In this document: piece after piece, positions 1 to 41,749 of the stretch | Numbering within the stretch: position 1 is the stretch's first letter | Layout: each line of letters begins with the position of its first letter | Origin: Dehalobacter sp. | GTDB lineage: Bacteria > Bacillota > Desulfitobacteriia > Desulfitobacteriales > Syntrophobotulaceae | Reading direction: 5' to 3' | Length of the DNA: 41,749 bases | Assembly: GCA_023667845.1 (NCBI GenBank) | Contig: JAMPIU010000051.1 | Location: 1-41,749, forward strand | Made by a program: the position numbers and the translations under genes | The notes under the pieces: model-generated | Seen by the model: only the letters and a program-made list of their open reading frames with translations | Database searches by the model: none | What the model was told of the DNA's origin: nothing

Positions 1-2
1 AA

Positions 3-419
3 AAAGTAGAAAAGCTTGTTTTGCTTTGCCCATCCGGCGTGGGACCGCAAAAGGGTTCTTTCCTTTTTACAGCGATGTTCCATATGTGTTTTGGAGATCG
101 CGGACTAAAAAAACTATTCTATAAAGTGAATGGGAATCAGCCTATTCCCGACATTGTGCTGGATTATCAATTGCTGATTGGCAAGAGTTTCAACTTTCGC
201 CGTGAAATGATACCCATTTTTTCCGATCAGGAATTGAAATCCTTAACGATGCCGGTCGTTTTATTTGTGGGCGGCAAAGATATCATGCTTCATTCGGCGA
301 AGACTGCTCGGCGGATGGAAACATTGGTTCCACAGGGCAAGATCAATATTCTACCCGAGGCAGGCCATACACTTACCAATCTAACCACGGAAATCTATGA
401 TTTTTTAATTCAGGAATAA
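3..419 (+). CDS. alpha/beta hydrolase, C-terminal part (5' truncated by window)
   Basis: The reading frame is open from the first bases of the window and ends in TAA, so this is the C-terminal part of a gene that begins upstream. The translation shows a core beta strand ending in LLCPSG, a later strand followed by VGGKD whose Asp fits the catalytic acid, and PEAGH near the end whose His fits the catalytic base. The nucleophile elbow lies outside the window. These are the marks of the alpha/beta-hydrolase fold (esterase, lipase or haloalkane-dehalogenase type). The substrate cannot be inferred. The TTG at 21 is internal to the frame and probably not the start. Confidence 0.75.
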   Translation, partial: KVEKLVLLCPSGVGPQKGSFLFTAMFHMCFGDRGLKKLFYKVNGNQPIPDIVLDYQLLIGKSFNFRREMIPIFSDQELKSLTMPVVLFVGGKDIMLHSAKTARRMETLVPQGKINILPEAGHTLTNLTTEIYDFLIQE

Positions 420-557
420 TGAACATTCTTTTATTTTTTTACGTAGTTATTAGAAATTTTAGGTGCGATATGATATCTTTAACATTGGCTGCCTTTGGAA
501 GGCGTTATTTTACCGTGAGAATGCCAAACTATTTTTAGCCAGTGTGAGGTGCTTCAT

Positions 558-2429
558 TTGATTCTATTATCGGCAGAAAAGATTACGAAAAGTTATAGTG
601 AGAAAAAACTCTTAAAAGATATGTCTCTATTCATCAATGAGGGAGACAAAATCGGTGTGATCGGGATTAATGGCACCGGTAAATCGACCTTCTTAAAGAT
701 TATTGCCGGCATAGAGAACCCTGATGCCGGAGCCGTAACGACGGCTTCTGGGGTCAGGATCAGTTATCTTCCGCAAAATCCTATTTTCGGTGAGGGTCTG
801 ACCGTTCTGGAACAAGTATTTCTGGGAACGTCATCTGAAGTCCGGGATTTGATGGAATATGAAGCCAAGTCTATTCTAACCAGGCTGGGTATTACGGATT
901 TCTCGATGGATGTCAGCTTCCTGTCAGGCGGAGAAAAGAAACGCGTTGCGATCGCGCGTACATTGGTCAAACCCAGTGAAATCCTGATTCTGGATGAACC
1001 GACCAACCATTTGGACAATGAAATGGTCCTCTGGCTGGAAAATTATCTGCGCAAATACAGCGGAGCGATGATCATGATCACGCACGATCGCTATTTCCTC
1101 GACAGGGTAACCAACCGTATGATTGAGATCAGTCAGGGAAATCTGTACAGCTATCCGGCGAATTATTCCAAGTATTTGGAGCTGAAAGCCCAGCGCGAAG
1201 AAATGGAAATCAGCACGGAAAGAAAAAACAGCAGTCTCTTCCGAAGAGAACTGGAGTGGATCAGCCGCGGTGCCAGAGCCAGAGGGACGAAAAGTAAAGA
1301 ACGGATTGAGCGTTTCAGACAATTAAGCGAGAGAGATAAACCGGCAGACAGGGAGAAGCTGAACCTCAGTTCGGTGGCATCCCGCCTTGGTAAAAAGACC
1401 ATTGAAATGAACCATATCGCAAAATCCTATGCCGGAAAAATGCTGATCCGGGATTTTGACCATATTATTCTGCGTGACGCCAGAATAGGCATTGTTGGCA
1501 AAAACGGCTGCGGCAAATCGACCCTGTTAAAAATGATCATGGGCTCGGTTGAAGCGGACAGCGGGACGATCGTTACAGGCGAAACCGTCAGGATCGGTTA
1601 CTTTTCGCAGGAAAGCGCTGAGATGGATCCCTCTCAGCGCGTCATCGCCTATATTCGGGATATTGCCGAAAACATTGAGACGGTGGACGGAACAGTGACT
1701 GCCACGCAAATGCTGGAACGCTTCCTGTTTCCAGCTGATTTACAGTGGAATACGATTGCCAAGCTTTCCGGCGGCGAACGCAGACGACTTTATCTGCTCA
1801 GCGTGCTGATGAAATCCCCGAATATCCTGCTGCTGGACGAGCCGTCTAATGATCTGGATATTGAGACGCTGAGCATCCTGGAAGATTACCTGGAGAACTT
1901 CAACGGTGCTGTGGTCGTCGTCTCCCATGACCGTTATTTCCTGGATAAAGTCGTAGACCGGATCTTTGAATTCCAGGAAGACGGGACACTGCGGCAATAT
2001 GTCGGCGGTTATTCCGATTATCAGGAACAAATTACGGATAAGGGCAGAGAAGAAAAAGATAGTTCTAAGAGAAACAGTCCTTCAAGTGGTTCAAGTACTT
2101 CAAATACTTTAATCACTTCAAGCAACATGGGCATTTCAGACCAATTTAATTGTACTGATCCCCAGGGTGAAACCGCCGAACCCAGGAAAAAATTGAAGTT
2201 TACCTACAAGGAAGAACAGGAATACGGAAAAATCGAAGAAGAGATTGCACAGCTCGAAGCAAACTTGCGTACACTGGATGAAACCATTTCGCGGGAGACC
2301 AGTAACTATGCAAAATTGCAGGAATTGCTTTCCGAGAAAGAAGAGCTGGAATGTACCATTGCCGGCAAGATGGAACGCTGGATATATCTGAACGATCTTG
2401 CTGAAAAAATTGCTGCTGCGAAATTATAA
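558..2429 (+). CDS. ABC-F family ATPase, Uup-like with C-terminal coiled coil
   Basis: A soluble protein with two ATP-binding cassettes and no membrane segments, as in ABC-F proteins, which act on ribosomes (translation factors, antibiotic protection). Both cassettes look complete: Walker A GINGTGKST and GKNGCGKST, signatures LSGGEKKR and LSGGERRR, Walker B LILDEPTNHLD and LLLDEPSNDLD. The linker between them is charged and helical. After a low-complexity Ser/Thr stretch, the last 75 residues form a coiled coil like the Uup C-terminal DNA/RNA-binding domain. I prefer the TTG start at 558: GAGGTG sits 6 nt upstream and the protein then begins MILLSAEKITKSY, a usual ABC-F start. A GTG at 549 is in frame but lies inside that Shine-Dalgarno site. 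A second ABC-F gene follows. Confidence 0.9.
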   Translation: MILLSAEKITKSYSEKKLLKDMSLFINEGDKIGVIGINGTGKSTFLKIIAGIENPDAGAVTTASGVRISYLPQNPIFGEGLTVLEQVFLGTSSEVRDLMEYEAKSILTRLGITDFSMDVSFLSGGEKKRVAIARTLVKPSEILILDEPTNHLDNEMVLWLENYLRKYSGAMIMITHDRYFLDRVTNRMIEISQGNLYSYPANYSKYLELKAQREEMEISTERKNSSLFRRELEWISRGARARGTKSKERIERFRQLSERDKPADREKLNLSSVASRLGKKTIEMNHIAKSYAGKMLIRDFDHIILRDARIGIVGKNGCGKSTLLKMIMGSVEADSGTIVTGETVRIGYFSQESAEMDPSQRVIAYIRDIAENIETVDGTVTATQMLERFLFPADLQWNTIAKLSGGERRRLYLLSVLMKSPNILLLDEPSNDLDIETLSILEDYLENFNGAVVVVSHDRYFLDKVVDRIFEFQEDGTLRQYVGGYSDYQEQITDKGREEKDSSKRNSPSSGSSTSNTLITSSNMGISDQFNCTDPQGETAEPRKKLKFTYKEEQEYGKIEEEIAQLEANLRTLDETISRETSNYAKLQELLSEKEELECTIAGKMERWIYLNDLAEKIAAAKL

Positions 2430-2457
2430 TCCTTCGACAAACGCTGATTACTTATGT

Positions 2458-2501
2458 TATAATGACTACTTGATTGTATTATAATGGCGACTTGGTTGCA
2501 C
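2458..2501 (+). promoter_or_regulatory. putative promoter region with a 22-bp tandem duplication
   Basis: Two adjacent 22-bp units (2458-2479 and 2480-2501) match at 17 of 22 positions and each begins with a perfect TATAAT. The first box has a weak -35 candidate TCGACA at 2434-2439, 18 bp upstream. The region precedes the ABC-F gene at 2521, whose Shine-Dalgarno AAGGATGG is at 2507-2513. Promoter activity is inference. Confidence 0.45.
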
Positions 2502-2520
2502 GAATAAGGATGGTAATAAA

Positions 2521-4140
2521 ATGATCAGTACGACTGGAATATCTCTTCGTTACGGCGGACGTGCGTTATTTGAAAACGTCAATATTAAGTTCATCCCCGG
2601 GAACTGTTATGGACTCATCGGCGCGAACGGCTCCGGCAAATCGACCTTTTTAAAAATTCTCTCCGGTGAGATAGAAGCCAATAAAGGAGATGTCTCGACT
2701 GACCCCGGCGAAAGAATCGCCGTCTTAAAGCAGAACCACTTTGAATTTGACGAAGTTGAGGTCTTAAAAACCGTCATGATGGGTCACAAAAGGCTCTGTG
2801 AGGTTATGGATGAAAAAGAAGTTCTCTATGCCAAACCCGATTTTTCCGAAGAAGACGGCATGAAGATCGCCGAACTGGAAGCGGAATTTGCGGAAATGAA
2901 CGGCTGGGAAGCTGAATCCGAAGCGGCAACGCTCTTAAACGGACTCGGTATTGGCGAAGAGTACCACGATAAAAAGATGAAGGAACTCGACGGCAATGAA
3001 AAGATCCGGGTCCTTTTGGCCCAGGCTCTATTTGGAAGTCCTGATATCCTGCTGCTGGACGAACCTACAAACCACCTCGACATTGCCTCCATTACCTGGC
3101 TCGAAAACTTCCTGTATAACTTTGAGAACACCGTGATCGTCGTTTCCCACGACAGACACTTTTTAAATAAAGTCTGCACGCATATTGCCGATATTGATTT
3201 CGGTAAAATTCAGCTTTACGTCGGTAACTATGACTTCTGGTACGAATCGAGCCAGCTGGCGTTGAAGCAGATGAGAGACGCCAATGAAAAGACGGAAGCT
3301 AAGAAAAAGGAATTGCAGGAGTTTATCCAGCGGTTCAGTGCCAATGCTTCCAAGTCAAAACAGGCCACATCCCGCAAAAAACTTCTGGAAAAACTGACCC
3401 TGGAGGACATCCGGCCGTCATCCCGCAAATATCCGTTTGTTGATTTTAAACCGGATAGGGAAGCAGGGAATGACCTGTTGGCCGTGAACGGAATCAGCAA
3501 AGAAGTAGAAGGGGAGAAGATCCTGAACAATGTCTCATTTATCGTTAGTAAAGGTGATAAGATTGCGTTCGTAGGTCCTAACGGTCTGCCTAAGACATCC
3601 CTGTTTAAAATATTAATCGGGGAAACGACTGCCGACAGCGGAGATTTCAAATGGGGCGTTACCACATCCCAGTCCTATTTCCCGAAAGACAACGCGGCTT
3701 ATTTTGACGATGTTCATCTGAGCCTTGTCGATTGGCTCAGGCAATATTCCAGTGATCAGACCGAGACCTTCGTCAGAGGCTGGCTTGGCAGAATGCTTTT
3801 CTCCGGCGAAGAAGCGCTGAAGGAAGCAGCCGTGCTTTCCGGAGGGGAAAAGGTCCGCTGCATGCTGGCTAAAATGATGCTTTCCGGCGCTAACGTCCTG
3901 CTGTTTGACGAGCCGACCAACCACCTCGACCTGGAATCCATCACTGCCTTAAATGACGGGCTGATCAATTATAAGGGAACGATTCTGTTTGTTTCGCATG
4001 ACCACCAGTTTGTCCAGACTGTGGCCAACCGAATCATTGAAATCACGCCGAATGGGATTATCGACAAGCAGATCACGTATGACGAATATCTGGAAAGTGA
4101 AGATATTCAGGCGCTGCGCAAGAAGATGTACGAAATGTAG
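2521..4140 (+). CDS. ykpA: ABC-F family ATPase, YkpA/YbiT type
   Basis: A 539-residue twin-cassette ABC-F protein without membrane segments, probably ribosome-associated. Cassette 1 has an intact Walker A (GANGSGKST) and Walker B (LLLDEPTNHLD), but its signature reads LDGNE (residues 156-160) instead of LSGGE. Cassette 2 has an intact LSGGEKVR signature and Walker B, but its Walker A is GPNGLPKTS (352-360), lacking the last Gly of GxxGxGK. Because each ATP site joins one Walker A with the other cassette's signature, both defects fall in the same site. From memory, Bacillus subtilis YkpA has the same pattern, and the linker motif FSANASKSKQATSRKK also matches that group. The gene has its own upstream promoter candidates and a terminator at 4195-4235. 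Confidence 0.9.
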   Translation: MISTTGISLRYGGRALFENVNIKFIPGNCYGLIGANGSGKSTFLKILSGEIEANKGDVSTDPGERIAVLKQNHFEFDEVEVLKTVMMGHKRLCEVMDEKEVLYAKPDFSEEDGMKIAELEAEFAEMNGWEAESEAATLLNGLGIGEEYHDKKMKELDGNEKIRVLLAQALFGSPDILLLDEPTNHLDIASITWLENFLYNFENTVIVVSHDRHFLNKVCTHIADIDFGKIQLYVGNYDFWYESSQLALKQMRDANEKTEAKKKELQEFIQRFSANASKSKQATSRKKLLEKLTLEDIRPSSRKYPFVDFKPDREAGNDLLAVNGISKEVEGEKILNNVSFIVSKGDKIAFVGPNGLPKTSLFKILIGETTADSGDFKWGVTTSQSYFPKDNAAYFDDVHLSLVDWLRQYSSDQTETFVRGWLGRMLFSGEEALKEAAVLSGGEKVRCMLAKMMLSGANVLLFDEPTNHLDLESITALNDGLINYKGTILFVSHDHQFVQTVANRIIEITPNGIIDKQITYDEYLESEDIQALRKKMYEM

Positions 4141-4194
4141 GATTAATTTTTATACTGCAAATAACCCCTAAACAAGAGTAAACAAACCGATATG

Positions 4195-4235
4195 ATGCTG
4201 GTGATGGTCCTCACAGACTGTTACCAGCATTTTTG
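4195..4235 (+). terminator. intrinsic terminator after the YkpA-type gene
   Basis: ATGCTGGT (4195-4202) pairs perfectly with ACCAGCAT (4223-4230) and is followed by a short T run. The loop is about 20 nt. Moderate strength. Confidence 0.6.
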
Positions 4236-4320
4236 TAAATTTAGCTGCGGCTGACGTTTTAGGTCTAAAGCACCATTAGCCTGAGAATAAATCCCTATAT
4301 AACCAAAAATAGTAATATGG

Positions 4321-4362
4321 TATAATTTTGGCAATATTTATTAATTTTGTAATAATATTGCC
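4321..4362 (+). promoter_or_regulatory. -10 box followed by an inverted repeat, possible operator
   Basis: TATAAT at 4321-4326 is followed by a perfect 9-bp inverted repeat, GGCAATATT (4330-4338) and AATATTGCC (4354-4362), with 15 bp between the arms. No good -35 box is visible. The arrangement just downstream of a -10 box and 50 bp before the beta-helix gene suggests repressor control. Inference only. Confidence 0.4.
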
Positions 4363-4413
4363 ATTTATTAGTTTTTATCTCAAGATTATGGGTTAAACAA
4401 GGGAGGAAGAAAA

Positions 4414-5378
4414 GTGAAAAAATTATGTTCAAAAATATTATTCCTGCTATTCGTCGGCTGTTTCATTCTTCTGTTAAAATCACCCGCAGTCTATGCAGCA
4501 ACAATCACTGCGCCATCTTCGATTACTGCGAATACAACCTGGACTAGCGACAATGTCTATGTGGTTTCATCCACCACAGTCCAGCCAAACGTGACGCTGA
4601 CTATTGAGCCTGGAACCGTCGTCAAATTGAACGCGATTAACAGCAAACTTGTAATTAAAGGCACACTGAATGCACTCGGATCAGACACGAATCAAATCGC
4701 CTTTCGTCGATCAAAGATGATACATATGGCGGAGACACCAATAACGATGGAACAACAACGACCCCGGCCAAAGGCAATTGGGATTGCCTCGAGTCTTATT
4801 CCGGTGGAATAATAAACCTTTCCTATTGCCGTATTTGTTATGGTGGATATGTGTATTCTCAAGTTTACAGCACCGGAGGAAGCCTGAATATCAACAATTG
4901 TGTATTGGAACTCAGCAAAAACAGGGGTATTGAAACTTCTGGTACAGCCAGTATCACAAATTCACAGGTTTCGAATTGCACGACACGAGGCATATATATT
5001 AAAAATGGTGCGCCAACCATATCCGGCAATACAATTAGTAATTGTTCTAGCGGCATATATTTAGCAGACGGTAATATCCTCATCACAAATAATAATATTT
5101 CGGCGTGTTCATATGGCATTTATGTGCTAAAAGGAACGCATACTCTCTCTTCAAATACTATCGTAAACAGCAGCACTTCAGCTATAGCTATTGAAAATGC
5201 AACATGTAATATCGTAAGTAATAACATTTCCCAGTGTCCCAATGAGGCTATCCGTTTTATAAATTCAACTCAAGTACTGACTGGAAGTATAACTGGAAAT
5301 ACATTTGATAACTGCAAAGATTTCCTGGGGTTTCGGTCAAGCTTAATGGCAAGCTTATTCCCAACATTGACATTGAAC
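4414..5378 (+). pseudogene. secreted right-handed beta-helix protein, frameshifted twice and cut by IS66
   Basis: The start is GTG at 4414 after a GGGAGGAAG Shine-Dalgarno. A signal peptide (hydrophobic core, then AVYAA) is followed by a beta-sandwich-like lead and repeated beta-helix rungs (NCVLE, NSQVSNC, GNTISNCSSGIYLADG, NNISACSYGIYVLKG), as in NosD/pectate-lyase-like surface proteins. The frame breaks near 4702-4706: restoring one T in CTTTCG joins NQIAF to SSIKDDTYGGDT, and that new frame is open to about 5330. A second break near 5331-5335 is repaired the same way: one T in GGTTTCGG joins FLGF to SVKLNGKLIPNIDIE. The frame then runs into the left end of the IS66 element at 5379. No continuation is recognisable on the far side of the IS. 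Confidence 0.8.
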
Positions 5379-5446
5379 GTAAGCGTAAACTCTGGCGGCG
5401 TAAAAAAGAGCCCACTGTTAACCAGCAGGCTCGCGTTATCTAAGAA

Positions 5447-7048
5447 TCAATCGTCGCATTTGCTCTTAGCATACGGTACTCGGCAATGCTCCGGAGCATT
5501 TGCCGGGAGTAACTGAATCACCCAGTCCGGTTGTGTTTGATCAAGGTTAGGAGCAGTTGTTAAGACATATACCAGATACCTATACGGATCAAGGTTGTTC
5601 TCCTTGGCGGTTTCAATTAGGCTGTATATCACCGCGCTGCCCTCAGCCCCATTTGGCGTATTAGCGAATAGAAAGTTTTTTCGGCTCATGACAAACGGTT
5701 TTATGCTCCATTCTGCTCGGTTGTTAGAGAGCTCCAGCCGGCCGGCCTTCAGATACTCTATCAAGTGAGGCCACTGCTGTTGCAGATAATACAAGGCTTT
5801 TCCAAGGGCAGACTTCGGAGCTGCGTTTCTTGTTCGTGCCCATGTTAGCATTGCATCCAGTACCGGTTTTTCCAGCTCCAGCCGCTGGGTATATCGTTCT
5901 TCAGGGGAAAGACATTTAAGCTTATCCTCAATTGAGAATAGCTTGTTGCAATACTCTTGCCCAATTATTGCCGAAGATCCTTTTTGCTCGGATTTCGGTA
6001 AGGAATTGACTGCCTCATCAAATTTGCGCCGAGCATGGGCCCAGCAGCCAACTACCGTGATGTTTTCCGGCAACGTGTAATAGGCCTGATAACCGTCAGC
6101 ATGCAGGTATCCGGAGAATCCTTCCAAAAATTTCTTCGGGTTTTCAGCTTTCCGATCAGGCTTGTATTCATAAAGCACAATCGGCTGATCAGTATCCCCG
6201 CCGGTTCTGTACATCCACATGTAGCTTTTGGCTTGCGCCTTCTTGCCTGGTTCCCGCAACACCTGCAAGGTGGTCTCGTCCGCGAATAGAACACTGTGCT
6301 GCAAGAGCCGTCGGTGCATCTCCTCGTACACTGGTTTCAACCAGTCCTCAGATGCTCTTAATATCCAGCTGGACATCGTCTGGCGGGATAGCATCACGCC
6401 GCTTCGGTTAAGCTCCTGTTCCTGTCGGTAAAGAGGAGAATACATCACGAATTTCTGGGTCATGATGTGGGCTATCGCTTCCGGGGAGGCAAAGCTTCCC
6501 GCGATGACGGGTTTATTTTTTTGCGTTTTCAGCACGGGGGTTTCCAAGGCCTCTGCTTTACAGGTCAAGCAGGCATAGCTGAAATACCAGTCTTCACGGA
6601 TTTTTACCTGAGCCGGAATAATTACAAGGCTGCGGCGGACTTCCTTGCCGATTTCCTGCATGACAGTATCGCAGGATGCGCAGAGCCGTTCTTCGTCTGG
6701 AAGACGATGCTCAACTACTTCAACAGGGACATTATCCGGCAGAATTTCCTCAAGGCTACCAGAACGCTTTTTGCGGGTATGGGCGGCAACCTTTGTTTTC
6801 TCCGATGGCTCGATTTTTATATACGCTTCCGCCTCGTTAAACAGAAGGCTCAGCTGCTCCATGACCGCTTCCTGCGTTTTCTCGGTGGAAGATCCGAAGC
6901 GCTTCTTTTGGTTCAGGCGTATCTGTTGTATAAGCCACTCGATTTGCCGACCTTGCTCCGCATTCTGCTCTTTAAGCGCTTCATATTCGGTACGTGAAAT
7001 GGTGACCATTTCAGCGTTATTCATCTCATTTTTTTGTAGCTCTTTCAT
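5447..7048 (-). CDS. tnpC: IS66 family transposase TnpC
   Basis: A 533-residue DDE transposase, full length for the family. Residues 20-60 form a leucine-rich coiled coil. A zinc-binding segment follows with Cys at 123/126 and 160/163. The catalytic core has Asp257 in FADETT, Asp318 in LHADGYQAY and Glu446 in NNRAEWSIKPF, plus a C-terminal IS66 domain. It is the last gene of the tnpA-tnpB-tnpC set, 71 bp downstream of tnpB. No frameshift or internal stop is visible, so the element may still be active. Confidence 0.95.
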   Translation of the reverse strand: MKELQKNEMNNAEMVTISRTEYEALKEQNAEQGRQIEWLIQQIRLNQKKRFGSSTEKTQEAVMEQLSLLFNEAEAYIKIEPSEKTKVAAHTRKKRSGSLEEILPDNVPVEVVEHRLPDEERLCASCDTVMQEIGKEVRRSLVIIPAQVKIREDWYFSYACLTCKAEALETPVLKTQKNKPVIAGSFASPEAIAHIMTQKFVMYSPLYRQEQELNRSGVMLSRQTMSSWILRASEDWLKPVYEEMHRRLLQHSVLFADETTLQVLREPGKKAQAKSYMWMYRTGGDTDQPIVLYEYKPDRKAENPKKFLEGFSGYLHADGYQAYYTLPENITVVGCWAHARRKFDEAVNSLPKSEQKGSSAIIGQEYCNKLFSIEDKLKCLSPEERYTQRLELEKPVLDAMLTWARTRNAAPKSALGKALYYLQQQWPHLIEYLKAGRLELSNNRAEWSIKPFVMSRKNFLFANTPNGAEGSAVIYSLIETAKENNLDPYRYLVYVLTTAPNLDQTQPDWVIQLLPANAPEHCRVPYAKSKCDD

Positions 7049-7119
7049 AACAAAATTATATCATGAAACAGCCATTTTTTCCAGTGTTTACAAGGGTTTG
7101 TGGCATTTTTTGAGCATTT

Positions 7120-7476
7120 TTAAACCATGCAGAGGCCTGTTGAAGGACGGTGTGCTTTGGGTTGTTCTACGCTTAAACCTTCCATGAGCCACCGGTACTG
7201 CTGTGGGGTAAGCGCCTGCGCTTCGGCGGCACTACGCGGCCACTGAAACCTGCCGTTTTCAAGCCGTTTATACAGGAGAACAAACCCATTGCCTTCCCAA
7301 TACAAGGCCTTTATCCGGTCACATCGGCGTCCGCAAAATAGAAACAGGGTGTTGGTGAACGGATCCAACTGGAACTTTTGCTGGACAATACTGGCTAGAC
7401 CGTCGATCCCGCATCGGAGATCGGTGTAGCCACAGGCAATATATATGTAGTCGGCTCCGGAAAAATCATTCAGCAT
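7120..7476 (-). CDS. tnpB: IS66 family accessory protein TnpB (Orf2)
   Basis: A 118-residue protein with the hallmark IS66 Orf2 sequence: IYIACGYTDLRCGIDGLA near the N terminus, then FLFCGRRCDRIKALYWEGNGF and YKRLENGRF. Orf2 is required for transposition of IS66-type elements, although its exact role is unclear. Its ATG overlaps the tnpA stop by 7 nt (ATGCTGA), which points to translational coupling. Intact. Confidence 0.95.
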   Translation of the reverse strand: MLNDFSGADYIYIACGYTDLRCGIDGLASIVQQKFQLDPFTNTLFLFCGRRCDRIKALYWEGNGFVLLYKRLENGRFQWPRSAAEAQALTPQQYRWLMEGLSVEQPKAHRPSTGLCMV

Positions 7477-7817
7477 GATTTCAGCGCGCGGAAGATTGCC
7501 TCAATGGTTGACGCGTCGGCGCTGGGATAGATGTCGGCTTCGGCATTTCCAATGCGCACAGTTGCCGCTACTTCAAGATGGTCATTCCGGCGTTCTACGG
7601 GAACTCTTGCAAAGTACGGCTCTTGCTGCGCGGTCAACGCCTCAAACACTCGGCGCTGCCAGTAATAATATGTTTTTTCGACAATCCCGTTTTCCCGACA
7701 CCATTGTTTGATGCTTATTCCGCTATTCCGGCAGGATGAGATCCGCTCAGTCCACTCAGCCAGCCGCTGGTTTGCGCTTAAGGCTTGCAGGCTTTGTTCC
7801 ATTTGAGTCACTCCCAT
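7470..7817 (-). CDS. tnpA: IS66 family accessory protein TnpA (Orf1), helix-turn-helix
   Basis: A 115-residue protein. The N-terminal half contains a helix-turn-helix (ISIKQWCRENGIVEKTYYYWQRR), typical of IS66 Orf1 and presumed to bind the element ends. The C-terminal half is short and acidic, ending in a conserved FRALKSC-like tail. It is the first gene of the IS66 operon and begins about 100 bp inside the right end. An alternative ATG lies five codons downstream; the first is kept here. Confidence 0.85.
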   Translation of the reverse strand: MGVTQMEQSLQALSANQRLAEWTERISSCRNSGISIKQWCRENGIVEKTYYYWQRRVFEALTAQQEPYFARVPVERRNDHLEVAATVRIGNAEADIYPSADASTIEAIFRALKSC

Positions 7818-8102
7818 TCTATCTAAATGTCTACCTTAGTCTCTTTTGGTGACACTCAGACTCTTTGGGATATTCTCTCATTCTGCCGATTCTATGACAA
7901 TCCGCCTACGTGGTTTACGCTTACTATTTTTCTTATACCGGAGACAACAGAAAGAAAAAGCGGAACCGGAACCGGCCCAACCCTAACCTATTAATAGCTT
8001 TAGGTCAAGACAATAGCTGACAGCATATCAGCCGGATTATTTTAAGATGCAAGTAGTATAACAATACTAAAAAACACTTCATCGTACTGGCATACCACTA
8101 CT

Positions 8103-8160
8103 ATTGCGGGGATTTGAAAAGGCTGAATAAGTAGCAGTCATCTTTTTCAAATCCCCCAAT
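8103..8160. repeat. inverted repeat, 17-bp stem with one bulge
   Basis: GGGGATTTGAAAA (8108-8120) pairs perfectly with TTTTCAAATCCCC (8144-8156). Skipping C8107, ATTG (8103-8106) pairs with CAAT (8157-8160). The loop is 23 nt. No T run follows, so it is not a standard terminator. It may be a transposon end or a REP-like element. Confidence 0.75.
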
Positions 8161-8310
8161 GCCCAGCGGTAAGCCAAATTGCTTGATAGGTACACATAAA
8201 TCCAGCTTGCTTAAAAAGTTGCTGCTCCCCGACTTCCGGAACCGAAATAACATTGTAAGTATACCCAGGACCGAAACGTTAGATCAATTTCTCTCTATTC
8301 TTGAAATTAT

Positions 8311-8491
8311 GCAGCCTTGCCCGAAATACCAAAGCGAGGGTCAAGTGCCAGTGGCGTTATGCAAACGGGAATTTGAGCGTAGAAAATGTCAACGGTTCAC
8401 ATGCAGAAAGCCCAGGGGTTTTGACATTTTAGCGAGGATTCCTGTTTGTAGCCACGAGAACGTGCGAGCGGGGTATTTTGGGCAAGGCTGC
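8311..8491 (+). ncRNA. putative structured RNA: long imperfect stem of about 180 nt
   Basis: Arm 8311-8330 pairs with 8472-8491 over 20 positions, with one G-U pair (8323-8479). Further in, GTGGC (8351-8355) pairs with GCCAC (8451-8455), AAACGGGAAT (8363-8372) with ATTCCTGTTT (8438-8447) including a G-U pair (8367-8443), and AAAATGTCAA (8383-8392) with TTGACATTTT (8421-8430). Both mismatches become G-U only in RNA made from the plus strand. GGGGTAT (8470-8476) can alternatively pair with ATACCCC (8492-8498), competing with the outer stem. It could equally be two diverged inverted copies of a repeat. No known RNA family was recognised. Confidence 0.45.
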
Positions 8492-8565
8492 ATACCCCAT
8501 AATCACCAAAAGTCAGAAATAAGACTAACCTTTACAGTGTTATTCCTATGAAAGCTTTAGACAGC

Positions 8566-8603
8566 TTGTCCCAGAATCTGAGGCGCCTCAGATTCTGGGA
8601 CAA
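8566..8603. repeat. perfect 38-bp palindrome with no spacer
   Basis: The 19-bp arm TTGTCCCAGAATCTGAGGC (8566-8584) is followed immediately by its exact reverse complement (8585-8603). There is no loop and no T run, so it does not look like a terminator. Two abutted element ends or a palindromic repeat family member are possible. Confidence 0.85.
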
Positions 8604-8640
8604 ACCTATTCGGAGGATAACTAAAAAGTTTAACTTAATC

Positions 8641-8670
8641 TTGATTTTAGCAGATTGAAACAATTATAAT
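8641..8670 (+). promoter_or_regulatory. putative promoter of ylmH
   Basis: TTGATT (8641-8646) and TATAAT (8665-8670) are separated by 18 bp and lie about 50 bp before the ylmH start. Confidence 0.55.
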
Positions 8671-8718
8671 GGCAATAATCATCATTAACATAATTTGTAA
8701 TACCGAAGGAACATAACA

Positions 8719-9522
8719 ATGATCACAAAAGCCGAAACCGTCAAAAAATATGCCCAGGATGAAGAAAGCAGACTGCTGCTTGCGCGGGCGCTGGACAAAC
8801 TTGATGAATCAGAAAAGAAAAATATTCCGGTTTGCATGCGGTTCTGCAGTGAACAGCAGCGGGTGCTGCTTGGAAATGCGCTGAAAGCGAGTGGGAACCC
8901 CCGGCACTTTTTCTGGGGAGGCTATGAAGGGGCTGAGCGTACCGTATTGGTCTTTCTGCCGGACTACCTGGAGCCTGAACAAGTCATTCAGGATGATGAA
9001 TATTGCCCATTAGCTTTTATCCGGGCGGAATATCCTGCAGACAGCGGCCTGTCGCATCGGGATTTCCTAGGTAGTTTGATGGGGGCAGGAATCAAGCGGG
9101 AAACGGTCGGTGACATTCTGGTCACAGAAAAAAGCTGTGATCTGATTGTCCTCAAAGAAATTTTACCGTTCCTGATAAATAATCTGGAATCAGTCGGCCG
9201 TGTCAAAATAAAAACAGCAATCATCTCTGCGGGATTGCTGCAAATACCGGAAGAAAAAGTTCTTCTGCTGAAAGACACCGTAGCCTCATTGCGGCTGGAC
9301 AGTGTGGTCGCGGCAGGTTTTAACTTAAGCCGTACCAAAGCAGGGGAATATGTTGAATCCGGGAAGGTCATGCTGAATTCGCTGGAATGTGACAAAACAG
9401 ATAAGACGGTTGCGGAAGGGGATACGCTATCTCTGCGCGGCTTCGGAAAAATCAAGGTTCAGGAAGTAGGCGGACTTTCTAAAAAAGGCCGCCAGTCCAT
9501 CGTGATTAAAAAGTATGTCTAG
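8719..9522 (+). CDS. ylmH: YlmH-family S4-domain RNA-binding protein
   Basis: A 267-residue protein matching YlmH (RqcP2), a ribosome-associated S4 protein linked in Gram-positives to ribosome-quality control and often found beside cell-division genes. An N-terminal domain contains FFWGGYEGAERTVLVFLPDY, a middle domain contains HRDFLGSLMGAGIKRETVGDI, and the S4 domain (about 180-240) contains LDSVVAAGFNLSRTKAGEYV and SGKVMLN. Start: AAGGA at 8706-8710, 8 nt before ATG. Here it stands alone, not in a division cluster. Confidence 0.92.
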   Translation: MITKAETVKKYAQDEESRLLLARALDKLDESEKKNIPVCMRFCSEQQRVLLGNALKASGNPRHFFWGGYEGAERTVLVFLPDYLEPEQVIQDDEYCPLAFIRAEYPADSGLSHRDFLGSLMGAGIKRETVGDILVTEKSCDLIVLKEILPFLINNLESVGRVKIKTAIISAGLLQIPEEKVLLLKDTVASLRLDSVVAAGFNLSRTKAGEYVESGKVMLNSLECDKTDKTVAEGDTLSLRGFGKIKVQEVGGLSKKGRQSIVIKKYV

Positions 9523-9566
9523 TACAACGCTCTTGAAACAAGGTATATAAAATAGTTACCCCACAT

Positions 9567-10229
9567 TTATTTCCGTGCCAGCCGTTCTGCTTCGGCCTTC
9601 GCTGCCCGAAAGCAGTCCTTGATTTCTTCAGCAGTTAAGGCGGAACCTTCCTTTTGCTTCCTGAAATATTGCATCAATACTTTGCCGACTGCATAGCAGC
9701 TAATAAAGACTAGCGAGGCTGTTCCCGGCGTGCTGCCTGAGTCTGAGTCTGCGTCCAAGCCAACCCGGGTCAATCCTTCCAGACCATATTTGGCAGTAAG
9801 CGCAAGGCCGGCCTGCCCGGAAAGTTCGCGGAAAAGGCGCTGGGCGTCCTCGGGAGCCAGCGTTTGACCGGATTCCTCCGCCAGGCGCAGCGTCAGATAT
9901 ACCTCTGTGATTTGAAGCAGGATGGTATCCTTGTGTTCAGCAGCCGAGGCGGCTGTGCCGGCTGTCAGGACAATCAGCCGGTTCATTCTATCCCTGGTTT
10001 TATTTTGAGGGAGCTTATTTACGGCTTCCTCAATTTTATTTAGGTATTCTTCCGGCGTAATGGTTTCCGAACCACTGCAGACCGGACAGGATCCAGCGTC
10101 ATGGACATGCACAGCATGGCCGGTCTGGGAATGGTCATGGCCACAGCTGCAAGACTGCTGATGCAGCGTGGAGTGATCGTGCCGATTAGGTTGATGATGC
10201 GGATGTTTTTTCGGATGGTTCGCAGGCAT
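9567..10229 (-). CDS. His/Cys-rich N-terminal protein of unknown function, possibly metal-binding
   Basis: A 220-residue protein not assigned to a family. Residues 1-53 contain 12 His (runs such as HPHHQPNRHDH and HDHSQTGHAVHVH) plus CSC at 27-29 and CPVC at 48-51, a plausible Ni/Zn/Co-binding tail like those on metallochaperones. The rest is helical and polar (EEYLNKIEEAVNKLP, AEEIKDCFRAAKAEAERLARK), with a mildly hydrophobic segment near 165-190 that could be a buried helix. The ATG has AAAGGAT upstream. It is followed by the convergent end of ylmH. The metal-binding role is inferred from composition alone. Confidence 0.75.
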   Translation of the reverse strand: MPANHPKKHPHHQPNRHDHSTLHQQSCSCGHDHSQTGHAVHVHDAGSCPVCSGSETITPEEYLNKIEEAVNKLPQNKTRDRMNRLIVLTAGTAASAAEHKDTILLQITEVYLTLRLAEESGQTLAPEDAQRLFRELSGQAGLALTAKYGLEGLTRVGLDADSDSGSTPGTASLVFISCYAVGKVLMQYFRKQKEGSALTAEEIKDCFRAAKAEAERLARK

Positions 10230-10397
10230 ATGACATCCTTTCTATCCATAAAGGATAAGCTAGCAGAATGATTCGTATTTTGATGATTAATACGAGGAAA
10301 CATTAAACAAAGTACAAAAGTGTTTTGTCTTAATATAACACAATCTACGATTATTTTTAAATACTTTTACTGATAAACGAATAAGTCACAAGGTCAG

Positions 10398-10439
10398 AAA
10401 AAATGAGAATGTCAGATATTATTCGATCCGGACATTCTC
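10398..10439 (-). terminator. intrinsic terminator of the NlpC/P60 gene
   Basis: Read on the minus strand, GAGAATGTC and GACATTCTC (10431-10439 and 10405-10413) form a 9-bp perfect stem followed by ATTTTTTC. Confidence 0.75.
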
Positions 10440-10493
10440 AATAAATAAATAAATATATTTCAGCCGACGAGATGAACATGATTCATCTAACCA

Positions 10494-11171
10494 CTAAATC
10501 ACCCGTTTTGCCCCGAGATATACGGATTTCCAGTAGGTACCGAAACTATAGACAACAACACCTTTGGAGCTTGAAGCGTTGATAAATTGGTTATTGCCGA
10601 TGTAAATCCCGTCATGATCAACAACACCGTTTTTGGCAATCGAAAAGAAAACGATATCTCCCGGTTGTAAATTAGCGAAACTGACCGCTTTGCCAACCAG
10701 GTATTGGTCCCTGGAAATACGCGGCAGGGTAATGCCGTTTTGCGCAAAAACATATTGAACAAATCCGGAACAATCAAACCCAGTCGATGGGTAAGTACCT
10801 CCCCATTTGTAGGGGACACCAATATATTTCTGGGCCGTCGCAACAATCGCGCTGGCTTTGACGCCTTGCGCTTTATTCATATAGGCGGTGTTTATGGCTG
10901 AACCCGTGATCGGCCCAACAATTCCGTCAGCCGATAAATTCTTGGCTTTCTGAAAAGCGATGACACCGGCTTGAGTTTTGAGTCCGAAAATTCCATCCAC
11001 TGTACCGACGCTGTAACCCAGATAGTTGAGTTTGGTTTGTAGTTCCACGACATCCGGCCCCGTCGAGCCTGTCTTCAGAAGTGTATCGCCGAGGGCAGCA
11101 GACGATACCTGAGCTAAGCCGAGAATCAGGATAGCAGAAAGAAGCAGCGTCACAACAATTTTTTTCGTCAT
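10494..11171 (-). CDS. secreted NlpC/P60 peptidoglycan endopeptidase with PG-binding domain
   Basis: A 225-residue cell-wall hydrolase. A signal peptide (1-26, ending VSSA) is followed by a peptidoglycan_binding_1 domain (about 34-95: GPDVVELQTKLNYLGY, DGIFGLKTQAGVIAFQ) and an NlpC/P60 domain (about 105-225). Catalytic residues are Cys134 in FDCSGFVQY and His186 in DHDGIYIG; Asn198 sits where the third polar residue is expected. Such enzymes cleave D-Glu-diaminopimelate bonds in stem peptides. The start at 11171 has GGAGG 6 nt upstream. An in-frame ATG ten codons earlier (11201) would place a charged extension before the signal peptide and is less likely. Monocistronic, with its own terminator. 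Confidence 0.9.
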   Translation of the reverse strand: MTKKIVVTLLLSAILILGLAQVSSAALGDTLLKTGSTGPDVVELQTKLNYLGYSVGTVDGIFGLKTQAGVIAFQKAKNLSADGIVGPITGSAINTAYMNKAQGVKASAIVATAQKYIGVPYKWGGTYPSTGFDCSGFVQYVFAQNGITLPRISRDQYLVGKAVSFANLQPGDIVFFSIAKNGVVDHDGIYIGNNQFINASSSKGVVVYSFGTYWKSVYLGAKRVI

Positions 11172-11383
11172 TGAAATCCTCCACTCGTCAAATTTTTTCA
11201 TCTGGATTCTGTACCGGTCTCGTTCGCTTCTTACCAGTATTTTAACAATTCACTGGAAAAAAGGCATGTCCAAAATTCTGGAAATATTTATAACGCATGA
11301 AAAGGATGATAATTTGTCTTCAAGATGATATATTAGGTGTGATTGGTTTTTATTTTCATTAATTTGCCGTTAAGGGGAATAAA

Positions 11384-12310
11384 ATGAGAGAAAAGGATCA
11401 AATATTTGCAACTAAATGGGAGCCGGATATACTCCCTGCCAAAGCAATCATCTTGATTATTCACGGGATATCGGAGCATTCCGGCAGATATGCACCGTTT
11501 GCAAGGGACCTGACGGAAGCAGGGTACATTGTTTATGCCTACGACCAAAGAGGCCATGGCAAAACAGCTGAAACCGCAGGCATGGAAGGATTTGCGGGTC
11601 AAGACGGCTGGAACCATATGGTACATGATGTCTATGATTCTGTCGCCCTGATTAAAAAAGAAAATCCCGGACTGCCGTTGTTCATTTTTGCTCATAGTAT
11701 GGGAAGCTTTATTCTTCAGCATTATATGCATCTCTATGGAGATGAGCAGGGAGTACAGGGGTTTATTTTATCCGGCCCAGGCGGAGACACGACGTTTATG
11801 CTGTATTTTGGCCGCTTTTTGTGTCGGATGATAGCTCTGGTCAAAGGAAAGCTTTACAAAAGCAAATTGATTCACGAGCTGACTTTTAAAAACTTCAATG
11901 CCCGGTGCGCAGAAACCAGGACAGAATATGACTGGCTTACCACCAATCCGCTTGTTGTCGATGAATATATTCAGGATATTTACTGCGGGGGAACCTGTAC
12001 TTTAGCGTTCTATCATGATTTTTTTGCCGGAATTTTGCAAGTGCAAAAGAAGTCTAACATCAGGAAGATCCCGAAAGACATCCCGATTCTGATCCTCTCC
12101 GGCCAAATGGATCCTGTCGGCCACTACGGAGAAATTATCACAGCGCTGCGTCTGCGTTACCAACAAGCTGGAATTCGTGATGTTACTGTAAAACAATATG
12201 AAAACTGCAGGCATGAACTGCACAATGAAACAGACCGTTCTCAAGTTCTTCAGGATATAATTCAGTGGCTAAGTTCCAAGATTGGCAAGAATAACATAGC
12301 GCATAGATAG
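11384..12310 (+). CDS. alpha/beta hydrolase, monoacylglycerol lipase/lysophospholipase-like
   Basis: A 308-residue cytosolic Hydrolase_4-type protein. The N-terminal motif IIHGISEHSGRYAPFA and YDQRGHGKT are typical of monoglyceride lipases and lysophospholipases. The nucleophile elbow is AHSMGS, the acid is Asp in LSGQMDPVG and the base is His in CRHELHNE. The likely reaction is hydrolysis of lysophospholipid or monoacylglycerol esters; the true substrate is unknown. GGGGAAT precedes the ATG. The last codons run into the GATA-type repeat, so the C-terminal residues (AHR) are partly encoded by repeat sequence. Confidence 0.85.
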   Translation: MREKDQIFATKWEPDILPAKAIILIIHGISEHSGRYAPFARDLTEAGYIVYAYDQRGHGKTAETAGMEGFAGQDGWNHMVHDVYDSVALIKKENPGLPLFIFAHSMGSFILQHYMHLYGDEQGVQGFILSGPGGDTTFMLYFGRFLCRMIALVKGKLYKSKLIHELTFKNFNARCAETRTEYDWLTTNPLVVDEYIQDIYCGGTCTLAFYHDFFAGILQVQKKSNIRKIPKDIPILILSGQMDPVGHYGEIITALRLRYQQAGIRDVTVKQYENCRHELHNETDRSQVLQDIIQWLSSKIGKNNIAHR

Positions 12311-12390
12311 ACGGATAGATAGATAAATAGGTAGATAGGTAGATGGATAATAGGTAGATAGATAGGTAGACCGATAGCATAGATATAGAA
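12303..12390. repeat. GATA/GGTA tetranucleotide microsatellite
   Basis: About 88 bp of degenerate 4-bp units (GATA, GGTA, with a few interruptions) span the stop codon of the hydrolase and reach to within 15 bp of the start of the 5'-nucleotidase gene, just before its Shine-Dalgarno site. Confidence 0.9.
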
Positions 12391-12404
12391 ATGAGGAGGG
12401 AAAG

Positions 12405-14375
12405 ATGATGAAAAGAATCCAATTTGCTTTGGTTGCTTTCCTGATTGGCACAATGTTTGTTTTGCCCATTAATTCTCCTATTGCCTCGGCCGAAACTCAG
12501 AAGAGTATGACGATTTTGTTTACAAATGACATGCATGATCATCTCCTGCCGGTCAAGGATGAACAAAACGGTGTGATAAATCAGTCAGGCGGATTTGCCA
12601 GACTCCAGAGCGCCATTGCTGCCGCGAAAGAGAATGGCCCGGATACATTGCTCCTCGATGCCGGAGATTATTCCATGGGAACGCCATTTCAGACGATTTT
12701 TCGGACAGACTCCCCGGAGCTAAGCGTCATGGGGCAGATGGGGTATGATGTTGTAACCCTGGGCAATCACGAATATGACTACAGGGCTTTCGGACTGGCC
12801 GACAGCCTTCAGGCAGCTGTCGCTGCGCGGAAAAACGGGGGGATTTTGCCCCGGATCGTTCAGGCCAATATTGCCTTTCCGGCCAAGGAGGACGGCAGCT
12901 TAACGCCTTCGCTGGCAGCTCTGCAACAGGCTTATCTGGATTATGGGATCACCGAATACACCGTCGTTGAAAAGAATGGGGTAAAGATCGGTATTTTTGG
13001 CCTGATTGGAAACGATGCGGCATCCAACGCACCGAAAGCCGAAGTGGAATTCACCGATCCGGTCGCGAACGCCGAACGGATCGTTTCGGTCCTGAAAAAC
13101 CAGGAAAAAGTTGATTTAATTGTCTGCTTATCCCATTCCGGGATCTGGGAAAAGGCATCCGAATCTGAAGACCAGATCCTGGCAAAAAAAGTTCCCGATA
13201 TTGATGTGATTATCAGTGGCCATACCCACACCAAACTTGAAGAATCGATCATCGAAGGTAAGACGCTCATTTGTTCCGCCGGAGACAGCTGCAAGTACCT
13301 CGGTGTTTTGCAAATTTCTCAAAAATCCGGTTCTTCAGACTGGGGACTTGTCGATTACCGTCTGCCGGCAATCGATGAAAGACTGCCTGAGGATCCGCGG
13401 ATTGCCGGTATTGTAAGTCAGTTCAAACAACAGGTTCAGGACAAATTCTTTGCTCCGTTTCAGTTAAATTATGATCAAATATTGGCAGAATCTCCCTATA
13501 ACTTCCGGAAGGTCAACGACATATTGAATACGCATCAGGAAGATCCATTGGCCAACCTGATTTCTGATGCCTACGTTTATGCTGTGAAAAAGGCGGAAGG
13601 TTCCGGCTATGTTCCGGTGGATGTCGCAGTTGTACCTGCCGGGACGATCAGAGGTACCTTTTTTAAGGGCGCGATCACGGCCGCCGACGCCTTCAGCGTA
13701 AGCTCCCTCGGGATCGGTCCGGATAATATTCCGGGGTATCCGCTGGTTTCTGTCTATTTAACCGGCAAGGAATTAAAGACCCTATGCGAAGTAGATGCCT
13801 CGATCTCGCCGATGATGGCTGAAGCCCAATTGTTCATGTCAGGTATTAATTTCACGTATAATCCGAACCGGATGATATTCAATAAGGTCACTGACGCCGT
13901 GTTGCAGAAGCCGGACGAATCTATTGAAGAGATTGACGATACCAAATTATACAGGGTAGTTGCCGGTTTGTATTCTGCTCAGATGCTTTCAATCGTCGGC
14001 GATAAATCTTATGGTCTATTATCGATTGTGCCGAAAACAGAAGAAGGTACGCCGGTTACAGATTTTGAAGCCCAGATCGTCAAAGACACAGCCGGAAATA
14101 ATGCCGAAGTCAAAGAATGGCAGGCCCTCGCCTTATATCTTCAGTCCTTTGCTAAAGTCGGCGGAGTTCCAACGATCTCCGATGATTACGGCATGATACT
14201 TGGAAGAAAAGTGGTAGACAACAGCCATCATCCAATATCCCTGCTCGCCAATCCGAACAAAATAACCCTGACGGTCTATACTGTTGTTCTTGTTATAGCA
14301 CTGATTATTTTTGTGATTTACAGGATAGTTACCCGCCGCAGACGCTTGGCTCGAATCAACCAGAAATCTGTCTAA
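12405..14375 (+). CDS. 5'-nucleotidase/metallophosphatase, membrane-anchored
   Basis: A 656-residue exported enzyme of the UshA/YfkN type. A signal peptide (1-29, ending SPIASAE) is followed by a calcineurin-like metallophosphatase domain with Asp42 and His44 (NDMHDH), DAGD (85-88), Asn121-His122-Glu123 (GNHEYDY) and GHTHT, then a 5'-nucleotidase C-terminal domain from about 360. A single membrane helix near 620-642 is followed by RRRR, a tail anchor with no LPXTG motif. It probably releases nucleosides and phosphate from extracellular nucleotides. AGGAGGG precedes the start; ATG at 12408 is an equal alternative. A microsatellite lies directly upstream. Confidence 0.9.
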   Translation: MMKRIQFALVAFLIGTMFVLPINSPIASAETQKSMTILFTNDMHDHLLPVKDEQNGVINQSGGFARLQSAIAAAKENGPDTLLLDAGDYSMGTPFQTIFRTDSPELSVMGQMGYDVVTLGNHEYDYRAFGLADSLQAAVAARKNGGILPRIVQANIAFPAKEDGSLTPSLAALQQAYLDYGITEYTVVEKNGVKIGIFGLIGNDAASNAPKAEVEFTDPVANAERIVSVLKNQEKVDLIVCLSHSGIWEKASESEDQILAKKVPDIDVIISGHTHTKLEESIIEGKTLICSAGDSCKYLGVLQISQKSGSSDWGLVDYRLPAIDERLPEDPRIAGIVSQFKQQVQDKFFAPFQLNYDQILAESPYNFRKVNDILNTHQEDPLANLISDAYVYAVKKAEGSGYVPVDVAVVPAGTIRGTFFKGAITAADAFSVSSLGIGPDNIPGYPLVSVYLTGKELKTLCEVDASISPMMAEAQLFMSGINFTYNPNRMIFNKVTDAVLQKPDESIEEIDDTKLYRVVAGLYSAQMLSIVGDKSYGLLSIVPKTEEGTPVTDFEAQIVKDTAGNNAEVKEWQALALYLQSFAKVGGVPTISDDYGMILGRKVVDNSHHPISLLANPNKITLTVYTVVLVIALIIFVIYRIVTRRRRLARINQKSV

Positions 14376-14419
14376 ATGCAGTTTTTCTGTATGAAAATAT
14401 GAAAACATGCAGAATCTTA

Positions 14420-14445
14420 GCCAGAAAGATTTCTGGCTTTTATTT
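14420..14445 (+). terminator. intrinsic terminator after the 5'-nucleotidase gene
   Basis: GCCAGAA and TTCTGGC form a 7-bp stem with a 4-nt loop, followed by TTTTATTT. Confidence 0.75.
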
Positions 14446-14635
14446 ACTATTTTTTATTAAGCGAAAAAGTAAGCTGCAATTGTAAGCAGGAATTTGCCGG
14501 GGTCTCCAAGAACTAACATAACAGCATACTTGAGAAATTGTATTGGCTGCAAACAGCCTGCTTGCTGCGGTGTTTACATGGCTGATAAGCGACGAACGAT
14601 TGATGTTTTGGTGTTATCAGGGTGAGGTGTGAAAA

Positions 14636-15790
14636 ATGGCGAAAACCATCCGTTTTGTGCATTGTGCCGGATTTCAATTTGACAGCCGTTCTTGGGAAAG
14701 ACCGGCTTGCTGGACAGCAATGCGCAATCAGGACTTATGGCATACCTTCGAGGCCGTCCTGACGCTTTGCCAAAAAGAAAAAGTGGATTTTCTGTTCGTG
14801 ACAGGGGATTTATTCGACCAAGAGAATGCGCGTAAAGAAACGGTCGAACGTGTTTACAGGTCATTCTCCGGCTTGAAGGACACCCGTGTCTTTATCACGC
14901 CTGGGGATCAGGATCCTTTGGTCATCTCTTCGGCCTACCGTTTTGCTGAATGGCCCGATAATGTTCATATCTTTGCGGGGGGCGTCAGTCATATTGAAAT
15001 TCCGGCCAAAGGGACTGTCATTTATGGCTCGGGATGGACGAATTACCGTCAGGAGCTGATTGATCTGGGGATGATTCAGCCTGTCTTACACAACGCACCT
15101 ATTCAGATGATGCTGCTCCATGCAGAGATAGCGTCCCCCAAAAATACGGATAGGTTTATTCCTCTGGAGCCAGAGGCGATCACAGCAAGTGGTTTAACCT
15201 ATCTGGCGTTAGGGCATCAGCAGACATTCAGTGGGCTGCATCAGATCGGGGATACTTTCTGGGCAGATTGCGGATCCCCTGAAGCCAGGAGTTTTCAAGA
15301 CAGCGGGCCGCATGGCGTACTTTTCGGAGAAACAGACGGGAAATTGACACAGGTTGATTTTGTGGAACTTGGCAGACGGAACTACATTGAAAAGTTCTGG
15401 CCGCAGGCGGCTGAACCCAAAGAGATTGCTAGCGGGCTTTTAGCGGATACAACGAAAGAAGAACGGCAAAGAGATTTGTTCCGGATTGTTCTGTCTGGGC
15501 CATACCCGGATCCGGAAAGTACAGTCCAGACTTTGCATCAGCTTCTCTCCGAAGACTTCAGCTACTTTGAGGTTTACCATACATCCCAGTCTGGTCCGGC
15601 TCTTTGTGCCGATGGCAATGTTGTAAGACGCCAAACCAGCAGCTTCCCGGATTTAACCGAAGTATTCAGGAGAGGGATCCAAAAACGCCTTTCTTCAGAG
15701 AACCGGTCTGAGGAACAGCGGCGTTGGGAATTGGTTCAGAAAATTGGATTGGCTGCAATCAGTCAGGGACGGGAAGATTATGAGGATTGA
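14636..15790 (+). CDS. YhaO/SbcD-like calcineurin phosphoesterase homologue lacking most catalytic residues
   Basis: A 384-residue protein whose order of motifs follows the Mre11/SbcD/YhaO nuclease family. Where YhaO proteins read HAADLHLDS, this one has HCAGFQFDS (9-17): the metal-binding Asp and His are Gly12 and Gln14. Motif II GDLFDQ (57-62) is intact. Motif III GNHD is GDQD (90-93). Motif IV LLH (160-162) is intact. Motif V GHxH is GHQQ (193-196). Loss of these residues argues against metal-dependent nuclease activity. The frame is complete and overlaps the next gene by 11 nt, so it is not an obvious pseudogene. The partner gene is a similarly degenerate YhaN-like protein. Confidence 0.75.
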   Translation: MAKTIRFVHCAGFQFDSRSWERPACWTAMRNQDLWHTFEAVLTLCQKEKVDFLFVTGDLFDQENARKETVERVYRSFSGLKDTRVFITPGDQDPLVISSAYRFAEWPDNVHIFAGGVSHIEIPAKGTVIYGSGWTNYRQELIDLGMIQPVLHNAPIQMMLLHAEIASPKNTDRFIPLEPEAITASGLTYLALGHQQTFSGLHQIGDTFWADCGSPEARSFQDSGPHGVLFGETDGKLTQVDFVELGRRNYIEKFWPQAAEPKEIASGLLADTTKEERQRDLFRIVLSGPYPDPESTVQTLHQLLSEDFSYFEVYHTSQSGPALCADGNVVRRQTSSFPDLTEVFRRGIQKRLSSENRSEEQRRWELVQKIGLAAISQGREDYED

Positions 15791-18077
15791 TAAGATCGGG
15801 CTGCAGGGGCATCCGCTGCTCGGGGATACGGAGTGGTCCTTACCCGGGGATTTTACGGTGCTGTATTTGAAGGAACCCGAACTGGCAAAAGCTTTGTATC
15901 AATTACTGCAGGAATACTATGACGACCGGGTAGCGGCAGTACCGTCAGACAAGCAGAAAAGACAAGGATTGGCAGAAATCCTGCTTTCCGGGGAACAAAC
16001 AGGTTTGAATATGACTTTTGAGGCAATCCGGCAGGGCGGCTTTATTGTCTGGCCGGATACCAATAAGCATGGTTTGTACCGAAGGGTCTCCAATCTCCAG
16101 CAGATCGGAAATGAAGAGCTTTCCCTGGCACGGGTGCATGACGCCCTGGCCAGAGCAAAGGAACGCGTCGAAGAACAGGCGGATGGAATGGCTCAGGTTA
16201 AAGCAGAGTATGATGCGTTAAGAAGGGATTGGGAAGAAGCAAGCCACCGGCAGGAGGAACAGCGCTTTCTGCAAATCGAAATCAAGAACCTGCAGGCTGA
16301 ACAGCATCTTATGACGGAGAAAATTGCTGTGATGGAAAAAATTCAGCAGCGGCTTGTTATCCTGAAAGAGAACCTTGATTACCGTGAATTGCGCCGTCTG
16401 CAGGGTGAACTTGCTAGCCTCGAAGAACTGCGTAGGGATACCGGGGTTCGATTGGCGGCCGTTGTTCAGGATAAACAGGTTGATTGGGACATGATTGAAG
16501 GTTTGCGGGAAGAGTGTTATGCTTGGGCCTTGATTCAAAAAGAGGTGGAACAGGGTGAAGCTTTGATCACCCGGCAGACTCAGGCCATCAACGAGCTTCA
16601 GGATTCGCTAAGATCATCCGGCTATCGGCAACTGCCGAAAAATGAGGAGCAGCACTTACGCAGCACTGAAGAAGAGCTTCGTGCCGCGCAGAAGGAACTT
16701 GAAAGCTTTGCCGGTTTAGCTGATATCGTGAAGGAACTGGAAGGGTCCCTTTATGAAGAAAAAGCCAAACTCAAAAAATATGCGCTGATTGCCGGTGTGA
16801 CTGACAAAGACCAACGCTCACTTGCCCGATCATATGCACGTCTGAAAAAATGGCAGGACTCTGTACTCGGACGCATGATTGACCGGAGGGTCATCCGGCG
16901 GTCCGGGGCAGGCAGCATCGAAGACCGATTGGCTTCGAGTCTGACAAAGCTTCTGCAAAAATATCAGGCTGCAGACTATCAAGAATTCATGCGGCAGATT
17001 GAAGCGTACCAGAATCAGAAACAGGCCGCAGACCGGCTTCAGACGGATTATAACCTGGTCAGAAAACAGGTTAAAAGGGAAAAAGAACTGCACAGGATCA
17101 TCCTGTCCCGCAGTCAGCGGCTGCAAAAAGCTTTTTCGATAGTCAAGGCTTCCGATTTTTCGTCCTGGAAAAGCGGTTGGGACGAGTACCGGCAGAAAAA
17201 CAGCCATAGTGCGGAAATGCTTCAGACGCTGCAGACACAGACAGGACAACAGCAGAAAACAGAACAGAAACTGCAGGAATATGCGTCACAGCTGCGCGAA
17301 AAATTACAGAACCGAATCTCGGCCGATGCCGATATTGACGAGGTCCTTGAGGCGGTGCTGCTGATTGCGCGTGAACTGCGGATCAAAGAAGAAACTGAAA
17401 AAGAATATGATTTACTGAAAAAACAGTATGATATCGCCTTAAATAAGCGGAATCTGGATCAACTGTCCAGAACTTTGGAACCGCTTGCCGAACTGGAACG
17501 TGAAGCATGTCTGCCGGAAGAAGAAAGGCTGGCCGCCCTGGTGGCTTCCCGCCAGGCGCTTTCAGAGAAAAACAGCCGGCTTCAGAAGATCCGTAAAGAC
17601 CTTCAGGACAGTCAGGCTGTGAAAATTGACCATGACCTGGAGAAAAAACTCGGGAGCGTAAAACAGCAATGGCAGGCCTATCAGGAATTACAGCATACCC
17701 TTGATGATACGGCGGAACTGCTTGAAGCCTCGCTGCAAAAATGGCAGGCCGAGAACGGCATTGTTCTAAAGATTAAAGCACAGCGGTTTTTGAGGCGGGC
17801 ATTTTCGTTGAACCTATCGGATAAAAAAGAAATGATGATGGCCGAAGCCTATTCGTATTATTTTGCTTACCGTCTGGCCCTTGCTGAAGCCGCTCTTGAG
17901 GACAGCAGCATTGAGATTCCTCTGTTCTTTCTGGCCGGATCAATGAACGGAACCGAGGGATTTTGGAAGAAAGCACTGGCTTATCTGCAGGAACTATCAC
18001 ACTTGCGTCAGGTTATTTTTTGTACGGCGGATACCAGACTACGGAAAATAGCCGATGAGCTCTACAGTAAAGCCTGA
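15780..18077 (+). CDS. YhaN/SbcC-like coiled-coil protein lacking ATPase motifs
   Basis: A 765-residue protein with globular ends and long coiled coils (about 120-230, 270-340, 410-500, 530-640), the Rad50/SbcC/YhaN layout but shorter than usual. At residues 27-40, where YhaN has GPNEAGKST, it reads VLYLKEPELAKAL: no P-loop. Near the C terminus the signature region reads LNLSDKKEMMMAEAYSYY, and the Walker B segment expected as LILDDPF is LFFLAGSMN (715-723). The surrounding ALAYLQELSHLRQVIFCTAD still matches the family. The start at 15780 overlaps the YhaO-like gene by 11 nt; an upstream in-frame ATG at 15744 is unlikely. It probably acts as a structural partner, if it functions at all. Confidence 0.7.
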   Translation: MRIDKIGLQGHPLLGDTEWSLPGDFTVLYLKEPELAKALYQLLQEYYDDRVAAVPSDKQKRQGLAEILLSGEQTGLNMTFEAIRQGGFIVWPDTNKHGLYRRVSNLQQIGNEELSLARVHDALARAKERVEEQADGMAQVKAEYDALRRDWEEASHRQEEQRFLQIEIKNLQAEQHLMTEKIAVMEKIQQRLVILKENLDYRELRRLQGELASLEELRRDTGVRLAAVVQDKQVDWDMIEGLREECYAWALIQKEVEQGEALITRQTQAINELQDSLRSSGYRQLPKNEEQHLRSTEEELRAAQKELESFAGLADIVKELEGSLYEEKAKLKKYALIAGVTDKDQRSLARSYARLKKWQDSVLGRMIDRRVIRRSGAGSIEDRLASSLTKLLQKYQAADYQEFMRQIEAYQNQKQAADRLQTDYNLVRKQVKREKELHRIILSRSQRLQKAFSIVKASDFSSWKSGWDEYRQKNSHSAEMLQTLQTQTGQQQKTEQKLQEYASQLREKLQNRISADADIDEVLEAVLLIARELRIKEETEKEYDLLKKQYDIALNKRNLDQLSRTLEPLAELEREACLPEEERLAALVASRQALSEKNSRLQKIRKDLQDSQAVKIDHDLEKKLGSVKQQWQAYQELQHTLDDTAELLEASLQKWQAENGIVLKIKAQRFLRRAFSLNLSDKKEMMMAEAYSYYFAYRLALAEAALEDSSIEIPLFFLAGSMNGTEGFWKKALAYLQELSHLRQVIFCTADTRLRKIADELYSKA

Positions 18078-18158
18078 TCTTCTTACCAGTAACTTGTTAA
18101 CTCTAAAATGCATGTAACTAGCAATATCAAACATCGAGGCAAATAACAGGGAGGCAGC

Positions 18159-19259
18159 TTGAATAAATTAGCAGATTTAGTAGATAAATCAAAAGATATT
18201 CAGGAGAACCCGTCAGAGATTGCTGTGTTATTATTGGCCTGGTATGACCAAAATAAAAGGGATCTGCCCTGGAGAAGAACAAACGATCCCTATGCGGTTT
18301 GGTTATCGGAAATCATGCTTCAGCAAACACGGGTCGATACGGTTATAGATTATTACCTGAGGTTCCTGGAACGGTTCCCGGATATTGACAGTCTGGCTGA
18401 CGCGGGCGAGGGGGACGTTTTAGCCTTATGGAAAGGTCTTGGTTATTACCGTCGGGCCAGGAACCTTCATCAGGCTGCCATCGTGGTACACGACAAGTAC
18501 AGTGGGAATTTTCCGCGCACTTATCCTGAAATCCGCGCTTTGCCAGGAATCGGTGACTATACGGCTGGGGCTATTGCAAGCATCGCCTACAATCTGCCTT
18601 ATCCGGCTGTTGATGGGAATGTTCTGCGGGTTATAACCCGTCTGCTTGGACTTGAAGCTGACATCAGCCAGCAAAAAACGCTAAAGCAAATTGCTGAAAT
18701 GATTAGAGAAATGATTCCCAAAGATAGGGCGGGCGAATTTACCCAGGCGCTGATGGAACTTGGCGCAATGTGCTGTACACCCAATACTCCCGGTTGCCGG
18801 GACTGTCCCTGGCGTACCGTCTGTACGGCCCATCGTACGCACAGGGAGACTGTCCTGCCAGTTAAGAAGAAAGCAAAAAAAGCAACCTGCTTCAATTACT
18901 GGACGGCGCTTGTCTGTAACGACGGGGATATTCTAATGGAGTACCGTAGCAATACACAGCTGCTCGGCAACATGTGGGGACTGCCGCTCGTAAACAAGGA
19001 ATCCGGTCCTTCTGCGGAAGAACTGTACCGTCGCGACTGGGAGTTAGATCTCCGACTTATTAAACACTTGGGCAGCGTTCGGCATGTTTTCACACATCAG
19101 GTCTGGCAAATGGATGTCATTTTGTTCTCGCTCAAGCCGGACTCGGAGGTAAAATCAGGGCTTGCCTGGATTTCCCGGGAGAAACTGAAGGACCTGCCGA
19201 TTCCGAAGGCATTTCAAAAAGCCCTTCAGCTTATGCACAGTAAAGGTCATACAATGTAA
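18159..19259 (+). CDS. mutY: A/G-specific adenine DNA glycosylase MutY
   Basis: A 366-residue base-excision repair enzyme that removes adenine opposite 8-oxoguanine. The helix-hairpin-helix glycosylase domain shows Glu51 in SEIMLQQTRVDTV, LPGIGDYTAGAI (128-139) and the catalytic Asp152 in AVDGNVLR. The 4Fe-4S motif is C206-x6-C213-x2-C216-x5-C222. The C-terminal NUDIX-like MutT domain (about 240-360) recognises 8-oxoG. The start is TTG with GGGAGG just upstream. It follows the YhaO/YhaN-like pair by 81 bp and ends in a terminator that overlaps its stop codon. Confidence 0.95.
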   Translation: MNKLADLVDKSKDIQENPSEIAVLLLAWYDQNKRDLPWRRTNDPYAVWLSEIMLQQTRVDTVIDYYLRFLERFPDIDSLADAGEGDVLALWKGLGYYRRARNLHQAAIVVHDKYSGNFPRTYPEIRALPGIGDYTAGAIASIAYNLPYPAVDGNVLRVITRLLGLEADISQQKTLKQIAEMIREMIPKDRAGEFTQALMELGAMCCTPNTPGCRDCPWRTVCTAHRTHRETVLPVKKKAKKATCFNYWTALVCNDGDILMEYRSNTQLLGNMWGLPLVNKESGPSAEELYRRDWELDLRLIKHLGSVRHVFTHQVWQMDVILFSLKPDSEVKSGLAWISREKLKDLPIPKAFQKALQLMHSKGHTM

Positions 19260-19290
19260 AAATTCCTGCACATACAGGAATTTTCTTTTT
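19259..19290 (+). terminator. intrinsic terminator of mutY
   Basis: AAAATTCCTG (19259-19268) and CAGGAATTTT (19275-19284) form a 10-bp stem with a 6-nt loop, followed by CTTTTT. The stem begins inside the mutY stop codon. Confidence 0.85.
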
Positions 19291-19401
19291 CCGGAAGCAG
19301 GAATGCAGATAATTGGTTCCATAGAATATGTCTTTTATGATATAATAATCAGCTGTATAACCTTCATAAAGTATTGAATCTAACATACTGGAGAGAGAAA
19401 A

Positions 19402-20340
19402 GTGGAACTACAAGGCGTCTATAATCAACTGGGGATTTTGTTCTTAACGATTTTACTGGGTTATGTCCTGGCCAAGGTGAAGGTTATCCCACCGGCAGCG
19501 ACTCAGGTTTTTTCTAAATTTGTTCTGACCATTGCACTTCCGGCCTTGATCCTGTCCGGGATGAGAGTTTCTTTTACTACGGAGAGGTTGCATACGGCAC
19601 TTTTTGTTTTCTTGCTTACGATACCCTGTTACGGTCTTGCCTTTCTCGTCGGGAAACTGACAGCGAAGATCCTGACCAAAGATCGGACCAGAGAAGCCAT
19701 CTTTAATTTTGGAATTGTTTTTGCAAATACAGGCTTTTTAGGCTTTCCGATATTTCAGGCGCTCTATGGCAAAGAAGCAATATTTTATGCTGCGATCTAC
19801 AATATTATGTTCAACTTGTTGTTGTATACACTTGGTATAAAAATCATGAATACGGATAAAACCGGGCATCCTACAAGGCTAAACCTGGAAAAGGTTATTA
19901 ATCCGGGCGTGGGTGCGAGTATCATCGGGTTCATTCTGTTTATCACCGCTGTTCCGCTGCCCGAATTTATGACCGGCACGATCGATGCGATCGGAAATAC
20001 CTGTGTTCCTCTGTCAATGCTGACCATCGGGGCGACATTAAGTGAACTGCCGCTTCAAAAGATGTTCAGCGATATCGGCATTTATATCCTGTCGGTCGTC
20101 AGATTGCTTGTGATGCCGTTATTAACCCTGGTTATGGTCAAATATATCTTTCAGATTGATCAGATGTGGCTGATTGCTATCCCGGTCATCATGGCCGGTA
20201 TGCCTATTGCGACCAATACGGTTTTAATGGCGATTGAATATAAAAATGATGCACATCTGGCATCGCAGACGGTGCTGATTTCAACCTTGCTTAGCTGTTT
20301 ATCGATTCCATTGCTGATATTTGTGCTGTCCCATTTTTAA
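19402..20340 (+). CDS. AEC-family transporter (auxin efflux carrier type)
   Basis: A 312-residue membrane protein with about ten hydrophobic helices in two halves, the AEC/membrane transport family layout. Recognisable segments are FVLTIALPALILSGM, FGIVFANTGFLGFPI and PVIMAGMPIATNTVLMA, the last two matching conserved helix-break motifs. Family members export organic acids such as malate or malonate; the substrate cannot be told here. The GTG start follows GGAGAGAG. A TATAAT at 19341-19346 may be its -10 box. Confidence 0.9.
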   Translation: MELQGVYNQLGILFLTILLGYVLAKVKVIPPAATQVFSKFVLTIALPALILSGMRVSFTTERLHTALFVFLLTIPCYGLAFLVGKLTAKILTKDRTREAIFNFGIVFANTGFLGFPIFQALYGKEAIFYAAIYNIMFNLLLYTLGIKIMNTDKTGHPTRLNLEKVINPGVGASIIGFILFITAVPLPEFMTGTIDAIGNTCVPLSMLTIGATLSELPLQKMFSDIGIYILSVVRLLVMPLLTLVMVKYIFQIDQMWLIAIPVIMAGMPIATNTVLMAIEYKNDAHLASQTVLISTLLSCLSIPLLIFVLSHF

Positions 20341-20416
20341 CAGCGTCCCATTTATAATGTATAGAATAGCCATAATTTGGATAAAATGTTCCTATATCAT
20401 GTAAGGGAGGATCCGT

Positions 20417-20509
20417 ATGGGCGACAAGAATCCAAAAAATATTAAGAAACAAAAAAAGAAAAGAACGGAAAAGAAACCAGAAGCGCTTAATCCAGAAAAT
20501 AATCTGTAA
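20417..20509 (+). CDS. 30-residue Lys-rich small protein (MGDK type)
   Basis: The frame runs ATG to TAA with a strong AAGGGAGG Shine-Dalgarno 6 nt upstream. The product begins MGDKNPKN and is then very rich in Lys (IKKQKKKRTEKK). Short MGDKxPKxKxKxK proteins recur in bacterial genomes as conserved hypotheticals, which supports this as a real gene; their role is unknown. The strong terminator at 20553-20597 follows. No membrane segment or cysteine. Confidence 0.7.
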   Translation: MGDKNPKNIKKQKKKRTEKKPEALNPENNL

Positions 20510-20552
20510 AATTTGTAACGATAAAACTCAATATTTCTGCATTGTTTTTAAC

Positions 20553-20597
20553 AATACCAGAGTCTCCAAATTAATGTTTGGACTCTGGTATTTTTTT
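20553..20597 (+). terminator. strong intrinsic terminator
   Basis: AATACCAGAGTC and the downstream GACTCTGGTATT pair, extended inwards by CCAAA and TTTGG with a 2-nt bulge. A run of seven T follows the stem. Confidence 0.9.
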
Positions 20598-20648
20598 ATC
20601 CAGACTCATCCGTGGTATATCATTCACAAATTTTTGCGGGTACATTCG

Positions 20649-20677
20649 TTGTGGTTCTATCCAACATCATGTAAAAT
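20649..20677 (+). promoter_or_regulatory. putative promoter of the PilZ operon
   Basis: TTGTGG (20649-20654) and TAAAAT (20672-20677) are separated by 17 bp. The sequence CATCATGTAAAAT at the -10 end is identical to that upstream of aguB. Confidence 0.5.
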
Positions 20678-20735
20678 GGTATTTATCAGAAAAACGCATC
20701 GACATGATTTTCAAACTGTTTCATGAGGTGATTGG

Positions 20736-21458
20736 ATGGAAGACTTTCAGGAAAAACGGAAGTTTTTTCGCGTCGATTTGATCCATGATATTCCAGCCAC
20801 AGCGAAGATTTCCTCGATTAACAACCGGAAGGTCGAAGTGGAGAAAACATTTCCGATTACGATCCTGGATTTGAGCACAGGCGGGATATATGCTTTTATC
20901 CCAGTGGATATTCCGGTTAATATTGTCATCATCGATATCATGTTCACGTTTGAAAATGAAGAATTTTCATTTAATGCGCTGATTATTCGCAAGACCCCCA
21001 AAGATGACGGCTTTGAATACGGGATGAAATTCCTTTTTCATTCCCAGAAAGATGAAAGCCGGATCACCCGATGTCTGAATCAATATAAAATCAAGCATAC
21101 CCGCTTTATGAAGATCCAGCTTGATTTACGCAAACAGAAATACATCGGATGCTTTGTCAAGGGCCTGGAGCTGATTGAAGAGCCGGCTTATCTGATTACG
21201 AGCCGCCGGATCGTTGTTGCCACAAATAAGGCGGCACAGGACAGCGGTGTCAAACTTGGCGAGCGCTGTTATTCCACGGTTGCCAAACGGCATCGCGCCT
21301 GTCCGTTTTGCCTGCTGGAAGATGCCAAAAAAGCGGATCATCTTCTTGAGACAAATGCCGTTATCCGGGAACAAAGCTGTAAGGCCCGCTGGCTGTACCT
21401 CGAGGATCATTACATGATCCACTATTTTACGCGAAAGGAAGGGTTGAAAGATGAATGA
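20736..21458 (+). CDS. PilZ-domain (c-di-GMP-binding) protein with Cys-containing PAS-like C-terminus
   Basis: A 240-residue cytosolic protein. The N-terminal PilZ domain has the c-di-GMP-binding motifs RKFFR (8-12, RxxxR) and DLSTGG (45-50, DxSxxG), both intact. The C-terminal part (about 145-235) reads YLITSRRIVVATN, then GERCYSTVAKRHRACPFC and a DHYMIHYF strand, a pattern like PAS domains with a GxxCYxxxxxxxxPCxxC turn that may bind metal or sense redox. It is the first gene of a tight operon: its stop overlaps the XRE-cupin start by 8 nt. A link between c-di-GMP and the downstream acyl-CoA synthetase is inference. Confidence 0.85.
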   Translation: MEDFQEKRKFFRVDLIHDIPATAKISSINNRKVEVEKTFPITILDLSTGGIYAFIPVDIPVNIVIIDIMFTFENEEFSFNALIIRKTPKDDGFEYGMKFLFHSQKDESRITRCLNQYKIKHTRFMKIQLDLRKQKYIGCFVKGLELIEEPAYLITSRRIVVATNKAAQDSGVKLGERCYSTVAKRHRACPFCLLEDAKKADHLLETNAVIREQSCKARWLYLEDHYMIHYFTRKEGLKDE

Positions 21459-21999
21459 AAAGGTGAGGGATATTGCCGAGAGAATTAAAGGCTTAAGATT
21501 ACTTACCGGTTGGGCCGAAGAAGAGGCTGCACGTAAAATCGGACTTCCTGTTCAAGAATATCTGAAGTATGAAAAAGGCGAAGATGATATTCCGATCAGT
21601 ATTCTCTATGAAATTGCCGATTGTTATCAGGTTGATTTAACGGATGTTCTTACCGGCGTCTCGCCCAAACTGCATGATGTCTGCTTCATCAAAAAGGGGC
21701 AGGGACTCAAAGTTGAACGTTATGACCAGTATGATTTCCAGAGTCTGGCTTATCAGTACGTTAACAGAAAAATTGAACCGCTGCTGGTGACCCTGGATGC
21801 AGAAAATAGTCCTGAACTTGTTTCCCATCACGGACAGGAATTTAACTTCTGTCTGGAAGGCAAGATGAAAGTCATGATCGGCAGTATGGAATATGTACTG
21901 GATCCGGGAGACTCTCTGTATTTTAATTCCTTGATTCCACATAAAATGCTGGCCCTCGAAAAAAGATCAGCAAAATTTTTAACCGTCATACTTTTATAA
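21451..21999 (+). CDS. XRE-family regulator with cupin domain
   Basis: A 182-residue transcription regulator. The N-terminal helix-turn-helix (about 7-62: IKGLRLLTGWAEEEAARKIGLPVQEYLKYEKG) is XRE type. A C-terminal cupin barrel (about 105-180) includes HHGQEFNFCLEGKMKV and DPGDSLYFNSLIPHKM, with His and Glu in the metal-binding positions. Such regulators sense small ligands. Overlap with the PilZ gene and a 13-bp gap to the acyl-CoA synthetase suggest that it controls this operon, probably in response to a carboxylate or acyl compound. That role is inference. Confidence 0.9.
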   Translation: MNEKVRDIAERIKGLRLLTGWAEEEAARKIGLPVQEYLKYEKGEDDIPISILYEIADCYQVDLTDVLTGVSPKLHDVCFIKKGQGLKVERYDQYDFQSLAYQYVNRKIEPLLVTLDAENSPELVSHHGQEFNFCLEGKMKVMIGSMEYVLDPGDSLYFNSLIPHKMLALEKRSAKFLTVILL

Positions 22000-22012
22000 A
22001 GGATGTGAACAG

Positions 22013-23695
22013 ATGAACCTCGCTTCAAGATATATCGGGAAAACCGATTTTGATTCTTATGAAGATTTTTGTGCGAATTATCAAGTGAAAGTACCTGACA
22101 ATTTCAATTTTGCGTATGATATCGTCGATGAATATGCCCGTCTGGAACCGGAGCGTCCAGCGCTGGTCTGGTGCGACGACCACGGTAATGAACGGATCTT
22201 TACCTTTACCGACCTGAAAAAATACTCGGATAAAACGGCGAACATGTTAAGCGAAGCCGGGATCGGCAAAGGCGACAAAGTCATGCTGATCCTGAGAAGG
22301 CGTTATGAAGTGTACATAGCGATTCTGGCTCTGGCCAAAATCGGCGCGATCTATATTCCTTCTTCCAATCAGCTTACGCAGAAGGATATTATTTATCGAA
22401 ATAATGCCGCATCGATTAAAGCGATCATCGCCTATCATGATCCGGTAATTCTCGACCATGTCGAAGCTTCCAGGGAAGAATCGTCAACGCTCGAAACGCT
22501 GTTTCTGGTTGGGGCTAAGCGTCCGGGCTGGGTTGATTTTGACAGCAGCCTGGAGGCCGCTTCCGAAAACTGGGTCCGGCCGACAGGTGCTGACGCTACA
22601 ACGAATGACGACACAATGATCATCTATTTCACGTCAGGGACCACGAGCATGCCCAAAATGGCCATTCAGAGCTTCACCTATCCGCTTGGTCATATTGTGA
22701 CGGCCAAATACTGGCAGCGCGTCGTGGACGGCGGGCTTCACCTGACGGTTTCCGATTCCGGCTGGGCTAAATTTGGCTGGGGGAAAATTTACGGCCAGTG
22801 GATTTGCGGCGCGGTGCAGTTTGTCTATGATATGGACAAGTTTATCCCTGAAAAGCTTTTGGAAATGATGCGAAAATATAAGTTATCCACGTTTTGCGCA
22901 CCGCCGACAATTTATCGTTTCCTGCTTGAACACAATCTCGAAAAATATAACCTGTCCTCGATTGTTCACTGCTCCACAGCCGGAGAACCTTTAAATCCGG
23001 ATGTCTTTAACCGTTTTAAAAGCATTACCGGCTTAAGCATCTTAAACGGATTTGGCCAGAGCGAGACGACCGTGCTGGTTGCCAACTTTGAATGGCTGGA
23101 TATTTATCCAGGAGCGATGGGCAAACCGAATCCAGCCTACAAGATTGATGTGGTCGATGAAAACGGAGTTCCATGCCCTCCGGGAGTCGAAGGAGAACTG
23201 GTCATCCGCGAGGCTGATTCCAATAAGCCTGCCGGATTGTTCTGCGGGTACTACATGGATGAAACTGCTACCCATAAAGTGTGGTATGACGATACGTACC
23301 ACACAGGGGATATGGCCTACTGGGATGAACACGGCTTTTTATGGTTTGTCGGCCGCAATGACGATGTCATTAAGGCTTCCGGCTACAGGATCAGTCCTTT
23401 TGAAGTTGAAAGTGCGCTGATCGAACATCCAGCTGTCGTGGAGTGTGCTGTTACCGGCGCGCCGGATGCTGTTAGGGGAACGGTCGTCAAAGCGACTGTT
23501 GTGCTGGCCAAAGGCTATACGGCCTCCGAATCTTTAAAAAAAGAGATCCAGGACTATGTTAAAAAGGTGACGGCTCCGTATAAATACCCGAGAATCCTCG
23601 AATTTGTCGACGAACTGCCGAAGACGATCGGCGGCAAGATCAAACGCGCCCAGATCCGGCGTGAAGACACGGAAAAGTTTCAGGATAAAGAATAA
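22013..23695 (+). CDS. AMP-dependent acyl-CoA synthetase
   Basis: A 560-residue adenylate-forming ligase of the acetyl/medium-chain acyl-CoA synthetase group. Motifs in order: P-loop YFTSGTTSMPK, STAGEPLNPDV, GFGQSETT, YHTGDMAYWDEHGFLWFVGR, the hinge region DDVIKASGYRISP, and the C-terminal catalytic lysine K542 in TIGGKIKR. It activates a carboxylic acid to acyl-AMP and then to acyl-CoA; chain length cannot be read from the sequence. AAGGATG precedes the ATG. Pairing with an XRE-cupin gene is a recurring arrangement in Clostridia. A terminator follows. Confidence 0.92.
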   Translation: MNLASRYIGKTDFDSYEDFCANYQVKVPDNFNFAYDIVDEYARLEPERPALVWCDDHGNERIFTFTDLKKYSDKTANMLSEAGIGKGDKVMLILRRRYEVYIAILALAKIGAIYIPSSNQLTQKDIIYRNNAASIKAIIAYHDPVILDHVEASREESSTLETLFLVGAKRPGWVDFDSSLEAASENWVRPTGADATTNDDTMIIYFTSGTTSMPKMAIQSFTYPLGHIVTAKYWQRVVDGGLHLTVSDSGWAKFGWGKIYGQWICGAVQFVYDMDKFIPEKLLEMMRKYKLSTFCAPPTIYRFLLEHNLEKYNLSSIVHCSTAGEPLNPDVFNRFKSITGLSILNGFGQSETTVLVANFEWLDIYPGAMGKPNPAYKIDVVDENGVPCPPGVEGELVIREADSNKPAGLFCGYYMDETATHKVWYDDTYHTGDMAYWDEHGFLWFVGRNDDVIKASGYRISPFEVESALIEHPAVVECAVTGAPDAVRGTVVKATVVLAKGYTASESLKKEIQDYVKKVTAPYKYPRILEFVDELPKTIGGKIKRAQIRREDTEKFQDKE

Positions 23696-23735
23696 CTTTA
23701 ACATATACCCATCAATCATTGAATATTGTCAGATA

Positions 23736-23764
23736 CACCCCACGATGATCGTGGGGTGATTTTA
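23736..23764 (+). terminator. intrinsic terminator of the acyl-CoA synthetase operon
   Basis: CACCCCACGAT and ATCGTGGGGTG form an 11-bp perfect inverted repeat around a single G, followed by ATTTTAT. The U tract is short but the stem is strong. Confidence 0.75.
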
Positions 23765-23768
23765 TGCC

Positions 23769-23798
23769 TTGAAAAGTGGTTGGATTTTCATGTAAAAT
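23769..23798 (+). promoter_or_regulatory. putative promoter of aguA
   Basis: TTGAAA (23769-23774) and TAAAAT (23793-23798) are separated by 18 bp. The -10 context TCATGTAAAAT is shared with the promoters at 20672 and 25037. Confidence 0.5.
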
Positions 23799-23879
23799 GA
23801 ACCATAAATAATTATCATGACGAATGTTAATTTGAAAGTAACGCTGGATCTATGTTGTTGCTAAAGAAAGGATAAACTG

Positions 23880-24911
23880 ATGTTTCCGAGCGATTTAAAC
23901 TATAGAATGCCTGCGGAATGGGCGAGACACGAACGGACATTTATTTCCTGGCCGGTCCGGTCATCGATGTGCCATCCGGAAAATTACGAGGCTGTCTGTG
24001 AGGGTTATGCCGACATTATTCGAGCCATCGGGGAATTTGAACCCGTCACTGTATTGATAAACCCCGACGAACGATCCCTGCTCGAAGGCCGCTTTCGAAA
24101 CAGGCCGATCGAGCTTCTGCCGCTGGCGCACAATGATGCCTGGCTTCGGGATAACGGGCCGACGTTTATTGTCAATGATCAGGGAGATATAGCCGGCATT
24201 AACTGGCACTTCAATGCCTGGGGCGGCAAATATCCGGACTGGGATCTGGACAATCAGGTCGCACCGCAAATATTGAAGCACCTCGGACTGAGTCCGTTTG
24301 ATGCGCCGCTGATTATGGAAGGCGGCTCGCTGCACGTGGACGGAGAAGGTACACTCTTGACAACGGCCGAATGCCTGCTTCATCCGAACCGCAACCCCGA
24401 TCTTTCCCAGGAGCGGATTACGGAACTATTGAAGAAATATTTGAGTATCCACAAAGTTATCTGGCTGGGAAAAGGCTTATATGGAGATGAAACGGACGGA
24501 CATGTCGATAATATCGCCTGTTTTGCGTCGCCTGGCAAAATCCTGATTCAGGTCTGTGATGACCCTTGCGATCCGAATTATGCGATTACCCGGGAAAACC
24601 TCGCAGTGTTAAACCGGGAAACGGACGCCAGAGGAAGAACCCTTGAAATCATCCCAATACAGCAGCCTCCCGCCGTATTTGCTGACGGTAAACGGCTGAC
24701 GCTGAGTTATTTGAACTTTTACTTTGTCAACGGCGGAATCATTTTACCTGTATTTGGCGGCCAGGCTGCCGAAACAGATGCCCAGGCTATTCGGACCCTG
24801 AGCCGGATATTTCCGGAAAGACGGATCCGTACCGTTAATGGAATGGCCATTATTGGGGAAGGCGGCAATGTTCACTGTACCACCCAGCAGATGCCTGCTG
24901 TAAACCGTTGA
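23880..24911 (+). CDS. aguA: agmatine deiminase
   Basis: A 343-residue guanidino-modifying enzyme that converts agmatine to N-carbamoylputrescine and ammonia. Diagnostic segments are PAEWARHERTFISWP at the N terminus, AHNDAWLRDNGPTF, MEGGSLHVDGEGTLLTT, DETDGHVDNIACF and the catalytic Cys333 in GGNVHCTTQQMP near the C terminus. Length is normal. The next gene, aguB, supplies the following step, so together they make putrescine without ornithine decarboxylase. They are 225 bp apart and the second has its own promoter candidate, so they need not be one transcript. AAAGGAT precedes the start. Confidence 0.96.
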   Translation: MFPSDLNYRMPAEWARHERTFISWPVRSSMCHPENYEAVCEGYADIIRAIGEFEPVTVLINPDERSLLEGRFRNRPIELLPLAHNDAWLRDNGPTFIVNDQGDIAGINWHFNAWGGKYPDWDLDNQVAPQILKHLGLSPFDAPLIMEGGSLHVDGEGTLLTTAECLLHPNRNPDLSQERITELLKKYLSIHKVIWLGKGLYGDETDGHVDNIACFASPGKILIQVCDDPCDPNYAITRENLAVLNRETDARGRTLEIIPIQQPPAVFADGKRLTLSYLNFYFVNGGIILPVFGGQAAETDAQAIRTLSRIFPERRIRTVNGMAIIGEGGNVHCTTQQMPAVNR

Positions 24912-24968
24912 AGGTGATGTATGAATTGCCCGACAATATATACGAAAATTTGAAAAATATAAATAAAG

Positions 24969-25028
24969 AGAAGAGCGTAACAGATACATCTTTATATGCT
25001 GCGCTCTTCTGCGTTGTGGTTTTTTTCT
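24969..25028 (+). terminator. possible terminator between aguA and aguB
   Basis: AGAAGAGCG (24969-24977) pairs with CGCTCTTCT (25002-25010) over a 24-nt loop. A run of T begins about 9 nt after the stem and overlaps the aguB promoter candidate. Weak to moderate. Confidence 0.4.
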
Positions 25029-25042
25029 GCATCATGTAAAAT
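25014..25042 (+). promoter_or_regulatory. putative promoter of aguB
   Basis: TTGTGG (25014-25019) and TAAAAT (25037-25042) are separated by 17 bp. The -35 hexamer, spacing and CATCATGTAAAAT are the same as in the PilZ operon promoter. Confidence 0.5.
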
Positions 25043-25136
25043 AGAAAATGCATACAAATTAACAAAATAGTAGAAACACCTGTAAGATCAGGTTCAGAAC
25101 ACACCGAAATCAGGCAGTTGGGAAGGAATATTAACG

Positions 25137-26012
25137 ATGAGAAACGTCAAAGTGGCAGCAACCCAGATGCGCTGCACCAGTAACGTTGAAGAAAATATTG
25201 CCGGGGCGGAGACACTGGTCAGGGAGGCAGCAGCCCGGGGAGCGCAGATCATCTTGTTGCAGGAGCTGTTCGAAACCCCGTATTTCTGTCAGAAAGAAAA
25301 ATCAGATTTTTACGTTTATGCTGCTGAGCTAGAAAACAATCTAGCAGTCAGACATTTCCAGAAAATTGCCAGAGAGCTGGAAATCGTCCTGCCGATCAGT
25401 TTCTATGAGAAGAAAAACTACGCGCGCTATAATACGATTGCCGTGATCGATGCCGATGGTGAGATCCTCGGCAAATACAGAAAGAGTCATATCCCCGACG
25501 GACCGGGCTATGAGGAGAAATTTTATTTCAACCCCGGTGACACAGGGTTTAAAGTCTGGCAGACGCGCTACGCCAAGATTGGGGTCGGCATCTGCTGGGA
25601 TCAATGGTACCCGGAAGCTGCCCGCTGCATGACCCTGATGGGGGCGGAGATCCTGTTATATCCGACAGCCATCGGTTCAGAACCGCTGGATCAGACGATT
25701 GATTCCAAAGACCACTGGCAGGCCTGCATGCTTGGCCATGCTGCCGCGAACCTGATCCCCGTGGTCGCATCCAACCGGATCGGCGTCGAGGAAGAGGATG
25801 ATTCCAGGATTACCTTTTACGGTTCCTCTTTTATTGCCGGACCGCTTGGCAACAAGGTTGCGGAAGCAGGGCGTACGGAAGAAACTGTACTGGTGGCCGA
25901 GTTCGACCTTGATCAGCTTGAGGTTCAGCGCCTGGAGTGGGGGATATTCCGCGACCGCCGGCCTGATTTATACGGAATCATTACTTCCTATGACGGCGAA
26001 CGCGTAGACTGA
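25137..26012 (+). CDS. aguB: N-carbamoylputrescine amidase
   Basis: A 291-residue nitrilase-superfamily hydrolase that converts N-carbamoylputrescine to putrescine, CO2 and ammonia. The Glu-Lys-Cys triad is visible: Glu43 in LLQELFETPYFC, Lys116 in KYRKSHIPDGPGY and Cys153 in GVGICWDQWYPE. The IPDGPGYEEKFYF segment separates AguB from general nitrilases. Full length with no odd residues. It lies 225 bp after aguA in the same direction. An upstream GGGAAGGA acts as Shine-Dalgarno. Confidence 0.96.
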   Translation: MRNVKVAATQMRCTSNVEENIAGAETLVREAAARGAQIILLQELFETPYFCQKEKSDFYVYAAELENNLAVRHFQKIARELEIVLPISFYEKKNYARYNTIAVIDADGEILGKYRKSHIPDGPGYEEKFYFNPGDTGFKVWQTRYAKIGVGICWDQWYPEAARCMTLMGAEILLYPTAIGSEPLDQTIDSKDHWQACMLGHAAANLIPVVASNRIGVEEEDDSRITFYGSSFIAGPLGNKVAEAGRTEETVLVAEFDLDQLEVQRLEWGIFRDRRPDLYGIITSYDGERVD

Positions 26013-26052
26013 GTCTACTAGGTAACTTCAATTTAATATCCATTGTTTGAAT

Positions 26053-26088
26053 ATTCATACATTAATTGATGATTCATACATTTATTGA
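26053..26088 (+). repeat. 17-bp direct repeat overlapping a promoter
   Basis: ATTCATACATTAATTGA (26053-26069) and ATTCATACATTTATTGA (26072-26088) differ at one base and are 19 bp apart start to start. The second copy runs into the -35 box. A regulator site or a duplicated promoter upstream region is possible. Confidence 0.7.
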
Positions 26089-26113
26089 CAGATTTCGTGT
26101 ATTTTACTATAAT
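26085..26113 (+). promoter_or_regulatory. consensus sigma-A promoter
   Basis: Perfect TTGACA (26085-26090) and perfect TATAAT (26108-26113) with 17-bp spacing. Transcription would begin near 26120, just ahead of the riboswitch. Confidence 0.85.
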
Positions 26114-26132
26114 TGAATCAAAATCATACGAT

Positions 26133-26212
26133 CCATTGGCAAACCTGTTGAAAAGCAGGGACGCAAAGCTACGAGTCTAAGTGCTGAAGCATATTGACAG
26201 TCGGGTTGCACA
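26133..26212 (+). ncRNA. cyclic di-GMP-I (GEMM-I) riboswitch aptamer
   Basis: The order of conserved blocks matches the GEMM-I consensus: GGCAAACC, a GAAA tetraloop hairpin (CCTG...CAGG), GGACGCAAAGC, a CTAA segment after the second paired region, and a closing GGGTTGC. It lies between a consensus promoter and a terminator directly ahead of a GGDEF/HD-GYP gene, a typical target. The terminator position suggests transcriptional control; whether ligand turns the gene on or off cannot be judged without folding. Confidence 0.9.
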
Positions 26213-26226
26213 CAGAAGATGAAGAC

Positions 26227-26255
26227 CGCGGCTGCTTTGGCCGCGATTTTTTTTT
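26227..26255 (+). terminator. riboswitch expression-platform terminator
   Basis: CGCGGC (26227-26232) pairs with GCCGCG (26240-26245) and is followed by nine T. The Shine-Dalgarno of the next gene begins only 4 nt later, so termination would prevent expression of that gene. Confidence 0.88.
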
Positions 26256-26273
26256 CTGAGGAGGGGATTTAAT

Positions 26274-27947
26274 GTGACAGCGGATTCGATCATCGCTGGG
26301 AGTATTTCGATTACCTTGGTCTTGTTGATATCTTACGGCTTTTTATATTTCTCCGAAAAAAAGCACTATTTCCTGGCATGGAGCCTTTCTATTGTAATGA
26401 TGATGGTTACCTACCTTTCCAGAATTGCATTGCTGGAAACCGGCAGCCAGTCCCCGGTGCTTCTAATTATCAACTATGCCTCTTCAATCGCAGGCTACTG
26501 GTTGGTGTTCAAGGGTACGCAGCTATTTTTTAAGAAAAGCTATCCGGTGTTCTGGGATATCAGCGCAGGCTTTTTGATCCTTACTTTTATATGTATTACG
26601 GTCCAGGGACTCCCGACAACCGCTCTTTTCCTTCTGTCCATTGCCTGCATTATCGCACTATTATCCAAAGCAGCTATTACATGCTTAAAAGCAAAAACAC
26701 CGCAAGGCCCGATCAGAATAATGCTTGGCTATACCTATATTTTTTGGGCCTTAGCGATTTTATTCTACCCGCTGTGCAAATTACTGAAGGTCATTGCATT
26801 ACCTATCGGCTATTTAGTTGCCGGTGTCGTTGGTCTGCTTGCTTATCTCAATATGCAGGCCCTGTACTTCCAAAGCATCCGGGAAGAGCTCGAAAGCAAA
26901 GAAGCTAATATCAGGAAACTTGTCATTCATGACAAATTAACCGGTGCCTACTGCCGTGCTTATTTTGAGAATACGTTGGAAAATTTCTTAGATAAAGCCC
27001 TCATGCCTGCAACATTGGCCATGGGGGATTTTAATGGTCTGAAACTGATCAACGACACCTTTGGTCATGAAAAAGGGGACGAATTGCTTGCTGACGGAGT
27101 CAGAATCATGCAAGAGACGATTGGCACTGAGAATGTGATTATCCGATGGGGCGGGGATGAGTTTATCATTATCATGCCTGGTGTACCGCTTGATCAGGCC
27201 GGCGTGCTTTTAAACAGTGTCAAGAGCAATTTGAAAATATCCCGCTCGCAAACGGTACCCATAGATATTTCATTTGGCCTGACGCTTTATGAGGACAGGG
27301 AACAGCCCCTGGCAAAAATGATCAGTCAGGCTGAGGAAAAAATGTATAGCAACAAACTGAATGAAAGCAAGAAAACCCGTCTCTCCATCATCGAGTTCCT
27401 GGAAAAACTGCTCTGGGAAAAAGATTATCAGACGGAAGCCCATGTCATGAGGCTGAAAAGTCTTGTCAGTAAATTTGGCAGTCAGATCGGCTTATCTGCA
27501 AGGGAAATCGTCGAACTGGTCCAGGTTGCGATGCTGCATGATATTGGCAAGATTGGCGTTCCGGGGGAAATCTTAAAAAAGCAAGGTGACTTGACCCCGG
27601 AAGAATGGAGCATCATGAAAAAACATTCTGAAATCGGCTATCGGATTACGCAGTCTTCCAGGGAATTAGCGCATGTCTCGGAAGCCGTTCTCGGTCATCA
27701 TGAATGGTGGAATGGGAAAGGTTACCCGCAGGGGCTGAAAGAAGATGAAATTCCGCTGTTCTCGAGGATTGTATCGATTGTGGATTCCTACGATGTGATC
27801 ACGCATGAAAGGCCTTATAAACGGGCCATGGATCCCTATAGTGCACTTGTTGAAATCAATAAGTGCGCCGGCAAACAATTCGATCCGTATTTGGTCACTG
27901 TTTTTAACAAGATTATGCAGGAATCCCTTGTTGTAAATGATCGGTAG
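26274..27947 (+). CDS. membrane GGDEF and HD-GYP protein (c-di-GMP synthesis and hydrolysis)
   Basis: A 557-residue protein. About seven membrane helices occupy residues 1-200, then a short coiled linker, a GGDEF domain (about 212-370) with intact GGDEF at 293-297 and no RxxD inhibitory site just before it, and an HD-GYP domain (about 375-545) with HDIGK (422-426), HHEWWNGKGYP (475-485) and ERPYKRAM. Both domains look catalytically complete, so it could make and degrade c-di-GMP. It starts at GTG with GAGGAGGGG 6 nt upstream; the overlapping ATG at 26272 runs straight into TGA. Expression is controlled by the c-di-GMP riboswitch, giving a feedback loop. Confidence 0.93.
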   Translation: MTADSIIAGSISITLVLLISYGFLYFSEKKHYFLAWSLSIVMMMVTYLSRIALLETGSQSPVLLIINYASSIAGYWLVFKGTQLFFKKSYPVFWDISAGFLILTFICITVQGLPTTALFLLSIACIIALLSKAAITCLKAKTPQGPIRIMLGYTYIFWALAILFYPLCKLLKVIALPIGYLVAGVVGLLAYLNMQALYFQSIREELESKEANIRKLVIHDKLTGAYCRAYFENTLENFLDKALMPATLAMGDFNGLKLINDTFGHEKGDELLADGVRIMQETIGTENVIIRWGGDEFIIIMPGVPLDQAGVLLNSVKSNLKISRSQTVPIDISFGLTLYEDREQPLAKMISQAEEKMYSNKLNESKKTRLSIIEFLEKLLWEKDYQTEAHVMRLKSLVSKFGSQIGLSAREIVELVQVAMLHDIGKIGVPGEILKKQGDLTPEEWSIMKKHSEIGYRITQSSRELAHVSEAVLGHHEWWNGKGYPQGLKEDEIPLFSRIVSIVDSYDVITHERPYKRAMDPYSALVEINKCAGKQFDPYLVTVFNKIMQESLVVNDR

Positions 27948-28166
27948 CCGTACAAAGAAAATATATAACATATTGAACATTAAAGGATATAAGAGGACAT
28001 AATAAGATAAAAAAAGAATTGCATAATGGATAAGGAAAATAGAGAGCAGGAATATTTAGAAAGGAAAAGATAATAGCAGTTATTTTGATCTTACTAAAGA
28101 TATTTTAGATAAATGATAGCGTATGTATATAACGTTTACCAAAAAAATTATTTGGAGGAAAACAAC

Positions 28167-28487
28167 ATGATTTTAACGACGACACCGTCCGTAGAAGGAC
28201 GCAGGATCACCGAATACTATGGGGTGATTACCGGAGAAGCCATTATGGGGGCTAATATTGTCCGCGATATTTTTGCGAGTATCACCGATGTGATCGGCGG
28301 CCGTTCCGGGACGTATGAAGGGAAACTGCAGGAAGCCCGCAATATTGCGTTGAGAGAAATGGAAGACCGGGCGTTCCAGATGGGCGCCAACGCCGTAGTC
28401 GGCATCGACCTGGATTATGAAGTTATCGGAGCCAACGGCAGTATGCTGATGGTCAGCGCTTCCGGAACCGCCGTAAGAGTGGAATAG
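28167..28487 (+). CDS. YbjQ/UPF0145 family protein
   Basis: A 106-residue protein of the YbjQ family (heavy-metal-binding-domain fold). It shows the usual N-terminal [22 protein letters not shown], the helix [26 protein letters not shown] and the end strand [11 protein letters not shown]. The family forms pentamers; its function is unsettled. The start chosen is the ATG with GGAGG 10 nt upstream; the frame extends 18 codons further up without a good Shine-Dalgarno site. Monocistronic with its own terminator. Confidence 0.9.
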
Positions 28488-28502
28488 TTCCCAGGAGATT
28501 CC

Positions 28503-28541
28503 AAAGATACCCGCAAGTCTCGTACAAGCGGGTATCTTTTT
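28503..28541 (+). terminator. intrinsic terminator of the YbjQ-family gene
   Basis: AAAGATACCCGC (28503-28514) pairs with GCGGGTATCTTT (28528-28539); the stem itself ends in a T run. Confidence 0.9.
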
Positions 28542-28608
28542 ACCAGGTTAAGAGTATTTTTTATAGATGAAAAAGATGCAAGCAAGATAAAAATAGGGGC
28601 AGTGATAG

Positions 28609-29298
28609 ATGAACGCTAAAGATGATGAGAAAAAGAAATGTCTAATCATTCATGGGTTTGGTGGCGGGGTACACGAAGTGAAGCCTTTGGCCGAATATTT
28701 GACTGCTCTTGGTTATGATGTTATTTGTCCTATATTAAAAGGCCATTCAACAACCAGACATGAAATGGAAAAAGCAACTTACATGGACTGGATAGATTCT
28801 GCTGAACGTGAACTTTTAAGATTAAAAGAAATTGGGGATGAAATTCTGCTGATAGGGTTCTCCATGGGAGGGCTGATTGCATTTAATCTTGCTTGTAAAC
28901 ATGATATTAAGGCCATTGTGACAATCAATACTCCTATCTTTTATTGGAATATATACCAAGTGTTTCGTAATATTGCGGATGACATCAAGAACAAGAAGCC
29001 TAATCATATCAAGAGATATTTACAAGCAAAAAAGATCTCACCATTTTTAGCTATGATTCAATTCTTGTTATTATTGCACCAAACAAAGCCAAAATTAAAG
29101 AAAATAAACTGTCCTATCCTAATTATTCAGGCTGAAGATGATGATACTGTAAGAAGAAAGAGTGTGGATTATATCAATAAACATGTGTCTTCGGACAGAA
29201 AAAAGATTCGTTATTTCCCCAAAGGTGGTCATTTGATCCTTCTAAGTCCGACGGCGGAACAGGTGATGCTATGTGTTGAAGATTTTTTACAAATGTGA
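28609..29298 (+). CDS. alpha/beta hydrolase, carboxylesterase-like
   Basis: A 229-residue cytosolic hydrolase related to Est30-type carboxylesterases. CLIIHGFGGGVHEVKPLAEYL gives the oxyanion-hole region, LIGFSMGG the nucleophile elbow, IIQAEDDDTV the catalytic Asp and PKGGHLILL the His. Substrate unknown. No hydrophobic signal. It faces a small membrane-protein gene that converges on its 3' end 13 bp away. It is more AT-rich than the genes before it. Confidence 0.88.
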   Translation: MNAKDDEKKKCLIIHGFGGGVHEVKPLAEYLTALGYDVICPILKGHSTTRHEMEKATYMDWIDSAERELLRLKEIGDEILLIGFSMGGLIAFNLACKHDIKAIVTINTPIFYWNIYQVFRNIADDIKNKKPNHIKRYLQAKKISPFLAMIQFLLLLHQTKPKLKKINCPILIIQAEDDDTVRRKSVDYINKHVSSDRKKIRYFPKGGHLILLSPTAEQVMLCVEDFLQM

Positions 29299-29311
29299 TT
29301 GCAAAATGGTC

Positions 29312-29761
29312 CTATGATGCACTTTTCTTATAACCATTAAATAAATAATAGCGGAACAGTAGTCCTAGCGTAATCCCAAACACAATTGAACCGATCATTT
29401 CTGAATAATAATCATTGATAGGTCTATGCGGAATAAGGTTACGCCCTTCAATAAGCCACATGAAAATGACTTCTAATGTTAACCAGTTTAATAAACTAAT
29501 GCCGATACTTTTGAATATAAAATAGTCATGATCTAAGAATTTAAGTGCGTAGTAAAAAACAAGAGATAATACACAACCTAATAGGATGGAGTATATCGCT
29601 CCGAGAATAACATTAGGCCTGTCCAGTGTTATCATAAAGCTAGTGAGCTGATATACACTATACTTGGCAAATCCAAAAGTCATTAGGACCCTTGTAACGA
29701 TTTCATAGGGAATCGTGGATAAAGCTCCTAAGAGCATAGCTAAAGTTGGTTTATCGTATTT
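29312..29761 (-). CDS. small multi-span membrane protein of unknown function
   Basis: A 149-residue protein with four hydrophobic helices (residues about 8-30, 52-75, 85-105, 122-142) and short polar loops. No motif was recognised. The ATG at 29761 has GAGG about 11 nt upstream; a GTG four codons earlier (29773) is in frame but too close to that site. It converges with the esterase gene. AT-rich like its neighbours. General topology resembles small uncharacterised membrane proteins of spore-forming Firmicutes; nothing more can be said. Confidence 0.7.
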   Translation of the reverse strand, partial: KYDKPTLAMLLGALSTIPYEIVTRVLMTFGFAKYSVYQLTSFMITLDRPNVILGAIYSILLGCVLSLVFYYALKFLDHDYFIFKSIGISLLNWLTLEVIFMWLIEGRNLIPHRPINDYYSEMIGSIVFGITLGLLFRYYLFNGYKKSAS

Positions 29762-29802
29762 CATCGTTCGCACTACCTCTATACATAAATGTTTGAGATT
29801 AG

Positions 29803-29973
29803 TATTCCCAATATAAACAATTTTACAAGTATTTTCTGCAATATGCAGTTGTTGATTACATGTTAGATGATCCGGAAAAAGAAGAAACCCTAAAGTACCG
29901 GCATCTTATTATATTTCAAAAAGGTAACGGCTATGTGGTTGCGAAAATTGATCCTATGATGAGTTTTAAATGA
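29803..29973 (+). pseudogene. gene remnant, about 56 codons, unknown family
   Basis: From just after a TAG (29800-29802) the frame is open to TGA at 29971-29973. It encodes a protein-like sequence that includes DYMLDDPEKEETLKYRHL and GYVVAKIDPMM. There is no Shine-Dalgarno and no plausible start at its head. A terminator-like hairpin (29984-30023) follows directly. This fits the 3' end of a decayed or truncated gene. The family was not recognised. It sits immediately before the comXQPA-like module. Confidence 0.4.
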
Positions 29974-29983
29974 ATGATGGAGG

Positions 29984-30023
29984 CCCATGCCCGCTGCAAA
30001 CGGGGCAGGGCTTTTATTTTTGT
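29984..30023 (+). terminator. terminator-like hairpin, left copy of a direct repeat flanking the com-like module
   Basis: GCCCATGCCC pairs with GGGCAGGGC (one bulged A), followed by TTTTATTTTTGT. The block from 29986 is similar to 34402-34440 downstream of the response-regulator gene, both starting CATGCCCG and ending ATTTTTGT. Confidence 0.7.
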
Positions 30024-30032
30024 ACTGTTATG

Positions 30033-30116
30033 GATCAATTATAAACTTCGACAAAACATCCTAATATTCGATAAAGGAATATGGCGCTATTTGAAGAATT
30101 TTCCTTATAATTGATC
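30033..30116 (+). promoter_or_regulatory. promoter/operator candidate of the comXQPA-like operon
   Basis: GATCAATTATAA (30033-30044) and TTATAATTGATC (30105-30116) are perfect 12-bp inverted arms 60 bp apart; the right arm contains TATAAT (30107-30112), a likely -10 box. Between them TTCGACAAA (30047-30055) and TTCGATAAA (30067-30075) are spaced 20 bp, two helical turns. No clear -35 is seen, which fits activator-dependent control. The Bacillus ComA box (TTGCGG-N4-CCGCAA) is absent. Confidence 0.45.
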
Positions 30117-30214
30117 AAGCTGAAGGGAATTCATCAAAACGAATGGAAACTTTAATAGGACTACTTTCAGTAAGACAAATGGTAACTTTTTTATTATGAA
30201 AGGGGTTTTTTTAG

Positions 30215-30409
30215 ATGAACTATGAAGGTATTGCTAATTTGGTTCATAAATGTGTCAAAAATCCCAAATTGCTAACCCAGGCTGACCATCAGGGTGAGAA
30301 GACCGCAAAACCCATTGAGTTTTGTGTTATTCAGAATGTTTTTTCCCGGTGTGAAGTATCCGGGGGTATTGTCTCAATTGAAGTAAGCCCTCTTATTCAG
30401 TGGTCATAG
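30215..30409 (+). CDS. comX: ComX-like isoprenyl-peptide pheromone precursor
   Basis: A 64-residue peptide without a signal sequence or membrane segment. As in Bacillus ComX, the N-terminal part is a short amphipathic helix followed by NPKLL, and the C terminus carries a Trp next to the end (W63, in SPLIQWS); ComX is prenylated on such a Trp and cut to a short C-terminal pheromone. AAAGGGG lies 9 nt before ATG. It is followed after 5 bp by an isoprenyl synthase gene, then by kinase and response-regulator genes. Identification rests mainly on size, the Trp and this context, since ComX peptides hardly align. In Bacillus the order is Q-X-P-A; here the peptide gene comes first. Confidence 0.7.
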   Translation: MNYEGIANLVHKCVKNPKLLTQADHQGEKTAKPIEFCVIQNVFSRCEVSGGIVSIEVSPLIQWS

Positions 30410-30414
30410 AATAA

Positions 30415-31365
30415 ATGAATTTTCAGCTTGATCAAAACATCTTTGCAGAAATTGATAGGATTATGGAAGCAACAAAACTTAGTGCTGAAATGTGTCAAAT
30501 GATTCAAAATTCGTTGAATGCAGACAGTAGTACGGGTGAATTATTTAAATGGGCCTATTTAGCCACTATGAGTTGCGAGTGTACAGGAGGAAAGCCAGAA
30601 ACTGCGCTGCCGGGAGCAATTGCGATGGAGTTTTTTGCCTTGGCAGCGGATATTTTTGACGATATTCAAGATCAGGATCATGATGACCTGCCCTGGCGAA
30701 AAATTTCGGAAGCGAAAGCCATAAGCCTGGCAAATTGTCTTTTAATGTTAAGCGATGAGGCAATTAGCGAAATTCAGGATGACAGGATTTATAGAGAAAT
30801 CAGTAAGACTATACACCGCGCTGGGGTAATTGCCAGTGATGGTCAGTTTAGGGAGTTCCTTTATGCTGATTGTGATCAGATTTCTCTTGAGCAATACTTT
30901 GAAATAGTTAAGCGAAAGTCAGGAAGTTTAACTTCCTGTGCGTGTGAAATAGGAGCGATCCTGGGAGGGGCTTCGGATTCTATTAAAGAGTTGTTAGCAG
31001 AGTTTGGCCAAAACTTTGGGATCATGAACCAAATCCGCAACGATTTAAATGACTTTCTGGATTTTCAGAAAAAACATGATTTTACAAATAATATAAAGAC
31101 CTTACCCTATGTTTACCTTTTACACACAGTAAAAGAAGTGGGTCAGTTCCATCTGCGAAAAAAGGGAAAAGGCTACCGGTCGCAACAATTATTGGATAAT
31201 GAAAAAGAATTGCTGAAAAGAACTTCTGACGAAGAAGGGGTTAGTCAATATTGTACCGTCATGTTTGAAATTTATCGCCATATTGCTGATGAAATCCTTG
31301 AAAGGCTTCCCGTTCCAGAAAAACAAAAGGAGAAGATGAAAAAACTTGTGGGAGAAATTTTTTAA
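30415..31365 (+). CDS. comQ: ComQ-like isoprenyl transferase (polyprenyl synthase fold)
   Basis: A 316-residue all-helical protein of the trans-isoprenyl-diphosphate synthase fold. The first Asp-rich motif is FDDIQD (D82, D83, D86) and the second NDLND (N209, D210, D213); K168-S169-G170 in VKRKSGSL matches the conserved Lys region. Both metal-binding motifs are intact. In Bacillus, ComQ attaches a farnesyl or geranyl group to the Trp of ComX. Neighbourhood with a short Trp-ending peptide and a ComP-like kinase favours that role over ordinary prenyl-diphosphate synthesis. No clear Shine-Dalgarno precedes the ATG, which is 5 bp after comX, suggesting coupling. It overlaps the kinase gene by 20 nt. 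Confidence 0.8.
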   Translation: MNFQLDQNIFAEIDRIMEATKLSAEMCQMIQNSLNADSSTGELFKWAYLATMSCECTGGKPETALPGAIAMEFFALAADIFDDIQDQDHDDLPWRKISEAKAISLANCLLMLSDEAISEIQDDRIYREISKTIHRAGVIASDGQFREFLYADCDQISLEQYFEIVKRKSGSLTSCACEIGAILGGASDSIKELLAEFGQNFGIMNQIRNDLNDFLDFQKKHDFTNNIKTLPYVYLLHTVKEVGQFHLRKKGKGYRSQQLLDNEKELLKRTSDEEGVSQYCTVMFEIYRHIADEILERLPVPEKQKEKMKKLVGEIF

Positions 31366-33694
31366 TCGGCATATCTATTATTTGGCAAGTGTGATTTTCA
31401 TTGTGCTAGGATTTGTTTACTTTGTTGCTTGTCTGGATCGGCCATATATAGGTGTTGATCTAAAAAACGTAAACAGCCACTGGCTGGTGGTAACATGCGA
31501 TTCTATTGGCGAAGCATATCAATCCGGGATAGAGTTGGGGGATGAAATCCTCAAAATTGACGGTAAAGATCCTAGTAAAAACCTCATTGTTCAAAAATGG
31601 AACCTACTAGAAGATGCTACAACAATCGAATTCCTCAGTCCGGGACAAATAACTTCCAAAGTAATTACTATACATAAACAAATTGATTTGTTTACAGCAT
31701 TGAGTGAAATCCCGTTAATCGTATTAGGGTTTACGTTTTGGCTATTGGGTTTTTTAACTTGGTACAAGCGACCTTTTTTAAAACAAGCTCGTACTTTATT
31801 TTGGATGCTTTGGTTATTTGCCTTAGCAATTATTTTAACTCGGGCTTCAGGCCGTTGTTTGCTTTTGGCCAAAGAATTGGAGTTTGTCACGTTTTCATTA
31901 GCACCTGTTTATCTTATTCGTTTTTTTTCGGTTTTTCCTGCTGATCAATCAAGAAAGATCAATAAATATGGCCAATTATTTACAATAATTATTTTTACAG
32001 TCATAACAATTTTGACAATTATGCAATTTTCAGGTCTTGTCCAATTAGGAAGGTTAATAAGAAATTTGTCATTATCGAATATGCTTATAGGCATTTTTAT
32101 TTCGATATGGAACTTAAGTCAGATAATAAAGTTCCCAAAAGAACGGCCGGAAAAGAATGAAGCTAGTATTACTTTGTTAGGAATGATTATTGGTTTTTTA
32201 CCTAACGTATTATTTGTTGCTGTTCCCTTATTTTTCACTTTAAATATAAGGGTATATACCGAATTAAGTTTTCTATTTGTCGCCGCTATTCCTATTTCAC
32301 TCTATTATGTTATTACAAATAAATATTTACCGGATAGTCGAAGGTTGTATGAAATCATTATTACAAATTCTTTAGCCGGGATAATCATTAGTTTCCTCAC
32401 GTATTTTATCCTATACAAAATCAAATTTATTCAATCCATGAACTTCGAGCTTTATTTAGCTGTATTTATTTTATCAATATTATTTATTATTTGTTTTTAT
32501 TTAATACGAACAGCAATAAGTAAAATATTTAATAATATGAGTCAAAGCAAATTTAGTGTTAAACAAAGAACCATTCAACTAGAAGAAAATGCTACATTAC
32601 TGTTAGCAAAAGATCAACTCTTCAAAGATCTGATTCAAAATTTAGGGATTGACGGGGCTTTTATTATTGTAGAAAACGAACAGACAGGCTGTTTTGAAAA
32701 GTCATTTGGCCGGTTTAAGAATAATTGTAAAGAACAGTCAAAGTTAGAAGAGTATTTTCGTCAAAATCAAAAGCTGGATCTTGAAGCAGAGTTTCTTCCA
32801 GAGGAGTTTCCGGCCGAAATTTTTGTACCGTTTAGTTCTCATAATTCTCGCTGCGGAATCTTTTTTGGACACCGCTATTCACATGTCAAATTTGATAAGT
32901 CCGAATTGCCTTTTCTGACGTTACTTGCCGGTCAGTTAGCTTATCAGGTACTGATGCAGCTCGTTGTTGTTGATCTGACTAAAGAAATTAATTACCTGAA
33001 CAAAACGTTCTCGAACTCTCATAGAAGAAACCGGGAACTTCAGCATATTACCAATTCCTTAATCCGAATGATTGAACGAGGTAAAGGAAGCCTGGCCAAA
33101 GAAATATTGGATGGCCCGGTACAGAGCGCCCTGGATATCAGCCGCTGGCTTAAACTACTGGAAAAGGAAAATCTGGACGATGATACGTCCCAACAGGCAA
33201 TTTCGCGGATGAGGGATCTGATTAATGATCTAAATTATGATCTGAATCAAACAATTCACCATTTGCGTCCGTCGGTTTTAGCGGATTTGGGTTTAGTTCC
33301 TGCCATACAGTCGCTATCCCAGGATATTATGCTGAAGGAACCAAGTTTCATTCTACTGGAAACAGAAGGAATCGGGTTGGATGACCGTTTTGCGGAAGAT
33401 ATTGAAATCACCGCTTACCGCTTTATACAAAAAGGAATATTCAATTCCCTGCGTTATTCGGGTTCGAAGAAGCAGACAGTCCGTATTGAATTAAGCGGAG
33501 AAAAATTGGAATTAACGGTGAAGGATAATGGACAAGGTTTCGACCCCGATCAACTTGAAAAAGGATTATTAGGCGGGGCACATTACGGCTTGGCAATCAT
33601 GAAAGAACGCATTGAGAGCCTGGGGGGGCAGATGCTGATTGATTCCGGCTTTGAGCGTGGAACAATACTTCAAGCAACAATACCGGTATATTAA
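31346..33694 (+). CDS. comP: ComP-like sensor histidine kinase lacking the phosphoacceptor His
   Basis: A 782-residue membrane sensor. One helix (about 9-28), then a PDZ-like loop (about 45-110, with SGIELGDEILKIDG), then seven or more helices (to about 390), a GAF-like linker, and a HisKA_3/HATPase_c kinase core, the Bacillus ComP layout. In the dimerisation helix the expected LHDGxxQ reads ILDGPVQ: Leu588 (TTG, 33107-33109) replaces His. The N-box reads YRFIQKGIFN, with Lys696 for the usual Glu but Asn700 kept. DNGQGFD (727 on) and GLAIMKERI are intact. It starts at TTG inside comQ. The N-terminal half is strongly AT-rich. ATP binding looks possible; canonical autophosphorylation does not. 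Confidence 0.8.
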   Translation: MWEKFFNRHIYYLASVIFIVLGFVYFVACLDRPYIGVDLKNVNSHWLVVTCDSIGEAYQSGIELGDEILKIDGKDPSKNLIVQKWNLLEDATTIEFLSPGQITSKVITIHKQIDLFTALSEIPLIVLGFTFWLLGFLTWYKRPFLKQARTLFWMLWLFALAIILTRASGRCLLLAKELEFVTFSLAPVYLIRFFSVFPADQSRKINKYGQLFTIIIFTVITILTIMQFSGLVQLGRLIRNLSLSNMLIGIFISIWNLSQIIKFPKERPEKNEASITLLGMIIGFLPNVLFVAVPLFFTLNIRVYTELSFLFVAAIPISLYYVITNKYLPDSRRLYEIIITNSLAGIIISFLTYFILYKIKFIQSMNFELYLAVFILSILFIICFYLIRTAISKIFNNMSQSKFSVKQRTIQLEENATLLLAKDQLFKDLIQNLGIDGAFIIVENEQTGCFEKSFGRFKNNCKEQSKLEEYFRQNQKLDLEAEFLPEEFPAEIFVPFSSHNSRCGIFFGHRYSHVKFDKSELPFLTLLAGQLAYQVLMQLVVVDLTKEINYLNKTFSNSHRRNRELQHITNSLIRMIERGKGSLAKEILDGPVQSALDISRWLKLLEKENLDDDTSQQAISRMRDLINDLNYDLNQTIHHLRPSVLADLGLVPAIQSLSQDIMLKEPSFILLETEGIGLDDRFAEDIEITAYRFIQKGIFNSLRYSGSKKQTVRIELSGEKLELTVKDNGQGFDPDQLEKGLLGGAHYGLAIMKERIESLGGQMLIDSGFERGTILQATIPVY

Positions 33695-33720
33695 GATGCA
33701 ATTGAAGTTAGGTGGGTTAA

Positions 33721-34371
33721 ATGAACGTTAAAGTTTTAATCGTCGACAGTCACGGGCCGTTTACGGAAAATACCATAGTTCTTTTTTCCATGGAGCCGCA
33801 AATCGAAATCGTGGGAATTTTGAAAAACGGGGGAGAATGCCTTGATTTTGTCCATCAATCTCCGCCTGATGTTGTATTGCTGGATATCCATCTGAATGAT
33901 GGCAACGGAATCTCTTTAATCGAACAAATCCAACGAATTGTGCCCACGATAAAAATCATTTTGATGACTGAATGTAATCAGGAAGGGTATGTCATTGCAG
34001 CGAAGAGTAAAGGGGCTCAGGGGGTAATCTTAAAGGATACGTATATCCGGGAAATGGTTCAAGTCATTCTAAGGGTCATGGACGGCGGTTCTTACTTTTA
34101 TCAAAGTCCTTTAGCTTTTCCCAAAAAACAAATAGACATCGATGATATGCACTTTCCAGTTAAGCCTGTGGAAATTCTGGAAAAAATACTAACGCCTGAA
34201 GAAAAAGAAATCATGAGATTATTGACCAAGAGGTTGTCCAACAAGGAGATAGCTTCCATTTTAGGCGTGTCGGTTCGTGTTCTTAGTGAGCGAATCAATA
34301 TCATCCTTCTGAAATTTGGCGTGAATACCAAGTTAGAGGCTGTTTTAACTTGGCCTTTTGTCGAGACTTAA
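33721..34371 (+). CDS. comA: ComA-like response regulator, NarL/LuxR type
   Basis: A 216-residue two-domain regulator. The receiver domain (1-120) has the phospho-acceptor Asp55 (VLLDIHL), Thr83 and Lys105, but the acidic pair usually seen as VDDH reads VDSH (Asp9, Ser10). The C-terminal LuxR-type helix-turn-helix (about 155-212: LTPEEKEIMRLLTKRLSNKE, EIASILGVSVRVLSERI) binds DNA. It follows the kinase gene after 26 bp and is the last gene of the X-Q-P-A module. Targets unknown; no Bacillus-type ComA box was seen in the window. Confidence 0.85.
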   Translation: MNVKVLIVDSHGPFTENTIVLFSMEPQIEIVGILKNGGECLDFVHQSPPDVVLLDIHLNDGNGISLIEQIQRIVPTIKIILMTECNQEGYVIAAKSKGAQGVILKDTYIREMVQVILRVMDGGSYFYQSPLAFPKKQIDIDDMHFPVKPVEILEKILTPEEKEIMRLLTKRLSNKEIASILGVSVRVLSERINIILLKFGVNTKLEAVLTWPFVET

Positions 34372-34401
34372 GTTCACCGTTTTCCAGTACCAATGTGGGT
34401 T

Positions 34402-34446
34402 CATGCCCGTCGCAGACGAGGCAGGACTTTTTATTTTTGTTTTTTA
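34402..34446 (+). terminator. terminator-like hairpin, right copy of the direct repeat flanking the com-like module
   Basis: TGCC(C)GTC and GAC(GA)GGCA pair around a short loop, followed by a long T-rich tail (CTTTTTATTTTTGTTTTTT). The sequence is clearly related to 29986-30023. Confidence 0.7.
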
Positions 34447-34577
34447 ACAATTTATTTTAGAAGCCAAGAAAATTTATATTTACATGATGAAAAATAATAC
34501 GTATGATAAAGCCGATATGTTTTGTTGAGAAATGTACAGGTACGTATTTTGAGAACGACAGGGGAAAGCTAAAAAAT

Positions 34578-35684
34578 ATGAAATTAAACATTACACGACA
34601 GTTCCTGGTAGCCATCATTGGCATATTTTTGCTGGCAGTTGTCCTAACCGCTGGAAAATTATTTTTTCAAGTCAATGTCATTAAATTCCATATCCCGAAT
34701 CACTTATACAATCAGGACACTATTTTTTCTTGCCGTGATTATTTAGAAAAGATAGGAGCTATTGTTACCTTGGATGAAAAAGCCCAAGAAATTACAATTC
34801 AAACAGGCTTGGATAGCTATTATCTTGAAATCAAGACTGATTCTGTGCAGGGAATCCCAATCTATGTCGATAACGTGTATATTGGCAAAACACCGGTTAA
34901 AAAAAGGCTTTCAGCAGGAAAATATGTGGTTGTGGCGAAAAATTCCGGACATGTGAGCACAATACGCTATTTAACACTTAAACCAGAAATTGCTTCGGTT
35001 AAACAGATCATATTGCCGGTGGATCAAAAAAACTATGAAGAATTTCTAGATGAAATTATCTTGTTTGGCTACAAACCTATAAGGGTTATGGATTACTATA
35101 ACCATGCTCCAATTACCAAGAAGACTATTGTTTTAAGGCATGATGTGGATGTATCCGCTGAGGATGCCTTAGCTATGGCAAAAATTGAACATCTCAGAGG
35201 AGTCAAAAGTACCTATTATTTTCGTTGGTGCACCGCTGATCCTGAGGTCCTCAAAGAAGTAAGGGCGCTGGGACATGAAGTTGGACTGCATTACGAGACT
35301 TTGGCAGATTATTCTCTGCAATATCATCTCAAATCTGCGCAGGATATTACATCAGATGTCAAACAAGAATTGCGAAGACGGTTAAAGACAGAGATTGTCC
35401 ATTTCCGACAACAGTATGGAGAAATATATACCATTGCTTCCCATGGTGCAAAAGAGAATATAAGGCTTGGTGTTACGAATTATCAGGCAATTATGGCCGG
35501 AGAAAATCCGTATGACTATAATATTATCGGCACTGCCTATGGACCCATAACGCAACGCTTCACGTATATGAGCGATTCAGGCGGTATTTGGGAGCCGTTT
35601 CCTTACCCGAAACTTGAAAGTAACGCCGGCCCATTTTATATCTTGATTCATCCCATCCACTGGGCTTCCGGTTTAAGTCGATAA
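34578..35684 (+). CDS. membrane-anchored protein with PEGA and polysaccharide-deacetylase-like domains
   Basis: A 368-residue protein from the preferred ATG at 34578. An N-terminal membrane helix (about 10-30, FLVAIIGIFLLAVVLTAG) is followed by a PEGA-type beta domain (about 90-140: GIPIYVDNVYIGKTPVKKRL, SAGKYVVV) and a domain starting IVLRHDVDVSAEDALAMAKI, like the WbmS-type relatives of NodB deacetylases that keep the HDxD metal motif. HEVGLHYE and the late His in ILIHPIHW are further candidate ligands. It may modify a surface polysaccharide. An in-frame ATG at 34503 gives 25 more, unlikely-looking residues before the helix; neither start has a good Shine-Dalgarno site. Substrate unknown. 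Confidence 0.7.
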   Translation: MKLNITRQFLVAIIGIFLLAVVLTAGKLFFQVNVIKFHIPNHLYNQDTIFSCRDYLEKIGAIVTLDEKAQEITIQTGLDSYYLEIKTDSVQGIPIYVDNVYIGKTPVKKRLSAGKYVVVAKNSGHVSTIRYLTLKPEIASVKQIILPVDQKNYEEFLDEIILFGYKPIRVMDYYNHAPITKKTIVLRHDVDVSAEDALAMAKIEHLRGVKSTYYFRWCTADPEVLKEVRALGHEVGLHYETLADYSLQYHLKSAQDITSDVKQELRRRLKTEIVHFRQQYGEIYTIASHGAKENIRLGVTNYQAIMAGENPYDYNIIGTAYGPITQRFTYMSDSGGIWEPFPYPKLESNAGPFYILIHPIHWASGLSR

Positions 35685-35889
35685 ACATTTAGCCTAACAG
35701 GTATGCTCTCAAAAGGTCTCAAAATTTTTTTCAAGATTTCTTTGTACATTTTTCTGCTCTAAAAAATACTTTTAATAGTTATTAGTTATTTAGGTAAATA
35801 ATGGTATGATATAGTATAACGGCCGAATCACTTTCATATAGAGGATTATGTAAGAATCTAATCAGCTGTGAGGTGAAAGGAGATAAAAA

Positions 35890-37833
35890 GTGAAAAAATA
35901 CGCAAAACGATATCTTTTTGTACTGTTGACTTTAATCTTATGTCTGGGTTCATTTGTCCCTGAGGCTTTAGCATCTACGATTTCGACCCACCGTATTTTC
36001 GGGGATACACGATATACCACTGCCGCTAATATTGCCAAAGAAGGTTGGTCCGGCGGCTCACAGTGGGCGATTATCGCCTGCGGAAGCAATTTTCCTGATG
36101 CTTTGGCGTCAACCCCTCTGGCAACAAAATATAATGCTCCGATCTTATTGACGGAAAAAGATAGTCTAACGGAGGTTACGAAGTCCACGCTGACTACACT
36201 CGGCATAAAGAATGTCTATATTGTCGGTGGAACAAGTGTCGTTTCTACGACAGTTGAAACACAGCTGAAGTCTATGGGAATCTCAGTTACCCGATTGTTC
36301 GGAAGCGACAGATACAATACTTCAGTTGAGATTGCTCAGCGTATCGGAAATACTTCCGGGAAGCTTGTCGTTGCTCCCGGGGGTGATTATCCAAATGCGC
36401 TTTCGGTTTCATCCTACGCCGGTAAAAAACAAATTCCCATTATCCTGGCCGATAAAAGTACGATCAGCGATAGTCTGAAACAATATTTAGCAAACAACAG
36501 TATTCAACAAACCTATGTGATAGGCAATACGACAGAGATCAGTGATTCAATCGTTAACGCGCTTCCAAACCCGACACGCATTCAAAGCTCCGACCGCTAT
36601 GCAACCAATCTGGCGGTATTGGAAGCCTTCGAATCCGATTACGTTTTCAGCAATACCTTTTTAGCAACCGGGAATAATTTTGCCGATGCGCTTGCTGGAT
36701 CAGCTTATGCGGCCAAGCTGGGGGCTCCGATCATCCTGACCGGAAAGACGCCGGACAGCCGTATTAATACGTATTTTACGGCAATCAGTACGAGCGTTGC
36801 CCAACTCAATATTTTGGGTGGGGAAGCCGCTATAGCAACCACTCTGGTCAATGGTTATCTGGGGATTGAAACAACGGGAACACTGACTGCCAAAGAGATC
36901 TTCACCAAGGTAAGCCCTTCCGTCGTCTATATCGAGACCTATGACAGCAGCGGGAATGCCCTGGGGTCCGGCAGCGGGTTTATCGTGGATTCCAGCGGCA
37001 AAGTCGCGACGAACTACCATGTGATTGAAGGCTCGTACAGTGCTAAAGTAAAGACTGCTGCAGGGACATCCTATGATGTCCAAAAGGTCTTAAGCTATAA
37101 CGAAACAACCGATCTGGCAATACTTAAAATAAGCGGGGCAGGACTGACTGCAGTTTCCCTTGGTGATTCCAGCCTGATTGAAACGGGGGACAATATTTAT
37201 GCAATCGGCAACCCGTTTGGATTAGAAAATACCTTATCTAACGGTTTAATCAGCACAAAATCCAGAGATATTAATGGAACGGCCTATATTCAGATTTCTG
37301 CCCCGATCAGTTCCGGCTCAAGCGGTGGTGCGCTGGTGGATGAGCAGGGAAAAGTCATTGGTATCACAGCGGCCGTATATTATGGGGGCCAGAACTTAAA
37401 CTTTGCAGTTCCGATTAACCTGTTAAGACCAATGCTCTCGGAGAATATTAATAAAACACTGCCGGAAATTCTCCCGGCCATTTACAGTGTCTTTTCCAAT
37501 ATGGCTTCTTATATTCAGAATGCCTACGGCACAAATGTAATTGCAGGTCAAACGATCAAATATGATATTGTCGTGACTGCCTACCAGGGTAATACCGATA
37601 CTTCCCATGACGGAAGCGCATTTATCGTATTTACGGTTACTTCTGAGACAGATGCTGCCGAATCAGACGTACTGGATAATCATTACAGTTCTTATCTTGT
37701 ATGGCTGGAGGCTATGTTGAATGATCTCCAAGCAAGATACGGTACGAATGCGTTTAGCGGTGGAATGTACTACGGAGATAAATTTTATATTATATTCGAT
37801 AATTGGGACGGGTCTGTTCAATACTGGTATTAA
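35890..37833 (+). CDS. cell-wall-binding, HtrA-like serine protease
   Basis: A 647-residue exported protein. A signal peptide (1-29, ending EALAS) is followed by three cell-wall-binding type 2 repeats (about 34-130, 134-222, 228-322; each with a GxxRYxT or SDRYxT start and PDALA/ADALAG-like motif), then a trypsin-like domain (about 335-515) with the triad His377 (TNYHVIE), Asp408 (TTDLAIL) and Ser478 (SGSSGGAL). The C-terminal 120 residues are of unknown type; there is no PDZ domain. The GTG start has AAAGGAGAT upstream. It probably acts as a wall-attached quality-control or processing protease. Confidence 0.92.
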   Translation: MKKYAKRYLFVLLTLILCLGSFVPEALASTISTHRIFGDTRYTTAANIAKEGWSGGSQWAIIACGSNFPDALASTPLATKYNAPILLTEKDSLTEVTKSTLTTLGIKNVYIVGGTSVVSTTVETQLKSMGISVTRLFGSDRYNTSVEIAQRIGNTSGKLVVAPGGDYPNALSVSSYAGKKQIPIILADKSTISDSLKQYLANNSIQQTYVIGNTTEISDSIVNALPNPTRIQSSDRYATNLAVLEAFESDYVFSNTFLATGNNFADALAGSAYAAKLGAPIILTGKTPDSRINTYFTAISTSVAQLNILGGEAAIATTLVNGYLGIETTGTLTAKEIFTKVSPSVVYIETYDSSGNALGSGSGFIVDSSGKVATNYHVIEGSYSAKVKTAAGTSYDVQKVLSYNETTDLAILKISGAGLTAVSLGDSSLIETGDNIYAIGNPFGLENTLSNGLISTKSRDINGTAYIQISAPISSGSSGGALVDEQGKVIGITAAVYYGGQNLNFAVPINLLRPMLSENINKTLPEILPAIYSVFSNMASYIQNAYGTNVIAGQTIKYDIVVTAYQGNTDTSHDGSAFIVFTVTSETDAAESDVLDNHYSSYLVWLEAMLNDLQARYGTNAFSGGMYYGDKFYIIFDNWDGSVQYWY

Positions 37834-37914
37834 GGGATTTGTTAAGGGCTTTTCAATCCTGCCAAGTCGTGCTAATCTTACCCATAGAGAATGAATCGGA
37901 AGGTGGGTGGTTTC

Positions 37915-39708
37915 ATGGGGCTTGGCAGGGTGCGTTTTATCGATGATTCAGTGGAACTGCCGAAGATCACGGGAAAAATGCTGGGCAGGATCTTTCGCTA
38001 TTTTCTTCCGTACTGGAAACAAACCATCGTGATCATCCTGTCCCTGGTCATTTCAGCGCTGCTTGGACTCGTACCGCCCTTAGCGACCCGGAGTATTTTA
38101 GATGAGGCTTTGCCTCAGCACGATATGAAGTACCTGACGATTCTGATGGTGGTTGCCATCGGGGCAGCTATCTTAAGCGGTTTGCTGATGGTCGGACAGA
38201 ATTATCTCAAAACCTTGATTGCCCGGAATATCATCTATAAAATGAAAAACCAGATGTTTGAGCATATCCAGCATATGTCCCTGCGTTTTTTCTCGGCGGT
38301 CAAACCGGGTGAAATCATCACGCGGATGAACAGCGATATCAATGGCGTCCAGGAAATGCTGAACAGCACGATCATCAATACGCTTAATAGTACCCTGACG
38401 CTTGTCACCACAGCAGCGGCGCTGATCTCCATGAACTGGAAGCTGGCGATTGTCGGCATCGTGATCGTTCCGCTTTTTGTCATACCGACGCGCAAGGTCG
38501 GTAAAGTCAGATGGAAGATTGTATCCCAGACTCAGGCCAAGGTCGATGAACTGAACCAGATTTTACAGGAGACGTTCGGCATCAGCGGTTCGATCTTGAT
38601 GAAAATTTTTACCAAAGAAAAAGCGGATTATGCCAAATTCGAAAAAGTCAACCGGGAAGAATCCCGTCTGCGGATGAAAGAGTCTTTAGCCGGACAATGG
38701 TTTACGATGACCATCAGCATTTTTACCTTTATCGGGCCGATGTTTATCTATTTTTTTGGCGGTTACCTCTATATGCAGAGGGAAATCACCGTCGGGGAAA
38801 TTGTGGCTTTTGTAGCGCTGCTGACCAGGCTTTATACCCCTGCAGCCCAGCTGTCAAATATCCATATCAATGTTGTCCGTTCGTTCGCTTTGTTTCAGCG
38901 GATTTTCGATTATTTTGACCAGCCGCTCGAGATTGTGGACCGTGATAAAGCGAAAACCATCGTTTCGGCTGTCGGTCAAGTTGATTTTGAACACGTTTCC
39001 TTTTCGTATGACCATAAAATACCTGTTCTCCGGGATATCAGCTTCTCCGTTACCCCCGGAACCATGGTCGCACTGGTCGGGCCGAGCGGGGCAGGTAAGA
39101 CAACCATCACGAATCTGATCCCAAGACTGTACGATGTCATAGACGGCTGTGTCAAAATTGACGGAGAAGATATCAGGGACCTGACACTTCAGTCGCTGCG
39201 CAGACAAATCGGCATTGTGATGCAGGAGCCTTATTTATTTAATGATACAATTGAAGCAAATCTAAAATACGCCCGGGAGAATGCCACAGAAGAAGAAACG
39301 ATGGAAGCCTGCAGGGCGGCCAATATTCACAATTTTATCATGATGCTGCCGGACAAATACCAGACCGTTGTCGGAAACAGGGGAATCAAGCTGTCAGGAG
39401 GGGAGAAGCAGCGGATCTCGATTGCCCGCGTCATCCTGAAGGATCCCCGGATCATTATCTTTGATGAAGCAACTTCTTCCCTGGATTCGGTGTCGGAGCT
39501 GTACATTCAAAAAGCAATGGTTCCGCTGCTGAGAGGGAAGACAAGCTTTATTATTGCCCACAGGCTTTCCACGGTACTGGCTGCCGACCAGATCCTTGTC
39601 GTAGAAAAAGGCCGGATCACGGAAGTGGGAAAACACGCGGACTTATTGTTACGGGACGGGATCTATAAAAAGCTGTATGATACACAGTTCAAGAACCAGA
39701 CAATATAA
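37915..39708 (+). CDS. ABC exporter, fused permease and ATPase
   Basis: A half-transporter of about 597 residues that would work as a homodimer. Six membrane helices span about 30-310, followed by an ATPase with Walker A GPSGAGKTT, Q-loop MQEPYLF, signature LSGGEKQR, Walker B IIIFDEATSSLD and switch IIAHRLSTV, all intact. The family (MsbA/LmrA type) exports lipids, drugs or peptides; no substrate can be named. The start at 37915 has AAGGTGG upstream and gives MGLGRVRFIDD; an ATG 8 codons earlier (37891) is possible. It lies 81 bp after the protease gene. Confidence 0.92.
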   Translation: MGLGRVRFIDDSVELPKITGKMLGRIFRYFLPYWKQTIVIILSLVISALLGLVPPLATRSILDEALPQHDMKYLTILMVVAIGAAILSGLLMVGQNYLKTLIARNIIYKMKNQMFEHIQHMSLRFFSAVKPGEIITRMNSDINGVQEMLNSTIINTLNSTLTLVTTAAALISMNWKLAIVGIVIVPLFVIPTRKVGKVRWKIVSQTQAKVDELNQILQETFGISGSILMKIFTKEKADYAKFEKVNREESRLRMKESLAGQWFTMTISIFTFIGPMFIYFFGGYLYMQREITVGEIVAFVALLTRLYTPAAQLSNIHINVVRSFALFQRIFDYFDQPLEIVDRDKAKTIVSAVGQVDFEHVSFSYDHKIPVLRDISFSVTPGTMVALVGPSGAGKTTITNLIPRLYDVIDGCVKIDGEDIRDLTLQSLRRQIGIVMQEPYLFNDTIEANLKYARENATEEETMEACRAANIHNFIMMLPDKYQTVVGNRGIKLSGGEKQRISIARVILKDPRIIIFDEATSSLDSVSELYIQKAMVPLLRGKTSFIIAHRLSTVLAADQILVVEKGRITEVGKHADLLLRDGIYKKLYDTQFKNQTI

Positions 39709-39794
39709 AATAAAAATATCGCTATTATCTCATAATAGTAATCATTTTTTTAATTAACTCGTACAGAACAGTAAACCAACTATTTCGTTAACCG

Positions 39795-39822
39795 AAGAAA
39801 TTGTACACGTGTACAATTTCTT
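39795..39822. repeat. perfect 28-bp palindrome, possible bidirectional terminator or operator
   Basis: AAGAAATTGTACAC (39795-39808) is followed directly by its exact reverse complement (39809-39822). It lies between the convergent ends of the ABC exporter and cysK. A-rich on the left and T-rich on the right on either strand, it could terminate both; its TTGTACACGTGTACAA core also looks like a dimeric repressor site. Confidence 0.8.
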
Positions 39823-39953
39823 AAAATTTAGAAATTTTGTCGTATCGAAGATTTACAACTGATCACTTGACAATGTTTTCTCAATCGCTGATGATTTTGA
39901 TCGATACACTAAGGCATGTGCTGTGTTGATTCAGACATCCTGATATCTGCTGC

Positions 39954-40859
39954 TTATTCAGCTAAATTAAATAGATTCGTACTCAGATATTTTTCCCCGC
40001 GGTCGGCAAACAGGACCACAATCAATCCTTCCTCGATATCTTTGATGCATTCTAAAGCTGCAATCATTGCGGCTCCGCTGCTCATGCCGACAAAGATGCC
40101 TTCCTGGAGAACGATGGCTCTGGCCATGGCAAAGGCGGCTTCAGATTCGATCATGACTGTCCGGTCTATCTTGCTGGGATCATAGATTTCCGGTACGATA
40201 GCTTCTTCCATGTTTTTAAGACCCTGAATATAATGGCCTTTTTCAGGGTGGGCTTCAATAATTTGAACCGCAGGATTTTTGTCCTTCAGACCCATGCCAA
40301 CGCCCATGAGCGTCCCAGAGGTACCGAGTGCGGAAACGTAGTGAGTGACTTTTCCGTCGGTTTCCTCCCATATTTCATGCGCAGTCGTATAATAATGGGC
40401 GAGCTTATTGTATTCGTTTGAGAATTGGTTCGGCATGAAATATTTCTCTGGATACATCCTGCAGAGCTCATGCGCTCTGCGGATCGCTCCATCAGTTCCC
40501 TCGGATGGGTCGGTCAGGATTGTCCTAGCACCAAAAGCTTCAATCATTTTGCGGCGCTCCACGGATACGGCTTCGCTCATCACAATTTCTACCTTATATC
40601 CTTTGACTGTGCCGATCATGGCGAGGCCAATCCCTGTGTTTCCGGAAGTCGGCTCAATAATGGTCTTGCCGGGGACAAGCGAGCCGCACGCTTCGGCTTG
40701 CTCAATCATTTTTAAGGCAATGCGGTCTTTGATGCTTCCAGTCGGATTAAAACCCTCCAGCTTTGCGTACAGCGCAACGTGCGGCTTCGGATTTAATCTG
40801 TTAATCCGGACCAGCGGAGTATGTCCAATGGTCTCAAGAATATTATCGTACACAGGCAT
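39954..40859 (-). CDS. cysK: cysteine synthase A (O-acetylserine sulfhydrylase)
   Basis: A PLP enzyme of about 301 residues that makes cysteine from O-acetylserine and sulfide. Lys44 in NPTGSIKDR binds PLP, TSGNTG (71-76) binds the substrate carboxylate, and GTSGTLMGVG binds the cofactor phosphate. The end FADRGEKYLST is typical of CysK. Start uncertain: ATG 40859 is given, GTG 40853 has better spacing from AAAGG (9 nt), and the frame extends to 40901. Cystathionine-beta-synthase-like activity cannot be excluded by motif alone. Confidence 0.93.
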   Translation of the reverse strand: MPVYDNILETIGHTPLVRINRLNPKPHVALYAKLEGFNPTGSIKDRIALKMIEQAEACGSLVPGKTIIEPTSGNTGIGLAMIGTVKGYKVEIVMSEAVSVERRKMIEAFGARTILTDPSEGTDGAIRRAHELCRMYPEKYFMPNQFSNEYNKLAHYYTTAHEIWEETDGKVTHYVSALGTSGTLMGVGMGLKDKNPAVQIIEAHPEKGHYIQGLKNMEEAIVPEIYDPSKIDRTVMIESEAAFAMARAIVLQEGIFVGMSSGAAMIAALECIKDIEEGLIVVLFADRGEKYLSTNLFNLAE

Positions 40860-40877
40860 CATCCTTTCCAAACATTC

Positions 40878-40928
40878 AATACTATGAATACTATACACCA
40901 TCTTTGTTGGCAGGGAAATCCTGCTAAC
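40878..40928 (-). promoter_or_regulatory. putative cysK control region
   Basis: AATACTAT occurs twice (40878-40885 and 40887-40894), giving TATAGTATT on the minus strand as -10 candidates. Further upstream GTTGGCAGG (40906-40914) and CCTGCTAAC (40920-40928) form a 9-bp inverted repeat with one mismatch, a possible regulator site. Confidence 0.35.
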
Positions 40929-40982
40929 CTTTGTTTTTGGCGATGCTTAACATTTTAAATTGTCTGAATTTCTGGTGAGATC

Positions 40983-41052
40983 TTGATTTTTGAAAGGAAT
41001 GTGATAATATTTAGCGAATAAGAATATTTATGGTTGTATTTTATGGTTGTAT
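40983..41052 (+). promoter_or_regulatory. guaB upstream region with promoter candidate and 13-bp tandem repeat
   Basis: TTGATT (40983-40988) and TAATAT (41005-41010) with 16-bp spacing form a moderate promoter candidate. TTTATGGTTGTAT then occurs twice in perfect tandem (41027-41039 and 41040-41052) in what would be the untranslated leader. No purine riboswitch was recognised. Confidence 0.4.
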
Positions 41053-41169
41053 CTTCGTTATTGATTTTAAAGAAGTCTCGGCTGGTGGCTGATATATAAA
41101 TGAAGAAATACAAGCTTTATGCAAATGATAATGTTTTGAATGATTATTAATAACAAAGGAGAGATTCAT

Positions 41170-41749
41170 ATGGCCACATATTTTGATGAACCGTCCCATA
41201 CTTTTGGAGAATATTTATTAGTACCCGGGTATTCTTCGGCAGACTGTACCCCGACAAATGTAAGTCTGAAGACTCCCGTTGTAAAATACAAAAAAGGTGA
41301 GGAATCTTCCATTAATATGAATATTCCTCTGGTATCGGCAATCATGCAGTCTGTTTCGGACGATAAAATGGCAATCGCTCTGGCAAGAGAAGGCGGCATT
41401 TCGTTTATTTATTGTTCTCAGCCGATTGATACCCAGGCCCAGATGATTGCGCGGGTCAAAAACTATAAGGCAGGTTTTGTGACCAGTGATTCCAATATAA
41501 CCCCGGACAGCACGCTGGCGAACATCTTGGCCCTGAAAGCCAAAACGGACCATTCTACAGTGGCTGTGACCTCGGACGGCACAGCTACAGGTAAGCTGCT
41601 GGGTCTTGTTACGACCAGAGATTACCGTGTCAGCAGAATGTCCAAAGATACGAAAGTCAAAGAATTCATGACAAAGTTTGAGGATCTGATCTGCGGAAGT
41701 GATCAGATCACCCTGAGTGAAGCCAACGATATTATTTGGGACCATAAGC
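41170..41749 (+). CDS. guaB: IMP dehydrogenase, N-terminal part (3' cut by window end)
   Basis: The first 193 codons of a gene running off the window. The product oxidises IMP to XMP in guanine nucleotide synthesis. It starts [23 protein letters not shown]-like sequence, then [31 protein letters not shown], the start of the IMPDH barrel, followed by a CBS domain insert from about residue 95 ([32 protein letters not shown]). The catalytic Cys loop lies beyond the window. ATG at 41170 has AAAGGAGAG upstream. The early residues resemble the IMPDH branch with a longer N terminus found in several anaerobes; this last point is from memory. Confidence 0.9.

Follow-up and report, generated by a model that had tools for sequence, protein, structure and literature searches.

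A likely ComX-type pheromone operon of a distinct, peptide-first (X-Q-P-A) branch in Dehalobacter sp.

The closest described relative of the locus analyzed here is the ComQXPA system of Bacillus subtilis, in which the genes lie in the order Q-X-P-A. ComQXPA-like loci outside Bacillus were reported in 2014 from Clostridiales, with Desulfosporosinus and Syntrophobotulus; in that work the ComX precursor was defined by a Trp near its C-terminal end and a length of 52 to 73 aa, and variation in gene order was described only for atypical loci, in which X is encoded on the opposite strand (PMC4008528). ComQ of strain RO-E-2 requires an NDxxx or GDxxx motif for Trp prenylation, loses most of its activity upon an N-to-D change and tolerates Trp at the second, third or fourth position from the precursor end (PMC5331326). 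Bacillus ComP crosses the membrane ten times, a PDZ fold separating transmembrane (TM) helices 1 and 2. Its His571 is essential for autophosphorylation, which is abolished by the H571A substitution (PMC9620489). Among Bacillus isolates, comQ, comX and the 5' part of comP are poorly conserved, giving rise to pherotypes (PMC6334282). Two other systems are related in part. In Paenibacillus alvei, the prenyltransferase PalQ, which has an isoprenoid synthase fold, modifies the C-terminal Trp of PalX, a small precursor with a nitrile-hydratase-type leader, and is encoded next to a histidine kinase gene (PalX/PalQ/PalP; PMC10853753). The Caulobacter pseudokinase DivL has a histidine-kinase fold that lacks the phosphoacceptor His but has been retained for regulation; it carries Tyr at that position and, as part of a cell-cycle circuit, detects a phosphorylated regulator (PMC4211667).

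We analyzed a 41,749-nucleotide stretch of DNA from Dehalobacter sp. (GenBank assembly GCA_023667845.1, contig JAMPIU010000051.1), hereafter called the window, which is contig C51 of a 3.65-Mb genome. The features of interest, in window coordinates, are as follows.

30047-30053, plus strand: TTCGACA, the reverse complement of the Spo0A box TGTCGAA, 168 nt 5' of X.
30215-30409, plus strand: ComX-like precursor gene (X), 64 aa, ending in SPLIQWS, with the predicted core around W63.
30415-31365, plus strand: ComQ-like gene (Q), a Trp isoprenyltransferase by sequence, 316 aa, with DDIQD at 82-86 and a pseudo-second motif, NDLND, at 209-213.
31346-33694, plus strand: ComP-like receptor gene (P), 782 aa, with a TTG start.
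33721-34371, plus strand: ComA-like response regulator gene (A), 216 aa, with a LuxR-type helix-turn-helix (HTH).

The end of Q and the start of P overlap by 20 nt, and the TTG start of P (reading 'LW') is common to its relatives. Pfam assigned Q to the polyprenyl synthetases (PF00348, 74.7 bits), found HATPase_c in P (46.1 bits) together with weak, below-cut-off matches to PDZ_2 (20.6 bits) and HisKA_3 (13.8 bits), and found Response_reg (67.5 bits) and GerE (31.7 bits) in A. An NCBIfam search with the four products returned no specific name. The original prediction, made from the sequence alone, had read this as the part list of ComX, ComQ, ComP and ComA in the order X-Q-P-A instead of the Bacillus Q-X-P-A; it was to be abandoned if the small ORF or its Trp were not conserved in homologous loci, or if the 30415 product clustered with housekeeping synthases. 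Neither came true, and the part list is supported. The four ORFs were confirmed, all on the plus strand, and the order held, as did the 64-residue peptide with a penultimate Trp, the LuxR-type response regulator and the PDZ-containing multi-span sensor, although the PDZ_2 match lies below its cut-off. The core around W63 is retained as a prediction. The claim of both Asp-rich motifs in the enzyme held in part, the first being canonical and the second a ComQ-type pseudo-motif, and the term sensor kinase needs a caveat, the phosphoacceptor His being absent. Elsewhere in the window are a PEGA domain with a weak polysaccharide deacetylase match just 3' of the operon (34503-35684), a protein that combines a trypsin-like protease domain with three CWB2 repeats for cell-wall binding (35890-37833) and an IS66 transposase (5447-7048, minus strand).

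The loci described below were retrieved and then searched with profiles of the four proteins. Six close relatives of the ComQ-like protein (47 to 96% identity) were found in the same family, all with X upstream. At the level of the order, a ComQ-type protein was present in 28 of 74 genomes and X, by profile, in 26; the class-level search gave the same result. An even sample of the phylum yielded ComQ-type proteins in 13 of 398 genomes, five of which lay outside the class, with X first in G110, G149 and G328 and the Bacillus order in G241 and G289. Two groups of loci emerged. X lies upstream of Q in one (33 X sequences), the order being X-Q-P-A or, in L112 and L113 from outside the class, X-Q-A-P. 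In the other (L027, L054, L104-L109, L115, L116, L140 and L141), X follows Q and precedes P, which is the Bacillus arrangement. The peptide-first order marks the whole first group. No relatives were found among the viral contigs searched, and the plasmids searched held only distant prenyl synthases (<35% identity). Genome G020 holds both types, L025 (X-Q-P-A) and L027 (Q-X-P-A), and in L023 about 1.8 kb separates receptor and regulator.

The X ORF is kept 5' of the ComQ-like gene in 32 loci besides the window, with the Trp penultimate in 31 of the 33 sequences and C-terminal in two, and its dN/dS is 0.23 to 0.50; because of this conservation and these ratios, we conclude that the small ORF is not a chance occurrence. 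The family consensus is MNYxxIAxLVHELVKNP...E..xIQNVFSxxEVSG...PL..W. and the window precursor, with W63 in 64 aa, meets the published ComX definition. However, it was not matched by the Pfam ComX model (PF05952) or by any other Pfam model up to an E value of 1, whereas canonical ComX peptides score 25.7 to 83.5 bits on that model and the X that precedes Q in L112 reaches 33.5 bits (cut-off, 25). Profile-profile comparison by hhalign linked the X family to canonical ComX with a probability of 94.7 (E value, 6e-8) when the linking sequences L103 and L111-L113 were included and 81.7 when they were not. By these comparisons the window peptide is a homolog of ComX, a relationship that rests on this profile link and not on a direct Pfam match. 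As a separate observation, the L112 and L113 peptides connect the new X family to canonical ComX.

The first Asp-rich motif of the ComQ-like enzyme, DDIQD, is invariant in the seven closest sequences and takes the form DDxxDxD in X-first ComQ-type proteins. The second is NDLND (N209, D210), not DDxxD; at this position housekeeping synthases have DDILD and ComQ-type proteins have ND, with the exception of L098 (NN). As the motif is NDLND and the Trp stands second from the precursor end, the window fits the rule established for RO-E-2 ComQ. In the tree of Q, 11 housekeeping relatives from the same family separated from the ComQ-type proteins, including that of the window, with support of 100/98. 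The Q-X-P-A type formed one group (100/99) and the X-first branch was supported at 75/81, the split between the two depending on long branches. Separate housekeeping prenyl synthase copies are present in relatives. An apparent internal TAG in ComQ of L004 and L005 was rejected as an ordinary stop codon near the C-terminal end.

Comparison of the window with L022 and L023 revealed a mosaic: the conserved flanks are about 90 to 95% identical at the DNA level, identity falls to 56 to 77% across X, Q and the N-terminal half of the receptor, and it recovers to 85 to 92% over the receptor C terminus and A. This matches the pherotype pattern of Bacillus. Since peptide, enzyme and receptor N terminus diverge together, specific recognition is suggested, and we regard this pattern as the best sequence evidence, albeit inferential, for a working signal that changes specificity.

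The AlphaFold2 model of P (mean pLDDT, 77.5), read together with hydropathy for the membrane build, predicted a first TM helix (TM1), a PDZ-like loop (37-108), TM helices to about residue 395, a mixed alpha/beta, GAF-like domain (424-507), a DHp domain (563-639) and an ATP-binding (CA) domain (650-780). Foldseek returned histidine kinase cores, with the CA domain of VraS at a TM score of 0.87 of the target. By model and hydropathy, P has the ComP architecture of TM1, PDZ-like loop, TM bundle, DHp and CA, with about ten TM helices. It lacks the H-box phosphoacceptor His, which is present in 36 of 45 aligned receptors; Leu588, in EILDGPVQ (590 in longer-frame numbering), aligns with Bacillus His571. 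The ATP-binding G boxes are kept, but the N-box is altered (QKG.. versus QEG.., a Glu-to-Lys change in the genus). The regulator has D9, S10, D55 and K105 and a LuxR-type HTH, so that the acid pair is broken and one Mg-binding acid is gone. The two changes go together: in the window, L021-L024, L079 and L083, Leu, Ser or Cys replaces the receptor His, and Ser or Gly replaces the second regulator acid. Both are lost in these 7 loci, both are kept in 33 and only 2 are discordant, namely L090 (receptor Tyr at the His position, regulator intact) and L025 (regulator acid pair broken, kinase intact). The seven His-less receptors and two satellite receptors form one clade in the P tree (100/99); therefore, the loss of His is one old event, and the coupled loss counts as one evolutionary event, not seven independent ones. 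Where dS was unsaturated, a simple counting method gave dN/dS of 0.13 to 0.26 for Q, P and A, which places these genes under purifying selection.

The window's genome encodes a second ComP-like protein, 43% identical to the first, on contig C206. At L142 (G000:C206, 5985-8689), a second X (ending in SPLDSWQ) lies directly 5' of this receptor gene with no Q or A adjoining, and this receptor also lacks the His (KLLTGPYHY). Q-less X-P pairs occur likewise in G004, G006 and G451. The search of the window's genome turned up a single ComQ-type gene; one Q may therefore serve both peptides, an inference. Further Q-less X-P loci are L175, with two tandem receptors, L177, L178 and L179, and in the X-P pair L174 (G004:C1:975500-986500) the receptor gene is split in two by about 2.7 kb. 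Loci L176, L180, L181 and L182 are P-A pairs in which no X or Q was found, possibly listen-only systems; no convincing ORF with a C-terminal Trp was found upstream of these X-less pairs.

The consensus Spo0A box is TGTCGAA, and Spo0A is encoded in the window's genome. TTCGACA occurs at a similar place in L021-L024, L087 and L088, and a perfect box was present in 11 of 33 upstream regions, compared with a mean of 1.0 and a maximum of 4 in 500 shuffles, a count not corrected for the relatedness of the loci. Control of the operon by Spo0A is only a guess. A dyad upstream of the window X, ATATTC-N7-GAATAT, was dropped, as it is not kept in relatives.

Taken together, we consider it likely that the locus is a pheromone operon of the ComX type and belongs to a separate X-Q-P-A branch. 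Its gene order, the homology of all four products, the ComQ-type motifs, the Trp at or next to the C terminus and the pherotype-like divergence are established by sequence, whereas prenylation, secretion and sensing are inferred. This reading is limited by the failure of the Pfam ComX model to reach the window peptide and by the support of only 75/81 for the X-first Q branch, in addition to the inferred nature of the chemistry and signaling. In this view, ComQ would modify Trp63 with a geranyl or farnesyl group, the leader would be removed and a short C-terminal peptide would be exported from the cell; the multi-span receptor, with its PDZ-like outer loop, would bind the modified peptide and control the ComA-like regulator. 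Within the subclade that includes the window, ligand-dependent binding may hold, release or allosterically switch the regulator without His-Asp phosphotransfer. Output by binding seems more likely than phosphotransfer because the receptor has no His and the regulator has half an acid pair; however, the retained G boxes would be odd if ATP were not used, and we put this inferred output at about an even chance. Phosphorylation of the regulator by another kinase is possible. The bolder joint reading, that a non-kinase receptor reads a ComX-type pheromone without phosphotransfer and that one ComQ serves two peptide-receptor pairs, we hold to be rather more doubtful than not.

An ordinary ComQXPA-like system with His-Asp phosphotransfer, which would borrow another His or form mixed dimers with another kinase and tolerate Ser10, remains possible. 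The regulator retains D9, D55 and K105, the receptor retains its ATP-binding motifs and fold, and other proteins matching its kinase part are present in the genome. Against this, the His-less receptors share no alternative conserved His in their DHp region, the second ComP-like protein of the genome likewise has no phosphoacceptor His, Lys stands in place of the N-box Glu in the window and Bacillus ComP with H571A loses autophosphorylation (PMC9620489). Alternatively, the operon could be losing function in the genus, with the loss of His as one step. Key residues are indeed gone from both receptor and regulator, and the split second receptor gene in G004 (about 2.7 kb) and the L023 receptor-regulator gap (about 1.8 kb) could be read in this way. 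We consider such decay unlikely: the frames are open throughout with dN/dS of 0.13 to 0.26, the loss is common to a clade with 52 to 56% receptor identity and is therefore old, and the peptide diversifies yet keeps its Trp.

A prenylated RiPP of the PalX/PalQ kind, with no quorum signal and with receptor and regulator serving self-sensing or production control, has a precedent in PalQ, which prenylates a C-terminal Trp and neighbors a histidine kinase gene (PMC10853753). This reading is very unlikely, given that the profile link of X is to ComX, that the window X has no match to a nitrile-hydratase-type leader (Pfam, up to an E value of 1) and that the joint divergence of peptide, enzyme and receptor N terminus suggests specific recognition. 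That a housekeeping prenyl diphosphate synthase merely lies beside an unrelated two-component system and a chance small ORF, a notion supported only by membership of the same Pfam family, is all but excluded; it is contradicted by the tree, the second motif and the conservation of the small ORF in 33 loci, and relatives have separate housekeeping copies.

The preferred reading, a ComX-type operon, shares with ComQXPA of B. subtilis and the Clostridiales loci (PMC4008528) the four protein families, the ComQ-type motifs, the Trp near the precursor C terminus, the receptor build of TM bundle, PDZ-like outer loop, DHp and CA, and pherotype-like polymorphism. It differs in that the new branch is peptide-first (X-Q-P-A, or X-Q-A-P in L112 and L113), the window peptide lies outside the Pfam ComX model and has its Trp second and not third or fourth from the end, Q and P form separate groups, satellite X-P pairs exist and the window's subclade lacks the phosphoacceptor His and one Mg ligand. 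The locus is thus a variant of the ComX kind and not a ComQXPA member in the strict sense. With Pal it has in common a C-terminal Trp in a small precursor, a prenyltransferase of isoprenoid-synthase fold and a neighboring histidine kinase; however, PalX has its own type of leader, PalQ clusters apart from ComQ and the Pal cluster is given as three genes without a regulator (PMC10853753). The absence of the His from a histidine-kinase fold recalls DivL, but no peptide pheromone is part of the DivL circuit (PMC4211667). The original prediction had also noted that, in a Clostridia-like genome, the system would lie outside the well-studied hosts; its presence in Clostridia is not new, ComQXPA-like loci in Clostridiales having been reported in 2014 (PMC4008528). 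Neither peptide-first loci nor a His-less ComP were found described in the literature searched, which did not extend to subscription papers or to the table supplementing PMC4008528. Where two other papers write 'comXQPA', this is a mere spelling of the name.

These observations would extend isoprenyl-Trp peptide signaling to a large and old branch in anaerobic Bacillota that is so far unstudied and that has a distinct gene order and a peptide family missed by the standard ComX model. Because kinase His and regulator acid were lost together, the locus allows a direct test of how a two-component pair may be rewired while selection continues to act on its pheromone and specificity. Should the hosts prove to be organohalide respirers, density signaling in them would bear on bioremediation.
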